Assembly (NCBI GenBank): GCA_031292485.1
Contig: JARLHA010000070.1
Span: forward strand, 1 to 64,000
From: Mucilaginibacter sp.
GTDB lineage: Bacteria; Bacteroidota; Bacteroidia; Sphingobacteriales; Sphingobacteriaceae
Length of the DNA stretch: 64,000 nt
Direction of reading: 5' to 3'
Each line of letters begins with the position of its first letter. Within the stretch, counting starts at the first letter, position 1. The notes under the pieces were generated by a model. That model was not told the DNA's origin, ran no database searches, and saw nothing but the letters and a program-made list of their open reading frames with translations. Below, one piece after another: positions 1 through 64,000 of the stretch. Both the position numbers and the translations under genes were made by a program.

Positions 1-98
1 TGATCACGGGTTATTCCGTATTTCTCCGCTAATATACGGTAACCTAATCCCCCTTCATTATGATCATAAAGGATTGCTGACACATTTTTATACTCCAT
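1..98 (-). CDS. Partial transposase-like helix-turn-helix protein, cut by the window edge
   Basis: An open frame on the minus strand starts with ATG at 96-98 and runs off the left edge, giving about 32 residues. They contain GLGYRILAEKYGIT, which resembles the DNA-binding helix-turn-helix at the start of IS3-family OrfA transposases (YxAIAxxYGIS-type). Only the N-terminus is visible, so I cannot say whether the element is intact, and no terminal inverted repeat can be identified. It could also be another small HTH protein. Confidence 0.45.
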   Translation of the reverse strand, partial: MEYKNVSAILYDHNEGGLGYRILAEKYGITRD

Positions 99-654
99 TT
101 TTGGTTTACTTAATGTGTAAACCTATTTCAGGACAAGACATGGAACGCTAAAGGCAGAAAGCGTGGCGTCCCGGGTTTAAAAACGTCTGCTGCCATATCC
201 ACCTACCCTACGCCCCCTGCACAGCTAATTCTCAGCAAAATCGAACGGGATGGGCAAACTAACAAACAGCGAAAAGCAGGGTGCATGCATCCTGTCAAAA
301 GGTAATTTTAAAGGCGTTGCTGTTTATAACAATCTGCTATTACCCTGTATTATGCCGGGTTCGTAAAAACAAGGTATCCCGGCGATCTTGTTTTATCAAA
401 TTATCAATATAAAACCTATAATAATATAAACTTAATACCAATAGTCTGCTTTGTTGTGATATTATTCAACTATATAGCCATATAATTGAAAATTAACAAA
501 TAAAAGTGTTTAATATCACATCCCCTGTTGACCTGCGTCATGCCATATGATTGCAGAAACCTCAATTTTACATTGAAAAAATCAACCAACCCCCATAGTT
601 GATTCGATCAGCAAAAACAACCGCCGCGCCATGCGGCATAAAAAATCAAACACA
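99..654. other. Long AT-rich intergenic region upstream of adhE
   Basis: About 550 bases lack a convincing gene. The stretch is very AT-rich from about 400 to 600. It holds a GCCGGG/CCCGGC dyad around 354-383. I did not find a clear TTTG-N19-20-TAnnTTTG promoter, although the adhE promoter must lie here or further left. The length suggests room for regulation of adhE, but no operator can be named. Confidence 0.4.
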
Positions 655-3288
655 ATGAAATCAACAAACGCAGAAAAATTAGTTCAGCAAATTGAAAGGA
701 TTCGCGAAGCCCAAAGGCAATACGCGCTATTTACACAAGAGCAGGTAGACGACATTTTCAGGAATGCCGCCATTGCGGCAAATAACGCGCGGATACAACT
801 GGCCAAGCTCGCTGTCGAGGAAACAGGAATGGGCCAGGTTGAGGATAAAGTAATCAAAAACCATTTTGCATCGGAAAATATTTACAATCAATATAAAAAT
901 GAAAAAACATGCGGCGTAATTGAGGTGGACGAGGCCTTCGGTATCGTAAAGATAGCGGAACCTATCGGTGTTATTGCAGCAATCGTACCCACTACCAACC
1001 CAACCTCAACCGCAATATTTAAAGCGCTGATCGCCTTAAAGACCCGTAACGGCATTATTTTTTCACCGCACCCGAGGGCTAAAAAATCAACCATCGCGGC
1101 AGCAAAAATCATTTTAGACGCAGCGGTGAAGGCCGGCGCACCGGCAAATATTATCGGCTGGATTGAAGAGCCAACCGTGGAACTTTCACAGATCGTAATG
1201 GCCGAAGCAGACCTGATCCTTGCCACAGGCGGACCGGGCATGGTTAAAGCTGCCTATTCTTCAGGCAAACCCGCCATTGGCGTAGGCGCGGGCAATACCC
1301 CGGCTATCATTGATGAAACCGCGCACATCAAAATGGCGGTAAACTCTATACTGCTGTCTAAAACGTTCGACAACGGCATGATCTGCGCCTCTGAGCAGAG
1401 CGTAATTGTAATTGACAGTGTTTATAACGAGGTTAAACAGGAATTTTTAGACCGCGGCGCCTATATTTTAAACAAGGAAGAAACCAGTAAAGTTGGCGCG
1501 GTGTTATTAATCAACGGCATTCTTAATTCCAATATCGTAGGGCAATCAGCATTTAAAATTGCGGCACTTGCCGGGGTTACCGTTCCCGAAGAAACAAAAA
1601 TACTGATCGGCGAAGTGGAATCAACAGAGTTGGAAGAACCATTCTCTCACGAAAAACTGTCACCGGTTTTGGCCATGTACAAGGCGCATACCTTTGAGTC
1701 TGCCCTGCACAAAGCCGTGCGCCTGGTAAAACTGGGCGGCTTCGGGCATACCTCCGTATTGTATACCGACGCGGTAAAGAGCCAGGAGCGCATCCAAAAA
1801 TTCAGCGCCGCCATGAAAACCGGCCGTACTATCATTAACATGCCTTCATCACAGGGCGCTATCGGCGACATCTTCAACTTTAAATTATCACCTTCATTAA
1901 CCCTGGGCTGCGGCAGCTGGGGCGGAAATTCAGTATCCGAAAACGTGGGCGTAAAACACCTGCTCAACATAAAAACTGTAGCCAAAAGGCGCGAAAACAT
2001 GTTGTGGTTTAGGGTACCCGAAAAAATATATTTTAAATACGGATGCCTTCCGCTGGCTTTGCGCGAGTTAAAAGAGCTGGGCAAAAAACGGGTATTTATT
2101 GTAACTGATAAAGTACTGGCAGCCATGGGCTTTACTGAACGTATTACCCATGTACTGGATGAACTGGGACTGGAACATATCGTATTCTCTGACGTTGACC
2201 CCGACCCTACCCTGCGCACGGCCAAAAAAGGCGCCGCCGAAATGATCGCCTTCCAACCGGATGCCATTATCGCACTGGGCGGTGGCTCACCCATGGACGC
2301 AGCCAAGATTATGTGGGTTTTATACGAACATCCGCAGGAAAAATTCGAGGACCTGGCCATGCGTTTTATGGATATCCGTAAACGGGTGTGCGCGTTCCCG
2401 GTAATGGGGCAAAAAGCCATGTTTGTTGCGGTACCCACTTCTGCAGGCACAGGATCTGAAGTTACTCCGTTTGCAGTAATAACCGACGAGGAAACACAAA
2501 TCAAATACCCGCTGGCCGATTATGAGCTTACCCCGGATATGGCCATTGTTGACGCTGAGCTGATGATGAATATGCCAAAAGGCTTAACCTGTGCATCAGG
2601 CATCGACGCTTTGACCCACTGCCTGGAAGCCTATGTATCTGTACTGGCATCTGAGTTTACCAATGGGTTGGCGCTTGAAGGGATCAGGCTGATATTTAAA
2701 TACCTGCCTGATGCATATAACGAAGGCGCTACCAATATAAAAGCCCGCGAAAAGATGGCACATGCTTCCGCCATGGCCGGCATGGCCTTTGCCAATGCGT
2801 TTTTGGGTGTTTGCCACTCCCTGGCCCACAAATTGGGGGCGATGCACCATGTACCGCACGGCATTGCCAATGCGATGCTGATTAACGAGGTCATCCGCTT
2901 TAACGCGGTTGACAACCCGCGCAAGCAGGCATCTTTCCCTCAATATAAATATCCTAACGCCAAATGGAGATATGCAAGGATTGCAGATTACCTTAACCTG
3001 GGCGGGAATGATGAAAACGAGAAAATAGAATTACTGATAAAAGCGATTGACGGTTTAAAAGAAAAGATCGGGATACCCACATCCATCAAAAACTTTGGGG
3101 TTAACGAAACCGCCTTTTACGCATCATTGGACAGCATGTCTGAACAGGCATTTGACGACCAATGTACAGGCGCCAACCCGCGGTACCCGTCAATTGCGGA
3201 GCTTAAACAGATCTATATCAAGGCCTATGAAGGCGAACAACCTGCAGTGGTTGTAGCCGAAGCGGAAAACCTTGAAGTTGTTATTTAA
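655..3288 (+). CDS. adhE: Bifunctional acetaldehyde-CoA/alcohol dehydrogenase AdhE
   Basis: This cytoplasmic fermentative enzyme reduces acetyl-CoA to acetaldehyde and then to ethanol with NADH. The N-terminal half is an aldehyde dehydrogenase domain with the catalytic cysteine in GMICASEQS (about residue 244). The C-terminal half, from about residue 450, is an iron-dependent alcohol dehydrogenase with GGGSPMDAAK for nucleotide binding and the metal-ligand segments GIDALTHCLEAYVS and CHSLAHKLGAMHHVPHG. The product is about 877 residues, the usual length for AdhE. An in-frame ATG lies 24 bases upstream at 631, but the protein fits the family better from 655 (MKSTNAEKLVQQ). It stands alone, with a terminator right after it, and points to facultative fermentation. 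Confidence 0.95.
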   Translation: MKSTNAEKLVQQIERIREAQRQYALFTQEQVDDIFRNAAIAANNARIQLAKLAVEETGMGQVEDKVIKNHFASENIYNQYKNEKTCGVIEVDEAFGIVKIAEPIGVIAAIVPTTNPTSTAIFKALIALKTRNGIIFSPHPRAKKSTIAAAKIILDAAVKAGAPANIIGWIEEPTVELSQIVMAEADLILATGGPGMVKAAYSSGKPAIGVGAGNTPAIIDETAHIKMAVNSILLSKTFDNGMICASEQSVIVIDSVYNEVKQEFLDRGAYILNKEETSKVGAVLLINGILNSNIVGQSAFKIAALAGVTVPEETKILIGEVESTELEEPFSHEKLSPVLAMYKAHTFESALHKAVRLVKLGGFGHTSVLYTDAVKSQERIQKFSAAMKTGRTIINMPSSQGAIGDIFNFKLSPSLTLGCGSWGGNSVSENVGVKHLLNIKTVAKRRENMLWFRVPEKIYFKYGCLPLALRELKELGKKRVFIVTDKVLAAMGFTERITHVLDELGLEHIVFSDVDPDPTLRTAKKGAAEMIAFQPDAIIALGGGSPMDAAKIMWVLYEHPQEKFEDLAMRFMDIRKRVCAFPVMGQKAMFVAVPTSAGTGSEVTPFAVITDEETQIKYPLADYELTPDMAIVDAELMMNMPKGLTCASGIDALTHCLEAYVSVLASEFTNGLALEGIRLIFKYLPDAYNEGATNIKAREKMAHASAMAGMAFANAFLGVCHSLAHKLGAMHHVPHGIANAMLINEVIRFNAVDNPRKQASFPQYKYPNAKWRYARIADYLNLGGNDENEKIELLIKAIDGLKEKIGIPTSIKNFGVNETAFYASLDSMSEQAFDDQCTGANPRYPSIAELKQIYIKAYEGEQPAVVVAEAENLEVVI

Positions 3289-3317
3289 ATCCTGAATTAC
3301 TGTTGAGTTGATTAGTT

Positions 3318-3349
3318 GGGTGGCGTTAGTGTTAACGCCGCCCTTTTTT
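3318..3349 (+). terminator. Rho-independent terminator of adhE
   Basis: An 11-bp stem (GGGTGGCGTTA at 3318-3328 with TAACGCCGCCC at 3333-3343, one G-U pair) closes a GTGT loop and is followed by TTTTTT. It sits 30 bases after the adhE stop. Confidence 0.85.
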
Positions 3350-3419
3350 ATGGAACGCAGTGGCCTTGAGTCGAGTGTCTTTGGGGCGGAATTAAAATAG
3401 CAGGAAGAGAATATTGCCG

Positions 3420-3923
3420 CTACCCGGTTACTTTGCGGTTCCTTTTAAAACGGAGGTCCTTGGCGGAATCTTTCCGGGTGATTAGCATGGGGAGGCCCAC
3501 GCCGGTAGCCAGGCCCATCAGGATGAACATTACTTTTAAGCCGTTGTTGGTGGTTTCGGACAGGATGCGGGTATAGGTGGTGTTATCGGTCTTCCCGGCG
3601 AGGCTGATGAGGCCGATCATCATGCGGTAGGCAAAAATACCCGGCACCATGGGGATCACGGCCGGGATGGCAAAAATTGGCGGTGGAGCGTGCTTTTCGT
3701 GTGCGAAAAATATACTCATAAAGCCAATAAGCGTAGCGCCGGCAAATGAGGCCCCGATTACATTGATCTCATAATGGAGCATGACGGCTTTGGTAAGTCC
3801 GCCGAAGGCGCCCATCACAAATATGGGCGCCAGCGTGCGGGTAGGAACATTAAACAGCACGGCGAAACCCATGGCTGCCAGGCCAAACCAGATCCCTTTT
3901 TCAAATATCAGTAACCACTCCAT
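3420..3923 (-). CDS. Threonine/serine exporter, small subunit (YjjB/ThrE_2-like)
   Basis: This 167-residue integral membrane protein has four to five hydrophobic segments and matches in character the ThrE_2 (DUF3815) half of threonine/serine exporters (GLAAMGFAVLFNVPTR, IPAVIPMVPGIFAYRMM). In this split arrangement it works with the larger YjjP-like protein encoded just upstream (stop at 3925, one base away). The two are certainly co-transcribed. YjjP/YjjB-type pairs are known for export of threonine, serine or succinate. The substrate here is unknown. Confidence 0.8.
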   Translation of the reverse strand: MEWLLIFEKGIWFGLAAMGFAVLFNVPTRTLAPIFVMGAFGGLTKAVMLHYEINVIGASFAGATLIGFMSIFFAHEKHAPPPIFAIPAVIPMVPGIFAYRMMIGLISLAGKTDNTTYTRILSETTNNGLKVMFILMGLATGVGLPMLITRKDSAKDLRFKRNRKVTG

Positions 3924-3924
3924 G

Positions 3925-4728
3925 TTAAAAATGTAAAATAGCCATCGAAGTTAGCAAACCAAGGGCTATTGTAAAAGAAATGATGAAACCGTTGATCCCC
4001 CTGATGAGCCCGTTGTTGAGGTTGCCGTCGATCATATCCGAAAAGGCGTTAATTAAAGGTACACCGGGGATCAGAAACAATACGGAGGTTGCAAACGCGG
4101 GTTCGTGTATTTTTGCAACATCCAGTTTTATAAAACCTGCGGCGATCAATGAAGCTGTAAGCGCGGCAAAATAAATGCACAGGTAAGGGTTAAAGTTTAG
4201 CTTTGTGGTTTCCTGCCGGATAAATAAGCCGGCGGTGGATGCGATGAATACCACCCCCATTTCAAGCGGGCCGCCACCTGCCAGCCTGCAGAAGGAAGCA
4301 CCCGCCAGCCCGGTGAGCACCAGCGTAACCAGGCGCGGATAGTGTGCCAGTGATTTTACCCTCGCCAGTTCTTCTTTGATCTTGCCGATCTCCCAGTCTT
4401 CGTTTACCACAAACCAACTTATACGGCTGATGCCCGAGATCATGGTAAAGTTGACATGGTGCGGGGCAGTGCGTTTCAGGCCATTGAAAACACAATCATT
4501 TTCGCTGTCGTACATGTTGAGCAAAATGGTGCGCTGGCTGATGAGGATATAGGTATTAAAGGAAAAATTAGCGGAGATCCGTTCAACCGTTTTCCTGATA
4601 CGCCCGATACTGGCGCCGGATACCAACAGGTTCATGGCGATCTCCAGCAGGGTATCGCCGATATCTTTAATTTCCTGCTTATCTGGGGTATCCACCATAA
4701 ATTCCGTTTGCGGGCAAAGGTAAAACAC
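3925..4728 (-). CDS. Threonine/serine exporter, large subunit (YjjP/ThrE, DUF1212)
   Basis: This 267-residue protein has a soluble N-terminal part of about 115 residues (MNLLVSGASIGRIRKTVERI is the typical DUF1212 start) and then five hydrophobic segments, ending in a LIPGVPLINAFSDMIDGN motif characteristic of the ThrE family. It forms the other half of the exporter with the gene immediately downstream on the same strand. The first Met may not be the true start: a later Met (MVDTPDKQEIKDIG) about ten codons in is equally plausible. Confidence 0.82.
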   Translation of the reverse strand: MFYLCPQTEFMVDTPDKQEIKDIGDTLLEIAMNLLVSGASIGRIRKTVERISANFSFNTYILISQRTILLNMYDSENDCVFNGLKRTAPHHVNFTMISGISRISWFVVNEDWEIGKIKEELARVKSLAHYPRLVTLVLTGLAGASFCRLAGGGPLEMGVVFIASTAGLFIRQETTKLNFNPYLCIYFAALTASLIAAGFIKLDVAKIHEPAFATSVLFLIPGVPLINAFSDMIDGNLNNGLIRGINGFIISFTIALGLLTSMAILHF

Positions 4729-4886
4729 TGCAAGGCATAAAAAATGATATGGAACAAAATAATATAATTATTGGGGAGGAGTTATTTCAATTGTCGTGTA
4801 AGGCCAGTCATAGGCTAAAGGCAAAACTCATTCATAGACGCAGTACACGAACAGCGGGTATTAAAACTACCGGCACTTTGCCATTG

Positions 4887-5144
4887 TTATTGATCCGTTT
4901 TTTTATATATAATTTTGCCCCATTTTATTTTATCCCAAATTCTTTCATGAAAAAAATACCCGATGGTGGTGTAAACGTTACTAACGATCATAAAACCGAC
5001 TGCAACTTTCATTTGTCCGGTGAACAGATAGATTGCAGTGAAATCAAGAATTAAAATGACGACCCTATAACTAATAGTTTTTACAATAGACCTTCGGATA
5101 GTTTCTTCTGCATGATGGGTACCGGGGAATAGTTTTTCAATCAT
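4887..5144 (-). CDS. DUF2061 small membrane protein
   Basis: This 85-residue protein carries the DUF2061 signature: RSIVKTISYRVVILILDF, a first membrane helix, then a second helix ending in GYFFHERIWDKIKWG. The function of the family is not known; some members sit with sulfate-assimilation or stress genes. Its start overlaps the 3' end of the UspA gene by 8 bases, so the two are translationally coupled. Confidence 0.8.
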   Translation of the reverse strand: MIEKLFPGTHHAEETIRRSIVKTISYRVVILILDFTAIYLFTGQMKVAVGFMIVSNVYTTIGYFFHERIWDKIKWGKIIYKKTDQ

Positions 5145-5574
5145 GTTTTATCGGTACAATAAATAAGGGTATTGTTGAATGCCTTATTACTTTTTCTGAA
5201 ACACTACCCATAAGTAAATGTGATAACCCGGTTCTGCCATGTGTTCCAAGTACTATTAAATCGGCTTCCCATTCTTTAGCAACTCTCAGGATCGCCTCAT
5301 AAGGATTGCCTTCTTCTACAAAGAGCCAAACTTTAAAGTCACCAAATATTTTTTCAATTAATATTTGTTGACTTTTTTCATAATTGTTTTTTATGATTTC
5401 AGCCAATTCCTGGCTTGTTGCGCCGGCTTCGCTTACTAAAATTGTTACATCAACAACGCTCACTAAGGCAATCTCCGCATTAAGTTTCTTTCCTAATTGA
5501 AATCCTTTTGCAGCAACAATTTCAGATGTCGGACCATCATCTGTTGCAATTAATATTTTTTTAAAATCGTTCAT
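5137..5574 (-). CDS. Universal stress protein, UspA family
   Basis: This 145-residue single-domain Usp protein opens with KKILIATDDGPTSE and ends with the ATP-binding motif GTHGRTGLSHLLMGSVSEKV (G-x2-G-x9-G-S/T type), so it probably binds ATP. Family members are induced by starvation or stress and act as signalling or chaperone-like proteins. It is the first gene of a two-gene operon with the DUF2061 protein. Two small hairpins lie upstream (5655-5700). Confidence 0.9.
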   Translation of the reverse strand: MNDFKKILIATDDGPTSEIVAAKGFQLGKKLNAEIALVSVVDVTILVSEAGATSQELAEIIKNNYEKSQQILIEKIFGDFKVWLFVEEGNPYEAILRVAKEWEADLIVLGTHGRTGLSHLLMGSVSEKVIRHSTIPLFIVPIKHD

Positions 5575-5654
5575 ATGATTATGTCTAATATAAACCGGAT
5601 GCTAAATGATATAAATATGGGCATTTGCCAGCAAAACAGCAATAAGTTTTTTGA

Positions 5655-5700
5655 ATTTAAGCGACACGCTTAAATTGGTGTGTCCAGGCGACACGCCTGG
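5655..5700. repeat. Pair of small hairpins sharing a GCGACACGC core
   Basis: ATTTAAGCG-ACA-CGCTTAAAT at 5655-5675 and CCAGGCG-ACA-CGCCTGG at 5684-5700 are two perfect inverted repeats with the same ACA loop and the same GCG/CGC neck but different outer stems. They lie between the convergent-facing upstream of the UspA gene and the end of the DUF6624 gene, and may terminate the latter. Confidence 0.7.
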
Positions 5701-5711
5701 TCTTTAAAGGG

Positions 5712-6605
5712 TCAGGGTATCGGCTTTAAACCAATTAATTGTCTTCTTATATTCAGACTGTCATTATTTTCAACTGGAAATAACGCTGTAGCAGTCGAAC
5801 CTTTTGGCTTGACCTGTGTACCATAAATTTGCTTACCGGTATCATAAAGCGAGATCCTGTCGGCAATTACAGCATAATCGTAGGCATCAAGCGCTCCGCG
5901 TTTAAATGCCTCGGCAATTACCGGGAAATGAATTTTCTGAAAAGTGATATTCGCGTTTTGGTAAATGCAGAGCTCCCCCTCAACCCCTTCGATACCGATG
6001 GCACTATAGCCCAGCCATCCATAAGTGTTTATGATTGATTTCCATTTGTAGCAATTGATCGAGTCGATCATGTTTATTGAATCATTCAGCCTTCTTACTT
6101 TTTTTGAACTAATGCTATATTGCCGTGCAAGGTTTGACTTTCTTTCTTCCAATGCTACGCGGTTCATTCGTAGCGCGATAAATTCATCGCCTACAATTTT
6201 GTTAGTGTTGGCATTATTTTGCTGCTCATCAATCATTGCTTTTAACGATATCCAGCGTTTGCCGGGATGCAATTTTTTAAAGACAGGTTCACTGATGATC
6301 CGACTATAATAATCACGACCATGCTGTCTGACTACCGCAAAAAGGAAATTATAAGCGCTGTCGATATAACGGGTTTGCGCGCATGCCTTTGCTGCGTTAA
6401 ATAAATTTGAATTGGTTTTGCTGAAAGCATTTTGCTGAAAGCAAATAAAATAGCACTTTGATGCTTGTTTGAATCGCTTAAGGTTATATAAGGAATCAGC
6501 CGCTTTAATACTGGCTGTGCCCGGTTTATTTGCCTGCCCGTTTACAGCAAAACAAATGCTAAATAAGCAAGCAAATAAAGTTAATTTCTTTAGGTAAAAT
6601 AGCAT
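5712..6605 (-). CDS. Secreted DUF6624-type protein
   Basis: This 297-residue protein has a signal peptide (FACLFSICFAVNGQ, cleavage near residue 24), then a TPR-like helical stretch. Its C-terminal domain matches DUF6624 in character: YGWLGYSAIGIEGVEG, a QNANITFQKIHFPVI segment, YDYAVIADRIS and QIYGTQ. The domain is common in Bacteroidota and has no established function. It is monocistronic. Confidence 0.75.
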   Translation of the reverse strand: MLFYLKKLTLFACLFSICFAVNGQANKPGTASIKAADSLYNLKRFKQASKCYFICFQQNAFSKTNSNLFNAAKACAQTRYIDSAYNFLFAVVRQHGRDYYSRIISEPVFKKLHPGKRWISLKAMIDEQQNNANTNKIVGDEFIALRMNRVALEERKSNLARQYSISSKKVRRLNDSINMIDSINCYKWKSIINTYGWLGYSAIGIEGVEGELCIYQNANITFQKIHFPVIAEAFKRGALDAYDYAVIADRISLYDTGKQIYGTQVKPKGSTATALFPVENNDSLNIRRQLIGLKPIP

Positions 6606-6756
6606 TCAGCTTACATTGTTTAGCGGATAGCTAAGGTGTGACATATAAAAAACGCTGTAGTTTACATTTATTACAAAGAGCTAAGGAAAATAACAATAAT
6701 TAACAAATGCTGAAAATCAAGCGGAAAAATCCACTGTTTTAAAGTGCAGCAATATG

Positions 6757-6764
6757 TAGTTTTG
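6757..6764 (+). promoter_or_regulatory. -7 box of the aminotransferase gene
   Basis: TAGTTTTG fits the Bacteroidota -7 consensus TAnnTTTG. Transcription would begin near 6770, which rules out the in-frame TTG at 6767 as start and supports ATG 6827. No convincing -33 element is visible. Confidence 0.6.
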
Positions 6765-6826
6765 CATTGCAAAAAAGAGCAATATTAAAGAATCATTCAG
6801 CTTTACCACCATCATTTATTTACCTT

Positions 6827-8173
6827 ATGCAGCCCGAAAAAGAGAATATTTTATTTACTGAAGGTGATGTTAATTTTTCTGCACTCCGGAAAAACTGGTA
6901 TAAAATAATTGATTCCTCCACCCTGGGTTTACTGGAACAGGATGCCGAAGTATTTATTCACCAGTCGTTATCTACGCCCTGCCTGGATGTTATTGAATCC
7001 TGCGAAGGGATCTATATCAAGGCTGTTAGCGGGAAAAGATACATGGATTTCCATGGCAATAGTGTTCACCAGGTAGGATACCGAAATCAATACGTGATGG
7101 ACAGGGTAAAACAGCAAATGGATGTGCTGCCGTTTTCGCCCCGGCGTTTTGCCAATAAGACGGCTATCGACTTTGCGCAAAAACTGACCGGCTTATTCCA
7201 CAAAAACTTAAACCGTGTGCTGTTTGCGCCGGGCGGCACCAGCGCGGTGGGTATGGCCTTAAAACTGGCGAGGGTAATTACCGGGAAATACAAGGTGGTT
7301 TCATGGGCTGATTCTTTTCATGGCGCATCGATGGATGCTATTGCCGCCGGTGGCGAAGAACAATTTAAAAAGCACATGGGGCCTTTATCGCCCGAAACAA
7401 TAAACATCCCTCAGCCTGCGGCATACCGGAATGTTTATGAGGATGGAGACGATGTGCATTACGCCGAAGAACTGGAAAATATCTTAAAACACGATAACGG
7501 GATAGGCGCTTTTATTGCCGAAACCATCAGGAATACTGATGTACAGATACCATCAGCCGCCTACTGGCAAAAAGTAAGGGAAATATGCACCAGGTATAAT
7601 GTACTATTGATACTGGACGAAATCCCCATTGCCTTTGGACGAACAGGCAAAATGTTTGCGTTTGAACATTATGATTTTGAGCCCGATATCGTATGCCTGG
7701 GCAAGGGGCTGGGCGCGGGCATTATACCTATTGCAGCTATCATTACCAAAGATGAATACAATGTAGCTGCCGATGTTTCATTAGGGCACTATACGCATGA
7801 AAAAAGCCCCCTGGGGTGTGCCGCAGGGCAAGCCATGATTGAATTTATTGAACAACATCATTTATTGGATAAAGTAAAGGCCGATGAACTTTATTTAAAA
7901 GCGGTATTTGCAAAATTGGCCACGCGTTTTCCTATAATTGGCGACATCCGCGGTATTGGACTGTTATGGGGTATTGAGCTGGTTAAAAACAAGGCTACTA
8001 AAGAAAAAGCTGTGCAGGAGGCTGAACGGATGATGTACCTGTGTTTGGAAAATGGCCTGAGTTTTAAAGTTTCAAAAGGAAATGTGCTGCAGTTATGCCC
8101 GCCGTTAATTATTACCAGGGAGGAACTGGAAACTGCAATTAAGATTTTGGAAAAGGCTTTTGAAAAACTTTAA
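6827..8173 (+). CDS. Class-III PLP aminotransferase-like enzyme, possibly PbfA-type phosphonate ammonia-lyase
   Basis: This is a fold-type I PLP enzyme of about 448 residues. The PLP site is visible: GGTSAVGMALKLAR (phosphate binding), WADSFHGASMDA, LILDEIPIAFGRTG (Asp for the pyridine nitrogen) and the Schiff-base lysine in DIVCLGKGLGAGI. The segment ESCEGIYIKAVSGKRYMDFH with NSVHQVGY is strongly reminiscent of (R)-1-hydroxy-2-aminoethylphosphonate ammonia-lyases and related enzymes annotated as aspartate aminotransferase family. That assignment is from memory and needs a search. No other phosphonate gene is nearby. The next gene encodes a secreted glycosidase-like protein. ATG 6827 was chosen because a -7 box lies at 6757-6764. 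Confidence 0.75.
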   Translation: MQPEKENILFTEGDVNFSALRKNWYKIIDSSTLGLLEQDAEVFIHQSLSTPCLDVIESCEGIYIKAVSGKRYMDFHGNSVHQVGYRNQYVMDRVKQQMDVLPFSPRRFANKTAIDFAQKLTGLFHKNLNRVLFAPGGTSAVGMALKLARVITGKYKVVSWADSFHGASMDAIAAGGEEQFKKHMGPLSPETINIPQPAAYRNVYEDGDDVHYAEELENILKHDNGIGAFIAETIRNTDVQIPSAAYWQKVREICTRYNVLLILDEIPIAFGRTGKMFAFEHYDFEPDIVCLGKGLGAGIIPIAAIITKDEYNVAADVSLGHYTHEKSPLGCAAGQAMIEFIEQHHLLDKVKADELYLKAVFAKLATRFPIIGDIRGIGLLWGIELVKNKATKEKAVQEAERMMYLCLENGLSFKVSKGNVLQLCPPLIITREELETAIKILEKAFEKL

Positions 8174-8355
8174 ACTATTTGCTACTCCTTGCTTAGCTGT
8201 CCGGATTTTTTTAAATTTCAGATATACTATGTATGGCGTTTCATGCTCGTCATAGCCAATTCGTAAAACTCCGTCTACGAACATCTGTGAGGCCCGACCG
8301 GGACGTTAAATTTTCCAGCCATACTCACGTCTTTTAAAAATATAATTATCTTACG

Positions 8356-10461
8356 ATGATGAAACACCTGTATATGCTCCCCAGAATATTCACATTGCTA
8401 TTGCTGTTTATTTGCCCGTTTTTGGCTGAAGGGCAAACTCAGCATATCCGGCTAAAATTTGAAGACGGGCAGATCAAAGCGCATTTTAACAGCAAAGGCG
8501 GCGAAAGGCATTTTACCCTGGATGCCTTTATGGCCACCACTGCCGGGTCCGCTACTACAGAATTGGTGTCGCAGGATAGTACGGGCATCATTACCAAAAA
8601 ATACGTCAAGTATTTTGAACATGCCTGCGAAATCACCAGCGTAGTAAAGCAAACACCCTATGGCCTGCAATGGGATATTTACATTAAGGGGCAGGGCGGC
8701 GACTGGACGGCGCCGGTTGAAACCAGCCTGCAATGGGCTGATGCCGGCACGCTGCAGTTTTGGACCTCCTGGGCCGATAACCACCAGCAACCCGCATCGG
8801 AAGAGTGGCAGGACCCGTTTTTACCGGCCCCGTTCAACAACCTGGCATTGGTTTACGGCGGCGAAAACCACCTGTCGCGCGATGCTTTTGTAACGCCTAT
8901 CGCCAGCAGTTTTTTTAAGGGCGAGAATCTTGGGCTGAGTTTTATTCAATCGTTAAAAGACACGATACTTGATCTTGAATTACATACTTCGGCCAACGGG
9001 AAGATCGCCTACCGGCACCTTAACCACCGGATAGGCAGCGGGCGCACCGTCCATATTTGCCACCAGCTGGTGTTCCATGAGGCGGACTGGCGTGCGGGTA
9101 TGGCCTGGATGGCAGCCAATTACCCGGGTTATTTTTTACCTGGCGAACCTTTGGTAAACAAAATCGCCGGCTGCGGCGCATATTCCTCCTACGAAGGCAA
9201 ACTGGACACCGCCAAATACCGCGAAATGGGTTTTAGCCTGAACTGGAAAGCCTCACTTGATTTTCCGTACATGGGCCTTTTTATCCCCCCGGTAAAAAGT
9301 GACGACGAACTATGGACAAAGTACCGGCAACGGGGCGTAAAAGTGGGTGACGGCTGTGCCTCCATTAGCCGGCTGAGTGCCTACTCAAAACACCTGGCAC
9401 AAATGGGTTTTAATACTATCAGCTACTTTAATGTGGCCGAATTTGGCAACGGGATGGTATACCCCTATAAAGGGGCGCCGCTACCGGATAGTGAACTATG
9501 GAAAAACCCGAATGACTTTGTTTACACAAGGCTGAAACAGGCCCTGCTGAAGCCCGCGGGTATTTTGCCTGACTGGGATGAGCGGCCGCTGTTCTCCAAC
9601 TGGGAGGATTGCGTAGTGCTTGACCCCGGCGACCCTGCCTACCGTGCGTTTTTGCTGGAACAGGCCCGGCTGCATATTGCTAAGATCCCCTCCTCGGCGG
9701 GTATTTGTATTGACCGCATGGACTGGCAACGCTTTTACAACAGCAGCGCTGACGACGGGATCAGCATGGTTCAGCAGCAAAAGACGAGGGCAATGGTAAC
9801 CTCGTGGAAAGAAATAATGGGGCAACTGGGGCCGTTGATGCACGCCGCGCATAAAGTTATTTTTTGCAACCCGCTTGACCGGCGGATAGACCTGATGGAA
9901 CAGGTTGACGGTATTTATGATGAGTTTGGCTATCTGCCATCGAGCCTTAACCTTTGCGCACAAATGGCGCTGCTAAAACCGATTATCGCATGGACGGCTT
10001 CAAAAGACAACCTGGCGCCAGACCCTGATGCCTATTTTCAGCGGCACCTTTATCTCGGGGCTTTCCTTACCGTCCCCTACCCCGGTAACGACCATTGCAT
10101 CACGCCGGATACCGGGGCAGAGAAATATTATACCGATTACGGCAGGCTTTTGCAAGCCATTAAGGGCAGGGAATGGGTAATGTACCCCCATGTGGTGGAG
10201 GTGGAAAACGGGACCGCAAAGGCCAATGTATTTAAGGCCAACGGTAAAATTATCATACCGGTGGTGCTGGGCGGCAGCAGCGGGCAGGCTTCGGTGATTA
10301 TCAGGCTACCTTTTGCTGCATTGGGAAAACAAAACCTCAGCATAAAAGTGCTATATCCCGGCGAAAAGGACTGGCATACAATAAAATCTATCAAATTTGG
10401 AAAGGAGATCAGGCTGGCGGTCCCTTTAAAAAGAGGCTGCGCACTGATCAGCATCGGCTAA
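8356..10461 (+). CDS. Large secreted glycoside-hydrolase-like protein
   Basis: This 701-residue protein has a signal peptide (RIFTLLLLFICPFLAEGQ). The N-terminal 250 residues look like a beta-sandwich. From about residue 290 a TIM-barrel-like part begins, with GFNTISYFNVAEFG, LDPGDPAYRAFLLEQAR and AGICIDRMDW, where an Asp in a strand end is typical of a glycosidase nucleophile or acid. A C-terminal beta domain follows (VIPVVLGGSSGQASV). It resembles GH27/31/36-clan architecture, but I do not recognise the family. It is probably periplasmic or surface-exposed and degrades a carbohydrate. It follows the aminotransferase gene after 182 bases. Confidence 0.6.
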   Translation: MMKHLYMLPRIFTLLLLFICPFLAEGQTQHIRLKFEDGQIKAHFNSKGGERHFTLDAFMATTAGSATTELVSQDSTGIITKKYVKYFEHACEITSVVKQTPYGLQWDIYIKGQGGDWTAPVETSLQWADAGTLQFWTSWADNHQQPASEEWQDPFLPAPFNNLALVYGGENHLSRDAFVTPIASSFFKGENLGLSFIQSLKDTILDLELHTSANGKIAYRHLNHRIGSGRTVHICHQLVFHEADWRAGMAWMAANYPGYFLPGEPLVNKIAGCGAYSSYEGKLDTAKYREMGFSLNWKASLDFPYMGLFIPPVKSDDELWTKYRQRGVKVGDGCASISRLSAYSKHLAQMGFNTISYFNVAEFGNGMVYPYKGAPLPDSELWKNPNDFVYTRLKQALLKPAGILPDWDERPLFSNWEDCVVLDPGDPAYRAFLLEQARLHIAKIPSSAGICIDRMDWQRFYNSSADDGISMVQQQKTRAMVTSWKEIMGQLGPLMHAAHKVIFCNPLDRRIDLMEQVDGIYDEFGYLPSSLNLCAQMALLKPIIAWTASKDNLAPDPDAYFQRHLYLGAFLTVPYPGNDHCITPDTGAEKYYTDYGRLLQAIKGREWVMYPHVVEVENGTAKANVFKANGKIIIPVVLGGSSGQASVIIRLPFAALGKQNLSIKVLYPGEKDWHTIKSIKFGKEIRLAVPLKRGCALISIG

Positions 10462-10658
10462 CAAAACAGTTGTAACAGCCGCCGTTTTTTTAATTTCAGG
10501 AACACCGCTTATGGCCGGACGGGCAAAGGGATTAAATAATGCATCTAACCGACGAATAATACATAAAATAATAAATTATAAAAAACTGACTTACAGACAT
10601 ATAAGAATTAAATAAAACTTATATCGTTATACATTGTGGTAGTAACAAATAATGTATT

Positions 10659-11240
10659 ATGAAAAAGATAATTTTTACAGCAGTTATAGCGATTAGTTGC
10701 CTGTCAATCAAATTTGCCGATGCCCAGGTGAGCATTGGTGTAGGTTTAAACATCAGCAGCCAGCCCGATTGGGGGCCTACCGGCTATGATAACGCGGGCT
10801 ATTACTATATCCCTGATATCGGCGCATATTATGATGTAAACGCGCATGAATATATATACATGGAGAATAATACCTGGGTTCATCGCGGTTATTTACCTCA
10901 ACGATACCGTAATTATGATTTGTACAGCGGGTACAAAGTAGTAATTAATGACCGCGACCCCTGGTTACGTGATAATGATTACCGTGGAAGGTATGCTTCA
11001 TACAGGGGCCGCCATGACCAGGCGATGATCCGCAACAGCCACGATGCCAGGTATAGGAACCACTGGATGGGTGGTGGAAATAACGATAGAATGCATGGCC
11101 GGAATACCCAGGGGCACAGTAAAAACATGAGGAATGGTAATATGAATCGCAACGACCACAACATGAACCAGAAAATGCACAACCAAAAACAAGGAGGACG
11201 TCAGAACGACCATGGCGACCAACAAAAAAATAAACATTAA
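10659..11240 (+). CDS. Secreted low-complexity Asn/His/Arg/Gly-rich protein
   Basis: This 193-residue protein has a signal peptide (IAISCLSIKFADAQ). The first half is rich in Tyr and aromatic residues (GYYYIPDIGAYYDVNAHEYI). The second half is low-complexity, rich in Asn, His, Met, Arg and Gly (GRHDQAMIRNSHDARYRNHW, then NMNRNDHNMNQKMHNQKQGG). Similar exported proteins are common in Sphingobacteriaceae and have no known function. The His/Met-rich tail could bind metal, but that is a guess. A terminator follows. Confidence 0.75.
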   Translation: MKKIIFTAVIAISCLSIKFADAQVSIGVGLNISSQPDWGPTGYDNAGYYYIPDIGAYYDVNAHEYIYMENNTWVHRGYLPQRYRNYDLYSGYKVVINDRDPWLRDNDYRGRYASYRGRHDQAMIRNSHDARYRNHWMGGGNNDRMHGRNTQGHSKNMRNGNMNRNDHNMNQKMHNQKQGGRQNDHGDQQKNKH

Positions 11241-11268
11241 ACGCAAATAAGTTTACTGATGAAAATAG

Positions 11269-11293
11269 AAGGCCGGCCGCAATGACCGGCCTT
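11269..11293 (+). terminator. Terminator hairpin after the low-complexity secreted gene
   Basis: AAGGCCGG at 11269-11276 pairs with CCGGCCTT at 11286-11293 (8 bp, 9-base loop), followed by TCGTTTT. It lies 28 bases after the stop. Confidence 0.75.
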
Positions 11294-11463
11294 TCGTTTT
11301 CAGACCTTTTTTTTATTCACAATAGTATATTTTATCAGATTTTTGATTATATAAAAAACATAACACATACAAATACAGACCATTAGCTCTGTTCCCCTGC
11401 GTTCGCCGGTGTTCACCATTGTTCCCGCTGTTCAGGGGTGAACACCATTGCATATTAGCTACC

Positions 11464-12012
11464 TTATAACAGCGTCGCCTGTAGTAGAAAAAATACACCA
11501 ATTGCGGCAAAGCCCATGCTGCCGACCCACAGCGCCTTTCGTTTGGTAATAATAGAAATAGCCCCGATAGCAATGGCCACCTGGAAAAGGGTTACGCCAC
11601 GTGCCAGGATTTTATGTTTGGCCACGTGCCCGTCTGATTCCTTTTGCAGGGCCCTTGCCTCTTCGCTTATTTTTGCTTGCTCGCGTTTATTGGCGCTTAC
11701 CTTGGCGGTGTCTTTAGCAGCCGGGGGTTTACCCATTGCAATGAGCAGGTTATTTGACGCAGCCAGCACCTCTGATTTGATGCCTTTCGCCTGGTAATAT
11801 GCCCATTGATCGGAGGATTTGATCTGGGCCAGCATAGCCTCATCGGAGTGGTCGCCCGCCAAAAGGCCGGTAATCGCGGCCAATACGGCAATTACTGCGG
11901 TGGTTAAAGCGACGTAAAGCACCCAACGCTCTTTACCTTCGGAAAGGATATGGTGCGCATGCTCATTACTTTGTTCGTGGATATTTTCTGAATAATTCTC
12001 TATTTCGCTCAT
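11464..12012 (-). CDS. DUF4337 membrane protein
   Basis: This 182-residue protein has a charged N-terminus, one membrane helix (VALTTAVIAVLAAITGLLAG), a helical segment (MLAQIKSSDQWAYYQAKGIK, typical of DUF4337), a charged region, and two further membrane helices near the C-terminus (VTLFQVAIAIGAISII, GSMGFAAIGVFFLLQATLL). Function unknown. It stands next to a small acidic protein gene on the same strand. Confidence 0.8.
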   Translation of the reverse strand: MSEIENYSENIHEQSNEHAHHILSEGKERWVLYVALTTAVIAVLAAITGLLAGDHSDEAMLAQIKSSDQWAYYQAKGIKSEVLAASNNLLIAMGKPPAAKDTAKVSANKREQAKISEEARALQKESDGHVAKHKILARGVTLFQVAIAIGAISIITKRKALWVGSMGFAAIGVFFLLQATLL

Positions 12013-12065
12013 GGTATTGGTTTAATTCGGAATGTAAACTTAGTATTGGTTGTACGATTGCTTTC

Positions 12066-12350
12066 TTACTGAAGCAAGTCTGGGTCGGCTCCTTCAGGTT
12101 CTTTATAATATTTAATAAATTCGGCAACCTGCGCTGCTTCTTCGTAGGTGAGTTCCCCTATGCCGTCATAGTTCCATTCGCTCATGTCCTCGTTAAAAGA
12201 GATATCGCCCATACCTACCACACCATCACTCAATTTGTAAACACCTGTTGAGTAGTAAACATCCCCTGGCAAAAGCTGGTTCACCGGTATAATTGTAAGG
12301 TGCACCGGACCGTCCACCGTATTAATATCATAACCTACCTGGTTTATCAT
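12066..12350 (-). CDS. Small acidic protein of unknown function
   Basis: This 94-residue soluble, acidic protein has no signal peptide (VHLTIIPVNQLLPGDVYYST, then an acidic C-terminus ELTYEEAAQVAEFIKYYKEP). I do not recognise a family. It is upstream of the DUF4337 gene with a 53-base gap, so the two may be co-transcribed. Codon use is like that of its neighbours, so it is likely a real gene. Confidence 0.65.
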   Translation of the reverse strand: MINQVGYDINTVDGPVHLTIIPVNQLLPGDVYYSTGVYKLSDGVVGMGDISFNEDMSEWNYDGIGELTYEEAAQVAEFIKYYKEPEGADPDLLQ

Positions 12351-12483
12351 AGCTTAATAGTTTAAATGCAATGTGTTTATTTTGTATCTGATGATTTGAC
12401 GTATAAAGCTAAGAAATCTTAGGCAAAAGTTTCATTTTATACCGAATCTAACAACAATAATAATAAGTTTGTAGTTGGCTTAT

Positions 12484-12576
12484 TAGTTCATTAGTTTATC
12501 AGTGGTTGTTTATTAACAATTAATACTTCCTCCTTTACTAATGAACCAATGAACAAGTAAACCAATGAACTGCGCA
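12484..12576. repeat. Intergenic hairpin of iterated GTTCATTAGTTTA words
   Basis: The left arm repeats TTAGTTCATTAGTTTATCAG. The right arm (12537-12570) carries the reverse-complement words AATGAACCAATGAACAAGTA and ACCAATGAAC. The element ends just before the beta-CASP gene start. Confidence 0.7.
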
Positions 12577-12578
12577 GA

Positions 12579-13973
12579 ATGAAATTAACTATACACGGGG
12601 CAGCCCGCCAGGTTACCGGGAGCATGCATTTGCTGGAGGTGGGCCGATATAAAATATTAGTAGATTGTGGACTTGACTACGAGAAGGACCGCAGCATTCA
12701 ATCCAACGAAAACTTTCCTTTTGATCCTGCAGAAATAGATGTAGTTGTTTTAACGCATGCACATATTGATCATTCGGGTAATTTACCTACGCTTGTACGC
12801 ATGGGCTTTAACGGGCAGATTTTGTGCACCCCGCCTACTGCCGATCTGACAGAACTGCTGCTGCTTGATTCGGTAAGCCTTTTTATGCGAAAAGCACAAA
12901 GCGGGCGCAAAAACCGCAGGGGTAAGTTTAACAGCAACGCGCAACCCTTATACCTTCAAAAGCGTGTAATGGATACGGTAGAGCGATTTGTTACCATAGG
13001 TTTTAACCGCCTTTTTAAAGTAAACGGAGATATTGAATTAACGTTTATCCCCATTGGCCATTTACTGGGCGCTGCAGCCGCAGTATTTAAGGTAACGGAA
13101 GATGGCATAGAAAAATCTATTGCTTTTACCGGTGATGTTGGCCGGAAGAATTACCCGGTACTGGATGACCCACAGGCATTGCCTGATGTAGATTTCCTGG
13201 TAACCGAATCCACTTACGGCGGCAGGCATCATACCAATGACAAAAGCGTGGAGCAGGCACTGATGGAAAATATCGAAAAAGCCTGTATTAAAGAGCAGGG
13301 CAGGCTGATCATCCCTGCATTCAGCATCGGGAGAACGCAGTCATTGGTCTATTCACTTAACAAAATATTCAGCAGCGGATTACTGCCGCCTGTCAAGGTA
13401 TTTGTGGATAGCCCGCTGGCCATGCGGTCTACAGAAGTGTTCAGGAAATATCATTACCTTGTAAATGCCGAGGCTCAGGATTTTTACAACCGCAGGGGTG
13501 ATGAATTTGAGTTTGATAACCTTACCTATGTGGAAACGCTAAAAGACAGCCGGCAGGTTTCAAATTACTACGAGCCTTGTGTCATCATTTCATCGGCGGG
13601 AATGCTTGATGGCGGCCGGATCCAGGATCACCTGTTTTACAATATCCAGAATTATTATTGCACTATCCTGTTTATCGGCTACTGCGCTAAAGGCACGTTA
13701 GGCCACCGGTTATTAAGGGGCGACCCAATCGTTCACATCAAGGACCGCGAACTTGCGGTGTACGCTACCATCAAACAAACGGATGTATTAAGCGCCCATG
13801 GCGACCATGACGATTTGATGAATACCGTAAAACAATTAGATAAAGGGAGGCTTAAAAACGTTTTCCTGGTACATGGTGAATTGCAAAGTATGCAGGCTTT
13901 TGCAGATGCGTTGACAGAAAACGGGTACCCGGTAGTAATCCCTGAAAATGGAGTAACTTACGAATTGAAGTGA
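12579..13973 (+). CDS. MBL-fold beta-CASP ribonuclease-like exonuclease
   Basis: This 464-residue protein has a metallo-beta-lactamase core with the zinc motif HAHIDHSG (residues about 60-67), further metal ligands in FIPIGHLLGAA and FTGDVGRK, a beta-CASP insertion (LIIPAFSIGRTQSLVYSLNK, VFVDSPLAMRSTEVF) and the terminal motif LSAHGDHDDL. This is the YsoB/CPSF73-like family that processes or degrades RNA. The ATG at 12579 starts a well-formed MBL N-terminus (KLTIHGAARQVTGSMHLLEV). It is monocistronic and bounded on both sides by word-iterated hairpins. Confidence 0.9.
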   Translation: MKLTIHGAARQVTGSMHLLEVGRYKILVDCGLDYEKDRSIQSNENFPFDPAEIDVVVLTHAHIDHSGNLPTLVRMGFNGQILCTPPTADLTELLLLDSVSLFMRKAQSGRKNRRGKFNSNAQPLYLQKRVMDTVERFVTIGFNRLFKVNGDIELTFIPIGHLLGAAAAVFKVTEDGIEKSIAFTGDVGRKNYPVLDDPQALPDVDFLVTESTYGGRHHTNDKSVEQALMENIEKACIKEQGRLIIPAFSIGRTQSLVYSLNKIFSSGLLPPVKVFVDSPLAMRSTEVFRKYHYLVNAEAQDFYNRRGDEFEFDNLTYVETLKDSRQVSNYYEPCVIISSAGMLDGGRIQDHLFYNIQNYYCTILFIGYCAKGTLGHRLLRGDPIVHIKDRELAVYATIKQTDVLSAHGDHDDLMNTVKQLDKGRLKNVFLVHGELQSMQAFADALTENGYPVVIPENGVTYELK

Positions 13974-13974
13974 G

Positions 13975-14060
13975 CACGAATGGACACGAATTAGTCCGAA
14001 TAAACACGAATAGAAATGGTTAATTACCTTCTATTCGTGTTCATTCGTCCCCATTCGTGA
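13975..14060. repeat. Intergenic hairpin of iterated CACGAATGGA words
   Basis: The left arm (13975-14014) repeats CACGAATGGACACGAATTAG and AAACACGAATAGAA. The right arm (14029-14060) carries TTCTATTCGTGTTCATTCGT and CCCCATTCGTG. It begins at the stop codon of the nuclease gene and reaches to the end of serA, so it may terminate both. Confidence 0.8.
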
Positions 14061-14074
14061 ATATTAGTGTAAAT

Positions 14075-15025
14075 CTATTTTTTGAAATGCTGGATGATCA
14101 AACTCGCCAGTTCAATACCTATCCGCTCCTGGGCTTCGTTTGTAGCCGCGCCGATGTGCGGGGTTAATGATATTTTTGGATGGCTTAATATATCCTGCCT
14201 TGGGGTAGGCTCGTTGGTATAAACATCCAGGCCTGCAAATGCAATTTTACCGCTGTTTAAAGCTTCCAATAAAGCATCTTCATCAATAAGGCCGCCACGT
14301 GAGCAATTTACTACCGCTGCACCTTTTTTCATTTTTTCAAATTCAGCAGCACCTATCAACGGTTTATCCACAAATGGTGTGTGCAGGGTAATGAAATCAG
14401 CTTTAGCAAGGATCTCTTCCAAAGTTGCTGTCGTAACGCTTACTTTAACTTTTGTACCGCCCCCTAAAGTCAATTCAACTTCGGGATTAAACGGGTATAC
14501 GTCGAAAGCCAAAACATCCATACCGATACCGATAGCCATTTTAGCCACTTCGCGCCCGATACGGCCAAAGCCTACTATACCAAGTGTTTTTCCACCCAAT
14601 TCAATGCCTTTTGCATAAGCTTTCTTAAGGTCGTTGAATTTAGTAGCACCTTCAACCGGCATTTTGCGGTTGCTATCCTGTAAAAAACGAACGCCGGTAA
14701 ACAAGTGTCCGAATACCAGTTCGGCAACAGATAATGAAGATGAAGCAGGTGTATTATAAACGCCGATACCTTTTTCTTTGGCATAATCAACATCTATATT
14801 ATCAACACCAACACCTCCCCTGCCTATCAATTTCAGGTTAGGGCATGCATCAATCAACGCCTTGCGTACTTTAGTAGCACTGCGAACAGTTATCGCATCG
14901 TAATTCTGTAATTTAACAGGCAGTTCGTCCTGCGGAATGTTATTGGTATCGATAATAAAACCAGCTTCCTCTAAAAGTTGTTTTCCTGCCGGATCGATGC
15001 CGTCATTAGCTAATATCTTTATCAT
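14075..15025 (-). CDS. serA: D-3-phosphoglycerate dehydrogenase
   Basis: SerA oxidises 3-phosphoglycerate to 3-phosphohydroxypyruvate with NAD, the first step of serine synthesis. This is the short form of 316 residues without a C-terminal ACT domain. The Rossmann motif is GKTLGIVGFGRIGREVAKMA, and the active-site segments are NCSRGGLIDEDAL, TLHTPFV and LTPHIGAAT (catalytic His). It lies 85 bases downstream of serC on the same strand, with a word-iterated hairpin between them. Confidence 0.93.
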   Translation of the reverse strand: MIKILANDGIDPAGKQLLEEAGFIIDTNNIPQDELPVKLQNYDAITVRSATKVRKALIDACPNLKLIGRGGVGVDNIDVDYAKEKGIGVYNTPASSSLSVAELVFGHLFTGVRFLQDSNRKMPVEGATKFNDLKKAYAKGIELGGKTLGIVGFGRIGREVAKMAIGIGMDVLAFDVYPFNPEVELTLGGGTKVKVSVTTATLEEILAKADFITLHTPFVDKPLIGAAEFEKMKKGAAVVNCSRGGLIDEDALLEALNSGKIAFAGLDVYTNEPTPRQDILSHPKISLTPHIGAATNEAQERIGIELASLIIQHFKK

Positions 15026-15033
15026 TTTGGTTA

Positions 15034-15108
15034 TGTCATTGGGTCATCAGGTCATTGAGTCATTAAAATCATACAATGACTTAATGACCAAATGACTTAA
15101 TGATTAAA
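15034..15108. repeat. Intergenic hairpin of iterated GTCATTGGGTCATC words between serC and serA
   Basis: The left arm (15034-15064) repeats GTCATTGGGTCATCAGGTCA. The right arm (15074-15104) carries AATGACTTAATGACCAAATG and ACTTAATGA. It fills almost the whole serC-serA spacer and could give partial termination or mRNA protection within the operon. Confidence 0.8.
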
Positions 15109-15109
15109 A

Positions 15110-16177
15110 TTATTTATTTTTTTCTGCAAATTCCTGCATTGCTTCAATCAGCACATAAACACTGGTTATTGGCAATGCATTGTAAATAGAAGCCCTGAAA
15201 CCACCTACGCTGCGGTGACCCTTGATGCCTACAATACCTTTTTCGTCACAAAGCTTCAAAAAAGGTTTATCATGTTCTGGATTTTCCATAACAAAGCACA
15301 CATTCATGTGCGAACGGTCTTCAACAGCACAAACTCCTTTAAATAAAGGGTTACGGTCTATTTCACCATAAAGCACTTTTGCTTTCGCGATGTTTTCCTC
15401 TTCAATAGCTGCTACGCCACCCTTTGATTTTAACCAGTTTAAGGTTAACATCGAAACATAGATAGCAAAACATGGAGGCGTATTATACATCGAGCCACCT
15501 TCTATTTGTACCTGGTAGTTAAACATGGCTGGTATTTTACGCCCGCTTTTGCCTAAAATATCATCTTTTACAATTACCAATGTGGTTCCGGCCGGGCCCA
15601 TGTTTTTTTGAGCACCTGCATAAATCAATCCAAAATCAGCAACGTTGATCTTACGGCTAAAAATGTCTGACGACATATCGCAAACTACCGGAACCGGTGA
15701 TTTTGGGAAGCTTTGTGATTGTGTACCATAAATAGTATTATTTGAGGTAATATGAAAATAAGCAGCATCAGCCGGGATCACAAAATCCTTGGGGATGTAG
15801 GTAAAGTTGCTTTCCTTCGAGGTGGCAACTACCTGTACTTCGCCGAAGAATTTGGCTTCTTTCATAGCTTTGTTTGCCCAAACGCCTGTTTCCAGGTAAG
15901 CGGCTTTACCACCTTCTGGTAAAAGGTTATAGGGTGCCAATGCAAATTGCGTGCTCGCACCTCCCTGAAGAAACAATACTGAATAACCTTCGGGAACTTC
16001 GAGCAACTCTTTAACCAGTTTTACCGCCTCATTCAAAATAGCTTCAAATTCCGCCGAACGGTGGGATATTTCCAAAATAGAAAGCCCGATCCCGTTTAGA
16101 TCAAGAACTCCTGCTGCGGCCTGTTTTAAAACTTCGTGAGGTAAAATACCTGGTCCTGCGCCAAAATTATGTTTCAT
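15110..16177 (-). CDS. serC: Phosphoserine aminotransferase
   Basis: SerC converts 3-phosphohydroxypyruvate and glutamate to phosphoserine; it also serves in pyridoxal phosphate synthesis. It has about 355 residues. The start [13 protein letters not shown] (ATG complement at 16175-16177) is the family N-terminus, so the in-frame Met 36 bases upstream is rejected. Visible motifs are [20 protein letters not shown] and the PLP lysine in [12 protein letters not shown]. It is the first gene of a serC-serA operon. A -7 box (minus strand) lies at 16221-16228. Confidence 0.95.
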
Positions 16178-16220
16178 TGTATTTAATTGATTTTTTCTAT
16201 TTAAATGAAGCAATCATGAG

Positions 16221-16228
16221 CAAATATA
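16221..16228 (-). promoter_or_regulatory. -7 box of the serC-serA operon
   Basis: The plus-strand sequence CAAATATA reads TATATTTG on the coding strand, a perfect TAnnTTTG box 44 bases before the serC start. The -33 element is not convincing. Confidence 0.55.
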
Positions 16229-16451
16229 AATATTTAGTCAGGCTCATAACGGGTTTCATACTGGTTTATAAATTGGTATGTTGATGAAATTCAAATTAAC
16301 AACTTCATATTAAGATGGGCCGAAGTTAATTAATTTGACAATAATAATAGAGATTATTTGCTTTTTTTGAAAAATGATACAATTCAAACACAATTGCTGT
16401 CTATAATTTTAAATATTAAAAAAATCCGGGGCTTTTATTGAAATGCTTATA

Positions 16452-17120
16452 TCACGATCTCGATAAACCATTCAAAATTTTTAAATTGGCGATAGCTGCA
16501 GTTGGATTTATTGCTGAAAAAACGGAGTTGCCGGCAACTAAAACATTGGCGCCGGCTTCAACCAGCCCGGCGGCGTTATCTTCATCAACACCACCATCAA
16601 TTTCAATTAAAAGATCAGGATTCCTGGCCGTACTTAAGACTTTTAGGTCTTTTATTTTTTTATAGGTATTAGCGATAAATTTCTGTCCGCCAAAACCCGG
16701 ATTAACTGACATTATTAATACCTGGTCAAGGTCTTCAATAATATCTTCTAGCAACGCAACGGGTGTATGCGGGTTTAAAACAACCGATGCCATACAGCCT
16801 AATTCTTTGATATATTGAACAGTGCGGTGCAAATTAGGACAAACTTCGTAATGAACCGAGATAACCGCCGCACCGGCCGCAGCAAATTCTTTTAAATACC
16901 GGTCAGGATCAACAATCATTAAATGCACATCAAGCGGCTTTTTTGCATGTTTTTTAACCGCCTTTATTACCGGGAAGCCAAAAGATATATTCGGCACAAA
17001 AACCCCGTCCATTACATCTACGTGTATCCAGTCTGCCTCGCTGGCATTAATCATTTCAATATCCCGCTGCAGGTTAGCAAAATCGGCCGCTAAAATCGAT
17101 GGCGCTATGAGGTGGTTCAT
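16452..17120 (-). CDS. rpe: Ribulose-phosphate 3-epimerase
   Basis: Rpe interconverts ribulose-5-phosphate and xylulose-5-phosphate in the pentose phosphate pathway. It has 222 residues, the usual length, and forms a TIM barrel. It starts with LIAPSILAADFANLQRDIEM and shows WIHVDVMDGVFVPNISFG (metal-binding Asp/His), DVHLMIVDPD, VNPGFGGQKFI and EIDGGVDEDNA. A -7 box lies so close upstream (17125-17132) that the mRNA may be leaderless. Confidence 0.95.
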   Translation of the reverse strand: MNHLIAPSILAADFANLQRDIEMINASEADWIHVDVMDGVFVPNISFGFPVIKAVKKHAKKPLDVHLMIVDPDRYLKEFAAAGAAVISVHYEVCPNLHRTVQYIKELGCMASVVLNPHTPVALLEDIIEDLDQVLIMSVNPGFGGQKFIANTYKKIKDLKVLSTARNPDLLIEIDGGVDEDNAAGLVEAGANVLVAGNSVFSAINPTAAIANLKILNGLSRS

Positions 17121-17124
17121 GAAG

Positions 17125-17132
17125 CAAAGGTA
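17125..17132 (-). promoter_or_regulatory. -7 box abutting the rpe start codon
   Basis: The plus-strand CAAAGGTA is TACCTTTG on the coding strand (TAnnTTTG). Its last base is only four bases before the ATG, so transcription would begin at or next to the start codon. No matching TTTG lies at the expected -33 distance. Confidence 0.45.
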
Positions 17133-17140
17133 GTTTTTTT

Positions 17141-17322
17141 AGTCGGGAAAGTCCGAAAAGTCCAAAAGTCCGAAAGAAAAAAATTGCACGAAGATTGAGA
17201 TCGACAGCGAAGTCTAAAATAGATTTTTTGAACGGTGATTTAATATTGTCTGTAGAAAATTGGCTGTATTTTTCAGCCTACCCATCTTTCGGACTTTACT
17301 GACTTTTCGGACTTCCAGACTC
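17141..17322. repeat. Iterated AAGTCCGAAAAGTCC inverted repeat with long spacer
   Basis: The left arm, 17141-17177, repeats AAAGTCCGAAAAGTCC and AAAGTCCGAAAG. The right arm, 17283-17322, reads CTTTCGGACTTTACTGACTT and TTCGGACTTCCAGACTCC. The arms are separated by about 105 bases of AT-rich sequence with no gene. Confidence 0.75.
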
Positions 17323-17325
17323 CAA

Positions 17326-17598
17326 CTAATCACAATTCTGAAGCAATGCATAATACTTTTGCATTAAAACCAAATCGTAATTAACCATGGAATTATAAGC
17401 TTCAGTTACCAGCTCATTGAGGATTGATGAGCCGAGCTGGCCGGCGCCATCGGGAATGGAATCGTAATACTTTATTAATTCTTTTACACGAATGATTTCA
17501 TTCAGTAATAATTTTACCAAATCAGGCGGAATACCGTCCGGCGGCTCCCCGGAACCATTATTGATAAAATCTAAAGGATCATTATTTTCCGCGACCAT
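17326..17598 (-). CDS. Small hypothetical protein
   Basis: This 90-residue, acidic, soluble protein is predicted to be mostly helical (PDLVKLLLNEIIRVKELIKY, LNELVTEAYNSMVNYDLVLM). I do not recognise it. It lies between rpe and the pnp terminator on the same strand, and the iterated-word repeat overlaps its very end. Its codon composition supports a real gene. Confidence 0.6.
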   Translation of the reverse strand: MVAENNDPLDFINNGSGEPPDGIPPDLVKLLLNEIIRVKELIKYYDSIPDGAGQLGSSILNELVTEAYNSMVNYDLVLMQKYYALLQNCD

Positions 17599-17716
17599 TT
17601 TCTATCAAAATCAATTGAAACAAGGATACCCCAAGGTTGAGACAAACGTATTTAACTAAATTAAACACGGCAAAATTGAGTTTTGTTTTAATTATTTAAA
17701 AAATAAAAACTCAACA

Positions 17717-17761
17717 AATAATAGAAGAAAACCCTCTTATGGAGGGTTTTCTTCTATTATT
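17717..17761. terminator. Bidirectional terminator downstream of pnp
   Basis: A perfect 20-bp inverted repeat has left arm 17717-17736 (ends AGAAGAAAACCCTC), loop TTATG and right arm 17742-17761. It lies 78 bases after the pnp stop. On the pnp strand the A-rich plus sequence upstream gives a U-rich tail. Confidence 0.85.
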
Positions 17762-17838
17762 GTCAGTGATTTGAGCGTATTGATGTTTGGTGGATAAACG
17801 AAGTAATTTATACTCAATCCAACCTAATCAAACACTAA

Positions 17839-19965
17839 TTAGCCTTTATTCTCAGGCTTTGGTAAAAGCGCTTTTCTTGAAAGTTTTAATTTACCTTGCT
17901 TATCGATATCAAGCAATTTCACTCTTACTTCGTCACCCACCTCGAAAACACCATCCATGGTTTCAAACCTTTTGTGGTCAATTTCCGAAATGTGCAATAA
18001 ACCGTCTTTGCCCGGCATAATTTCGATAAATGCACCGAAAGGCATAATTGATTTCACTTTGCCTTCGTATATTTCACCAACTTCAGGCCTTGCAGCAATG
18101 GCTTTAATCCGGCTTACCGCCTTATCAATGGATTCTTTATTATCAGCAAAAATCTGCACTACACCCTGGTTGCCAACCTCTTCAATAGAAATAGTTGCAC
18201 CAGTTTCACGCTGCATTTCCTGGATGATCTTTCCTCCCGGGCCAATTACCGCGCCAATGTATTCTTTATCAATACGGATTGTAATGATACGTGGCGCATG
18301 TGGCTTGTAATCCTCGCGTGGTTTTTCGATGGTTTTTTTCATTTCACCAAGGATGTGCAAACGGCCGTCTTTAGCCTGATGCAATGCCTTACCTAAAACC
18401 TCGTACGACAGACCGTTTATCTTTAAGTCCATCTGTACAGCAACAATACCTTTTTCGGTACCGGTTACTTTAAAGTCCATATCACCTAAATGATCTTCGT
18501 CACCTAAAATGTCAGAAAGGATAGCATATTTGGTACCCATTTCGTTGGTGATCAACCCCATCGCGATACCTGATACCGGCGATTTTATTTTAACACCGGC
18601 ATCCATCAGCGCCAATGTACCGGCGCAAACTGTTGCCATTGATGAAGAACCGTTTGACTCAAGGATATCAGAAACAATACGGATAGTGTATGGATTCTCA
18701 TCATCACCCGGTAACACCTGCTTTAATGAACGCATTGCCAGGTTACCATGACCGATCTCGCGACGGCCTGCTCCCCTGTTCGGGCGAACTTCGCCGGTCG
18801 AAAAACCCGGGAAATTGTAATGTAAAAGAAATTTTGAATATCCATTAATAAACGCGCCGTCTATCATTTGTTCATCATCTTTCGCACCTAAAGTAACGCT
18901 GGTTAATGATTGCGTTTCTCCGCGTGTAAATACTGCCGAACCGTGAGCGGCTGGCAAATACCCGATTTCGCTCCATATAGGGCGGATCTGGGTAGTGGTA
19001 CGGCCGTCAAGGCGTTTGCCTTCGTCAAGCACCAGGTTACGGATCGCATCGTACTCCACATCATGGTAATATTTCTTAGCCAGGAATTTGGTAACGTCGT
19101 CAATCTCGCCTAAAGTATCAATATAAGCGTCTCTAACCGCTTTAAATTTAGTGGCCCGTTCGTCTTTTGCTGAAGCTGATGCAGCGATGGCGTAAACCTG
19201 CTCATAAGTAGCAGCGTATATGGCCTTCTTCAATTCTTCGTTGCTGTTTTCGTGGCAATAAACGCGTTTTTCGGTTTTACCAACTGCAATAGCAAGCTCT
19301 TTTTGAATGAAACACTGGTGTTTAATGGCAGTATGCGCAAATTTTATGGCTTCAACCAGTTCATCTTCCTGGATCTCTTTCGATTCACCTTCAACCATGT
19401 TAACGTCATGCTCAGAACCAGCTACGATAAATTCCAAAGTTGCGGTGGCCAGCTGGCTTAACGTTGGATTGATAATCAGTTGGCCATCAACCTTAGCTAC
19501 GCGTACTTCGGAGATCGGCCCGTTAAAAGGGATATCTGAAACAGCTAAAGCTGCTGATGCTGCCAAACCGGCAAGGCAATCAGGCATAATATCTTTATCG
19601 GCGCTGATCAGGGAGATCATCACTTGTGTATCTGCATGATAATCTTCAGGGAACATTGGGCGCAGCGCACGGTCAACCAAACGCGAGATCAAAACCTCAT
19701 AGTCCGACAAACGTGCCTCGCGGCGTAAAAATCCGCCAGGGATACGGCCGGTAGCGGCATATTTTTCCTGGTAATCAACAGATAGTGGTAAAAAATCTGT
19801 TCCTTCTTTTGCTTCTGGCGATGACACCACGGTAGCCAATAACATGGTGTCACCCATTTTAATTACTACAGAGCCATCGGCTTGTTTGGCCAGCTTGCCG
19901 GTTTCGATCTCAATGGTGCGGCCGTCACCTAAATCAATAACCTTTTTAATTACGTTTAAACTCAT
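17839..19965 (-). CDS. pnp: Polyribonucleotide nucleotidyltransferase (PNPase)
   Basis: PNPase degrades RNA 3' to 5' using phosphate and is part of the degradosome in many bacteria. It has 708 residues, the family length. There are two RNase PH domains (residues about 5-220 and 310-540, with [17 protein letters not shown] in the second), a KH domain ([20 protein letters not shown]) and a C-terminal S1 domain ([20 protein letters not shown]). It follows rpsO on the same strand, the classic rpsO-pnp order, but with a terminator between them. Confidence 0.97.
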
Positions 19966-20042
19966 CTTTTTTTCGTTGTAGTACGCTTTTCATCTTTCGG
20001 AGCGCACCGGTTTTTATGTTTGTGTATATTGTTTTTCAATGT

Positions 20043-20076
20043 AAAAAGCCATCCCCTGAATTTGGGATGGCTTTTT
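20043..20076 (-). terminator. Terminator between rpsO and pnp
   Basis: A 13-bp stem has AAAAAGCCATCCC at 20043-20055 and GGGATGGCTTTTT at 20064-20076. It is 19 bases after the rpsO stop and gives a U-rich end on the minus strand. It suggests partial attenuation between rpsO and pnp or separate pnp transcription. Confidence 0.85.
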
Positions 20077-20094
20077 TAAAAATAGGTGAAAGTT

Positions 20095-20373
20095 TTACTT
20101 GATGATATCCCTTAGCTGTAAAGCTTTGATGATGGCACGGTATCTTTCAATATCTTTTTTGAACAGGTATGCCAGCAATGCGCGGCGTTTACCTACTAGT
20201 TTTTGCAGCGATAATTGGGTTGAAAAATCATGTTTGTTTTTTTTCAAGTGCCCGGTTAAATGCGCAATGCGGTAAGTGAATAATGCTACCTGACCTTCGG
20301 CTGAACCTGTGTCAGTTGCTGCCTTACCATGTTTTGCAAAGATCTCTGCCTTTGCTTCTGAACTTAAATACAT
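20095..20373 (-). CDS. rpsO: 30S ribosomal protein S15
   Basis: S15 binds 16S rRNA early in small-subunit assembly. It has 92 residues (family about 89). Typical segments are [40 protein letters not shown] and [12 protein letters not shown]. It has its own promoter at 20420-20451 and a terminator after it, followed by pnp. Confidence 0.97.
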
Positions 20374-20419
20374 TACCTGAATAATATTAAAGCGTAAATA
20401 ATTTGATTAATTGTGGGTG

Positions 20420-20451
20420 CAAAGGTAAGTTTATTATTAATGAATTGCAAG
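20420..20451 (-). promoter_or_regulatory. rpsO promoter
   Basis: On the minus strand, TTG (20448-20450) and TACCTTTG (20420-20427) are separated by 20 bases, matching the Bacteroidota -33/-7 pattern. The box is 47 bases before the start codon. Confidence 0.7.
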
Positions 20452-20539
20452 TGTTTTATTGTTCATGGTTGGTGGCGCAAAGTTCATGGTAAGACGTCCG
20501 AAAATTAATAGTCGATTAGTTTATTTTCGCAAATCCGAA

Positions 20540-20582
20540 AGGCCCCTGCAAATAGTTTTAATAATACCATTTGCAGGGGCCT
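20540..20582 (-). terminator. Terminator after the tRNA gene
   Basis: A perfect 14-bp stem has AGGCCCCTGCAAAT at 20540-20553 and ATTTGCAGGGGCCT at 20569-20582, with a T-tract (TTTCGG) on the minus strand. It lies 14 bases after the 3' end of the tRNA. Confidence 0.85.
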
Positions 20583-20596
20583 AACTTAATTAAAAG

Positions 20597-20685
20597 CGGA
20601 GGGAGAGGGAATCGAACCCGTCGTTACCTTTTAAAGTAAAACCGTTTTTAAGACAGTCGCAATAGACCAATTCTGCCATCCCCGG
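20597..20685 (-). tRNA. tRNA-Leu (anticodon UAA), with irregular acceptor and T stems
   Basis: This is a class-II tRNA of about 89 nt on the minus strand. The D stem (GCAG/TTGC), the anticodon stem ACTGT/ACGGT with loop CTTAAAA (anticodon TAA) and a long variable arm (TTAC/GTAA) are well formed. The T loop is TTCGATT. The acceptor pairs only five of seven bases (the outer two are C-C), and the T stem has two mismatches (C50-U64, A49-C65). No CCA is encoded. A promoter and a terminator flank it, so it is probably expressed. Confidence 0.8.
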
Positions 20686-20713
20686 CAATCTATAATTCCC
20701 GGGGATGCACAGA

Positions 20714-20745
20714 CAAATGTAAACAATGTTCTTAATTAACATCAA
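20714..20745 (-). promoter_or_regulatory. Promoter of the tRNA-Leu gene
   Basis: On the minus strand, TTG at 20743-20745 and TACATTTG at 20714-20721 are 21 bases apart, close to the -33/-7 consensus. The -7 box ends about 28 bases before the mature tRNA. Confidence 0.6.
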
Positions 20746-20765
20746 CAGCTAATTAACAATAGGGG

Positions 20766-20873
20766 GTTGCCTTCGGCCGGGCTTTCCGCTCATACTTCAC
20801 AGGCCTTAATCACGGGCCGGTATCCGCTTCAATCCCTAACCCGGCATCCTGCATTAAACCTAAAATTTACGCC
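20766..20873. repeat. 109-bp dispersed repeat, copy A
   Basis: This begins GTTGCCTTCGGCCGGGCT and ends AAAATTTACGCC. It is about 90 percent identical to copy B at 22343-22451, in the same orientation. Internal GGCCGG and TATCCGCT words occur twice. Family not identified. Confidence 0.85.
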
Positions 20874-20891
20874 GCCCCCCCCCTCAGCTAC

Positions 20892-21320
20892 TTACAAACC
20901 CGGGTCAAATTCCACAATCCATTCAATGCCATATTTGTCCCTGAACATGCCGGCATAGGTTCCCCATGGACTATCGCCAATGGGGCCTTCAACATCCCCA
21001 CCTGCCGACAGGCCGTTAAAAATCTGGTCGGCTTCTTCCCTGCTTTCTGCACTCACTACTATTTTAGACCGATTTTCGCTTTCGTTTACCCGCCCCATAA
21101 ATTCCGGAACATCATTGGCTATCAATACATTGTGTTTACCAATAGGCAAAGCAATGTGCATTATTTTGTTGGCCTCATTTTCGGGTATAGGAAATTCAGC
21201 GCTCGCCAGGTCACCGAAGCGGACGATCTTTGCGAACTCGCCGCCAAAAACTGATTTGTAAAAAGTGAATGCTTCTTCGGCATTTCCGTTGAAGTTGATC
21301 CAGGGGTTAATTGTTCTCAT
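20892..21320 (-). CDS. VOC-superfamily protein (PhnB/DUF1398-like glyoxalase fold)
   Basis: This 142-residue protein of the vicinal-oxygen-chelate fold has the start typical of PhnB-like proteins (INPWINFNGNAEEAFTFYKS), then GGDVEGPIGDSPWGTYAGMF and DKYGIEWIVEFD. The reaction is unknown; family members often are annotated as 3-demethylubiquinone methyltransferase-like. It is the third gene of an ArsR-SRPBCC-VOC operon, with gaps of 41 and 46 bases. Confidence 0.85.
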   Translation of the reverse strand: MRTINPWINFNGNAEEAFTFYKSVFGGEFAKIVRFGDLASAEFPIPENEANKIMHIALPIGKHNVLIANDVPEFMGRVNESENRSKIVVSAESREEADQIFNGLSAGGDVEGPIGDSPWGTYAGMFRDKYGIEWIVEFDPGL

Positions 21321-21366
21321 AATTTTTATTTTTTAAAAGTGACTGTAAATTTTCTTTTTATGTTTT

Positions 21367-21858
21367 CTACGATAAGGTGGCCAGCAGTTCTTCCAGGTTT
21401 TTTAAGGTCATGGTGAAGCCTATTTTGAAGCCCGCTAATAATTTCTCCAATCGCTCAAACGATTCATTGAAAATGGTAATGTCCACTTTCGTTATGCCAT
21501 TTTGTTCGCTGAAATTGTAATCCCACTCAGAACCCGGCAGTTCACGGTTTTCGTCTTTATCCGCAAACGCGTTGTACATCTTAAAATTGGTTTTCGGGGT
21601 AATGGAAGTAAATTCCTGCACCGCCCAGCGCTCCTGTCCGTCGGGGCTTATCATGGCGTAAAACCGCCGCCCTCCTACTTCAAAATTCATATACTTGGTT
21701 TTGGCGCGCATAGGTGCAGGCGCCCCCCACTGGTCCAGTAGTTCGGCTTTGGTAAAGGCATCCCATACCAAAGACTGAGCGGCATTAAATTCCCTGGTGA
21801 TGTATACCGTTTTCGCTGTTTTGTCAACGTTAAAATCAAATAGCAAATCGTTGTTCAT
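21367..21858 (-). CDS. SRPBCC/AHSA1-domain protein
   Basis: This 163-residue protein has a START-like hydrophobic-cavity fold (Activator of Hsp90 ATPase homologue 1 family). It shows the usual [20 protein letters not shown] start with ELLDQWGAP and the ending [18 protein letters not shown]. Such proteins bind small hydrophobic ligands and are almost always encoded beside an ArsR regulator, as here. The ligand is unknown. Confidence 0.9.
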
Positions 21859-21899
21859 TATTTATTGATGGTTAGTTAATAATTTTATTGGTATCAATA

Positions 21900-22223
21900 C
21901 TACTTCGTGGCCTGTGTTTTAATTGTTGTTAATAATTGGTCCAGTTGGTTAAATTGAGTTTCCCAGTTTTGCCTGAATTGGGCTAACCAATGATCAAATT
22001 CCTGCATTTTTTTCGCGTTAAAGTGATAGTAAATTTCCCTGCCGCTTTGCTCTGGTTTAACCAGTTCGCATTCGTGCAACACTTTAATATGCTTCGATAC
22101 CGCCTGGCGTGTCATGTCAAATTTTTCGGCCATTACGTTTGGCGTCAACGCCTGGATGGCGAGTAACGTTAAAATAGCCCTGCGCGTAGGGTCTGCAATG
22201 GCTTGAAATATATCCTGTTTCAT
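21900..22223 (-). CDS. ArsR-family winged-helix repressor (copy 1)
   Basis: This 107-residue winged-helix regulator begins [18 protein letters not shown], with recognition helix MTRQAVSKHIKVL and wing SGREIYYHFNAKK. It lacks the metal-binding CxC motif of true ArsR/SmtB, so it belongs to the SRPBCC-linked group. It heads the operon and probably represses it through the two palindromes at 22242-22283. A paralogue is at 46471-46791. Confidence 0.92.
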   Translation of the reverse strand: MKQDIFQAIADPTRRAILTLLAIQALTPNVMAEKFDMTRQAVSKHIKVLHECELVKPEQSGREIYYHFNAKKMQEFDHWLAQFRQNWETQFNQLDQLLTTIKTQATK

Positions 22224-22241
22224 TTTGTATTATCTAAATAA

Positions 22242-22288
22242 GCAACCTTCAGGTTGCAAATATAAATGCAACTTTTTAGTTGCGCAAA
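22242..22288 (-). promoter_or_regulatory. Promoter with twin 16-bp operators of ArsR operon 1
   Basis: On the minus strand, TTTG (22288-22285), 20 bases, then TATATTTG (22264-22257). Two palindromes overlap it: GCAACTTTTTAGTTGC (22268-22283), between the boxes, and GCAACCTTCAGGTTGC (22242-22257), starting at the last base of the -7 box. Their spacing is 26 bp. Binding would block RNA polymerase. Confidence 0.8.
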
Positions 22289-22342
22289 CTTTTTTGGGAT
22301 TTTTTTTTGAGAGGATGTTTCTTTTGAATATTTCTTTTGGGC

Positions 22343-22451
22343 GTTGCCTTCGGCCGGGCTATCCGCTCATACTGCACATGCCTTAATCAAAGGCCGGTAT
22401 CCGCTGCTATCCCTAACCCGACATCCTGCATTAAAATCTAAAATTTACGCC
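22343..22451. repeat. 109-bp dispersed repeat, copy B
   Basis: Second copy, same orientation as 20766-20873. It starts GTTGCCTTCGGCCGGGCT and ends AAAATTTACGCC. The two copies bracket the ArsR-SRPBCC-VOC operon exactly. Confidence 0.85.
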
Positions 22452-22485
22452 GACAACCTAATCAACAACTCACAACTCACTACGG

Positions 22486-24756
22486 TTATTCACCTAAAAT
22501 AATCGACTTTGCCTTTTCAAGCAGTTCATCGCGCCCGGCTTTTATACCTTCAATGGATGGTTTTACAACCACATCGATTTTCACCCCCTTACGCTGCGTT
22601 TCTGTACCATCCGGGTAATAAATACCAAGCCCCGATACCATGGTTGATATACCGCCGGGCAATTGAATAGCAGATACATCACCGTCCGCGCCCGCCGTCT
22701 GACTGCCAATAACGGTAACATTTGGCGAACTTTGAAACGCCATCGTCGTATATTCCGCCTGGCTTTGGGTCGTTGAGTTAACAATAACTACCACTTTACC
22801 TTTGTATAATTTCAGCGAAGGGGTTGTCACGGTCTCCTTAAAAACAAACCAACCGGGGTTGCTTGCGCTCCCTTTGGTAAACTTAACAAAACCGGATTCA
22901 TCGGCCTTGATAAAAGGCACAAAAGTAAATGGCATAAAATCAGACGGATAGCAACGCATATCAATGATGATACCTTTTGTTTTAGCAAACAATTCTTCAA
23001 TCTTTGGCAGATCCATGTTTTTATAGCGACCTGGAAATACATAGCCAATTTGTTCATTGATCAAATAATAGCCGGGCATATTGGGAGCGGGATTCATATC
23101 GAGGCTATATTTAACAACAGCGTATCCGATCCCGCTTATCAGCATATTGCGCTTTTTACCATCTCTTAAAATATCAAAATCAAAAGTTTTGGTATTGCTT
23201 CGTAATAAAAACTGGTTGGGCAAATCTCTTAACTGTGTAGAATAATTTGAAGCAGGGGTATAAGGCAAATATTTTTTTATCAATTCGTTGATTTGTTGTC
23301 CGTTTATCTTTTCAATAACATCTCCCGGTTTCACCATCTGCTTAATGTTAAGTGTGTCATTATAATACCCGGTAACAACCAATTTGTCGCCTATAAATTT
23401 CGCCTGGAAAGGCACGGCATATTTGCCCTTATATTCAGAAAGGGCGGCATTATTACTCCAGATATTGGCATGCGTATCGTGGACCCTGGCTATTAGCGCA
23501 AGGGTGTTCAAAACATAATCGGTAGCGTTTGCCGAATTAATGAATTTGGGAATGCAATCAACGAGTACATTATTCCAATCCTCGCCTATAGCATATTTAT
23601 ATGGGTAAAAATAATTGATCATATTCCAATACCTGAACAGGCAAAGCAACCGGTAGCCTTCATCAGGATAGGTCATTTTACTATAACTATTTTCATGCAA
23701 AAAGGCAGGGTTGCCATTGGTAAGCATGTCAATATAATAACCATTGCTGTTATTACAATTGCTAAGGATATAGGCAAGTTTATTGGTAAGCGAAGCCGAG
23801 AATACCTTTTGGGTAAACAACATACCATAATCAGGCTGTAATTTAGTGTTCGCAGCATCTACAACGGTTGCACAGCCTTTGCAAATCGGGGGCACGCCGA
23901 GGCCGTCGACCCATTTTTCAAGTACATTACTTAACTCCCTGTTATTTTTTGCTTTGTTCACCGCCGGCATGATCCTGAAAAGCTTTGCATCCCAATTGTA
24001 GTTACCCTGGGCTATTACCGGGTGATGGTATTTCAAAAAGCCCCAAAGCTGGCCCAGGGCGGTTAAGTTGACTACTTGCTGCTGATCAATAACAATAGTA
24101 TCTATCCCCGAGCCGTTTTTAAAGGTTGTATCTCGTTCGGGTTTCGACAATGTCCGCGTTATTACCGGTACATTTTCTATAGGCTGACCATCGATAAACA
24201 ATTTAAAATTGTCGGCCCAAAGTTTTCCATCACCAATAAGCAAAGCGCCGGCATTAATATTGATGGCCGCCGATGAATCATAATCGAGGTCGATGGTGTA
24301 TTCAGTCCAATCCGTAGTCCCTTTAACTCCGCGATCATGCATATTATCAAAGGCAATGGTTTTATCCATGCCATCAATTCTCATCCATAAACCAGCGTAC
24401 CCAGAATTAACATTTTCGGTTTTTAAAAACCCCCGAAGCTGGATCTTCTCACCTTTAAAAGTTTTAGGGATAATATAATCGATCATACCATATCCGCTGT
24501 TTTCGTTTACCTTTTCAATGGATATTGAATATTTTCCCTGCTGTTTAACTACACTATCCACCTTAACAGGATATGCTGTTTGTTGTGCGGGCTGAAAATA
24601 GGTAATCCATCCGGCAGCCCTAGTTTTATCCGGGCTTAGTAATTCCATATCCCCATTAAATTTGGTGATTTGCGGCAGGGCCCGACAACCAGCGCCCAAA
24701 AGAAAAATTGCGATAAATAAAGGTTTAAGTTGTGACATATCCATTAACGGCAACAA
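22486..24756 (-). CDS. S41-family peptidase, predicted lipoprotein
   Basis: This 756-residue protein has an N-terminal signal with a lipobox-like LGAGC near residue 24, so it is probably anchored in the outer membrane or periplasm. Residues about 35-190 look like a carbohydrate-binding-type beta-sandwich. The centre has a PDZ-like region (VKPGDVIEKINGQQI). The C-terminal tail-protease domain shows KGIIIDMRCYPSDFMPF, then VVVIVNSTTQSQAEYTTMAF, where the serine of SQAE is the likely nucleophile, and GSQTAGADGD. The substrate is unknown. Several Mets near the start (MLPLMDMSQ) leave the exact start open. Confidence 0.85.
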   Translation of the reverse strand: MLPLMDMSQLKPLFIAIFLLGAGCRALPQITKFNGDMELLSPDKTRAAGWITYFQPAQQTAYPVKVDSVVKQQGKYSISIEKVNENSGYGMIDYIIPKTFKGEKIQLRGFLKTENVNSGYAGLWMRIDGMDKTIAFDNMHDRGVKGTTDWTEYTIDLDYDSSAAININAGALLIGDGKLWADNFKLFIDGQPIENVPVITRTLSKPERDTTFKNGSGIDTIVIDQQQVVNLTALGQLWGFLKYHHPVIAQGNYNWDAKLFRIMPAVNKAKNNRELSNVLEKWVDGLGVPPICKGCATVVDAANTKLQPDYGMLFTQKVFSASLTNKLAYILSNCNNSNGYYIDMLTNGNPAFLHENSYSKMTYPDEGYRLLCLFRYWNMINYFYPYKYAIGEDWNNVLVDCIPKFINSANATDYVLNTLALIARVHDTHANIWSNNAALSEYKGKYAVPFQAKFIGDKLVVTGYYNDTLNIKQMVKPGDVIEKINGQQINELIKKYLPYTPASNYSTQLRDLPNQFLLRSNTKTFDFDILRDGKKRNMLISGIGYAVVKYSLDMNPAPNMPGYYLINEQIGYVFPGRYKNMDLPKIEELFAKTKGIIIDMRCYPSDFMPFTFVPFIKADESGFVKFTKGSASNPGWFVFKETVTTPSLKLYKGKVVVIVNSTTQSQAEYTTMAFQSSPNVTVIGSQTAGADGDVSAIQLPGGISTMVSGLGIYYPDGTETQRKGVKIDVVVKPSIEGIKAGRDELLEKAKSIILGE

Positions 24757-24817
24757 TATACCTTTAATTGCAAAGCCGGTTACAATAATTTTATAACCAA
24801 ATGCTCATATTTGTAAT

Positions 24818-25240
24818 ATGACCGCCACGCCCATTTACTCCACCTTCGAAACTGAACTCCGTGTCCGTCCGGACGACATAGATATGTTTCAGCATGTGCA
24901 TAACAGCAAATATTTCGACTATGTGCTGGCTGCACGTTATGAGCAAATGGAACGCTGCTATGGCATGGCTATGGAGAAATTTATGGAGCGCGGTTTTGGC
25001 TGGGTAGTGCGCACCGCTTACGTCGATTATAAACGGGCTTTAACTATGGGCGACTATTTCATCGTAACAACCGGCATCGAAACCATCGACGATAAAGGCT
25101 GCCGCGTAAAATTCAGCATCAAAAACAAAGCCACCAACAAAATATGCTGCGACGGCTGGTTCGATTACACCATGATTGATATGGCTACCGGACGCGGTGC
25201 GAAAGTGCCACAGGATATTATTGAGCTTTATTCGATATGA
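24818..25240 (+). CDS. Acyl-CoA thioesterase, 4HBT hotdog family
   Basis: This 140-residue single hotdog domain shows RPDDIDMFQHVHNSKYFDYV, the YbgC/FadM-like motif with the catalytic Asp (D-x-FxHVNN type), and YVDYKRALTMGDYFIVTT. It hydrolyses acyl-CoA thioesters; chain length is unknown. It is divergent from the S41 peptidase gene (62-base gap). Confidence 0.88.
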   Translation: MTATPIYSTFETELRVRPDDIDMFQHVHNSKYFDYVLAARYEQMERCYGMAMEKFMERGFGWVVRTAYVDYKRALTMGDYFIVTTGIETIDDKGCRVKFSIKNKATNKICCDGWFDYTMIDMATGRGAKVPQDIIELYSI

Positions 25241-25378
25241 TGCGCGGATGTGCAAATGACCTCTTCTGTATAACTAAATAGTTTAAAAAATTTAACACGA
25301 AGATTCTGTGTTAAAAATATCCACCCGGCTTAGTAAATAACGAGAGTTCGATATAAGAATTTGAATATCACATAGCAT

Positions 25379-25523
25379 GCCCCGTCGGGGCTACCGCTTT
25401 GTAGAAACCAAATACCAAGGATAATTGCCACGTCTGTGGCTACCCTTTGCGAATTGGGTAGCCGCTGACGCGGCAAAAATAAGGTTTAAACGTTGTGCTA
25501 CAAAGCGGTAGCCCCGATGGGGC
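25379..25523. repeat. Nested double-palindrome repeat element
   Basis: Outer 26-bp arms at 25379-25404 and 25498-25523 (GGGGCTACCGCTTTGTAG and complement) differ at one base. Inner 21-bp arms at 25425-25445 and 25456-25476 (TTGCC...GGCTACCC) differ at three. Each arm itself carries a small dyad (CCCCG-TCGGGG; GCCACGTCTGTGGC). The 392-base spacer 25241-25632 holds this element and no gene. Confidence 0.9.
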
Positions 25524-25632
25524 AAAGATTTTTCTTATCTCGAACTCACATTAAATAAGTTATGTTTGCCGAAACATCAAGGCTTTATTTTAGACTAATC
25601 TTATAATCTGCACGTCAAAAATCCGCACATTT

Positions 25633-26436
25633 TCAAATCCTGCTCGGCGCCAAACCGTAAAGCTTTTTAAAAGCAAATGAGAAGTGCGACAAGTCCTCAA
25701 ACCCAACATCCATATAAACATCCGACGGCGCTTTGCCTTTTTCTTTGATCAGATAATGCGCTTCCTGCAACCGCCGGTGCTGCAGCCAGCGGCCCGGCGT
25801 GGTGTTGAATAGTTTTTCAAAGTCGCGTTTGAATGTAGCCAGGCTCCGGCCGGTTAAATAGGCAAAGCGGTTCAGCTCCACGTTGAAATGGAAGTTTCTA
25901 TTCATAAAAGCCTCCAGGTCTATTTTGCCCGGTTCGCTGAAATCAAACAAAACATCCTGTAGTTCGGGGTTTACTTTTAGCAACAGCAGTAGGGCTTCCT
26001 TTTGCTTATTGGCCACCAGGTCTTCATTACCCGCCTGCTCCATTTGCAAATAGGGATCCAGCGAATCCATAAAACTTCTATAAAGCGGATCCGACTTTAA
26101 CCGCAAAATGGTATCACCATTAACATGCTTTTCGGCCTTAATGCCAAATTCAATGCTGAAATTGCGCAGCATTTCCTGGTCGAGAGCAACCGACAACGAC
26201 TTAAACGCCCCTCCTTCCGGCGGGAATTTTAAGAACTTCATCAGGAGGTTGCGCCTGCTGAACCTGAAATCGCCTTCGTTAAACACATATTCACGGCTTC
26301 CGTCGTTGGTGGTCATCGTTCCCGCAACCTGGTAACTAAACCTGTGCTCGGGTATAAACTGCTCGCCTTCGCGGCTGCGGGTAAAGTAGCAGGAATAAGC
26401 TATAGGCGATGACTTTTTATCTTTTTGTGGCAACAT
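25633..26436 (-). CDS. AraC-family transcriptional regulator
   Basis: This 267-residue protein has an N-terminal cupin-like sensing domain (residues about 20-150, with EYVFNEGDFRFSRRNLL) and a C-terminal double helix-turn-helix (LNRFAYLTGRSLATFKRDFE and GFEDLSHFSFAFKKLYGLAP). It probably responds to a small molecule and controls the SDR gene upstream on the same strand, where two 17-bp direct repeats are found (27482-27520). Confidence 0.9.
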   Translation of the reverse strand: MLPQKDKKSSPIAYSCYFTRSREGEQFIPEHRFSYQVAGTMTTNDGSREYVFNEGDFRFSRRNLLMKFLKFPPEGGAFKSLSVALDQEMLRNFSIEFGIKAEKHVNGDTILRLKSDPLYRSFMDSLDPYLQMEQAGNEDLVANKQKEALLLLLKVNPELQDVLFDFSEPGKIDLEAFMNRNFHFNVELNRFAYLTGRSLATFKRDFEKLFNTTPGRWLQHRRLQEAHYLIKEKGKAPSDVYMDVGFEDLSHFSFAFKKLYGLAPSRI

Positions 26437-26542
26437 TGTCCAAATTTAACGCTTCTCCGCGAATCTCCGCGCCCTCCTCCGGATCCTCGATGGTAAAAAT
26501 CAACAAAACACAGGACACGAAGATTTACAGAAATGCTCAATT

Positions 26543-27439
26543 TTATTTTTTCGCTCCAAAAAACGATCTACCCATTTCAGTCCGGGTAAAATCTTCTGCA
26601 TCATCAGCATTTGTCGAAAAACTTACCGGCAGCCACTTCTCCATTTCTTCACTTCTTAATGCATTTGCTTGTTTGATCATCCCGATGGCCTCGCTTCCCA
26701 AAACCAGGTGTACCGGTGGTTCAGGAGCGTTCGCCAACTCAATCATTGCCAGCGCAGCTTTATCCGGGTGGCCCATCGGGATAAATTTACCGCCGGTAAA
26801 CAACTCTTTCCGCACCCCAACCGTAGTTTCATAACCTTCAACCTCAGGCACATCGTACATGGAGGAAGTCGACACCCAATCCGTGCGGAAACCGCCTGGT
26901 TCAACACTGGTAACTTTAATGCCCAGCGGGGCTACTTCCTTAGCCAATGCCTCGCTGAAACCGCCCAAGCCAAATTTAGCCGCCTGGTATATGGTTAACC
27001 CCGCATTGCCAACCCTGCCACCTATCGAACTGATTTGCAAAATTCGCCCGGAGCTCTGTTTTCGCATATAAGGCAACACCACGCGGGTAATCTCTATCGG
27101 GGCATATAAATTGGTTTCCAACTGGCTGCGCACCTGTTCATCGCTGTAAGCTTCGGTTGCACCAATGATTCCGAACCCGGCATTATTTACCAGCACATCT
27201 ATCCTGCCGAATTTTTTGATCGTATTTTCAACAGCGGCCGCTATTTGTTCCTTACTGGTCACATCCAGTTGCAAAGGATAAACCTGTTCCGGGTATTTTT
27301 CCAATAAATCTTTTAATTGTTCCGGGTTCCGCGCTGTGGCGGCAACTTTATCACCACCAGCCAGAACCGCTTCTGTAAGGCTGCGTCCCAATCCGCGGGA
27401 GCTGCCTGTTATAAACCAAACTTTCGACATCATTTTCAA
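26543..27439 (-). CDS. Short-chain dehydrogenase/reductase
   Basis: This classical SDR has 298 residues (starting MKMM or, nine bases on, MSKVWFITG). Motifs are TGSSRGLGRS for the cofactor, NNAGFG, the catalytic Ser in ILQISSIGG, and YQAAK with catalytic Tyr and Lys. The Arg of ATARN suggests NADP(H). The substrate is unknown. The C-terminal extension and the PGGFRTDW motif fit oxidoreductases that sit beside AraC regulators. Confidence 0.92.
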   Translation of the reverse strand: MKMMSKVWFITGSSRGLGRSLTEAVLAGGDKVAATARNPEQLKDLLEKYPEQVYPLQLDVTSKEQIAAAVENTIKKFGRIDVLVNNAGFGIIGATEAYSDEQVRSQLETNLYAPIEITRVVLPYMRKQSSGRILQISSIGGRVGNAGLTIYQAAKFGLGGFSEALAKEVAPLGIKVTSVEPGGFRTDWVSTSSMYDVPEVEGYETTVGVRKELFTGGKFIPMGHPDKAALAMIELANAPEPPVHLVLGSEAIGMIKQANALRSEEMEKWLPVSFSTNADDAEDFTRTEMGRSFFGAKK

Positions 27440-27452
27440 TTTTAATTTCTGT

Positions 27453-27460
27453 CAAAGTTA
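27453..27460 (-). promoter_or_regulatory. -7 box of the SDR gene
   Basis: The plus-strand CAAAGTTA reads TAACTTTG on the coding strand (TAnnTTTG), 13 bases before the start. There is no clear -33 element, as expected for an activator-dependent promoter. Confidence 0.55.
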
Positions 27461-27481
27461 GGCTTGATCCACCGCCGTAGT

Positions 27482-27520
27482 TTTGTTTAAACGTTCAAAT
27501 TACTTTGTTGAAACGTTCAA
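27482..27520. promoter_or_regulatory. Two direct repeats, probable AraC-type operator
   Basis: TTTGTTTAAACGTTCAA at 27482-27498 and TTTGTTGAAACGTTCAA at 27504-27520 differ at one base and are 22 bp apart (two helical turns), just upstream of the SDR -7 box. AraC-family proteins bind such direct repeats. Confidence 0.65.
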
Positions 27521-27593
27521 TAGAAAGTACGGCAAATGTATAAAGCACACACTGTTTCACTCTTACATAAGTGTTTTTGCATAATCATATTAA

Positions 27594-27640
27594 ATCCCAC
27601 TCTTTTTTACCGAAAAATATCGGACGTGAGTGGGATTTAG
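27594..27640 (-). terminator. Hairpin after the three-paralogue cluster
   Basis: AAATCCCACTC (27594-27604) and GAGTGGGATTT (27630-27640) pair perfectly, with an inner CCGA/TCGG dyad. An extra GTTTCACT/AGTGAAAC pair (27556-27563, 27641-27648) lies outside. It is 39 bases after the stop of the last paralogue. Confidence 0.65.
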
Positions 27641-27678
27641 TGAAACTCCGGTTATTTATAACAGATTGCTGAACCCGC

Positions 27679-28179
27679 CTATTTGGAAATATCATTAACG
27701 CGGTCAATTTCTTCAACTTGTTCTTCTTCAACGCGTGCCAGTATTAACTCATTGTCTGCCTTTAAGTTTACAACCCAGATGCTGCGGGCGTCCTGGTCAA
27801 CGTGGATCGCGGTTAATATCTTACAATTGGGGTATTTGCCGTTTATCAAGCCACGGATATTCTTTGGCAAACCAAATGAATTAAACAGGTAACTTATATG
27901 ATAGATCAGGTTGCCTTTTTTATTATACAGCGCATGATTTTTCTGGTCTTTCGTTACAAATTTGACCAGATAATTTTGGTCCATCTTATACCACCTTGGG
28001 CCTATGGCATCTTTAAAGTCTTTACTAAACGCACTGTTTACCCTAGGGCTTACCAGTGAAGTGCTCCTGATGATTATTTCGCGCAACGTATCTACCTTAA
28101 TAACCTGCGCAAAGGAGTTTTGGAAAGAAAAGAACAACAACAAAATAGCCGTCATCCTGAACATCGATTTCGCTTTCAT
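27679..28179 (-). CDS. Secreted protein, tandem paralogue 3 of 3
   Basis: This 166-residue protein has a signal peptide (FFSFQNSFAQ) and a single compact domain: KVDTLREIIIRSTSLV, then FKDAIGPRWYKMDQNYLVKF, an ALYNKKGNLIYHISYL strand pair, IRGLINGKYPN, and LTAIHVDQDARSIWVVNLKA with an EVEEEQVEEIDR-type end. The fold resembles the PepSY-like/BLIP-type alpha-beta proteins of Bacteroidota. About 65 percent of residues match paralogue 28465-28965. Function unknown. Confidence 0.75.
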   Translation of the reverse strand: MKAKSMFRMTAILLLFFSFQNSFAQVIKVDTLREIIIRSTSLVSPRVNSAFSKDFKDAIGPRWYKMDQNYLVKFVTKDQKNHALYNKKGNLIYHISYLFNSFGLPKNIRGLINGKYPNCKILTAIHVDQDARSIWVVNLKADNELILARVEEEQVEEIDRVNDISK

Positions 28180-28363
28180 AATTTTAGTTTTTAATAGATA
28201 TTAATAGATGAAGCAAATTTCGCTGATACCCAACGTATTGAAAATGACAGCAATCACTTAAAAACCTGATCTTTGAAACAAAAAAACTAAGCCGGCCAGC
28301 AGATATAATGAGACATTTATTTGCCAGAGGAATCGATTCAAATCATACCCAGGCACAATTTTA

Positions 28364-28407
28364 AAGCCCTCTCCTGCGTAAAAAAAAGATTGTGCAGTAG
28401 AGGGCTT
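28364..28407 (-). terminator. Hairpin after tandem paralogue 2
   Basis: AAGCCCTCT (28364-28372) pairs with AGAGGGCTT (28399-28407). The stem continues with CTGC/GCAG after one mismatch. It lies 57 bases past the stop of paralogue 2. Confidence 0.6.
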
Positions 28408-28464
28408 AGGATAAAGTTCCGTTGTACTAAATAATATAACGGGAAAATGTTACATTATACGGGG

Positions 28465-28965
28465 CTACAGGGAGATATCTGTAAGACGTTGAATTTCCTC
28501 TACCTGTTCTTCTTCAATACGCGCAAGCACAAGGTGCGCACCTTCTTTTAAATTTACTATCCAAATACTGCGGGCGTCCTGGTTAACGTGTATCGCAGTG
28601 AGGATTTTTCCATCCGGATATTTTTCGTTTACAAAGCCGCGGATATCATTTGGCATGTTAACAGTATTAACAAGATAGCCAATATGATAAATCAGGTTAC
28701 CTTTTTTGTTATACAAAGCGTTATTTTTCTGTTCAACGGTCATAAACTTAACCAGGTAATTCTGATCCATCTTATACCAGCGCGGGCTTATTGCGTTTTT
28801 AAAGTCGGTAGTAAAAGCTTTGGCAACAGCCTTATTTACAAGTGAATTACTGCGGATAACAACTTCGTTCAAAGTATCAACTTTAGTTACCTGCCCGAAA
28901 GAATTTTGAATAAAAAAGAACACTAACATTACAGTAGTGATCCGGAAAATGATTTTACTTTTCAT
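28465..28965 (-). CDS. Secreted protein, tandem paralogue 2 of 3
   Basis: This 166-residue secreted protein is homologous along its whole length to its two neighbours (signal ending FFIQNSFGQ; KVDTLNEVVIRSNSLV; ISPRWYKMDQNYLVKFMT; ILTAIHVNQDARSIWIVNLK; EEEQVEEIQRLTDI). The start ATG at 28963-28965 (MKSKIIFRI) is chosen because it aligns with the other two paralogues; the longer in-frame extension is not conserved. Confidence 0.75.
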   Translation of the reverse strand: MKSKIIFRITTVMLVFFFIQNSFGQVTKVDTLNEVVIRSNSLVNKAVAKAFTTDFKNAISPRWYKMDQNYLVKFMTVEQKNNALYNKKGNLIYHIGYLVNTVNMPNDIRGFVNEKYPDGKILTAIHVNQDARSIWIVNLKEGAHLVLARIEEEQVEEIQRLTDISL

Positions 28966-29316
28966 ATCTATGATTTTTAATAAACTGGTCGAATATCGGG
29001 GGCAATTGTATTGTAGCAAATGATGCCGGTCACATAAAAAACTGATCCCTGATATACTGTTGTTATAGTTACGCTGTACAGCAAATCCGCTGCAAACAGG
29101 CTTCTGCGCGCCATCTGTAAAATTTCGTTTTTTTGAAGGGGGCTAAAATTTCCATTAAATGAATAAATGGGCCCGGCAGCTGTTTGATTTAAAATATCGT
29201 TGAGTTTGTATCATTAAGAATCCCCCACTGCTGGTCGCTTACGACTTTTTAGCGGGGGATTAAAATCAGGCTTTCCAACCTGATTAACAACCTTTCCGGG
29301 TAGTACTACTGGTTTT
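28966..29316. other. 351-base spacer with two hairpins, no gene
   Basis: This spacer between paralogues 1 and 2 contains hairpins AATCCCCC/GGGGGATT (29219-29226, 29254-29261) with an inner GTCG-CTTA-CGAC dyad, and AATCAGG/CCTGATT (29264-29270, 29279-29285). Both lie just after the stop of paralogue 1 and probably act as its terminator. I see nothing else. Confidence 0.6.
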
Positions 29317-29814
29317 TTATTCAAGCGTATCGGTCAACCGTTGTATTTCATCAACCTGTTCATCCTCCACTCTCGCCAAAACCCATTCATTTCCCGATTT
29401 CAAATTCACCACCCAAATATCCCTCATATCCTGTTCAACGTGGATCGCAGTTAACACCATCTCATCGGTATACTTATTGTTTACCAGGCCCCTTATTTCG
29501 GCGGGCAGATCATGCCCCCGCATATAAGTAATGTGATAAAGCTGGGCGCCTTTTTTATCATAAAGCGCATTGTTTTTCTGATTTTCTGAGATAAACTTCA
29601 CCAGGAAATTTTTATCCAGCTTGTACCAGTGCGGGCCTATCGCGTCCCTGAAATTTTTTGTAAATGCATTAGTAACGGTTGCGTTTACCAGGGAATTACT
29701 CCGGATAACTACTTCTTTTAAAGTATCAACCTTCATGTTTTGTGCAAAAGTAAATTGCATAGAAAAGAATACCACCAAACCGGCGATAATCCCGAAAATA
29801 GATTTCGATTTCAT
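29317..29814 (-). CDS. Secreted protein, tandem paralogue 1 of 3
   Basis: This 165-residue secreted protein (signal ending SMQFTFAQ) belongs to the same family: KVDTLKEVVIRSNSLV, FRDAIGPHWYKLDKNFLVKF, GAQLYHITYM, ILTAIHVEQ-like VLTAIHVEQDMRDIWVVNLK, DEQVDEIQRLTDT. It is the most diverged of the three in the middle. All three face the same way, separated by 285-351 bases with their own hairpins, which points to repeated gene duplication rather than an operon. Confidence 0.75.
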   Translation of the reverse strand: MKSKSIFGIIAGLVVFFSMQFTFAQNMKVDTLKEVVIRSNSLVNATVTNAFTKNFRDAIGPHWYKLDKNFLVKFISENQKNNALYDKKGAQLYHITYMRGHDLPAEIRGLVNNKYTDEMVLTAIHVEQDMRDIWVVNLKSGNEWVLARVEDEQVDEIQRLTDTLE

Positions 29815-30033
29815 TTTTTTTAGATTTTATTGGGTATTTATTAGAATACGCAAATGTCGCGCGTAACCGCACCCGGCTAAATGATTATAGTCACTTAAAA
29901 ATCTGATCTTTGATACACAAAAATCACTGGCAGGTGCGGCAATAAATTTGTCACAAGCCCGTTACGCGCGTCATTTGTAAAACACCATTTATTTGTTGTT
30001 ATTTGAAATGGAATTGACCCCATTATCATTATT

Positions 30034-32376
30034 ATGAATAAATCTGTACTTACAGCCTGCTGTTTCGCAGCAGCATTTCGTGTTTCTGCTCAGCAAGGCC
30101 CCGTATTAACTGCAAAGGATTACGCCCACGCCGAAAGCTTTTTAAGTTATAATACTGAACCGCTTATTGACCATGGCCCGGTGCGCCCAAACTGGCTCCC
30201 CGGCGACCGGTTCTGGTTCCGCGACCTTAATGCACATGGCAGTGAATTTATCCTGGTCGATCCGGCAAAAAAAAGTATTTCGGGCGTTTTTGACCAGGGC
30301 AAATTAGCAGCAGCCCTATCCACTGCAACCGGCAAACAGTACACCGGGTTAATGTTGCCTTTTCAAACTTTTAGCTATTCAGCTGATAATAAAGCAATCA
30401 TTTTCAGGGCCGATGGTAAATTATGGAAATGCGATTTACAAAGCTACCAGGTAAGCCCGGACACCGGCAAAATGAGCGAATCAGTTGCAGGCTTTACTGC
30501 CGGAAGGCGGATGCGGGGAAACCAGGGTACAGAGATCACTTCTCCTGACGGGAAAAAAGCAGCCTTTTTACGCGATTATAACTTATGGGTGCGCAACCTT
30601 GCCACCAAAAAAGAAACCCGGCTTACTACCGATGGTATTAAAGATTTTGGCTATGCCACTGACAATGCCGGCTGGAAAAGCAGTGAAGGCCCGATTTTAT
30701 TATGGTCGCCTGACTCAAAAAAGATAGCCACTTTTAAACAGGATCAGCGCGAGGTAAGCGACATGTACCTGGTGAGCACCAACGTGGGCAAACCCACCCT
30801 TAAAGCATGGAAATATCCGCTTCCTGGTGATAAAACCATCGCAACTATACAACGCGTGATCATTGATGTGGACTACCCTAAGGTGATCAACATCCAGGTG
30901 CCACCTGATGCGCACCGGGCTACTTTGAGTGATGATATTGCCAGCAGCGGTACATTTGATGATGTAAACTGGAGTGACGATGCCACACAACTGGCCTTTG
31001 TTTCTACCAGCCGCGATCATAAAGACGAAAAATTCCGCATTGCAGATGCCAATTCCGGCACGGTGCGCGAAGTTTTTGAAGAAACCGTTCCAACACAATA
31101 TGAATCCGGCTGGGGTACCATCAACTGGAAATACCTGCAAAAAACAAATGAGATTATTTGGTTCTCAGAACGGGATAACTGGGGGCATCTTTATTTATAT
31201 GATGCCCTAACCGGTAAGGTAAAAAACCAGGTAACCAAAGGCGATTTTGTTGTAACAAGCCTGGTTAAGGTGGATGAAAAAAACCGTGTGCTGTATTTTA
31301 TAGCGGATGGTAAAGAGGCTGAAAATCCATATTTCAGCCAGTTATATAAAATCGGTTTCGACGGAAAGCACCTCACCTGCCTTACACCGGAAGTTGGCAA
31401 CCATGAGATCACCCTATCACCTTCGAAAGATTATTTTGTGGATAGCTACTCAAAACCCGATGTCCCGCCGGTGACTGTTTTCAGGGATATGAATGGCAAA
31501 TTGCTGGTTAATGTAGAGAAAACCGACATTTCGCGTTTGCAGGCCGCCGGCTGGCAACCGGTTACACCCGTTAAGCTTAAAGCTCATGATGGCACCACCG
31601 ATATTTATGGCCTCATGTTTACCCCTACCAATCTTGATCCGAAAAAAAAATACCCGATTATAGATTATATTTACCCCGGGCCGCAGGGTGGCAGTGTAGG
31701 TAGCTGGTCGTTTGCGGCATCAAGGGGCGACAACCAGGCGTTAGCGGAATTAGGTTTTATTGTGGTGGCGATAGAAGGCACCAGCAACCCCTTACGTTCC
31801 AAAAGCTTTCACGATATGAGCTATGGCAATATGGCCGAAAACACCCTTCCTGATCAGATAACAGGCATCAGGCAGCTGGCACAAAAATATAGCTATATTG
31901 ATACAACGCGCGTAGGTATCTGGGGGCATTCCGGCGGTGGCTTTGCCACTGCTGCCGCAATGTTCCGCTATCCGGATTTCTTTAAAGTGGGGATTTCCGA
32001 ATCAGGTAATCATGATAACCGCAATTACGAGGATGACTGGGGCGAACGCTACGATGGATTAGCCGCAAATTCAAATTATGATGCACAGGCGAATGAAAAT
32101 TATGCCAAAAACCTTAAAGGAAAACTGATGCTGGCACATGGCTTAATGGACAACAATGTTCCGCCGCAAAATACGCTGCTGGTAGTTGAAGCCCTGGAGA
32201 AAGCCAATAAGGATTACGACCTTGTGATCTTCCCGAACAGCGCCCATGGCTACGGCGGTTTTTCCCCTTACATGATGCGCCGCCGCTGGGACTATTTTGT
32301 AACGAATTTAGCCGGTGGAGAAACGCCAAAAGAATTTGAATTAAAAATTAAACCTGACCCAAGGAACAGTAAATAA
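30034..32376 (+). CDS. S9B dipeptidyl-peptidase IV family protease
   Basis: This 780-residue exported protein (signal peptide to about residue 20, ending VSAQ) has an eight-bladed beta-propeller (residues about 60-500) and a C-terminal alpha/beta-hydrolase domain. The catalytic triad is Ser633 in GIWGHSGGGFA, Asp706 in GLMDNN and His738 in NSAHGYGG. The DD/RYDG end of the S9B signature is seen in WGERYDGL. It removes N-terminal dipeptides, usually Xaa-Pro, in the periplasm. It is monocistronic. Confidence 0.93.
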   Translation: MNKSVLTACCFAAAFRVSAQQGPVLTAKDYAHAESFLSYNTEPLIDHGPVRPNWLPGDRFWFRDLNAHGSEFILVDPAKKSISGVFDQGKLAAALSTATGKQYTGLMLPFQTFSYSADNKAIIFRADGKLWKCDLQSYQVSPDTGKMSESVAGFTAGRRMRGNQGTEITSPDGKKAAFLRDYNLWVRNLATKKETRLTTDGIKDFGYATDNAGWKSSEGPILLWSPDSKKIATFKQDQREVSDMYLVSTNVGKPTLKAWKYPLPGDKTIATIQRVIIDVDYPKVINIQVPPDAHRATLSDDIASSGTFDDVNWSDDATQLAFVSTSRDHKDEKFRIADANSGTVREVFEETVPTQYESGWGTINWKYLQKTNEIIWFSERDNWGHLYLYDALTGKVKNQVTKGDFVVTSLVKVDEKNRVLYFIADGKEAENPYFSQLYKIGFDGKHLTCLTPEVGNHEITLSPSKDYFVDSYSKPDVPPVTVFRDMNGKLLVNVEKTDISRLQAAGWQPVTPVKLKAHDGTTDIYGLMFTPTNLDPKKKYPIIDYIYPGPQGGSVGSWSFAASRGDNQALAELGFIVVAIEGTSNPLRSKSFHDMSYGNMAENTLPDQITGIRQLAQKYSYIDTTRVGIWGHSGGGFATAAAMFRYPDFFKVGISESGNHDNRNYEDDWGERYDGLAANSNYDAQANENYAKNLKGKLMLAHGLMDNNVPPQNTLLVVEALEKANKDYDLVIFPNSAHGYGGFSPYMMRRRWDYFVTNLAGGETPKEFELKIKPDPRNSK

Positions 32377-32407
32377 GAAGGTATAAAACCAAAAGGATTA
32401 GGAAAAT

Positions 32408-32440
32408 AAAAAAAGCGGGTAAACATTTACCTGCTTTTTT
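32408..32440. terminator. Bidirectional terminator between the S9 peptidase and DUF5648-like genes
   Basis: GCGGGTAAA (32415-32423) pairs with TTTACCTGC (32426-32434, one G-U), flanked by A7 on the left and T6 on the right. It serves both convergent genes. Confidence 0.85.
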
Positions 32441-32465
32441 ATTTTATGATATTGAGCAGCCTTGT

Positions 32466-32942
32466 TTATTTCTGCAATACGTATCCTGCTATCTGCTCAA
32501 AAACATATCCTCCAGCACCCTGCCCCAGTTCCTGACTATCGGTCGTATAAAAATGGTCTTCAACTTTGTCATTGTAATATCTGAATAAAGGGACAGTTCC
32601 CGGTACCTGGAATTTATAAATAAAACAGGATGCCCCTTCAAAGTTATAACCTTTATCGCCCATACCTAATTCGTGCAACCGCATGGTATAAAAATGGTCA
32701 CCGCTTCTGGGGTTAAAATACCTAAACAATGCCTTTATCCCTAATTCCGGGTTGGGCGCTGTAAAAACCTGGCACTCAACCCCTTCATAAGCCCAATCTC
32801 TTGTGCCATTGCCAAATTCATCAAAATGCATGGTGTAGTAATGTTTATTTTGTTTTGGGTTGTAATACCTGTACAATGGCCGTTGAGCAAAAGCGATGCC
32901 CGACATTAAAATAAAAAAAAATAAAATAAAAACCTTTTTCAT
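32466..32942 (-). CDS. Secreted protein of three YRYYNP repeats (DUF5648-like)
   Basis: This 158-residue protein has a signal peptide (LFFFILMSGIAFAQ) and then three repeats of about 45 residues: LYRYYNPKQNKHYYTM, LFRYFNPRSGDHFYTM, LFRYYNDKVEDHFYTT, each followed by a DxLGxG-like turn and a YxFEG strand. This matches the DUF5648 repeat, found alone or attached to hydrolases in surface proteins. The protein consists of nothing else, so it is probably a carbohydrate- or wall-binding module. Confidence 0.8.
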   Translation of the reverse strand: MKKVFILFFFILMSGIAFAQRPLYRYYNPKQNKHYYTMHFDEFGNGTRDWAYEGVECQVFTAPNPELGIKALFRYFNPRSGDHFYTMRLHELGMGDKGYNFEGASCFIYKFQVPGTVPLFRYYNDKVEDHFYTTDSQELGQGAGGYVFEQIAGYVLQK

Positions 32943-33172
32943 ACTGATAATATTAAAATATGATATAAATAATACAATGTTAAGACCTTCTATTAAAACA
33001 AACGTTTAATGCATAATCCTAATAAAAATAAACATCGCTCGTTGCGAAATGTTGGGCAAATAGAAAATTAGATTGATTACAAATAAGCGAACCGGCAATT
33101 AATACTAAGGCCGCAACTCCACTCCCGGTTGATTATTTGCCTCCGCTGTTGATTGAATTCAAAATCGGGCAC

Positions 33173-33198
33173 AAAAAAGCCGTTCACACGGAACGGCT
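33173..33198 (-). terminator. Terminator of the OmpA-like gene
   Basis: AGCCGTTC (33178-33185) pairs with GAACGGCT (33191-33198). On the minus strand it is followed by six T. It is 30 bases after the stop. Confidence 0.85.
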
Positions 33199-33227
33199 CC
33201 TTAATTATTAAAATAGTTTAAAACATA

Positions 33228-34091
33228 TTATTGTCCGCTGGTTGGTGCAGGTTTGCCAATAAGCGTCATAAACTGGTCCAATTTTGGCGTAATAATGATC
33301 TCGGTGCGCCTGTTTTGCGATTTGCCCAGATCCGTGCTATTGTCCGCCACGGGGTTGTACTCTCCTCGTCCCCCTGCAGTTAAACGTTTAGGATCAACAT
33401 TGTAGGTGTTTTGCAGGGCCTGCACTACTGAGGACGCCCGTAAAGCGCTCAGGTCCCAGTTATTGCGAATGTTGGTTTGTGCGATAGGCACATTATCAGT
33501 GTTGCCTTCTATCAGCACATCATATGTAGCATAATCATTAATGATCTTAGCAATCTTAGACAGCGTCGCCCCTGCCTTATCCGAAATTTGATAACTACCT
33601 GATTTATAAAGCATATTATCCGAAAGTGAAATATACACCACCCCTTTCAATACTTTCACGTTAACATCCCTCATTTCATCAGACGTTAGCGACCGGGTAA
33701 GATTCGTGGTCAGGATCTGGTTAAGCGAATCACTTTTATTTTTCAGGTTAACAAGGTGCTGGATGTATTTATCTGAAGCAGTGATCTGGTCAGCAAGTTT
33801 GGCTATGTTTACATTGCCCTGGTTGCTGCCAGCCAAACATTTGTTTAAGGCATCCTGTAAGCCTGCTGCGTTGGCCTTTGCGAGGTCAATTTGTTGCTGC
33901 AGGTTTTCCACCTGGTTTCTTGAAACAGCAAGCTCTTGCTGGGTGGTTTGCCAGCTTTGTTTCAATTTACTGTTGGTATCCAGTGAGCGATTATAATTTG
34001 TTTGTAATTCAGCATACTTTTTATTGCTCACACATCCCTGGCTAATTGCTGCTGCCAGTAGCACCAGAGGTAACAAAAATTTAAGTTTCAT
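33228..34091 (-). CDS. OmpA-family outer-membrane lipoprotein
   Basis: This 287-residue lipoprotein (lipobox-like AISQGC, Cys near residue 20) has a long coiled coil (residues about 25-130) and a C-terminal OmpA-like peptidoglycan-binding domain with VLIEGNTDNVPI, NWDLSALRASSVVQAL, RLTAGGRGEYNPV and QNRRTEIIITPK. It links the outer membrane to the wall. The coiled coil makes it look like MotB or TolR-associated OmpA proteins. Confidence 0.9.
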   Translation of the reverse strand: MKLKFLLPLVLLAAAISQGCVSNKKYAELQTNYNRSLDTNSKLKQSWQTTQQELAVSRNQVENLQQQIDLAKANAAGLQDALNKCLAGSNQGNVNIAKLADQITASDKYIQHLVNLKNKSDSLNQILTTNLTRSLTSDEMRDVNVKVLKGVVYISLSDNMLYKSGSYQISDKAGATLSKIAKIINDYATYDVLIEGNTDNVPIAQTNIRNNWDLSALRASSVVQALQNTYNVDPKRLTAGGRGEYNPVADNSTDLGKSQNRRTEIIITPKLDQFMTLIGKPAPTSGQ

Positions 34092-34445
34092 GACATTTTA
34101 TAGTTTGTCAGCCGATCATAACCATTTATGGGCTGCATGGTGGTATTAACAAAAAAGGAGCATTAAAGTTTCGGTTCTCAATTATCCATAAAATAGTCAT
34201 CATAAAAAAGCAACATGCTATCATCAACATTCAGGCTGTTGACAACCAAAAACATTAACCCTTAATTTAATATTTAACTTTAAATATCAAACGTTCGACA
34301 TATAAACCAATCATAATTACTCACAAGCAATACCATACCAAATAATAGTTAACATCCACATAAAAACATGGTTATTATATAATATAACTATTTATTTTTT
34401 CACTTAACTAATTATAAAAATTCATATATAATAGCAACAACTGTT
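34092..34445. other. AT-rich spacer upstream of the hybrid kinase
   Basis: The 354-base spacer between two divergent genes is strongly AT-rich, with no ORF, hairpin or TAnnTTTG box that I can support. It must hold both promoters. Confidence 0.4.
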
Positions 34446-36695
34446 ATGATAACACGTATAAACACCCGAACCAACATTACAATGAGTTTAACATTTACTA
34501 TGGCGCCTGAAATTGAGGAAAGCAGGTTACCAATTATGTCACTCCTCGATGAGGCTTATGCGTGTCGTACCCATAATCTAAAGCGAAGTATTGAATATGC
34601 GCAAAAAGCACTTTCAATGAGCCGCCGGTCAATGAACACCGGGCTTACAGCATGCAGTCTCAGCCGTTTGTCACTTTTCTCAATGATCATGGGTGACTAT
34701 AGTAACGCCCTGAGAATGGCCCAGGCGGCTATTAAACATTTCACAAAATTAAACGATGAAAGAGGCATTGCCGATGCAAAATATAATATTGCCGGGGTTT
34801 ATTACAAAACCAACAATTTTCATCTGGGGTTAGTTAACCTTGTGAATTGTATCACCATCTACAGAAAGTTTAACGATCATCATAACCTATCGAGGGCGCA
34901 CAAGTCGCTCGGTACGATTTATGAATATTTTGGTGATGAAAAAAACGCAGTTAACGCTTACGAGGAAGCTATAAGGGCAGGTCAGAAAGCAGGCGATTTA
35001 AACCTGGAATCAAATGCGTACAACAATCTTTCTGGTATATATATTAAACGCAACAATATTCAGAAGGCCGCAGAACTAATCGAGCGCGCCATCAATATAA
35101 AAAGAAAAACAGGCGACATCAGAGGCCTGGCTTTTAGCTTATATGGCAGGGGAAAAGTTAACATGGCCCGGAAAAATTATCAACAGGCCGAAGTTGATTT
35201 TAAAGCTGCTATGGATATCCACCTGGATATGGGCGAGACCCTTGGTCAGGGGATGGCCTATCATAAACTCGCTCATCTTTACCTTCAAACGGGGCATTTA
35301 CAAAAAGCAAAAGAAGTATTAACCAAAGGGCTTGATTTCAGCACAACGCATAACATCGTAATGGTAAAATACAAATGCTGTTTTTTGTTCTACCAGCTAT
35401 ATAAACTGGAGAACGACCCCGTAAATGCCCTTCACTACCTGGAGCTTTATCATAAGGAAAAAGACAGTGTAATTAATACCCAAACCCTAAAGATCATTGA
35501 AAACTACGAGTTGATAACTCAAATGGCCACCAATGAAAAGGAGGTACAGCTTCAAAAAGCAGAGATCATCAAGAGAAAAGATATCGCCGAGCAAACAGCA
35601 CGCGTAAAACAGGATTTCCTGTCGACCATGAGCCACGAGATCAGGACACCGTTAAACGCAGTAATAACCATTGCCTCATTATTAGGCGATAAAGTTAAAA
35701 ACGAACAAAAACAACTTGTTGATACCCTTAAATTTTCATCCAACAATTTATTGCTGATCATCAATGATTTTCTTGATTTCACCAAACTGGATGCCGGCAA
35801 AGCAAAGCTTGAATTGAGACAGACTGATTTGAAAAAACTGCTCGGAAACATAAAAAACACCTACGTGGGGTTGGCCGTTGAAAAAGGGAATCAATTGCTC
35901 CTGAACATAGACCAGCAGGTTTACGACCATTACGAACTGGATGAAACCAAAGCATCCCAGATAATAGGAAACCTGGTAACCAATGCCATTAAATTCACCG
36001 AAGGCGGGTTGGTAACCATCTCGGTTAAAAAGTTAAGCACTGATGGTTGCTTTGATCACTTACTTTTTGAAGTTAACGACAACGGAACAGGGATTGAAAG
36101 CCAACACCTGGAGAATATTTTTGATAGCTTTTTCCAACCGCAAACAATTACCACCCGCAAACATGGCGGCACAGGTCTTGGACTGGCAATAGTTAAAAAA
36201 CTGGTAGAATTGCACGGCGGCACTATCAATGTAAGCAGCCAAACCGGCAAAGGATCTGTTTTTTATTTTGATCTCAAATTAAAAAGAGCCGCTGCCCCAA
36301 TAAAAGCAATTGAAAAACGGCTGGATTTATTAGCCGGAAAAACCGTTTTACTTGCTGAAGACAATATGATCAACGCTATGCTGATCCGGAAGCTGCTTTC
36401 AAACTGGAAGATGAACTCGGTACATGCCAAAAATGGTGTAGAAGCAGTTGAAAAATCTAAACTAAAGGTATATGATTTTGTTTTGATGGACATTCACATG
36501 CCCGAAATGGATGGATATGAAGCAACATGGAATATTCATCAAAACGGGAACCTGAATAATAATACGCCAATATTTGCCTTAACCGCTGACGTTACTGCCG
36601 AAACAAAGGACGAGCACGCCAATCTGTTCAATAGTTTTTTACACAAGCCCATTGAAATTGATAAAATGCAGGAAGCATTTATTAAATGTTTATAA
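34446..36695 (+). CDS. Cytoplasmic TPR hybrid sensor histidine kinase
   Basis: This 749-residue protein has no signal peptide or membrane helix. Residues about 30-320 are TPR repeats (for example RAHKSLGTIYEYFGDEKNAV, NAYNNLSGIYIKRNNIQKAA), then a coiled coil. HisKA carries FLSTMSHEIRTPLNAVI (His397), HATPase_c carries NAIKFTEGG and GTGLGLAIVKKL, and a C-terminal receiver has LLAEDNMIN and phospho-acceptor Asp682 in LMDIHMPEMDGYEA. The signal may be an intracellular protein bound by the TPRs. No partner regulator is adjacent. The first Met gives an unusual Thr/Asn-rich N-terminus; Met13 or Met19 are alternative starts. Confidence 0.9.
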   Translation: MITRINTRTNITMSLTFTMAPEIEESRLPIMSLLDEAYACRTHNLKRSIEYAQKALSMSRRSMNTGLTACSLSRLSLFSMIMGDYSNALRMAQAAIKHFTKLNDERGIADAKYNIAGVYYKTNNFHLGLVNLVNCITIYRKFNDHHNLSRAHKSLGTIYEYFGDEKNAVNAYEEAIRAGQKAGDLNLESNAYNNLSGIYIKRNNIQKAAELIERAINIKRKTGDIRGLAFSLYGRGKVNMARKNYQQAEVDFKAAMDIHLDMGETLGQGMAYHKLAHLYLQTGHLQKAKEVLTKGLDFSTTHNIVMVKYKCCFLFYQLYKLENDPVNALHYLELYHKEKDSVINTQTLKIIENYELITQMATNEKEVQLQKAEIIKRKDIAEQTARVKQDFLSTMSHEIRTPLNAVITIASLLGDKVKNEQKQLVDTLKFSSNNLLLIINDFLDFTKLDAGKAKLELRQTDLKKLLGNIKNTYVGLAVEKGNQLLLNIDQQVYDHYELDETKASQIIGNLVTNAIKFTEGGLVTISVKKLSTDGCFDHLLFEVNDNGTGIESQHLENIFDSFFQPQTITTRKHGGTGLGLAIVKKLVELHGGTINVSSQTGKGSVFYFDLKLKRAAAPIKAIEKRLDLLAGKTVLLAEDNMINAMLIRKLLSNWKMNSVHAKNGVEAVEKSKLKVYDFVLMDIHMPEMDGYEATWNIHQNGNLNNNTPIFALTADVTAETKDEHANLFNSFLHKPIEIDKMQEAFIKCL

Positions 36696-36718
36696 TACAG
36701 AAAAAGCGTGTGGCCTCC

Positions 36719-37885
36719 TCATTTCCAAAATGAGGGCACTTTTGTGGTGCCCCGTAAAGTACAATCCATGCAAATAGGCGTACTATATTTAAAGGCAATA
36801 ATCCCGGCACCAGGGGCACTTATGGGCGTTGTCGCCTCGTATGAATATGGTGGATTGATCAGCGTATTCTGAACGTCGTTAAAGCCCTGTTTATTTATAT
36901 AGTAGGCTGTATCTTCCTTACAATCATAGGGGTAAGTGGCGGCTATCCCCTTTGGCAACGATGAGTTTGCTATAAATATCCTTTTTGATTGAATACTTGC
37001 TACCGTTATATAACCGACCACCGGTTCATTGGAATTGGTAGTGCAATGTATGTTACCCACAAGCTGCGAAGGCTGCGCATCAAAAACACTTCCAAGCTGC
37101 TCCGTGTTTTTTTTCAGGTTTTGATAAAAGGCGTATGCCTTTGCCGTTAAAGCATACTGTTTCACTAATATGGAATATTTAGATTCAAGCTTTTCAGAGG
37201 TCAGCGGAATTTTAATCAAAGGGCTTTGGTACACCACATCCCGGCTCAGTTTTGTAGTGGAATTGAGAATAATGTTCGACGACTTTTGGTTTCCGAAGCA
37301 AAAATAAACCATTTGATCAGGCGTACGGTATTCAATCGTATGCGAAATGGTATCAAGTTTGCTCACCGATAAATATTTTGCATGGAATATCCAGGTTTCA
37401 TCATAATCCCATCGGTAATAATGGGTGCTGTTGGAAGGGTCATGGGAATTCACATACACCTGGAGCCCGTCATTTTGAACAACATAACCAATGCTGTCTA
37501 TCGGCGGGGTTATCTTCACATTTTCAAAATCCGATAAATACTGGCTCCCGCTGCCGGTGCTTATTCTTAACCTGTATAGCTTTGAAACCGGCAGGTTTAG
37601 CCCTGTAGAAATATAATTCCCATTGCCATCCCCAATAAGGGGCCATGTATTGTTCTGGCTGTCTTCTACAATAACAGTTGCACCCACTAGTGGGTTTAGC
37701 GTGACAGCTGCATTAAGGGTAACTGTTTTACTTAATTTGATAATGGTAGAATCGCTGCCCGGGTTGATCACACCCTCCACTACAAGGTAGCTGTTTGCTG
37801 TAGACGTAGCAGGCGGGTTGTAAGGTTTTTTGCAACAAAACAACGACATTAAAATCAGGAAGCATGCGCTGCGAAATCTTACCAT
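36719..37885 (-). CDS. DUF4249 lipoprotein, copy 1
   Basis: This 388-residue protein starts with a hydrophobic signal and CCKKPYNPP (lipid-anchored cysteine near residue 17). It is a beta-rich outer-membrane lipoprotein ending in the DUF4249 signature CMDCTLRGTTKVPSFWK. These proteins normally accompany a TonB-dependent receptor and may help it take up a ligand, but none is here. About 60 percent identical in character to its neighbour at 37998-39173; the two form a tandem duplication. Confidence 0.85.
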   Translation of the reverse strand: MVRFRSACFLILMSLFCCKKPYNPPATSTANSYLVVEGVINPGSDSTIIKLSKTVTLNAAVTLNPLVGATVIVEDSQNNTWPLIGDGNGNYISTGLNLPVSKLYRLRISTGSGSQYLSDFENVKITPPIDSIGYVVQNDGLQVYVNSHDPSNSTHYYRWDYDETWIFHAKYLSVSKLDTISHTIEYRTPDQMVYFCFGNQKSSNIILNSTTKLSRDVVYQSPLIKIPLTSEKLESKYSILVKQYALTAKAYAFYQNLKKNTEQLGSVFDAQPSQLVGNIHCTTNSNEPVVGYITVASIQSKRIFIANSSLPKGIAATYPYDCKEDTAYYINKQGFNDVQNTLINPPYSYEATTPISAPGAGIIAFKYSTPICMDCTLRGTTKVPSFWK

Positions 37886-37997
37886 AAAGGCCGGGATCAG
37901 GAATTTTTTTTAATCGTTACGTAACAAAAAACACTAACGTAACAATAACCAAACTATTTAATTATATCCATCAATTAATTAGACAGAAAATTGCTTA

Positions 37998-39173
37998 CTA
38001 TCGCCAAAATGAAGGCGTTTTAGTTGTACCCCGGAGCGTACAATCGGTACAATCAGGGGTACTGTACAAGAAACCATAGATAGACCCTGTTGGCGTAAAT
38101 AACGCCCGGGTAGGCAGGTCAGTAACCGGCTGGTTTATTAAAATGTTTTGCACATCATTGTAACCTTGCTTGTTACGGTATAAAGCGGTATCCTGTTCGC
38201 AGTCATAGGGGTAATTTGTTGTGGTATTTACCGGGACAATCGCGCTGGTTAAAAATATCCGTTTTGACTGAATATTAGTGATAGATATATAACCAATAAC
38301 GGGTTCACCGGCATCTGCAACATTATGGATGTTGCCTTGCAGCTGCGATGGCTGCGCGTCAAAAATACTTCCCAATTGTTCCGTGTTTTTTTTGATGTTA
38401 AGGTAAAATTGATAAGCATCGCCGGTTAAGGCGTATTGCCTGACAATTACAGAATAAGTAACTTCCAGTTTTTCGGAACTGTATGGGATGGTTGCTAACG
38501 GGCTTTGGTATACTTCATCTTTGCTCAGCTTAGCGGTTGAGTTAAGGAGAATATTGGAAGATGCTTCATTCGCGTAACAATAATAAACCCCCTTGTCTGA
38601 CGGGCGGGGTACAATATTGTTAGTGGAAGGGTCAACCATAAACTCCGATTCATATTTCGAATGAAACAGCCATGTTTCGTTATAATCCCAGCGGTAATAA
38701 TGGGTATTATTGGCCGGGTCGTGCGAATTTACATAAAGCTCAATACCCTTATTTTTAACCGTATACCCTATACTATCAATGGGCGGTGTAGGTTTCACGA
38801 TGATAAAGTCCGATAAATACTGTTTTCCATCCGCCGTTTTTATGCTCAGCCGGTATTTACTGGTTACCGGCAGATTCAGGCCCGGGGCAACATAATTTCC
38901 TTTATTATCGCCAGTTAAGCCCCATGAAGCGCTTTGATCACTTTCCACCGTTACGGTGGCTCCAGGCAACGGGTTTAAAGTAACCTGTGCATTTAAATTA
39001 ACTGTTTTACTTAGTTTGATAATGGTAGAATCATTGCCCGAATTGATCACCCCTTCAACTACCAGGTAACTGCTGGCCGAAGCTATAACAGGGGGATTAT
39101 AAGGCTTTTTGCAGCAAAATAAAAACAGTACCAGCAAACAACAGCCACTTGTAATTTTTTTCATAAAAAACAC
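37998..39173 (-). CDS. DUF4249 lipoprotein, copy 2
   Basis: This 391-residue paralogue of copy 1 has signal MKKITSGCC plus LFLFCCKKPYNPP and ends CTDCTLRGTTKTPSFWR. The first Met (MFFM) may be replaced by MKK nine bases on. It is upstream of copy 1 in the same direction with a 112-base gap. Both share NSHDPxNxTHYYRWDY and EKLExxYSxxVxQYALT motifs, so they are full-length and intact. Confidence 0.85.
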   Translation of the reverse strand: MFFMKKITSGCCLLVLFLFCCKKPYNPPVIASASSYLVVEGVINSGNDSTIIKLSKTVNLNAQVTLNPLPGATVTVESDQSASWGLTGDNKGNYVAPGLNLPVTSKYRLSIKTADGKQYLSDFIIVKPTPPIDSIGYTVKNKGIELYVNSHDPANNTHYYRWDYNETWLFHSKYESEFMVDPSTNNIVPRPSDKGVYYCYANEASSNILLNSTAKLSKDEVYQSPLATIPYSSEKLEVTYSVIVRQYALTGDAYQFYLNIKKNTEQLGSIFDAQPSQLQGNIHNVADAGEPVIGYISITNIQSKRIFLTSAIVPVNTTTNYPYDCEQDTALYRNKQGYNDVQNILINQPVTDLPTRALFTPTGSIYGFLYSTPDCTDCTLRGTTKTPSFWR

Positions 39174-39316
39174 TGGAACCTATTTATTAAGGCTTAAGGA
39201 TTATAATTGATTTATCGTCAAAAATCAAATATAACGGATGGAAAACAAATTACGCTATGAGTTGAAAAATTTAACAGAAAACATTAAAAACATAGCTATC
39301 AAAGCCTTTAGTGTAA

Positions 39317-40306
39317 TTAGCGGCCCATTGCGCCTTCTACCAGTTCACCGTAAAATTCCATCAGGTCCATTCCTGCGGCCTTTACTTGCTGCGGTATCAG
39401 GCTGGCTGCTGACTGGCCGGGCGTGGTATTCACTTCTATAAAATAAAAATCTTCGGTTCCTTCCAATAAAATAAAATCTATCCGTACCATTCCTTTACAA
39501 TTCAGCCTAAGATAGACTTCGGTTACAATACCTGCAATTTGGTCGATTTTTTCAGCAGAAAGATTCGCCGGTGTGATCTCTTCAGAAACGCCGGGCGAAT
39601 ATTTGGCCTCATAATCAAAAAAGTCTTTTGAACTGATGATTTCCGTAGCCGGCAAAACGGTTATTTTTCCATTCAGCCGCGCTACGCCTATGCTAAATTC
39701 GCGACCTTTGATAAACTCTTCCACCAGGATCTGGTCGTCTTCATGAAATGCTTTTTGCAATGCATCAGGCAATCCCGCTGCATGGTAAACCTTGCTCATA
39801 CCAACGCTGCTGCCGCCATTATTCGGTTTGATAAATAACGGAAAATGGAGAGAGGCCGCTATAATGGCCACATCATGCATATCACGCTGAAAAAGCCTCA
39901 GGGAACGGGCGGTATGTAGCCCATGGATGCCCTCAACAATGGCTTTGGTGTATGCCTTATTCATGGTAATAGCAGAGGTTGTGGCATCGCAGGTATTATA
40001 GGGAATTCCCAGTATATCAAAATAACCCTGCAATTTACCGTCTTCGCCGGGTGTACCATGGATGGTGATAAACGCGAAATCAAATTTCACCTTCTCCCCT
40101 TTCAGCATCAGGCTAAAATCATTTTTATCAATGTCCGCCCCTCCGCCTTCATTGGCATAAAACCAGCGTTCGCGGTTAATCAAAATGGTATAAACCTTAT
40201 ATTTATCCGGATTTAAGTTAGCCGCAATGTTTTTCGCACTGTTGATGGATACTTCGTATTCGCCGGTAAAACCTCCGGCAATAAGGGCGATATTTTTCGT
40301 TGTCAT
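39317..40306 (-). CDS. ddl: D-alanine--D-alanine ligase
   Basis: Ddl makes the D-Ala-D-Ala dipeptide of peptidoglycan using ATP. It has 329 residues and the ATP-grasp fold: NIALIAGGFTGEYEVSINSA at the start, the loop NNGGSSVGMSKV, EEFIKGREFSIGV and the metal/substrate end FIEVNTTPGQSAASLIPQQ. It is divergent from the PASTA-mltG cluster, so cell-wall genes are grouped here. A TAnnTTTG box is at 40314-40321. Confidence 0.95.
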   Translation of the reverse strand: MTTKNIALIAGGFTGEYEVSINSAKNIAANLNPDKYKVYTILINRERWFYANEGGGADIDKNDFSLMLKGEKVKFDFAFITIHGTPGEDGKLQGYFDILGIPYNTCDATTSAITMNKAYTKAIVEGIHGLHTARSLRLFQRDMHDVAIIAASLHFPLFIKPNNGGSSVGMSKVYHAAGLPDALQKAFHEDDQILVEEFIKGREFSIGVARLNGKITVLPATEIISSKDFFDYEAKYSPGVSEEITPANLSAEKIDQIAGIVTEVYLRLNCKGMVRIDFILLEGTEDFYFIEVNTTPGQSAASLIPQQVKAAGMDLMEFYGELVEGAMGR

Positions 40307-40313
40307 GATTGAT

Positions 40314-40321
40314 CAAAGATA
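40314..40321 (-). promoter_or_regulatory. -7 box of ddl
   Basis: The plus-strand CAAAGATA reads TATCTTTG on the coding strand, eight bases before the start. The mRNA would have almost no leader. Confidence 0.45.
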
Positions 40322-40327
40322 AATTTT

Positions 40328-40521
40328 GATTTCGGATGTAGGATGTTCGATTTCGGATTTTTTTTTCGGGGTCACCACCAACAAAATCTCATATCGCTCA
40401 CATTTTTTAAACGTTAAGCGATTTTTTAACATAACTCCTAAATCAGGAAGTCTATTTGCAAAATTATTCAAAATCGGAAATTTCATAAATCCGAAATCGA
40501 AAATCCGAAATCCGAAATTTT
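40328..40521. repeat. Iterated GATTTCGGAT inverted repeat between ddl and the PASTA gene
   Basis: The left arm, 40328-40369, reads GATTTCGGATGTAGGATGTT and CGATTTCGGATTTT. The right arm, 40470-40521, reads AAATCGGAAATTTC, then CCGAAATCGAAAATCCGAAA. The spacer is about 100 bases. No gene lies inside. Confidence 0.8.
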
Positions 40522-40570
40522 TCCGGTATGTTTGACGTTAAATTTAATTCAAAGCGATCTATCATTCCAA

Positions 40571-41359
40571 ATGAATAAATTCTGGATTTATTTAAAAACA
40601 AAGCAGTTTCGGAATACATTGCTGCTCATATCCGGTTCGGTTTTTGCATTGGTGCTCATCATGTTTTTTAGCCTCGGGGTTTATACGCGCCATGGCACGG
40701 GCGTTCCTGTCCCTCATTTAAAGGGCATGGACGTTGAAAAAGCAATGCAACTATTAAAAGACCAGGGTTTCGACTATAAAATTGATTCTGTTTATGTGCT
40801 TGATAAACCGCCTGGCGCCGTAATTGAGCAGGATCCTGATCCTGGAACTAACGTAAAGGAAAACAGGACAATATACCTTACCGTTGTTACCCGCCTGGCG
40901 CCAAATGTGGCTATGCCCGATCTGACGCCGTACACCTTTCGCGAAGCAGTTGCAACGCTGGCTAATTACGGCCTGAAGGTAGGCGATACCATTTACAAAT
41001 CTGACATAGCCCGGGATCGTGTGCTCGAAATGCGTTTTGCCGGACAGCCCCTGCTGCCAAATTCAAAAATACCCAAAGGATCGCGTGTTGACCTGGTTTT
41101 AGGAAACGGCGCCGGAGCCAGCCAGGTGGAAATTCCGGACCTGGTGAACCAGGACCTTGATGCCGCAAAATTTGTGTTAAAAAACAGCGGCCTTACCCTC
41201 GGCACCATCACTTACCAGGGCGCCATTACCGATTCGGCTAATTTGGTGATTGTTGCGCAATCACCTATGAAAACCGATTCAGTTACCAAAACTGCTAATG
41301 GCACCCCGGTAAACCTAACGGTTACTCAAGGTAAAAAACCAGATGCACAGCCCAATTGA
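40571..41359 (+). CDS. Membrane-anchored protein with three PASTA domains
   Basis: This protein has about 262 residues: an N-terminal membrane helix (TLLLISGSVFALVLIMFFSL) and three PASTA repeats (VPVPHLKGMDVEKAMQLL, VAMPDLTPYTFREAVATL, VEIPDLVNQDLDAAKFVL). There is no kinase domain. PASTA modules bind peptidoglycan fragments. The ATG at 40571 (MNKFWIYLKT) is preferred to the first Met at 40532. The 3' end overlaps the rhodanese gene by 17 bases. Confidence 0.88.
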   Translation: MNKFWIYLKTKQFRNTLLLISGSVFALVLIMFFSLGVYTRHGTGVPVPHLKGMDVEKAMQLLKDQGFDYKIDSVYVLDKPPGAVIEQDPDPGTNVKENRTIYLTVVTRLAPNVAMPDLTPYTFREAVATLANYGLKVGDTIYKSDIARDRVLEMRFAGQPLLPNSKIPKGSRVDLVLGNGAGASQVEIPDLVNQDLDAAKFVLKNSGLTLGTITYQGAITDSANLVIVAQSPMKTDSVTKTANGTPVNLTVTQGKKPDAQPN

Positions 41360-41645
41360 AGCGAATGAACTTTTGAATCGATTGAATACAGGCGAAAGCT
41401 TAAATTTGCTTGACGTTCGGGGAGTAATTGAATTTCACACTTATAACATCGGTGGTAAAAATATTCCTTTGCCTGTATTAGCGAAAAATGCTCATAATAC
41501 AGGCTATAATAAAAAGGAGGAAATAATTGTTATATGCAAAGTGGGTTTAAGAAGTGAAACAGCATCTGGTATATTAAAAGAAGCGGGATTTGAAAATGTA
41601 AGGAACTTAACCGGGGGGCTTATCGCCCTTCAAAAATTAAAATAA
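41343..41645 (+). CDS. Rhodanese-like single-domain protein
   Basis: This is a 100-residue rhodanese fold. LLDVRGVIEFHTYNIGGKNI is the first half and ICKVGLRSETASGILKEAGF carries the active-site Cys with a CKVGLRS loop. It probably transfers sulfur or acts as a sulfur carrier. It overlaps the PASTA gene by 17 bases and is followed by mltG after 18 bases, hence one operon. Confidence 0.88.
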   Translation: MHSPIEANELLNRLNTGESLNLLDVRGVIEFHTYNIGGKNIPLPVLAKNAHNTGYNKKEEIIVICKVGLRSETASGILKEAGFENVRNLTGGLIALQKLK

Positions 41646-41663
41646 AAGAAATTATTTATTAGT

Positions 41664-42719
41664 ATGACGAAGAAAAAAAGCCCGCAGGGCAGCACGTTTA
41701 AAAAATTTATTGCTGTTATGGTGATCATACTCATCGTAGCACTTGGCTTTACGGGCCTGAATTATTACTTGAAATATTTTGGCCCCAATGTTACCGGCAA
41801 CCAGGAATATCTGTATATACATACCGGCGCCAATTTTAACGATGTATTCAAAACCATCAAGGACGAAGGCATTGTAAAGGACAGTGCCACCTTCTACTGG
41901 TCAGCTCAAAACATGAACTATGTAAAACGGGTAAAGCCGGGCCGCTACCGCCTGCACCAAGGCATGAGCAACCGCAAGCTCATCAATATGCTGGCGTCGG
42001 GCACACAGGAGCCTGTTACGTTATCATTTCATGACCTGAGGTTAAAAGAACAATTTGCCGGCTTTGTAGCCAAAAAGATCGAGCCCGATTCAGCATCGAT
42101 CATTCATTTGCTCGATTCTGCAGCCTATTTGCAGCAATACGGCTTCACACCCGACAATGTTTATACGATGTTTTTGCCCAATAGCTATCAGCTATACTGG
42201 AACACCACGCCCGAAAAGTTTTTCAAGAGGATGTATGCCAATTATGAAAAATTCTGGACGCCGGAACGTAAAGCAAAAGCCGCTGCTATTAACCTCGACC
42301 CTATAAAGGTTTCCATCCTGGCATCATTGGTGGACGCGGAGGCCCTGCATGATGACGAAATGCCAATTATAGCCGGCCTCTACCTCAACCGCCTGAACAA
42401 AGGCATGAAACTGGAATCGGACCCCACGGTGATCTTCGCCGAAAATGACTTTACCATTCACAGGGTACTCACCAGGTATCTGTCTATCAATTCGCCATAT
42501 AATACTTACCTGCACACCGGGTTGCCGCCGGGACCGATCATGATGCCATCGGTTAATGCTGTTAACGCTGTGCTTGACTACCAGAAGAACGATTATATTT
42601 ATATGTGCGCCAAAGAGGATTTTTCAGGCTATCATAATTTTGCCACCAATATAGCAGATCATATGGCAAATGCTCATAAATACCAGCAGGCCCTTAACGA
42701 AAGAAATATAAAGCACTGA
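41664..42719 (+). CDS. mltG: Endolytic murein transglycosylase MltG (YceG)
   Basis: MltG cuts nascent glycan chains in peptidoglycan. It has 351 residues: a charged N-terminus, one membrane helix (FIAVMVIILIVALGFTGLNY), a LysM-like region and the YceG catalytic domain (PIIAGLYLNRLNKGMKLESD PTVIF). The active-site segment is ASLVDAEALHDDE where most homologues have VExET. Its stop codon TGA overlaps the ATG of the next gene. Confidence 0.9.
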   Translation: MTKKKSPQGSTFKKFIAVMVIILIVALGFTGLNYYLKYFGPNVTGNQEYLYIHTGANFNDVFKTIKDEGIVKDSATFYWSAQNMNYVKRVKPGRYRLHQGMSNRKLINMLASGTQEPVTLSFHDLRLKEQFAGFVAKKIEPDSASIIHLLDSAAYLQQYGFTPDNVYTMFLPNSYQLYWNTTPEKFFKRMYANYEKFWTPERKAKAAAINLDPIKVSILASLVDAEALHDDEMPIIAGLYLNRLNKGMKLESDPTVIFAENDFTIHRVLTRYLSINSPYNTYLHTGLPPGPIMMPSVNAVNAVLDYQKNDYIYMCAKEDFSGYHNFATNIADHMANAHKYQQALNERNIKH

Positions 42720-43126
42720 TGTTTGAGCACGCTACCAAAATAAGGGTGCGGTATGGCGAGACCGACCAGATGGGCTATATGTACTATGGCAACTATGCGG
42801 AATTTTATGAAGTTGGCCGTGTTGAAATGCTGCGCAGCCTGGGCCTCACTTATAGTGGCATGGAAGAATCAGGGATAAAGATGCCGGTACTTGAGCTTCA
42901 TTGCAAATACCTGAAACCCGCCCTGTACGACGAAGAGATTACGGTAAACGTGATTATGGATAAAATGCCGGGCATCCGCATTCATTTCCGTTACGAACTT
43001 TTTAATGAAAAGCAGGAGCTTATCAATACAGGTGACACTCTGCTGGTTTTTGTCAATATGAAAACCAACCGCGCCTGCCTGCCTTCGCAAGAATTTTTAG
43101 ATAAATTAAAGCCCTTTTTTGAGTAA
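42719..43126 (+). CDS. Acyl-CoA thioesterase, YbgC-like
   Basis: This 135-residue hotdog protein shows IRVRYGETDQMGYMYYGNYA with the catalytic Asp of the YbgC/Tol-Pal-linked family (Y-x-D-x-D-xxG type), then YLKPALYDEEITV. It hydrolyses acyl-CoA esters. It shares one base with the mltG stop (TGATG), so translation is coupled. A similar protein is at 24818. Confidence 0.9.
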   Translation: MFEHATKIRVRYGETDQMGYMYYGNYAEFYEVGRVEMLRSLGLTYSGMEESGIKMPVLELHCKYLKPALYDEEITVNVIMDKMPGIRIHFRYELFNEKQELINTGDTLLVFVNMKTNRACLPSQEFLDKLKPFFE

Positions 43127-43137
43127 ATTTGGCTTAA

Positions 43138-44100
43138 ATGAAGTGGACACATCGTTTTTTACTCCGTTTTGGGTTCTACAGAAGATTTATCCATTGGTCG
43201 AAAATCTACATCCTGCCGGGTTTCGACCCGCTGCCGCTGTATGATGTGATGGCCTTTTTTGCAGCAGAAGTGCAGGAACGCACCCTGCTGAACCGGGCCT
43301 CGTCGCTGGCTTTTAATTTTATGCTGGCATTTTTTCCCGGCACTATCTTTTTGTTTACGCTTATCCCCTTCATCCCCATCAATCATTTCCAGCAACACCT
43401 GCTTAGCCTGCTCTCCACCGTATTACCGTACAACGCCTATATGACTTTTGAGTCGACGATTGAATATATCGTCAATATCCATAACGTAAGGTTGCTGTCC
43501 TTTGGCTTTTTAGCCGCGTTGTACTTTGCCACAAACGGTATCATCAATTTAATGCGGGCATTTAACCGATCGTCCTTAGTAGTTGAAAAAAGGCCGTGGT
43601 GGACAAGGCGCTTCATCGCCATCGCACTTACCCTGGTGATCAGTTTCGCGTTGCTAACCGCGATATCCGTAATGATAGCAGGTGAAACAATTATCAGCTA
43701 CCTCAAATCACATATCGACAGCCATGCACAGTTTTGGTACTACCTCATCGCTTTTTCGCGTTGGATCATCGTGATCGCTATCTTCCTGGTTTCCATATCG
43801 CTGCTGTACCGTTACGGCCCGGCTAATAAAGTTAAATGGAAGTTTCTCAGCACCGGCTCCATACTGGCGACTGCACTTGCTGTGATTACTTCAATGGGCT
43901 TTAATTATTACATCAATAACTTTTCAAGCTACAATAAATTTTATGGTTCCCTCGGAACGCTTATTATCCTCATGCTCTGGCTGTATTTAAACTCCCTTAT
44001 TCTTCTCATCGGTTTTGAATTGAATGCCAGTATCGATTTCTCTAAACGGAATATTAAAGTGGTGAAACCGATGTTTAATTCATTCAGGCAGAAGGTGTGA
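43138..44100 (+). CDS. YihY/BrkB-family inner-membrane protein
   Basis: This 320-residue protein has six membrane segments. The family motifs are LAFNFMLAFFPGTIFLFTLI, YFATNGIINLMRAFNRS, RYGPANKVKWKF, a GSILATAL helix and FYGSLGTLIILMLWLYLNSL. The function is not settled; it was once misnamed ribonuclease BN. It follows the thioesterase by 11 bases in the mltG operon. Confidence 0.9.
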   Translation: MKWTHRFLLRFGFYRRFIHWSKIYILPGFDPLPLYDVMAFFAAEVQERTLLNRASSLAFNFMLAFFPGTIFLFTLIPFIPINHFQQHLLSLLSTVLPYNAYMTFESTIEYIVNIHNVRLLSFGFLAALYFATNGIINLMRAFNRSSLVVEKRPWWTRRFIAIALTLVISFALLTAISVMIAGETIISYLKSHIDSHAQFWYYLIAFSRWIIVIAIFLVSISLLYRYGPANKVKWKFLSTGSILATALAVITSMGFNYYINNFSSYNKFYGSLGTLIILMLWLYLNSLILLIGFELNASIDFSKRNIKVVKPMFNSFRQKV

Positions 44101-44151
44101 AGTGAAGGTATGAAATGCCACAAAGACACTATTAAGGTACCGCGCTGTCCT

Positions 44152-44580
44152 TCATTTCTTGTTTAAAAGTTCAAGCGTCCGCTCATCCCATATCCTTCCA
44201 AAAAACTTCTCCAGCACTGCCTCAAACACCGGATGGGTATCGGGCAATGCAGCAAACAAAGTCATGCACGACCTCAACTTCAAATCATCCGTACTACCAA
44301 ATATAGTATTGGCGTTATTTGTGGGTAAGGTTAACAGCTCGTTACTTATATCAATCAATCTTTTGCCCAAAACAGGGTGCTTTAAATAGGCGATGGCTTC
44401 GTCCATGTCTTTTATTGCATAAAACCTTGATGTTTGGCTAAAGCCCAGGCCCTGTATCTGCGGAAAAATGTACCACATCCAATGGCTTCGTTTGCGGCCG
44501 TTTTTTATTTCAGCCAGGGCCGTATCATAATCGGTGCGCTGGGCATCGATAAACCTATTCAAAGTGGCCTCATTCGTCAT
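44152..44580 (-). CDS. DUF1810 family protein
   Basis: This 142-residue protein matches DUF1810: NRFIDAQRTDYDTALAEIKN, GRKRSHWMWYIFPQIQGLG, IDISNELLTLPTN, FGSTDDLKLRSCMTLFA. Function unknown; the domain is widespread. The ATG complement at 44578-44580 (MTNEAT) is preferred to one 36 bases upstream. Confidence 0.85.
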   Translation of the reverse strand: MTNEATLNRFIDAQRTDYDTALAEIKNGRKRSHWMWYIFPQIQGLGFSQTSRFYAIKDMDEAIAYLKHPVLGKRLIDISNELLTLPTNNANTIFGSTDDLKLRSCMTLFAALPDTHPVFEAVLEKFFGRIWDERTLELLNKK

Positions 44581-44726
44581 TGTATAAATATAAAAATGAT
44601 GCTTCGTATCCACCAAAAAAAATGGGCAAATTCAGTCTTTATTTTTTGCAAAAAACTTTCTTATTCTTTTTGAAATAGGTTTCCTTATGGTTAACTTTAC
44701 TTGCGTATTACCAATAACCTTATCAA

Positions 44727-45350
44727 ATGAAAACATTAAAGATTTTCGTATTAGCAGCCTTGCTTTTGCCTTTTGCCGCAAAAGCGCAAACAATAAGGGC
44801 CCAAAAACACCATCCGGGGGATTCCCTGGTTCGCGGTGTTAGTTATAAAGCGTTCCAGGCATCTGTTACTCTATTTTTGGACAGCGCCAAAAAGCCCCTG
44901 CTCGATTCATCATGGAACCTATGGAAGGCTGAAAAATGGGCCGCGCTGGAACATTTTTTTACCATTGACAGCCTGAATGGCGGCTGGCCCCCCAATTCAG
45001 GCGCTTTATCGTTAAGGATCGTCAAACTCGACTCCGGGGTACTGATCGATCGTTACGGCGGTTACTATGTTGTGGACAGTATAAAGCACGATAGTGTATT
45101 TCACGACAGGGGGAAATTTGTTTGTTTTAAAGGTGTCCCTTTCCCTAAACGCGCTTTACCGCAGAGTGCGCTTAAATCGCCCTACCGCCTTTACCGGGTC
45201 ATAAAAGCTATTGCCGATATAAAAAGGGGCGGTATAATTCCATGGTTCAATGAACCTGGCTTAGGCATTCAATTTGAAATGCCGGTTAATATTGATGCCC
45301 TGAAACAAGGCGGGTATATTGTGGAAGTAAGCAGTAAACCACCGAATTGA
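44727..45350 (+). CDS. Secreted hypothetical protein
   Basis: This 207-residue exported protein has signal peptide LAALLLPFAAKAQ. It has a beta-rich, soluble domain with SLRIVKLDSGVLIDRYGGYY and PYRLYRVIKAIADIKRGGI. I do not recognise the family. It stands alone between two unrelated genes, with a 210-base spacer after it that has no visible hairpin. Confidence 0.65.
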   Translation: MKTLKIFVLAALLLPFAAKAQTIRAQKHHPGDSLVRGVSYKAFQASVTLFLDSAKKPLLDSSWNLWKAEKWAALEHFFTIDSLNGGWPPNSGALSLRIVKLDSGVLIDRYGGYYVVDSIKHDSVFHDRGKFVCFKGVPFPKRALPQSALKSPYRLYRVIKAIADIKRGGIIPWFNEPGLGIQFEMPVNIDALKQGGYIVEVSSKPPN

Positions 45351-45560
45351 TACCCGCTTAACATTAATACAAAATAGCTTTACCAATCAGCCAGCCAATA
45401 CTGATTATTAAATGTCTGCGCAGTCCGGGTAAATCTGCATGGGTATTTGTGTCCCGCATCACCATTTATTGTAAGCCAAATCATTTTATACGGGCTTGAG
45501 CCGTGGTATTTTTATTAATTATTATTCTACAAATATTTAATTGATCTAAAATTTACCGTC

Positions 45561-46340
45561 GTGAAAAAGTCATATCGTTTTTTTCTGCTGATCACGCTTA
45601 TTTTTATGGTGACAACAGCAGATGCACAACTTGCAGACAGTGTAAAAAAGGACACAGCACCGGCCGCTGTTAAAATTAAATACACCCTAAACAAACCGGG
45701 CACTTACCTTCCGCCTGCAATCCTGGTAGGTTATGGCGTGTTATCATTTGTAGTAACCCCTATAAGGCACGTCGATTACTATTTTAAGGAACGCATAGAG
45801 CGAAGTGACCCTAATTACAGTTCAAAAATCGATGACTATCTTCAGATCGCTCCCGGTGTTTTGGTATATGGTTTGAACCTGGTGGGAATTGAAGGTAAAA
45901 ACCGGTTTGTTGACCGCACCGCACTGCTTGCTTTGTCAGCGGCGATATTGACCATTACCGACGGTACAAAATACATTGCCCACCGCACGCGCCCTTATGG
46001 CACCGACCCGCTCTCGTTTCCGTCGGGCCACACCGGGGCCGCGTTCGTTGCCGCAGAGTTTCTGGCACAGGAATATTCTGAAAAATCGCCATGGTATGGT
46101 GTACTTGGATACACTATTGCCAGTACAACCGGTGTTTTGAGGTTATATGGAAAGGCCCATTGGTTTAGCGATTGTGTTGCCGGCGCAGGTCTTGGCATAC
46201 TTTCAACCAAATTGGCGTACGTAGTTTACCCCTATATCCGCAGTAAACTAACACATAAGGATAAATATGGAAGAAGCACCATGATTATGCCTACATACCA
46301 GGATGGCGTTCCGGGTGTATCATTTGCGATGCAATTGTAA
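45561..46340 (+). CDS. PAP2-superfamily phosphatase
   Basis: This 259-residue protein starts with GTG (valine codon, KKSYRFFLLITLIF). It has a signal peptide and the PAP2 acid-phosphatase motifs: KYIAHRTRPYG (K-x6-RP), FPSGHTGAAFVAAEFL (PSGH) and RLYGKAHWFSDCVAGAGLG (R-x5-H-x3-D). It removes phosphate from lipid or lipid-like substrates on the periplasmic side, perhaps undecaprenyl pyrophosphate. Confidence 0.9.
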   Translation: MKKSYRFFLLITLIFMVTTADAQLADSVKKDTAPAAVKIKYTLNKPGTYLPPAILVGYGVLSFVVTPIRHVDYYFKERIERSDPNYSSKIDDYLQIAPGVLVYGLNLVGIEGKNRFVDRTALLALSAAILTITDGTKYIAHRTRPYGTDPLSFPSGHTGAAFVAAEFLAQEYSEKSPWYGVLGYTIASTTGVLRLYGKAHWFSDCVAGAGLGILSTKLAYVVYPYIRSKLTHKDKYGRSTMIMPTYQDGVPGVSFAMQL

Positions 46341-46420
46341 AGCCAGCTTTTTGGCAGACCACTATTTAGGATTACACTTACGTGCCGGTAAAATTCACCG
46401 ATAAAAAATTTGAAAAAAAA

Positions 46421-46467
46421 TTTGCGTAGTTAAATAGCTACATATATATTTGTAGTCAAATAACTAC
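46421..46467 (+). promoter_or_regulatory. Promoter with twin 16-bp operators of ArsR operon 2
   Basis: TTTG (46421-46424), 20 bases, TATATTTG (46445-46452). Palindrome GTAGTTAAATAGCTAC (46426-46441) lies between the boxes and GTAGTCAAATAACTAC (46452-46467) starts on the last base of the -7 box. The palindromes are 26 bp apart, like those at 22242-22288. The start codon is at 46471. Confidence 0.85.
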
Positions 46468-46470
46468 GTA

Positions 46471-46791
46471 ATGAATTTAAGACGAGACGTATTTCAAGCC
46501 ATAGCCGACCCTACCCGCAGGGCCATACTGCTGTTGGTTGCATCTCAATCACTTACTGCCGGGGTGATCGCCTCAAACTTTGATACCGCCCGACCCACAG
46601 TTTCAAAACACCTGCAAATACTTACTGAATGCGAATTGCTTAAACAGGAACAAAACGGCCGGGAAATCTTCTACCATATCAATGCAAAAAAAATGAAAGA
46701 AGTGGCTGACTTTATCGAACCGTTCCGCAAAATGTGGGATGACAGGTTCAATGTACTGGAAACAATAATGAAAAACTATAAAAAAGAATAG
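46471..46791 (+). CDS. ArsR-family winged-helix repressor (copy 2)
   Basis: This 106-residue regulator is a close paralogue of the one at 21900-22223. It shows [18 protein letters not shown], recognition helix [13 protein letters not shown] and wing [13 protein letters not shown]. No metal-binding CxC. It heads a four-gene operon and probably represses it through the palindromes at 46426-46467. Confidence 0.92.
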
Positions 46792-46792
46792 T

Positions 46793-47263
46793 ATGGAACT
46801 TAAAACAAAAATCAATGCTGAAGATGGCAAGCAAGACATCGTGATCACCAGGGAATTTGATTTGCCTTTAGCATTACTTTTTAAAGCGTTTGCAGAACCC
46901 GAACTTGTTGCGCAATGGATGGGCACAAAAGTGCTGAAACTGGAAAGCAAAAAGCACGGTAGTTACCAGTTTGAAACCAGCGATGCCAGGGGCAATGTGG
47001 TATTTAAAGCCAACGGGGTGATCCATGATTTTGTCCCGAACAGGAAGATCACAAGGACTTTTGAAATGGACAATTCGCCATTTTACGGCGTTCAGCTGGA
47101 GGTTTGTGAATTCGAACCGCTTACAGATGACACCTGCAAACTGCAGATACATGTGATCTACGAATCTGCCGAGCAACGCGATCAGGTACTAAAGTTACCC
47201 TTTGCGCAGGGGATCAACTGGGCGCACAACCGGTTAGAAGATTTAATGAAAACATTAAAATAA
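46793..47263 (+). CDS. SRPBCC/AHSA1-domain protein (operon 2)
   Basis: This 156-residue AHSA1-type protein shows DIVITREFDLPLALLFKAFA, PELVAQWMGTKVLKLES and an ending INWAHNRLEDLMKTLK. It is one base downstream of the ArsR gene, so translation is probably coupled. It likely binds the small hydrophobic ligand sensed or handled by the operon. Confidence 0.9.
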   Translation: MELKTKINAEDGKQDIVITREFDLPLALLFKAFAEPELVAQWMGTKVLKLESKKHGSYQFETSDARGNVVFKANGVIHDFVPNRKITRTFEMDNSPFYGVQLEVCEFEPLTDDTCKLQIHVIYESAEQRDQVLKLPFAQGINWAHNRLEDLMKTLK

Positions 47264-47270
47264 TTGGAAA

Positions 47271-47651
47271 ATGGAAAAGAGAAAACTAATTTGGTTTTGG
47301 ATAATTACGGGGATATTGTCCTTCTGTATTTTCACAGGCGGATTGTTCCAGGCCCTGCAATTAAAAGGAGTAGTACAGGGTTTTAAACCGCTTGGATACC
47401 CCACCTATTTTATTTCGATCATAGGCGTCTGGAAAGTATTGGGCATAATTGCGATATTGATCCCGGGATTTAAGCTACTTAAGGAATGGGCCTATGCCGG
47501 TATATTTTTTACCATGAGCGGCGCGGTAATTTCGCACATTGCGAGTAATGATGTTAAGGCACAAATACTTGCCCCGGTTTTACTGGCTGTTTTTACGGTA
47601 CTATCCTGGTATTTGAGGCCTACCGACAGAAAGATTGTTGCAATTAATTAA
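47271..47651 (+). CDS. DoxX-like membrane protein
   Basis: This 126-residue protein has four membrane helices, typical of the DoxX-like family: FWIITGILSFCIFTGGLFQA, LGYPTYFISIIGVWKVLGII, GFKLLKEWAYAGIFFTMSGA, APVLLAVFTVLSWYLRP. The role is unknown; the family often sits beside ArsR-SRPBCC pairs. Seven bases after the SRPBCC gene. Confidence 0.85.
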   Translation: MEKRKLIWFWIITGILSFCIFTGGLFQALQLKGVVQGFKPLGYPTYFISIIGVWKVLGIIAILIPGFKLLKEWAYAGIFFTMSGAVISHIASNDVKAQILAPVLLAVFTVLSWYLRPTDRKIVAIN

Positions 47652-47672
47652 TAAGCATTTATAAAAAAATAA

Positions 47673-48284
47673 ATGAACGGCATGAATCCAAAAGTTGACT
47701 GGTTTTTTAACAAAGAAAGCCGTTGGCAGGAAGCATATAACAAATTAAGGCAAATTGCGCTTGATTGCGGGCTGACTGAAGAATTAAAATGGGGCTGCCC
47801 CTGCTATACGCTCAAAACCAGCCTTACCGGCAGGCAGGAACAAAACGTTGTTTTAATACATGGCTTTAAAGAATACTGTGCCTATTTATTTTTTAAAGGC
47901 GCCCTTTTAAATGATGCCCAAAGTATCCTTATCCAGCAAACAAAAGACGTGCAATCGGCGCGGCAGATCAGGTTCACGAATGTTGTGGAAATAGCAGAGA
48001 TGGAACCCATCCTGAAGGCCTATATTTTTGAAGCGATTGAAGTAGAAAAAGCCGGGTTAAAGGTAGAACTTAAAAAAACAGCCGAATTTACTATGCCGGA
48101 AGAGTTTCAAACTAAATTAAACCACATCCCTGCTTTAAAAACAGCCTTTGAAGCATTAACGCCGGGCAGGCAACGGGGATACTTGCTTTATTTTTCTTCC
48201 GCCAAACAATCCAAAACACGGGAAGACAGGGTTGAAAAATATATACCGAAAATATTGGATGGCAAGGGCCTGGATGATGAGTAA
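47673..48284 (+). CDS. YdeI/OmdA-type protein with DUF1801 domain
   Basis: This 203-residue cytoplasmic protein has a DUF1801 (YdhG-like) N-terminal domain (LTEELKWGCPCYTLK and VVLIHGFKEYCAYLFFKGAL) and a C-terminal YdeI bacteriocin-protection motif (LTPGRQRGYLLYFSSAKQSK). The start may be at 47673 or the second Met at 47682. It is the last gene of ArsR operon 2. The biochemical role is not known. Confidence 0.85.
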   Translation: MNGMNPKVDWFFNKESRWQEAYNKLRQIALDCGLTEELKWGCPCYTLKTSLTGRQEQNVVLIHGFKEYCAYLFFKGALLNDAQSILIQQTKDVQSARQIRFTNVVEIAEMEPILKAYIFEAIEVEKAGLKVELKKTAEFTMPEEFQTKLNHIPALKTAFEALTPGRQRGYLLYFSSAKQSKTREDRVEKYIPKILDGKGLDDE

Positions 48285-48340
48285 CCCCTTTTTTCTTGAA
48301 ACAAAACTTGCCATGGTACACGGACGCGTCGACCCATGAA

Positions 48341-49555
48341 CTAAATCCCCTGCGCTATCACAAAACCGCATGCCCATGCCCATTGAAAATTGTAGCCACC
48401 CAGCCAGCCGGTAACATCAACGCATTCACCGCCGAAATATAAGCCAGGAACTTTTTTCGCCTCCAGTGTCTTCGAAGAAAGTTCGTCCGTGGATACGCCG
48501 CCGCGCATTACTTCCGCTTTATCATAACCTTTGTCGCCTGCCGGCTTTGCTTTAAATTCATGGATCAGGCTGTTGATGTTTTCTATGTCTGATTTTGTCA
48601 GAGAGGCCAGGTTCTTTTCAACAGGTAGTCTGTCGCTCAAGGCCTCTGCAAATTTGCGGGTGTATAAACCGGCAAGGTAAGCCAATAACATTTTCTTACC
48701 GTTGGCTTCCCGTTCCTGTTGGATCAGCCCAGCAATGTTTTGATTGGGCAGAAGGTCAATATAAATATATTCACCTGGCCGCCAGTACGATGAGATCTGC
48801 AGAATGGCAGGGCCACTGAGGCCCCAATGGGTAAACAGGATATTTTCCTCGAAGCTTGCCCTATCATTCCAAACCCTGCAAAAAATACTATTGCCCGATA
48901 GTTGTTCAAACCAGGGCTGGTCCTTCCCGGTTATGGTTAGCGGTACCAGCGCCGGCGCCGTGTCATTTATTTTCAGGTCAAATTTGCGGGCCGTCCGTAA
49001 ACCGAAATCAGTTGCACCCATTTTGGGGATGGGCAACCCGCCTGAGGCGATAACCATTTTTGAAGCCGTTATATTTTCAACGATGCCATCAATCTCAACT
49101 GATACTGTAAAACTATCCTCTGTCTTTTCAATGCTTTTTACATCCGCGTTACACCATATCTCCTGACCCAGGTCATCGCATAAACCGGTAAATACTTTTA
49201 CCACGTCTCCGGCTTTATCGCTTTCCGGAAACAGCTGCCCGAGCGTTTTTTCTTTACCGGCAATACCATAGGTTTCAAAAAAACTGATAGTATCATCAAC
49301 CGTCCATTGGGATAGGGTTGATTTGCAAAAATGTTTGTTTTGCGATATAAACTGCAGGGGCGAAGCATAAAGATTGGTATAATTACACCGGCCTCCCCCG
49401 CTGATCAGGATCTTGGCGCCGGGTTTATCGTTCTTCTCCAATACCAGGGTAGGTTTGCCTAAAAAGCCGGCCTGTACGGCACACATTAAACCGCAGGCGC
49501 CGCCGCCAATAATTATTGCATCAAAATGGGTTTGTTTGTTTATTTTTGCTGTCAT
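48341..49555 (-). CDS. HI0933-family FAD-dependent flavoprotein
   Basis: This protein has about 404 residues with an N-terminal FAD-binding Rossmann motif (DAIIIGGGACGLMCAVQAG), LVLEKNDKPGAKILISGGGR and the C-terminal second FAD contact (GLYFGGECVDVTGWLGGYNF). It belongs to the HI0933/YhiN/BaiN group of predicted NAD(P)/FAD oxidoreductases. The ATG is chosen at 49553-49555 (MTAKINKQ); the longer in-frame extension is low complexity. Its start codon overlaps that of nuoA. Confidence 0.88.
   Translation of the reverse strand: MTAKINKQTHFDAIIIGGGACGLMCAVQAGFLGKPTLVLEKNDKPGAKILISGGGRCNYTNLYASPLQFISQNKHFCKSTLSQWTVDDTISFFETYGIAGKEKTLGQLFPESDKAGDVVKVFTGLCDDLGQEIWCNADVKSIEKTEDSFTVSVEIDGIVENITASKMVIASGGLPIPKMGATDFGLRTARKFDLKINDTAPALVPLTITGKDQPWFEQLSGNSIFCRVWNDRASFEENILFTHWGLSGPAILQISSYWRPGEYIYIDLLPNQNIAGLIQQEREANGKKMLLAYLAGLYTRKFAEALSDRLPVEKNLASLTKSDIENINSLIHEFKAKPAGDKGYDKAEVMRGGVSTDELSSKTLEAKKVPGLYFGGECVDVTGWLGGYNFQWAWACGFVIAQGI
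49541..49548 (+). promoter_or_regulatory. -7 box just before nuoA
   Basis: TATTTTTG matches TAnnTTTG and ends six bases before the nuoA ATG at 49554. Transcription would begin at or near the start codon. TTG at 49516-49518 is the nearest -33 candidate, 22 bases away. Confidence 0.5.
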
Positions 49556-50165
49556 GGCAGGTGTTCCGCAAATATCAGAATTTGGCAAGATACTTATCTT
49601 TCTTATTACGGGCATAATTATGGTGGGCTTTACTTTTTTTATAACCCGGCTCATCGCCCCCAATAAACCCAATCCCGAAAAACTCACTTCATATGAATGC
49701 GGTGAAGAACCTACCGGGAACGCATGGTTGCCCTTTAATACCCGCTTTTATGTGATCGCATTGGTTTTTTTGCTGTTTGATGTTGAAATGGTTTTCATTT
49801 TTCCATGGGCAATTGTTTTTGGCAGCCATCTCTTGAATGAGATGGATTCGCGCTGGAGCGTGTTGTCATTGATTGAGATGTTTGTATTCCTGGGCATCCT
49901 TATCCTCGGCCTGGCATACGTTTGGGTTAAGGGTGATTTGAACTGGATAAAACCCGATCCCATCAGGCCGGTTTCAGGAACAAATATCCCATCGGCCCTT
50001 TATGATAAGCTAAACGAAGAACAAAGCGCCTATAAAGTGAAAGCATTTGCTTTTGAGCAACCAGTTGACCAAACACCCCAAAGTTCCGTCGCTACAGCGG
50101 CAACCCCGCCTCCTTTGAAAAAGCCCATGTTTAAACCAACTTTTAAAAAAACCGGCAATGAGTAA
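49554..50165 (+). CDS. nuoA: NADH-quinone oxidoreductase subunit A
   Basis: NuoA is a small membrane subunit of respiratory complex I. It has three membrane helices and the conserved segments [25 protein letters not shown]-like [20 protein letters not shown] and FPWA. It has about 203 residues, because a hydrophilic, Pro/Lys-rich tail of about 70 residues follows the family core of 120-130. ATG 49554 is used since the earlier Met at 49413 would give an extra 47 residues inside the divergent flavoprotein gene. The 3' end overlaps nuoB by 8 bases. Confidence 0.92.
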
Positions 50166-50676
50166 CGAGTTAACCAGCGAAAGCGGCGGCGTGGCGATCA
50201 CCAAAATTGATGATCTGCTTAACTGGGCAAGGTTGTCATCCTTATGGCCGCTTAGTTTTGGCATCGCCTGCTGTGCAATAGAATTAATGGGCGGCTTTGC
50301 CAGCACCTATGACCTCGACCGCTTCGGCGTTTTCCCGCGGCCATCTGCCCGGCAGGCAGATGTGATCATCATTGCAGGTACGGTAACTTTTAAAATGGCG
50401 GAGCGCATTAAACGGCTTTACGAGCAAATGCCCGAACCCAAATATGTGATTTCTATGGGTTCTTGTTCCAACTGCGGCGGACCGTACTGGCAACATGGAT
50501 ATCACGTTGTTAAGGGCGTCGACCGGGTGATTCCGGTTGACGTTTACGTTCAGGGGTGCCCACCCCGCCCTGAATCTCTCATCGGCGCGATCCTTGAACT
50601 TCAAAAGAAAATTGAGGATGAAAACCTGGTGAGATCCCGGTATTCAATAAAATCAAATAACAACGAAACAATTTAA
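50158..50676 (+). CDS. nuoB: NADH-quinone oxidoreductase subunit B
   Basis: NuoB is the complex I subunit that carries the last iron-sulfur cluster, N2, near the quinone site. It has 172 residues. The cluster ligands are visible: [19 protein letters not shown] and QGCPPRPE. It overlaps nuoA by 8 bases. The rest of the complex I genes (nuoC onward) are not next in line; a DUF2264 gene follows. Confidence 0.95.
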
Positions 50677-50765
50677 CCCGTTTTTGACCCAACAAATACG
50701 TTTGGCCATCAATCTACGTCTTAGCATTGCCTCCGATTTTGCAAGTTTATGCTTAATTATCTGCC

Positions 50766-52013
50766 ATGAAGAGAAGGAATTTTCTGCAAAATGCCGGAAT
50801 GCTTAGCATATCGCCATTGGTATTCCCGTCAATGCCGCCAGATGCATCACCTGCATTAAATACGCCAAAAGTAAATACCAGGAAACGATGGCTCAACTTT
50901 CTTGAAAAATTAGCCCACCCGGTTTTAACCGCCTTGTCAAACGATCAGCTTAAAGAAAAAATGCCGGTTGAAACCGCAACACTTTCGCAAGCTAAAGAAC
51001 GGGCAAAATACAGCCATCTGGAAGCATTTGCACGTTTGTTATCCGGCATAGCCCCCTGGCTGCAGGCAGACAATTTAAGCGCTGAAGAAAAGCAACTCCA
51101 GGGTAAATACTTTCAGCTCGCCCTAAAAAGCATCAACAACGCGGTAACCCCCGCTGCAAAAGATTATATGAACTGGGGCGATGAAGGAGGACAGCCTTTG
51201 GTCGACGCCTCATTTTTTGCTTATGCCCTTATCCGCTGCCCCAAATTATGGCAGGGATTAGATAGGGATACACAACAAAAGGTGGTTTCCGCTTTAAAAA
51301 AAACGCATGTGATCAAACCGCCTGAAAGCAACTGGTTATTATTCGGCGCGATGATCGAGGCTTTTTTTATCACCATAAATGAGCCTTTTGATGCTGAAAG
51401 AATTAAATATGCTATTAACCGGCACCAGGATTGGTATAAAGGCGACGGCATGTACGGCGATGGCCCCGAATTTCACTGGGATTATTATAACAGTTATGTG
51501 ATCCATCCTTTTCTTTATGACATTTTAAAGATCGCGTCAGCCAAAGATCCTTCATATAAACTTATAAGGGCAAAAGTATTTGAGCACAATTTAAGATATG
51601 CCATTATCCAGGAACGTTTAATTGCAGCCGATGGCGGCTATCCGCCCATCGGCCGTTCAATCACTTACCGCACCGGGGCTTTTCATCACCTGGCCAACAT
51701 GGCCTTGCAACAGCAACTGCCCGCGCAACTTAAACCTGCGCAGGTGCGCTGCGGACTAACTGCGGCTATTAAAAAGTTCACCGAAGCTCAGGGCTTATTC
51801 GACACTGGGGGCTGGCTGAGGATCGGCCTTTACGGGCATCAGCCCTCCCTTGCCGAAGGCTACATATCTACCGGTAGTTTATATTTGTGTGCTGCTATTT
51901 TATTGCCTTTAGGCCTGCCGGAATCAAACCCGTTTTGGAGTGAGGCTAATGAAGACTGGACGGAAAAAAAATTATCAGCCGGAATTGATCTGTCTGCCGA
52001 TCACAGTTCATAA
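50766..52013 (+). CDS. DUF2264-family secreted protein
   Basis: This 415-residue protein begins KRRNFLQNAGMLSISPLVFP, a twin-arginine-like or Sec signal. The DUF2264 core (alpha-helical toroid, hydrolase-like) is seen in LDRDTQQKVVSALKKT, NWLLFGAMIEAFF, WYKGDGMYGDGPEFHWDYYN and VIHPFLYDILKIAS. The function of the domain is not established; it is found with polysaccharide degradation genes. Monocistronic. Confidence 0.85.
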   Translation: MKRRNFLQNAGMLSISPLVFPSMPPDASPALNTPKVNTRKRWLNFLEKLAHPVLTALSNDQLKEKMPVETATLSQAKERAKYSHLEAFARLLSGIAPWLQADNLSAEEKQLQGKYFQLALKSINNAVTPAAKDYMNWGDEGGQPLVDASFFAYALIRCPKLWQGLDRDTQQKVVSALKKTHVIKPPESNWLLFGAMIEAFFITINEPFDAERIKYAINRHQDWYKGDGMYGDGPEFHWDYYNSYVIHPFLYDILKIASAKDPSYKLIRAKVFEHNLRYAIIQERLIAADGGYPPIGRSITYRTGAFHHLANMALQQQLPAQLKPAQVRCGLTAAIKKFTEAQGLFDTGGWLRIGLYGHQPSLAEGYISTGSLYLCAAILLPLGLPESNPFWSEANEDWTEKKLSAGIDLSADHSS

Positions 52014-52054
52014 TAGTTTATCACATAATTTATATGTTTCAAGCACCGAATTCT

Positions 52055-52564
52055 TCAAGTCAAATTGGATTGAGAAAAAAGGCTTCTAGATATCTTCAAA
52101 AACTCTTGCATAAAAACCCCTTGTATTCCATTATCCCCGGTTAAAACATGATAAGTACGTTGCGATAATTTCTTAATATCCTCAATTGAAAGATTCTTGA
52201 AATTCAATTGTAAAAGCTGTTGGTCTTCATCAATCATAGTTTTCGTATACTCTCCATAAAAACTAGATGCTCCAGTTCCATGAATTATATGATTTCTAAA
52301 TAAATACAAATCCATAATTTCCTTTTGAATCTCCACCCAACATTCATTAAAATCTTTATTAAATCCCTCCAAAATAAACCTGCTAATATTTTTCAGCTTC
52401 TTTTTGACAGGAACGGAAAATGAACCTGCTAAAGGAAGATTTTTTGTATTCTTAGTTTTAATAATTGCGTCGTACATTGTAACATACAATTCTACTTGCG
52501 CAAAAGCAGTTATAAATTCTCCAATTGACTCATTAAAGCTTCTCCTATTTTCTAAAATATTCAT
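52055..52564 (-). CDS. HEPN-like orphan protein, AT-rich
   Basis: This 169-residue, helical, soluble protein has a RNHIIHG motif (residues about 112-118) like the Rx4-6H ribonuclease signature of HEPN domains, in LYLFRNHIIHGTG. The N-terminal helix FITAFAQVELYVTMYDAIIK is also HEPN-like. Its DNA is clearly more AT-rich than the neighbours, and no TAnnTTTG box is visible upstream, which suggests recent acquisition. No partner nucleotidyltransferase is adjacent. The assignment is tentative. Confidence 0.6.
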   Translation of the reverse strand: MNILENRRSFNESIGEFITAFAQVELYVTMYDAIIKTKNTKNLPLAGSFSVPVKKKLKNISRFILEGFNKDFNECWVEIQKEIMDLYLFRNHIIHGTGASSFYGEYTKTMIDEDQQLLQLNFKNLSIEDIKKLSQRTYHVLTGDNGIQGVFMQEFLKISRSLFSQSNLT

Positions 52565-52637
52565 TTTTCTAAAGTTATTTAATTAAGAGACGTTGAAATA
52601 TTCCCGAATCTACCCCTTATTAAATAAACATTTTTTA

Positions 52638-52668
52638 TTTTGATATTACAAACAACTCTCTATATTTG
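52638..52668 (+). promoter_or_regulatory. Promoter of the histidine operon
   Basis: TTTTG (52638-52642), an 18-base spacer and TATATTTG (52661-52668) match the Bacteroidota promoter. Transcription would start about 52675, just ahead of a hairpin and the His-rich leader ORF. Confidence 0.75.
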
Positions 52669-52680
52669 CGCAAACAATCC

Positions 52681-52707
52681 GTAGAGACGCAATACTTTGC
52701 GTCTCTA
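52681..52707. repeat. GTAGAGACGC hairpin repeat, copy 1 (his leader)
   Basis: TAGAGACGCAA (52682-52692) and TTGCGTCTCTA (52697-52707) form an 11-bp stem with loop TACT. The same 26-base unit occurs at 63734-63759 and, inverted, at 63782-63807. Confidence 0.9.
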
Positions 52708-52716
52708 TCAAACAAA

Positions 52717-52779
52717 ATGAACGGTTACAAACAACATCATCTGTCATTGCACCATCACCACCATGTGGTGATCAGATAA
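52717..52779 (+). CDS. Histidine-rich leader peptide
   Basis: A 20-codon ORF (ATG 52717, TAA 52777-52779) encodes a peptide with seven His in total: a HH pair (residues 7-8) and five His in a row (12-16). It lies about 70 bases upstream of hisG, after a promoter. Such runs of the regulatory amino acid are the hallmark of ribosome-mediated attenuation (known from enterobacterial his leaders). It is too short to be found by usual gene callers. Confidence 0.8.
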   Translation: MNGYKQHHLSLHHHHHVVIR

Positions 52780-52827
52780 TGTATGTTTCTACGCGAAATA
52801 ACAACCCCGGTTCATTCTTTTCTTTTT
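52735..52827 (+). promoter_or_regulatory. Putative his attenuator structure
   Basis: Within the leader ORF, ATCACCAC (52754-52761) and GTGGTGAT (52765-52772) form a perfect 8-bp hairpin with loop CAT. It is enclosed by CATCATCTG (52735-52743) and CAGATAATG (52773-52781) with one mismatch. Further down, GTTCATT (52810-52816) can pair with AATGAAC at the leader start (52716-52722), followed at once by a pyrimidine-rich tract CTTTTCTTTTT (52817-52827). The terminator arm is inferred; the central hairpin is clear. Confidence 0.6.
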
Positions 52828-52846
52828 AGTTTCTTAATTTTAATCA

Positions 52847-53698
52847 GTGAAAACACTTAAAATAGCCATCCAGAAATCTGGCCGGCTCAACGAAAAATCC
52901 GTTGAATTATTAAAAAATTGCGGCCTTAGCTTCGAAAACTATAAGAGCTCGCTTATCTCCCCTGTATCCAATTTCCCGCTCGAAATACTTTTTTTGCGCG
53001 ATGACGACATCCCTGAATATGTACAGGACGGCATTGCCGACCTGGGTATCGTAGGTGAAAACGTGATCCGGGAAACCGAAGTGGAAGTAAGTTATCTACA
53101 GCGCCTTGGCTTTGGAAAATGCAGTTTAAAAATTGCCGTCCCCAATAATAACAGCATCCAGCACCTCGACCAGCTTAACGGCAAAGCCATCGCTACCACC
53201 TACCCGGTTATCCTCGGCAAATTCCTGAAAGAAAAAAATATCCAGGCGGATATCCGTACCATTTCGGGGTCGGTAGAGATCTCGCCGGGCCTGGGCCTGA
53301 GCGATGCCATCTGCGATTTGGTGTCCACCGGCGGCACTTTAAAAAGCAACGGGCTTGTGCCTTTTGCCGATGTAATGTCATCCGAAGCGGTACTGATTGG
53401 CCGCAAAGGCAGCGAAGATGAAGAACTGGTAAAAGAATTGATCCAGCGGATCCAGTCGGTGTTAAGGGCTAAAGAGACTAAGTATGTTGTACTAAATGTT
53501 CATTCAGATAATTTATCAGCCATTATCAGCCTTTTACCGGGCGTTAAAAGCCCATCTGTTGTACCTTTGGCCGAAGAAAACTGGGTTGCGGTTCATACCG
53601 TTATCCCTGAACGTGACTTTTGGAACAAAATAAGCCAGCTGAAACAAGCCGGCGCCCAGGGCATAGTGGTAATGCCGATTGAGAAGATAATACTTTGA
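52847..53698 (+). CDS. hisG: ATP phosphoribosyltransferase (long form)
   Basis: HisG joins ATP to PRPP, the first and feedback-regulated step of histidine synthesis. It has 283 residues and a C-terminal ACT-like regulatory domain, so it does not need HisZ. It starts with GTG (KTLKIAIQKSGRLNEKSVEL). Motifs include DLGIVGENV, SGSVEISPGLGLSDAICDLV and VHSDNLSAIISLLPGVKSPS. First structural gene of the his operon. Confidence 0.96.
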   Translation: MKTLKIAIQKSGRLNEKSVELLKNCGLSFENYKSSLISPVSNFPLEILFLRDDDIPEYVQDGIADLGIVGENVIRETEVEVSYLQRLGFGKCSLKIAVPNNNSIQHLDQLNGKAIATTYPVILGKFLKEKNIQADIRTISGSVEISPGLGLSDAICDLVSTGGTLKSNGLVPFADVMSSEAVLIGRKGSEDEELVKELIQRIQSVLRAKETKYVVLNVHSDNLSAIISLLPGVKSPSVVPLAEENWVAVHTVIPERDFWNKISQLKQAGAQGIVVMPIEKIIL

Positions 53699-53703
53699 GG
53701 AAA

Positions 53704-53784
53704 AGTTGGCAGTTGGCAGCGGGCGGTTGGCAGTTTTTAACTCCAATTTCCTATGCGCACTGCAAACTCTAAACTGCAAACTGA
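53704..53784. repeat. Iterated GTTGGCAGTT repeat between hisG and hisD
   Basis: The left arm, 53704-53736, reads AGTTGGCAGTTGGCAGC and CGGTTGGCAGT. The right arm, 53759-53784, reads ACTGCAAACT and AAACTGCAAACT. The in-frame upstream Met of hisD lies in the right arm. Confidence 0.7.
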
Positions 53785-53785
53785 A

Positions 53786-55072
53786 ATGAAAACGTATAGA
53801 TACTGTGATTTAGGGAAAAACGAAGTTAAAAAACTCGTTCAGCGTAATGTTGACCCCGCGAATGAGATCCGTGGTATTGTGGAGGATGTTATAACAAAGG
53901 TAAAAGAACATGGCGACAGTGCCTTACTGGATTTTGCCTTAAAATTTGATAAAGTTGAACTGGACAAACTTTATCTCGATAAAGAAGAGTTGGAAACTAT
54001 AGCGTCGGCTGTAACCGCCGAACAAAAAGCAGCGCTGGAAATCGCCTACAATAACATCTATAAATTTCATGCAGCACAGGTAAAAGCAGAAGATAAGGTT
54101 GAAACCATGCCCGGCGTTACCTGCTGGCGCGAAATGCGGCCGATTGAAAAAGTTGGTTTGTATATCCCCGGCGGCTCCGCTGTTTTACCAAGCACATTTT
54201 TAATGCTGGGGATCCCGGCAAGAATCGCTGGTTGCCACGAGATCGTTGTTTGTTCGCCTCCGCAAAAAAACGGCAAAGTAAATGCGTTTATCGCTTATGT
54301 CTCTTTGTTATTAGGGATCGATAGAATTTATCTGGCAGGAGGCGCACAGGCTATTGCCGCCATGGCTTATGGGACGGAGACTATTGCTAAAGTGGATAAG
54401 ATCTTCGGCCCTGGGAATCAGTTTGTTACCAAAGCCAAAACCATTATACAATCCACTACCACCACAGCTATTGATATGCCGGCCGGCCCGTCGGAAGTTT
54501 TGGTAATTGCGGATGAAACCTGCAACCCAGCCTATGTTGCCGCCGACTTACTGGCACAAGCAGAACATGGGATCGACAGCCAGGCTATATTGGTTTGTAC
54601 GTCTGATAAAATTGCGGAAGAAGTTTTAGCTGAAGCAGATAAACAGGTGCCCGTTTTACCAAGAGCAGAGATCGTAAAACAAGCTTTGGAAAACTCGTAC
54701 ATCGTTATAACCAACACTTTGGATGAAGCCATGCAATTCAGCAATGCCTATGCGCCGGAACATTTAATATTAGCCACAGCAAACTGGCAACTGATAACCG
54801 CAAATATCATTAATGCCGGATCAGTTTTCCTTGGCAATTTAACACCCGAAAGTGCAGGCGATTATGCCTCAGGAACCAACCATACTTTACCAACCAGCGC
54901 CTATTCAAGGGCATATTCCGGGGTATCTGTGGATTCGTTTGTAAAAAAGATCACCTTTCAGCATATCACGCCCGATGGCATAAAAAACATCGGGCCGAGC
55001 GTAGAAATTTTAGCAGAGTTAGAAGGCTTGCATGCGCATAAGAATGCGGTGAGTGTGAGAATGAAAGAGTAA
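53786..55072 (+). CDS. hisD: Histidinol dehydrogenase
   Basis: HisD oxidises L-histidinol to histidine in two NAD-linked steps. It has about 428 residues. Conserved segments are IPGGSAVLPSTFLMLGIPAR, KIFGPGNQFVTKAKTIIQST, DMPAGPSEVLVIADE, AEHGIDSQAILV (zinc ligands) and YASGTNHTLPTS. ATG 53786 (MKTYRYCDLGK) is chosen over 53753, because the extra eleven codons are read from the repeat arm. Confidence 0.95.
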   Translation: MKTYRYCDLGKNEVKKLVQRNVDPANEIRGIVEDVITKVKEHGDSALLDFALKFDKVELDKLYLDKEELETIASAVTAEQKAALEIAYNNIYKFHAAQVKAEDKVETMPGVTCWREMRPIEKVGLYIPGGSAVLPSTFLMLGIPARIAGCHEIVVCSPPQKNGKVNAFIAYVSLLLGIDRIYLAGGAQAIAAMAYGTETIAKVDKIFGPGNQFVTKAKTIIQSTTTTAIDMPAGPSEVLVIADETCNPAYVAADLLAQAEHGIDSQAILVCTSDKIAEEVLAEADKQVPVLPRAEIVKQALENSYIVITNTLDEAMQFSNAYAPEHLILATANWQLITANIINAGSVFLGNLTPESAGDYASGTNHTLPTSAYSRAYSGVSVDSFVKKITFQHITPDGIKNIGPSVEILAELEGLHAHKNAVSVRMKE

Positions 55073-55082
55073 AATAGAGTTT

Positions 55083-55173
55083 GTCATTGCGATCCGCCCA
55101 TTGGCGGAGGCAATCGCGAACGGACAAGTAGCCTACATAAAAAGTTCGCGATTGCTTCGTGCCTCGCAATGAC
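55083..55173. repeat. GTCATTGCGA dispersed hairpin repeat, copy 1
   Basis: It starts GTCATTGCGATCC and ends GCTTCGTGCCTCGCAATGAC, with GGCAATCGCGAAC near GTTCGCGATTGC as the inner arms. It lies between hisD and hisC. Related copies are at 58818-58900 and 59690-59772. Confidence 0.85.
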
Positions 55174-55196
55174 AAGGCATATAAAGAATTTAGAAA

Positions 55197-56243
55197 ATGT
55201 TCAATATCAATAATATATTAAGAGAAAATATAAAACGACTTGTCCCCTATTCATCCGCCCGGGACGAATACCAGGGTGAAGCCAGCGTATTTTTAGATGC
55301 CAATGAAAATGCCTTTGGCTCACCGTTGGAACAATCCTATAACCGTTACCCTGATCCCCTGCAGATTGAGGTAAAAAAACGTTTGAGCGGCATCAAGGGC
55401 GTACCTATCCGCAATATATTTTTAGGCAACGGCAGCGATGAGGCCATCGATATCCTCTACCGCAGCTTTTGCAATCCCGGTGTGGATAATGTGATCCTTG
55501 TGCCCCCTACTTATGGCATGTACCAGGTGTCGGCTAATATCAACGATGTCGCGATCCGCAATGTACCTTTGACCGCTGATTTCCAGCTAAACCTGGAAGG
55601 CATTGCCGAAGCAATTGACAAACATACTAAAATGATCTTTGTCTGCTCGCCCAATAACCCCACCGGCAATTCCATCAACCGCGCAGATGTGGAAACACTG
55701 CTGGCAAATTTCGAAGGATTGGTGGTAGTGGACGAAGCTTATATCAATTTCAGCAGACAACGCTCGTTCATCCAGGAATTAACCGAATATGGCAACCTGG
55801 TGGTTTTGCAAACGCTTTCAAAAGCCTGGGGGCTGGCGGGCTTACGCGTTGGGATGGCCTTCGCCAGCGAAGAGATTATCGAAGTTATGAATAAAGTAAA
55901 ACCGCCTTATAATATCAACGAAGCCTCGCAGCAACTGGCATTGCAGGCATTGGCGAATATTGAACAGGTAAATGCCTGGATAAAAGAGACTTTGATACAG
56001 CGCGATAAACTGGTTTTAGGCTTAAAGAATTTTGAATTTGTGGAGGATATTTACCCGTCTGACGCTAACTTTATCCTGGTAAAAACAGCCGACCCGAAAG
56101 GCATTTATAACTACCTTGTTCAACAGGGCATCATTGTGCGTGACCGTTCAAAAGTGGAATTGTGTGCCGGGTGTTTGCGCGTAACGATTGGCACGCCGGC
56201 AGAAAACGAAATATTGTTAAATACTTTACAAGATTATAAATGA
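55197..56243 (+). CDS. hisC: Histidinol-phosphate aminotransferase
   Basis: HisC moves an amino group from glutamate to imidazole-acetol phosphate. It has 348 residues of PLP fold type I. Motifs are [46 protein letters not shown] and the PLP lysine in [15 protein letters not shown]. It overlaps the next gene by 4 bases (ATGA). Confidence 0.95.
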
Positions 56244-57391
56244 GCAAGCTGCAAAAAATATTGTTTGTTGACCGCGATGGCACCATGATCAACGAAACGC
56301 CTGATGAACAGATCGATTCGTTTGCCAAGCTGGTGTTTTATCCGGGTGCGCTGCAATACCTGCCAAAAATCGCCAAAGAACTGGACTATGAACTGGTAAT
56401 GGTAACCAACCAGGATGGTTTAGGCACAGCCAGCTACCCCGAAGATACTTTTTGGCCGGTACATAACTTTATTGTACAGACGTTTAAAAACGAAGGCGCT
56501 GTTTTCTCAAACTTCTGTATTGACAGAACTTTCTCCGCGGAGAATGCGCCTACCCGCAAACCTGCGACCGGCTTGCTCACCCCATATTTTGACACCGAAA
56601 AATATGACTTAAAAGGCTCATATACGATCGGTGACAGAAAAAATGATGTGCTTTTAGGTTATAACTTAGGTGCTAAAGCGATATGGCTGAACAATAATTC
56701 GAACCTGGGCGGGCATGAATTCAGCGGGCCTGAAGAAGCGCACAAAGTTAAAAGCACTGTTGCACTGGAAACGACTGATTGGGAAAAGATATATGAGTTT
56801 TTAAAACTGGGTGAACGGGTAGTTGAACACCGCCGCCAAACGAAAGAAACCGATATTTATATCAAAATAAACCTTGATGGTACCGGAGAAGCCAAAGTAT
56901 CCACAGGTCTTCATTTTTTCGATCATATGCTTGACCAGATTGCCCGCCACGGCAGTATCGACCTCGAAATAATTGCCAACGGCGACCTGCACATCGACGA
57001 GCACCATACCATTGAAGATACCGGCATTGCTTTGGGTGAGGTGTTTGCCACCGCCCTTGGCAACAAGAAGGGCATTGAACGCTATGGCTTTTGCCTGCCG
57101 ATGGACGATTGCCTGGCCCAGGTAGCCATTGATTTTGGCGGCCGGAACTGGATTGTTTGGGACGCAGCATTTAAAAGAGAGAAAATAGGCGAAATGCCGA
57201 CAGAAATGTTCTTTCACTTTTTTAAATCATTTTCTGACGCGGCCAAATGCAACTTAAACATCAAAGCCGAAGGCGAAAACGAACATCATAAAATCGAAGC
57301 TATCTTTAAAGCCTTCGCCAAAGCCATCAAAATGGCGGTAAAGAGGGATGTGAATAAAATGGTGTTACCGAGTACGAAGGGATTATTATAG
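56240..57391 (+). CDS. hisB: Bifunctional histidinol-phosphatase/imidazoleglycerol-phosphate dehydratase
   Basis: This 383-residue fusion has an N-terminal HAD phosphatase ([13 protein letters not shown], residues 10-160) for histidinol phosphate and a C-terminal dehydratase domain with [14 protein letters not shown] and [17 protein letters not shown]. This is the arrangement known from enterobacteria and many Bacteroidota. It starts within hisC (4-base overlap). Confidence 0.95.
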
Positions 57392-57470
57392 TTGGCAGTT
57401 TTTAGTAGGCAGTTTGCAGATTTTAATGCAAATGACCTGCTGCAAACTGCAAACCAAAAACTGCAAACTT
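57390..57470. repeat. Iterated AGTTGGCAGT repeat between hisB and hisH
   Basis: The left arm reads AGTTGGCAGTTTTTAGTAGG and CAGTTTGCAGA (57390-57420). The right arm, 57437-57470, reads CTGCTGCAAACTGCAAACC and AACTGCAAACTT. It belongs to the same word family as 53704-53784. It ends right at the hisH ATG. Confidence 0.75.
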
Positions 57471-58061
57471 ATGATTGGCATAATCACATACGGCGCCGGC
57501 AATATCTTCTCCCTCACCGCAGCCCTCGGGCGGCTGGGCATCCCGTACGGAATGATCAATAAGGAAGAAGACTTTGAGCTATACGACCGCTATATCATCC
57601 CGGGTGTAGGTCATGCCGGTACGGCTATGGCTAAGCTGGAGCACACGGGCCTGGTGCCTAAAATAAAAGCCCTTAAAAAACCAACTTTGGGTATTTGTGT
57701 CGGGATGCAATTGCTAACGGCGCATTCTGAAGAAGGCGATGCTAAGATGCTGGATATCTTCCCGGTAAGAACTTTAAAGTTCGATGGAAATACGGAGTTT
57801 AAAGTACCGCATACCGGCTGGAACCAGGTATTTCCGGAAATGGAAAACCCCTTATTTGAAAATATTCCGGCTGGTTCACACTTTTACTTCGTACATTCAT
57901 ACTTTATTGAGTATAATAAGGCATATACTTTAGCATCAACAACATATATAAACCAGTTTTCGGCATCAATTTGGCGGGATAATTTCTACGGTGTTCAGTT
58001 TCACCCCGAAAAATCAGGAACTTATGGAGAAACGCTATTAATGAATTTTTCAAAATTATAA
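57471..58061 (+). CDS. hisH: Imidazole glycerol phosphate synthase, glutamine amidotransferase subunit
   Basis: HisH releases ammonia from glutamine for HisF. It has 196 residues. The class-I amidotransferase triad is seen in GICVGMQLL (Cys) and YGVQFHPEKSG (His, Glu), and the start is IGIITYGAGNIFSLTAALG. ATG 57471 is used since the preceding codons from 57414 lie in the repeat. Four bases separate it from hisA. Confidence 0.95.
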   Translation: MIGIITYGAGNIFSLTAALGRLGIPYGMINKEEDFELYDRYIIPGVGHAGTAMAKLEHTGLVPKIKALKKPTLGICVGMQLLTAHSEEGDAKMLDIFPVRTLKFDGNTEFKVPHTGWNQVFPEMENPLFENIPAGSHFYFVHSYFIEYNKAYTLASTTYINQFSASIWRDNFYGVQFHPEKSGTYGETLLMNFSKL

Positions 58062-58065
58062 AGAC

Positions 58066-58815
58066 ATGTATATTATTCCGGCTATAGATATATTGGATAA
58101 AAAGGTCGTCCGCCTGCGTGAGGGCGACTATAAACAGGTTACTGCATACGAAGTTTCCCTTGAGGAAATGATTGAGAAGTACCAGTCCTACGGCACCAAC
58201 ATGATTCATATCATCGATCTGAATGGCGCCAAAAATGATTTCAGCAACCAGCAATACCTTTTTGATGTGATCAAAAAAACAGACATGAAGGTACAATACG
58301 GGGGCGGTATCCGCAGTATCGATAAGGTTAAGGAGCTGATAGATGCAGGTGTTTACCGGATAATTGTCGGCACCCAGGCCCTTACCAACCCATCATTTCT
58401 GCCGGAACTCAGCAAAGAAATTTGCGGTCGCGATAAATGTTCAGATCAGGTAGTAATTGCCATAGATGTTTTGGACGAAGTGATTAAATATTCCGGCTGG
58501 ATGGAAAGCTCTCCCATTAAACTAATGGATTATGTTGATAAATGCCTTGCGCTTGGCTTCTTCCGTTTTTTATGTACCGATATTGGCAAAGATGGCAAAT
58601 TGGGTGGTGCTGGTATTAATCTTTATGAAAAATTGCTTGACCATTCACCATTCATTAAATTGATCGCCTCGGGTGGTGTAAGTTCTATGGATGATATTGA
58701 AAAGTTGAATCGTTTAAAAGTTGAATCTGTTGTGGTGGGTAAAGCGATTTATGAAGGGCATATTACCATTGAAGAAATAAAAAACTGGAATTTGGAGTCT
58801 TTGATCTCGATATAA
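58066..58815 (+). CDS. hisA: 1-(5-phosphoribosyl)-5-[(5-phosphoribosylamino)methylideneamino]imidazole-4-carboxamide isomerase
   Basis: HisA opens the ribose ring of ProFAR. It is a 249-residue TIM barrel. Key sites are [19 protein letters not shown] (Asp), [20 protein letters not shown] and [12 protein letters not shown]. In this his operon it precedes hisF, as usual. Confidence 0.94.
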
Positions 58816-58817
58816 TT

Positions 58818-58900
58818 GTCATTGCGAGCGAAGCGCGGCAATCGCGAATTACCCCTTTCCGCAATGCAATGTTCGCGATTGCTTCGTGCCTCGCAATGAC
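58818..58900. repeat. GTCATTGCGA dispersed hairpin repeat, copy 2
   Basis: It starts GTCATTGCGAGCGAAGCGCG and ends with GTTCGCGATTGC then TTCGTGCCTCGCAATGAC, the same right arm as copy 1. It lies between hisA and hisF. Confidence 0.85.
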
Positions 58901-58915
58901 AAATTTTGTACCCTA

Positions 58916-59674
58916 ATGTTAAGTAAACGAATTATCCCTTGTTTAGATGTTAAAGACGGCCGTACGGTTAAGGGCGTCAACTTCGTTGACCTGCGTGACG
59001 CTGGCGACCCTGTTGAGCTTGCCTGGAACTACTCGCGCCAGGGTGCAGACGAACTTGTATTTTTGGATATAACCGCAACAGTTGAACGCCGAAAAACCAT
59101 GGTCGACCTTGTGAAATCAGTTGCCCGGCAGATCAACATCCCGTTTACCATCGGAGGCGGCATTAACGAAATTGCAGATGCAGATGCTTTATTAAATGCT
59201 GGGGCCGATAAAATATCAATTAATTCAGCAGCTGTTCGCAACCCGGCTTTGATCGACGAACTGGCAAAGGCATTCGGTGTTCAGTTTGTGGTGATCGCTG
59301 TAGATACACGATCAATGAACGGCAAAAATATTGTGCACCTTAACGGAGGCCGTGTCCCCACCGAAAAAGAAACCATGGATTGGATCCTCGAGGCTGAAAC
59401 CCGTGGAGCAGGTGAGATATTACTCACCTCGATGGACCATGATGGCACCAAAGCCGGTTTTGACAATGTATTTTTAAAGCAGGTGAACGATGCCGTTAAT
59501 ATCCCCGTGATCGCCTCGGGAGGCGCCGGCAACGTACAACATTTTATAGATGTTTTCGAACAAAGCAATGTAGACGCGGCATTGGCGGCCTCAGTATTTC
59601 ATTACGGTGAGATATTGATACCGGATTTGAAAAAGATTTTGAAACAGCATAAGATTGAAGTGAGAGAAGTGTAA
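58916..59674 (+). CDS. hisF: Imidazole glycerol phosphate synthase, cyclase subunit
   Basis: HisF is the synthase barrel that uses ammonia from HisH. It has 252 residues: [20 protein letters not shown] (catalytic Asp near residue 11), [38 protein letters not shown] and [14 protein letters not shown] 58916 (MLSKRI) is correct; the upstream GTG in the same frame is part of the repeat arm. Confidence 0.95.
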
Positions 59675-59689
59675 AATTAATAAAATTTA

Positions 59690-59772
59690 TTATTGCGAGG
59701 CACGAAGCAACCGCGAACTATAACATTGCGGTAAATATTAGTTCGCGATTGCCGCGCTGCGCTCGCAATGAC
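59690..59772. repeat. GTCATTGCGA dispersed hairpin repeat, copy 3 (inverted)
   Basis: This copy is reversed relative to copies 1 and 2. The left arm ATTGCGAGGCACGAAGCAAC and CGCGAAC matches the complement of their right arm. It ends GCTCGCAATGAC at 59772. It lies between hisF and hisIE. Confidence 0.85.
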
Positions 59773-59788
59773 ATAATGTAATTATATA

Positions 59789-60376
59789 ATGAACATCGAT
59801 TTTAACAAAACAGACGGATTAGTGCCTGTTATTATACAGGACTGGCAAACATTGGAAGTGCTGATGCTGGGTTATATGAACCAGGAAGCATTTGATAAAA
59901 CTGTTAATGAAAATATTGTAACCTTTTATTCGCGGTCGAAAAACCGGTTGTGGACAAAAGGCGAAACCAGCGGCAATTTTTTGCATGTAAAGAATATCCA
60001 TTTGGATTGTGATAATGATACGTTATTAATTAAGGTAGATCCTGTCGGGTCAACCTGCCATACCGGCTCACGCAGTTGTTTTAAAACAGATTACAACCAG
60101 AATTTTATTTTCCAGTTGGAAAACATTGTCGCAGACAGATACACAAATCCAAAAGAAGGTTCGTATGTAAATAAGCTACAGGCGAAAGGCTTAAATAAAA
60201 TAGCACAAAAGGTTGGCGAAGAAGGGGTTGAGACCGTAATTGCCGCATTGGCAGAAACTGAAAAGGATTTAATTAACGAAGCATCCGACCTTGTTTTCCA
60301 CCTTATCGTTTTACTGCGCGAAAAAGGGCTTAACCTTGAACGTATCGCATTGAATTTGGAAGAAAGACATCGTTAG
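59789..60376 (+). CDS. hisIE: Bifunctional phosphoribosyl-AMP cyclohydrolase/phosphoribosyl-ATP pyrophosphohydrolase
   Basis: This 195-residue fusion carries two early steps of histidine synthesis. The N-terminal PRA-cyclohydrolase shows [28 protein letters not shown] and the metal-binding [13 protein letters not shown]. The C-terminal pyrophosphohydrolase shows [12 protein letters not shown] and [13 protein letters not shown]. It is the last gene of the his operon, ending in a word-iterated hairpin. Confidence 0.95.
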
Positions 60377-60473
60377 TTCATGGTTCATAGTTGATGGTTC
60401 ATGGCTTTTTGGTATGAACTACAAACCATCAACCATGAACTGCTATGAACTATGAACCATCAACCATGAACTA
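60375..60473. repeat. Iterated AACCATGAACTATGAACC hairpin after hisIE
   Basis: The left arm (60375-60404) reads AGTTCATGGTTCATAGTTGA and TGGTTCATGG. The right arm (60413-60473) repeats AACCATCAACCATGAACT and TATGAACCATCAACCATGAA. It could terminate the his operon. Confidence 0.8.
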
Positions 60474-60477
60474 ACCA

Positions 60478-61389
60478 ATGATCTCAGTACAAAAAACGGC
60501 AGAACTAACCGGGCATGGCAACCCGATATTTGCCCTTGAGCTTTCCCAAAAGCAGGGAATATTATTCAGCGGGGGGAATGATAAAGGTGTTGTTGAATGG
60601 AGCCTGAAGAACAACGCTTTCATCAAAGTGATATTTCCGGTAAACGCGTCCATTTATGCCATACATTGCCCGGTTGGTTTTCCTTTATTATTTGCCGGGC
60701 TACGAAATGGCGATGTGCTGGTTTTTGATTTTTTAAAACAGCAGGTCATCAAAACACTCAAATACCACCAAAAACCGGTGTTTGATATCAAGTCAGTTGC
60801 AGGAAAACAGGAATTACTGCTTGCTTCGGAAGATGGAACGGTATCGGTTTGGAGCCTGTTAACACTGGAGTTACTGCACGTAATTACCATTTCTAATGAC
60901 ACAGTAAGAAGTATCAGTATTTCACCGGATGAAAAAACGGTAGCGTTTGGCTGCCGGAATAACCATGTTTATCTTTACGATCTTTCAGACTATACTGTAA
61001 TTAAAGGGCTTTCGGGCCATACCATGCCAGTGTTTTCCATTCAATTTTTCCCCGGTGGAAATTTCCTTGTATCAGGCAGCCGCGATGCACAGTTAAAAAT
61101 ATGGGATGCCCGTTCGTATAAGCTGGTTACTAATATCCCGGCCCATTTATTTGCGGTAAATGCCATCGCTTTCCACCCGAAGCTGCCCTACTTTGCTACC
61201 GCAAGCATGGATAAAAGCATTAAAATATGGAGTGCTGATGATTTTAAATTGCACAAAACCATCAGCAGAGAAAAAGGCTTTGAAAGCCATCAATTATCCA
61301 TCAATAAGATCGTGTGGAACGGCGATCAGCTTATTTCGGCCGGAGACGATAAAAAAATAATGATTTGGGATATCGGGTGGAATAATTAA
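60478..61389 (+). CDS. WD40-repeat protein
   Basis: This 303-residue protein consists of about seven WD40 blades (for example ISISPDEKTVAFGCRNNHVY, GGNFLVSGSRDAQLKIWDAR, YFATASMDKSIKIWSADDF, ISAGDDKKIMIWDI). There is no signal peptide, so it is cytoplasmic and probably a scaffold. The partner is unknown. It is convergent with the NlpC gene, overlapping by 4 bases. Confidence 0.88.
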   Translation: MISVQKTAELTGHGNPIFALELSQKQGILFSGGNDKGVVEWSLKNNAFIKVIFPVNASIYAIHCPVGFPLLFAGLRNGDVLVFDFLKQQVIKTLKYHQKPVFDIKSVAGKQELLLASEDGTVSVWSLLTLELLHVITISNDTVRSISISPDEKTVAFGCRNNHVYLYDLSDYTVIKGLSGHTMPVFSIQFFPGGNFLVSGSRDAQLKIWDARSYKLVTNIPAHLFAVNAIAFHPKLPYFATASMDKSIKIWSADDFKLHKTISREKGFESHQLSINKIVWNGDQLISAGDDKKIMIWDIGWNN

Positions 61390-62147
61390 AACATCCTTTT
61401 AATGGCACAGAGCTTATGGGTATAGCGCTTTAACTCCTCGGAATAAATGCCCTTTGCATCAATCGTATCAATTTTTACTTTACCGGAAGCATGTATAATT
61501 TTCTCGTTATTCAGCATAATGCCAACGTGAACAACTTTTCCTTCGGTGTTATCAAAAAAAGCCAGGTCGCCTAAACGGGTATCATTCAGCGAGGTCACCG
61601 TATAACCATGTTCGGCCTGCATACTGGCATCGCGCAACAAATTAACACCTTGTAATTTAAAAACGGCTTGTGTAAAACCGGAGCAATCAATGCCAAAATG
61701 GGTACGGCCTCCCCATAAATAAGGTGCGTTTAAAAATGATGTGGCTGTAACCAGCAGGTTCTCTGTTTCGCCTATCTCGCCAATTATTTCAAATTGTTCG
61801 TTTCCGAGGCGACAAGTGGTGCCTTCCAGAAAAGCAAGGGAACTGGCGGCTGGTAAATAAAGTATGCTGTTATTGGCTATTTTCCAGGCCTGGGTAACTG
61901 GTCTGTAAGTAAGCGGTGGCGGGGCCTGTTTAAATCTTTTATAAGCCAGATGGCCAAGCATCATAAATTGCAGCCTGCCTATCCAGCCCGTATAATTATC
62001 AAATGACGTAATGATCTGAACCCAGTTATCCTTCCATTCCTTTATCTCAAAGATCTCACCAAACAAAACCTGCGATACCTGTTCGCTGCGCTCATTCGGC
62101 TCGGCCCGTAAGGGGATAATAGAAAGATTACAAATTCCGTATTCCAT
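61386..62147 (-). CDS. NlpC/P60 (C40) peptidoglycan hydrolase with SH3-like N-terminus
   Basis: This 253-residue protein has an N-terminal SH3-like region (PLRAEPNERSEQVSQVLFGE, WVQIITSFDNYTGWIGR) and a C-terminal NlpC/P60 domain with HFGIDCSGFTQAVFKLQG (catalytic Cys) and VVHVGIMLNNEKIIHASGK (catalytic His). It cleaves peptide bonds in cell-wall stem peptides, usually D-Glu/L-diamino acid. No signal peptide is evident; it may be intracellular in recycling, or the start is further upstream. Confidence 0.88.
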   Translation of the reverse strand: MEYGICNLSIIPLRAEPNERSEQVSQVLFGEIFEIKEWKDNWVQIITSFDNYTGWIGRLQFMMLGHLAYKRFKQAPPPLTYRPVTQAWKIANNSILYLPAASSLAFLEGTTCRLGNEQFEIIGEIGETENLLVTATSFLNAPYLWGGRTHFGIDCSGFTQAVFKLQGVNLLRDASMQAEHGYTVTSLNDTRLGDLAFFDNTEGKVVHVGIMLNNEKIIHASGKVKIDTIDAKGIYSEELKRYTHKLCAIKRMF

Positions 62148-62198
62148 AGAAAAACTCGGCCTGTTTACGAAAGCTTAATTTTAAAGTTGCAAAAAACA

Positions 62199-62233
62199 AA
62201 AAAAGGGAAGGTAAACAAAATTCACCTTCCCTT
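62199..62233 (-). terminator. Terminator after the ferredoxin gene
   Basis: AAGGGAAGGT (62203-62212) and ACCTTCCCTT (62224-62233) form a 10-bp stem. On the minus strand it is followed by a T-tract. It is 24 bases after the ferredoxin stop. Confidence 0.85.
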
Positions 62234-62257
62234 CTTACCTTAATATCTTATAATTGG

Positions 62258-62611
62258 TTATTCATTCAAATGGAGCCATTCCTTTTTAGCCAACAGCTCT
62301 TCTTTTGTTTCACGTACATCTTCGTCATCAACACAGCAATCAACCGGACAAACTGCAGCACACTGCGGTTCGTCGTGAAAACCTACGCATTCAGTACATT
62401 TATCGGGCACAATATAATAAATATCATCTGATAATGCAGCCTGTGTTTCTTCGGCATTCAGGGTATTTCCATCACCAAAATCTATCAGCCCTTTTAACCC
62501 TGTCCCATCTGAAAAGCGCCACGCTGCGCCAGCATCATAAATAGCATTATTGGGGCATTCGGGTTCGCAAGCTCCGCAATTTATACATTCGTCGGTGATT
62601 TTAATCGCCAT
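62258..62611 (-). CDS. 4Fe-4S dicluster ferredoxin
   Basis: This 117-residue ferredoxin has one cluster motif CINCGACEPECPNNAIYD near the N-terminus and a second CTECVGFHDEPQCAAVCPVD toward the C-terminus, with an insertion between them, as in Allochromatium-type ferredoxins. It is an electron carrier. It is divergent from the acyl-CoA reductase gene, and the two often neighbour each other in Bacteroidota. Confidence 0.9.
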   Translation of the reverse strand: MAIKITDECINCGACEPECPNNAIYDAGAAWRFSDGTGLKGLIDFGDGNTLNAEETQAALSDDIYYIVPDKCTECVGFHDEPQCAAVCPVDCCVDDEDVRETKEELLAKKEWLHLNE

Positions 62612-62663
62612 AGTTCTCTATATCTTATATTCTCGATTAACTTTGCCCTTTATTAAAGGCTCG

Positions 62664-62671
62664 CAAATATA
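62664..62671 (-). promoter_or_regulatory. -7 box of the ferredoxin gene
   Basis: The plus-strand CAAATATA reads TATATTTG on the minus strand, 53 bases before the start. No clear -33. Confidence 0.5.
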
Positions 62672-62711
62672 ACAAAAAAAGGTTTTGTGAGACGAAATAC
62701 ATACCATATAT

Positions 62712-63737
62712 ATGTCAAAATTTAACAAATTACAGCTCATAAATATATTTTCGGCACTGGGTGTTCAATTAATTAACCCTGATGAAAACCTGCTGGAGAC
62801 CATTGAAACAGAACATCATTACAATGCGTGGTTTACTGCCGACAGTGTTTTGCATGCCATAAAAGCCATTGGTGTGATGCTGAACGAAAAAGACCTGGGC
62901 TTGTGGCTGGATAGATATAACCTGGATGAAAACAAACCGGAAAAAAAAGTCGGGCTCATTCTTGCAGGTAATATCCCCCTGGTGGGCTTTCATGATATAT
63001 TATGTGTTTTGGTCACCGGCAACTATGCCCTGATAAAAGCCTCATCACAAGATGCCCGCCTGATTAAAGGTATTTTAGCGTTATTGACGACCATAGAACC
63101 TCATTTTAAAGGGCAATATAGTTTTGTTGAAAGGCTGACCGGCTTCGACGCCGTTATTGCTACCGGCAGTAACAATACCTCCCGCTATTTTGAATATTAT
63201 TTTGGCAAAGTACCCAGTATCATCCGCAAAAACAGGAGTAGTATAGCCGTGTTACGCGGTGACGAAACGGCTGAGCAATTATACCAGCTTGGCCATGATA
63301 TATTTGATTATTTTGGTTTAGGCTGCCGTAATGTATCCAAATTGCTCGTGCCGGAAGGTTATAACTTCAATTTCTTTTTTGAATCGATAGAAGTTTACAA
63401 CAACATCATCAACCATAACAAATACAACAATAATTATTTTTATAACAAGTCCATTTACCTGGTAAACAGCGATAAACACCTTGACAACAACTTTTTACTT
63501 TTGAAGGAAGATATCAGGCTCGCCTCCCCTCTCGGTGTATTGTATTTTGAATATTATGATGACCTCAATGCTGTAAAATTAAAGCTGACTGAAGACAGCG
63601 ACCGGATTCAATGCGTAGTTAGCGCAATTCCATTGGAAATAAACAACCAGGTAGTTGATTTTGGCCAAAGCCAGCAACCTGCATTGTGGGATTATGCTGA
63701 TGGTGTGGATACGATGCAGTTTTTGACAACCTTGTAG
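62712..63737 (+). CDS. LuxC-like acyl-CoA reductase
   Basis: This 341-residue member of the aldehyde-dehydrogenase-like LuxC family shows VGLILAGNIPLVGFHDILCV, YALIKASSQDARL, VIATGSNNTSRYFEYYFGK, RKNRSSIAVL and FGLGCRNVSKLLVPEGY, whose Cys is the likely catalytic residue. It probably reduces an acyl-CoA or acyl phosphate to an aldehyde. The stop codon TAG (63735-63737) lies inside the GTAGAGACGC repeat. Confidence 0.85.
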   Translation: MSKFNKLQLINIFSALGVQLINPDENLLETIETEHHYNAWFTADSVLHAIKAIGVMLNEKDLGLWLDRYNLDENKPEKKVGLILAGNIPLVGFHDILCVLVTGNYALIKASSQDARLIKGILALLTTIEPHFKGQYSFVERLTGFDAVIATGSNNTSRYFEYYFGKVPSIIRKNRSSIAVLRGDETAEQLYQLGHDIFDYFGLGCRNVSKLLVPEGYNFNFFFESIEVYNNIINHNKYNNNYFYNKSIYLVNSDKHLDNNFLLLKEDIRLASPLGVLYFEYYDDLNAVKLKLTEDSDRIQCVVSAIPLEINNQVVDFGQSQQPALWDYADGVDTMQFLTTL

Positions 63738-63807
63738 AGACGCAATACTTTGCGTCTCTGATATAAATGCATCGGAACAAACAGAGACGCAAAGTATTGC
63801 GTCTCTA
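63734..63807. repeat. Two facing copies of the GTAGAGACGC hairpin repeat
   Basis: GTAGAGACGCAATACTTTGC continues to 63759; the inverted copy at 63782-63807 ends TTGCGTCTCTAC. Each copy is an 11-bp hairpin by itself and the two can also pair with each other. They separate the convergent reductase and partial gene. Confidence 0.9.
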
Positions 63808-64000
63808 CGATTTCAACGTTCTATTGTCAAAACCCCGTCGTTGGGGTATGCCTTGTATTGAATAAAACGGCCTTTGTCATCACGTTCTACGGTTATTTTT
63901 TGCACTTTTTTACCTTTAGTAATAATTGCCTTCTTCCATTCTGAAGGCACATACGTTTTCAACGTCAAAGGTAAATTGTACATCGTTTTATCAAGCGAGT
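63804..64000 (-). CDS. Partial gene, C-terminal end at the window edge
   Basis: An open frame on the minus strand runs in from the right edge and ends with TAG at 63804-63806. The visible part reads NLPLTLKTYVPSEWKKAIIT and ERDDKGRFIQYKAYP, beta-strand-like, as in the C-terminal domains of exported deacetylases or hydrolases. A one-base slip in an AAA run near 63839-63842 may have changed the last residues (see findings). Family not certain. Confidence 0.5.

Follow-up and report, generated by a model that had tools for sequence, protein, structure and literature searches.

The 64,000-nucleotide stretch of Mucilaginibacter sp. DNA analysed here (hereafter the window) carries a histidine operon preceded by a short open reading frame (ORF) rich in His codons. 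This layout raises the question of whether histidine supply controls the operon through a leader peptide and, if so, by which output, transcription termination or translation initiation.

The his operon and its leader region

The complete operon, hisG-D-C-B-H-A-F-IE (genes named with NCBIfam models), reaches position 60376 of the window, and the closest relatives of its hisG in named records belong to Mucilaginibacter. The region in front of hisG contains the following features.

52639–52668, + strand: promoter, TTTG (52639–52642), an 18-nt spacer and TATATTTG (52661–52668), from sequence
52681–52707, + strand: mobile hairpin repeat GTAGAGACGCAATACTTTGCGTCTCTA with perfect 11-bp arms, from a genome pattern count
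52711–52722, + strand: 5' arm of helix P0, AACAAAATGAAC, covering the leader start codon, from pairing and a co-evolution swap test
52717–52779, + strand: leader peptide ORF MNGYKQHHLSLHHHHHVVIR, from the ATG at 52717 to a TAA stop, from sequence and conservation
52734–52782, + strand: outer stem around the His-codon hairpin (52734–52743 with 52773–52782)
52754–52772, + strand: hairpin P1, His codons with GTGGTGAT, an exact ATCACCAC-CAT-GTGGTGAT
52785–52799, + strand: hairpin P2, GTTTC-TACGC-GAAAT, 3' of the leader stop codon, conserved across relatives
52810–52821, + strand: 3' arm of P0, GTTCATTCTTTT (GTTCATT at 52810–52816), then a pyrimidine tract, from pairing and a co-evolution swap test
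52847–53698, + strand: hisG, GTG start, first gene of the operon, from NCBIfam models

As the initial annotation of this DNA had described, a leader of 20 codons, seven of them His and five of these consecutive, lies between a TTTG-N18-TATATTTG promoter and hisG. The promoter appears to be of the Bacteroidota sigma-A type, and a putative transcription start was placed from its sequence; TTTTGATTT...TATATTTGC is found upstream of the leaders of relatives as well. A sigma-70 promoter scan was set aside as ill-suited to Bacteroidota. Two other loci in the window have an ATG-initiated ORF of 6–45 codons with at least four His in 12 codons, and the HHHHH run is present in neither.

The hairpin repeat located 5' of the leader ORF had been called mobile, a description borne out by 83 genome-wide matches to the pattern GTAGAGACGCA-N-TGCGTCTC versus 0 for a control pattern. 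Further copies occupy 63734–63758 (+ strand) and 63784–63808 (− strand), and close inverted pairs are frequent, resembling REP/REPIN elements. Most Mucilaginibacter relatives carry a short hairpin, CTATAGT-nnn-ACTATA, at the repeat's place. In the window, one repeat copy has taken the place of this conserved hairpin, and the his leader of one relative (L060) has a degenerate copy at the same position.

A His-codon leader conserved through the class

Loci were scored for an ATG-initiated ORF of 6–45 codons with at least four His in 12 codons, no more than 300 nt from hisG. Such a leader precedes hisG at all 90 distinct Mucilaginibacter-type loci (about 10 of these come from neighbouring genera, including Pedobacter, Daejeonella, Arcticibacter and Paradesertivirga, and the total may include a few genomes twice), at 79/82 loci from other Sphingobacteriaceae and at 39/57 loci from other Bacteroidia families. 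The reverse strand gave 0/229 and dinucleotide shuffles at most 6/410. The leader start, the positions of the His codons and the flanking structure are kept, and many codons vary. On this comparative evidence, the His-rich leader is more than a product of chance, and the view that a His-codon leader senses histidine and extends through the class is strongly supported. A recognisable His leader is missing before hisG at L146 (genus group g4) and at a few Bacteroidia loci (L173, L197, L199 and L215), possibly owing to a different operon order or to loss of the leader.

Two local hairpins accompany the leader. P1, formed on the His run, lies exactly at the coordinates first assigned to it. The 9-bp stem described as enclosing it does comprise nine pairs but is not continuous, being broken by one C·A mismatch. 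P1 shows compensatory GC<->AU changes (columns 23/35, 29 sequences). P2, a single-copy element in the genome, reads GUUUCUACGYGAAAY almost invariantly in most genera; in group g3 (Pedobacter-like) it is GUUUUG/CAAAAC instead, with pairing retained. Standard pairs occupy 89% of the cells of P1 and P2, and their covariation score was reached by 0/500 shuffles. An alignment of relatives, the check originally proposed, finds the His-codon leader conserved and P1 and P2 covarying. Competing pairings were seen by eye in some genera, joining P2 to early leader codons (GUUUUCAC/GUGAAAC, UUUUGAA/UUCAAAA) and also to the hisG start.

A co-evolving long-range helix

GTTCATT had been suggested to pair with the start of the leader. 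It does so within the helix P0, in which AACAAAATGAAC and GTTCATTCTTTT are paired at 10 of 12 positions in the window, followed by the pyrimidine tract CUUUUCUUUUUAG, and the pairing co-evolves among relatives. Compensatory versions of this helix are seen across genera: Mucilaginibacter has AUGAACGG/CCGUUUAU, part of g3 has UAAAGUAUUGA/UCAAUACUUUG, g2 has AGUUAUUAAUA/UAUUAAUAAUU and g4 has UUGGGCCAAA/UUUGGUCUGA. In most groups P0 escaped RNAalifold run on MAFFT whole-leader alignments, since its arms shift between genomes; a partner-swap test was therefore used. The two arms of one genome form a better helix with each other than with arms swapped in from other genomes (z = −11.5, 0/5000 permutations, n = 107). 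Inside genus groups, z ranges from −1.8 to −4.4, values that are more conservative because permutation leaves relatedness in.

The leader start pairs with bases some 45 to 8 nt before hisG, and P0 falls at about −45 to +2 of the gene. The median end of the P0 3' arm relative to hisG is −24 in Mucilaginibacter, −8 in g3, −23 in g2 and −15 in other genera, and the hisG start codon itself is reached in part of g3. Among 80 Mucilaginibacter leaders, a 5' ACTAT and a pre-hisG ATAGT tend to occur together (50 have both, 14 neither, and 8 and 8 are mixed; the counts ignore kinship). This co-occurrence suggests that P0 may extend further, in competition with the local 5' hairpin.

Compact terminators in his and trp leaders

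Outside Sphingobacteriaceae, a compact intrinsic terminator is found between leader and hisG at 47/57 loci from other Bacteroidia, compared with about 13% of shuffles. The layout in these genomes is a His leader followed by a compact GC-rich hairpin and then U's, for example AAACCCGUUUGAGUACAUCAAACGGGUUU-UUU. At the 42 loci with both leader and terminator, the stretch after the His codons shows stronger pairing to the 5' arm of its own terminator than to arms taken from other species, as expected of a co-evolving antiterminator (z = −5.7, 0/3000), and the His segment shows the same preference for its own post-His stretch (z = −4.4, 0/3000). Judged by these sequence features, the leaders outside Sphingobacteriaceae are textbook attenuators, and they most likely represent the ancestral form.

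The search for compact terminators in Sphingobacteriaceae returned 1/90 Mucilaginibacter-type loci and 6/43 others, near the shuffled rate (∼0.1), and most of these few matches overlap the P1 hairpin. Upstream of trpE, 30 genomes of the same family have a Trp leader in 30/30 cases and a compact terminator in 29/30. Since the trp leaders keep their terminators, the loss is specific to his. The trpE open frame has an ATG close to its beginning in 30/30. The Trp leaders (L268–L297) contain two or three Trp codons.

A probable translational output beside a weak hisG start

Bacteroidota rarely use Shine-Dalgarno sites. hisG starts with GTG or TTG at 161/162 Sphingobacteriaceae loci with short leaders, and with ATG in most other Bacteroidia and at 8/8 long-leader loci (L147, L148, L153, L154, L162, L163, L242 and L261, from g5, g8 and g12), where the ATG lies 108–320 nt past the leader stop. 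The latter groups have extra sequence between P0 and hisG, which in g12 includes TTGAAACC, resembling an old TTG start.

With the terminator missing and a long-range helix beside a weak hisG start, control is probably translational. The reading that we favour, with moderate confidence, is that of a histidine-responsive leader-peptide regulator, a classical attenuator in which translation initiation has taken over from transcription termination as the output. By analogy with hisL, and given the conserved codons, the His codons would sense charged histidyl-tRNA through the speed of the ribosome. When histidyl-tRNA is plentiful, the ribosome would clear the leader, P1 and P0 would close, and initiation at hisG would be repressed. 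A shortage of histidyl-tRNA would stall the ribosome at the first His codons (codons 7–8), where it would cover the leader start (the P0 5' arm in Mucilaginibacter) and part of P1; P0 would then open and hisG would be translated.

The translational step is drawn mainly from the missing terminator, from where P0 lies and from the weak start of hisG; folding predictions add an effect that has the right sign but is weak. In partition-function folds, a ribosome placed on the first His codon cuts the expected pairs of P0 in Mucilaginibacter from 14.3 to 6.9 and lowers P0 pairing in every group; a ribosome at the stop codon changes it little. With the ribosome on the first His codon, the hisG start region becomes easier to open by 0.5–1.0 kcal/mol in three groups out of four, the exception being g2 (equilibrium folds). 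Base-wise unpaired probabilities in the hisG start region change little with ribosome position. We do not regard either measure as decisive. Several observations weigh against a translational output: the change predicted at the hisG start is small and absent in g2; P0 stops 8–24 nt short of the start codon in most genera, without covering it; in the eight genomes with a distant ATG, the hisG start lies beyond the reach of any P0 that has been kept; and in the window and part of Mucilaginibacter, P0 is followed by a pyrimidine or U-rich tract, as considered below.

Whether the whole family was rewired in this way, keeping the sensing leader, losing the terminator, gaining a long-range helix that ties the leader start to the region before hisG, weakening the hisG start and leaving trp with the ancestral mechanism, is a finely balanced proposition. 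The initial annotation was right on the sensor; the output that it proposed is probably wrong, or at least unproven.

Alternative explanations

It seems unlikely to us that P0 (AAUGAAC/GUUCAUU) and the pyrimidine tract behind it form a branched intrinsic terminator with the entire leader inside it, with a His-stalled ribosome covering the 5' arm so that RNA polymerase reads on. The co-evolution of P0, the use of terminators by relatives outside Sphingobacteriaceae and the presence of CUUUUCUUUUUAG after P0 in the window all fit such an arrangement, and a U-rich tract (at least five U in the next 8 nt) follows P0 in 29/80 Mucilaginibacter leaders; termination of this kind is possible in that genus. 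However, the tract is found in just 9/75 leaders from other genera, and P0 is a short, A/U-rich helix closing a loop of ∼90 nt. The GTG/TTG starts of hisG and the compact terminators retained by Sphingobacteriaceae trp leaders argue against it too. The original proposal that GTTCATT and the pyrimidine tract could form a terminator arm is not supported for the family as a whole, which has no compact terminator here and, beyond a minority of Mucilaginibacter, few U-rich tracts.

We consider Rho-dependent attenuation improbable. Translation of the leader would here set Rho loading between the leader stop and hisG, with P0, P1 and P2 gating the site. The his leaders of Sphingobacteriaceae do lack an intrinsic terminator and the spacer before hisG contains pyrimidines, but a conserved loading site was not recognised, and Rho would leave both P0 and the weak hisG start unexplained. 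Direct binding of a protein or tRNA by the conserved RNA, in the manner of a T-box or riboswitch and with the leader peptide being secondary, is highly improbable: the near invariance of P2 across most genera would suit such a role, but the window has no Rfam match and the His-codon leader is kept in almost all genomes. Chance or a coding artefact, which has no point in its favour and is contradicted by the conservation of the leader and the controls, can be dismissed.

The translational reading and known systems

At the gathering threshold, the window matched no Rfam family, including His_leader (RF00514) and the T-box. A scan of 20 relatives gave no usable family; RF00514 appeared only at L217, with 33.9 bits against a cut-off of 49 bits. 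Bacteroid-trp (RF01692) had no match in the Mucilaginibacter genome studied.

The locus resembles the enterobacterial hisL (RF00514) in that hisG is preceded by a short leader ORF containing a run of His codons, and in the hairpin on these codons. It differs in that Sphingobacteriaceae lack the compact terminator with its U's and have a long-range helix beside hisG instead, and in the missing Rfam match. With the his attenuators of other Bacteroidia it shares the class, the operon, the His leader peptide and the His-codon hairpin, but not the compact terminators, the co-evolving antiterminators or the mostly ATG start of hisG. Bacteroid-trp and the Sphingobacteriaceae Trp leaders, from the same phylum, likewise precede an amino-acid operon; unlike the his leaders, the Trp leaders have kept the intrinsic terminator and trpE has an ATG available. 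Attenuators acting on translation, in which the terminator is replaced by a structure that hides the ribosome-binding site, have been described (PMC9413887), as has the actinobacterial LEU element, for which its authors favoured a protein-binding role (PMC1262725). Both combine a leader peptide with pairing near the start of the first gene and have no terminator, as here; the present case differs in its His codons and in the long-range helix from the leader start to the region before hisG, and it occurs in a phylum where Shine-Dalgarno sites are rarely used.

Vitreschak 2004 and Lopatovskaya 2010 reportedly touch on attenuators of Bacteroidetes. In Flavobacterium psychrophilum, a conserved structured element without Rfam matches lies in the hisG 5' region and is found in other Flavobacteriaceae genera too, and hints of attenuation by leader peptides in front of amino-acid operons were reported as well (PMC9723704). 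A cis-regulatory RNA known for longer from the phylum is Bacteroid-trp (RF01692; PMC2864571). Given these reports, attenuation of his is not in itself a novelty in Bacteroidota, and described cases exist in the phylum, although the initial annotation knew of none with this layout. No description of the terminator-less variant of Sphingobacteriaceae was found in the open-licence literature. The kind of system is known, and the his leader with a long-range helix in place of a terminator appears to be an undescribed variant of it.

The comparison yields His leaders from across the class that are absent from Rfam. It also provides a natural before and after within one class, the same His sensor being coupled to a terminator in most families but lacking one in Sphingobacteriaceae, where trp serves as an internal control. 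How a leader-peptide sensor is re-coupled to another output, in bacteria in which Shine-Dalgarno initiation is rare, thereby becomes testable.
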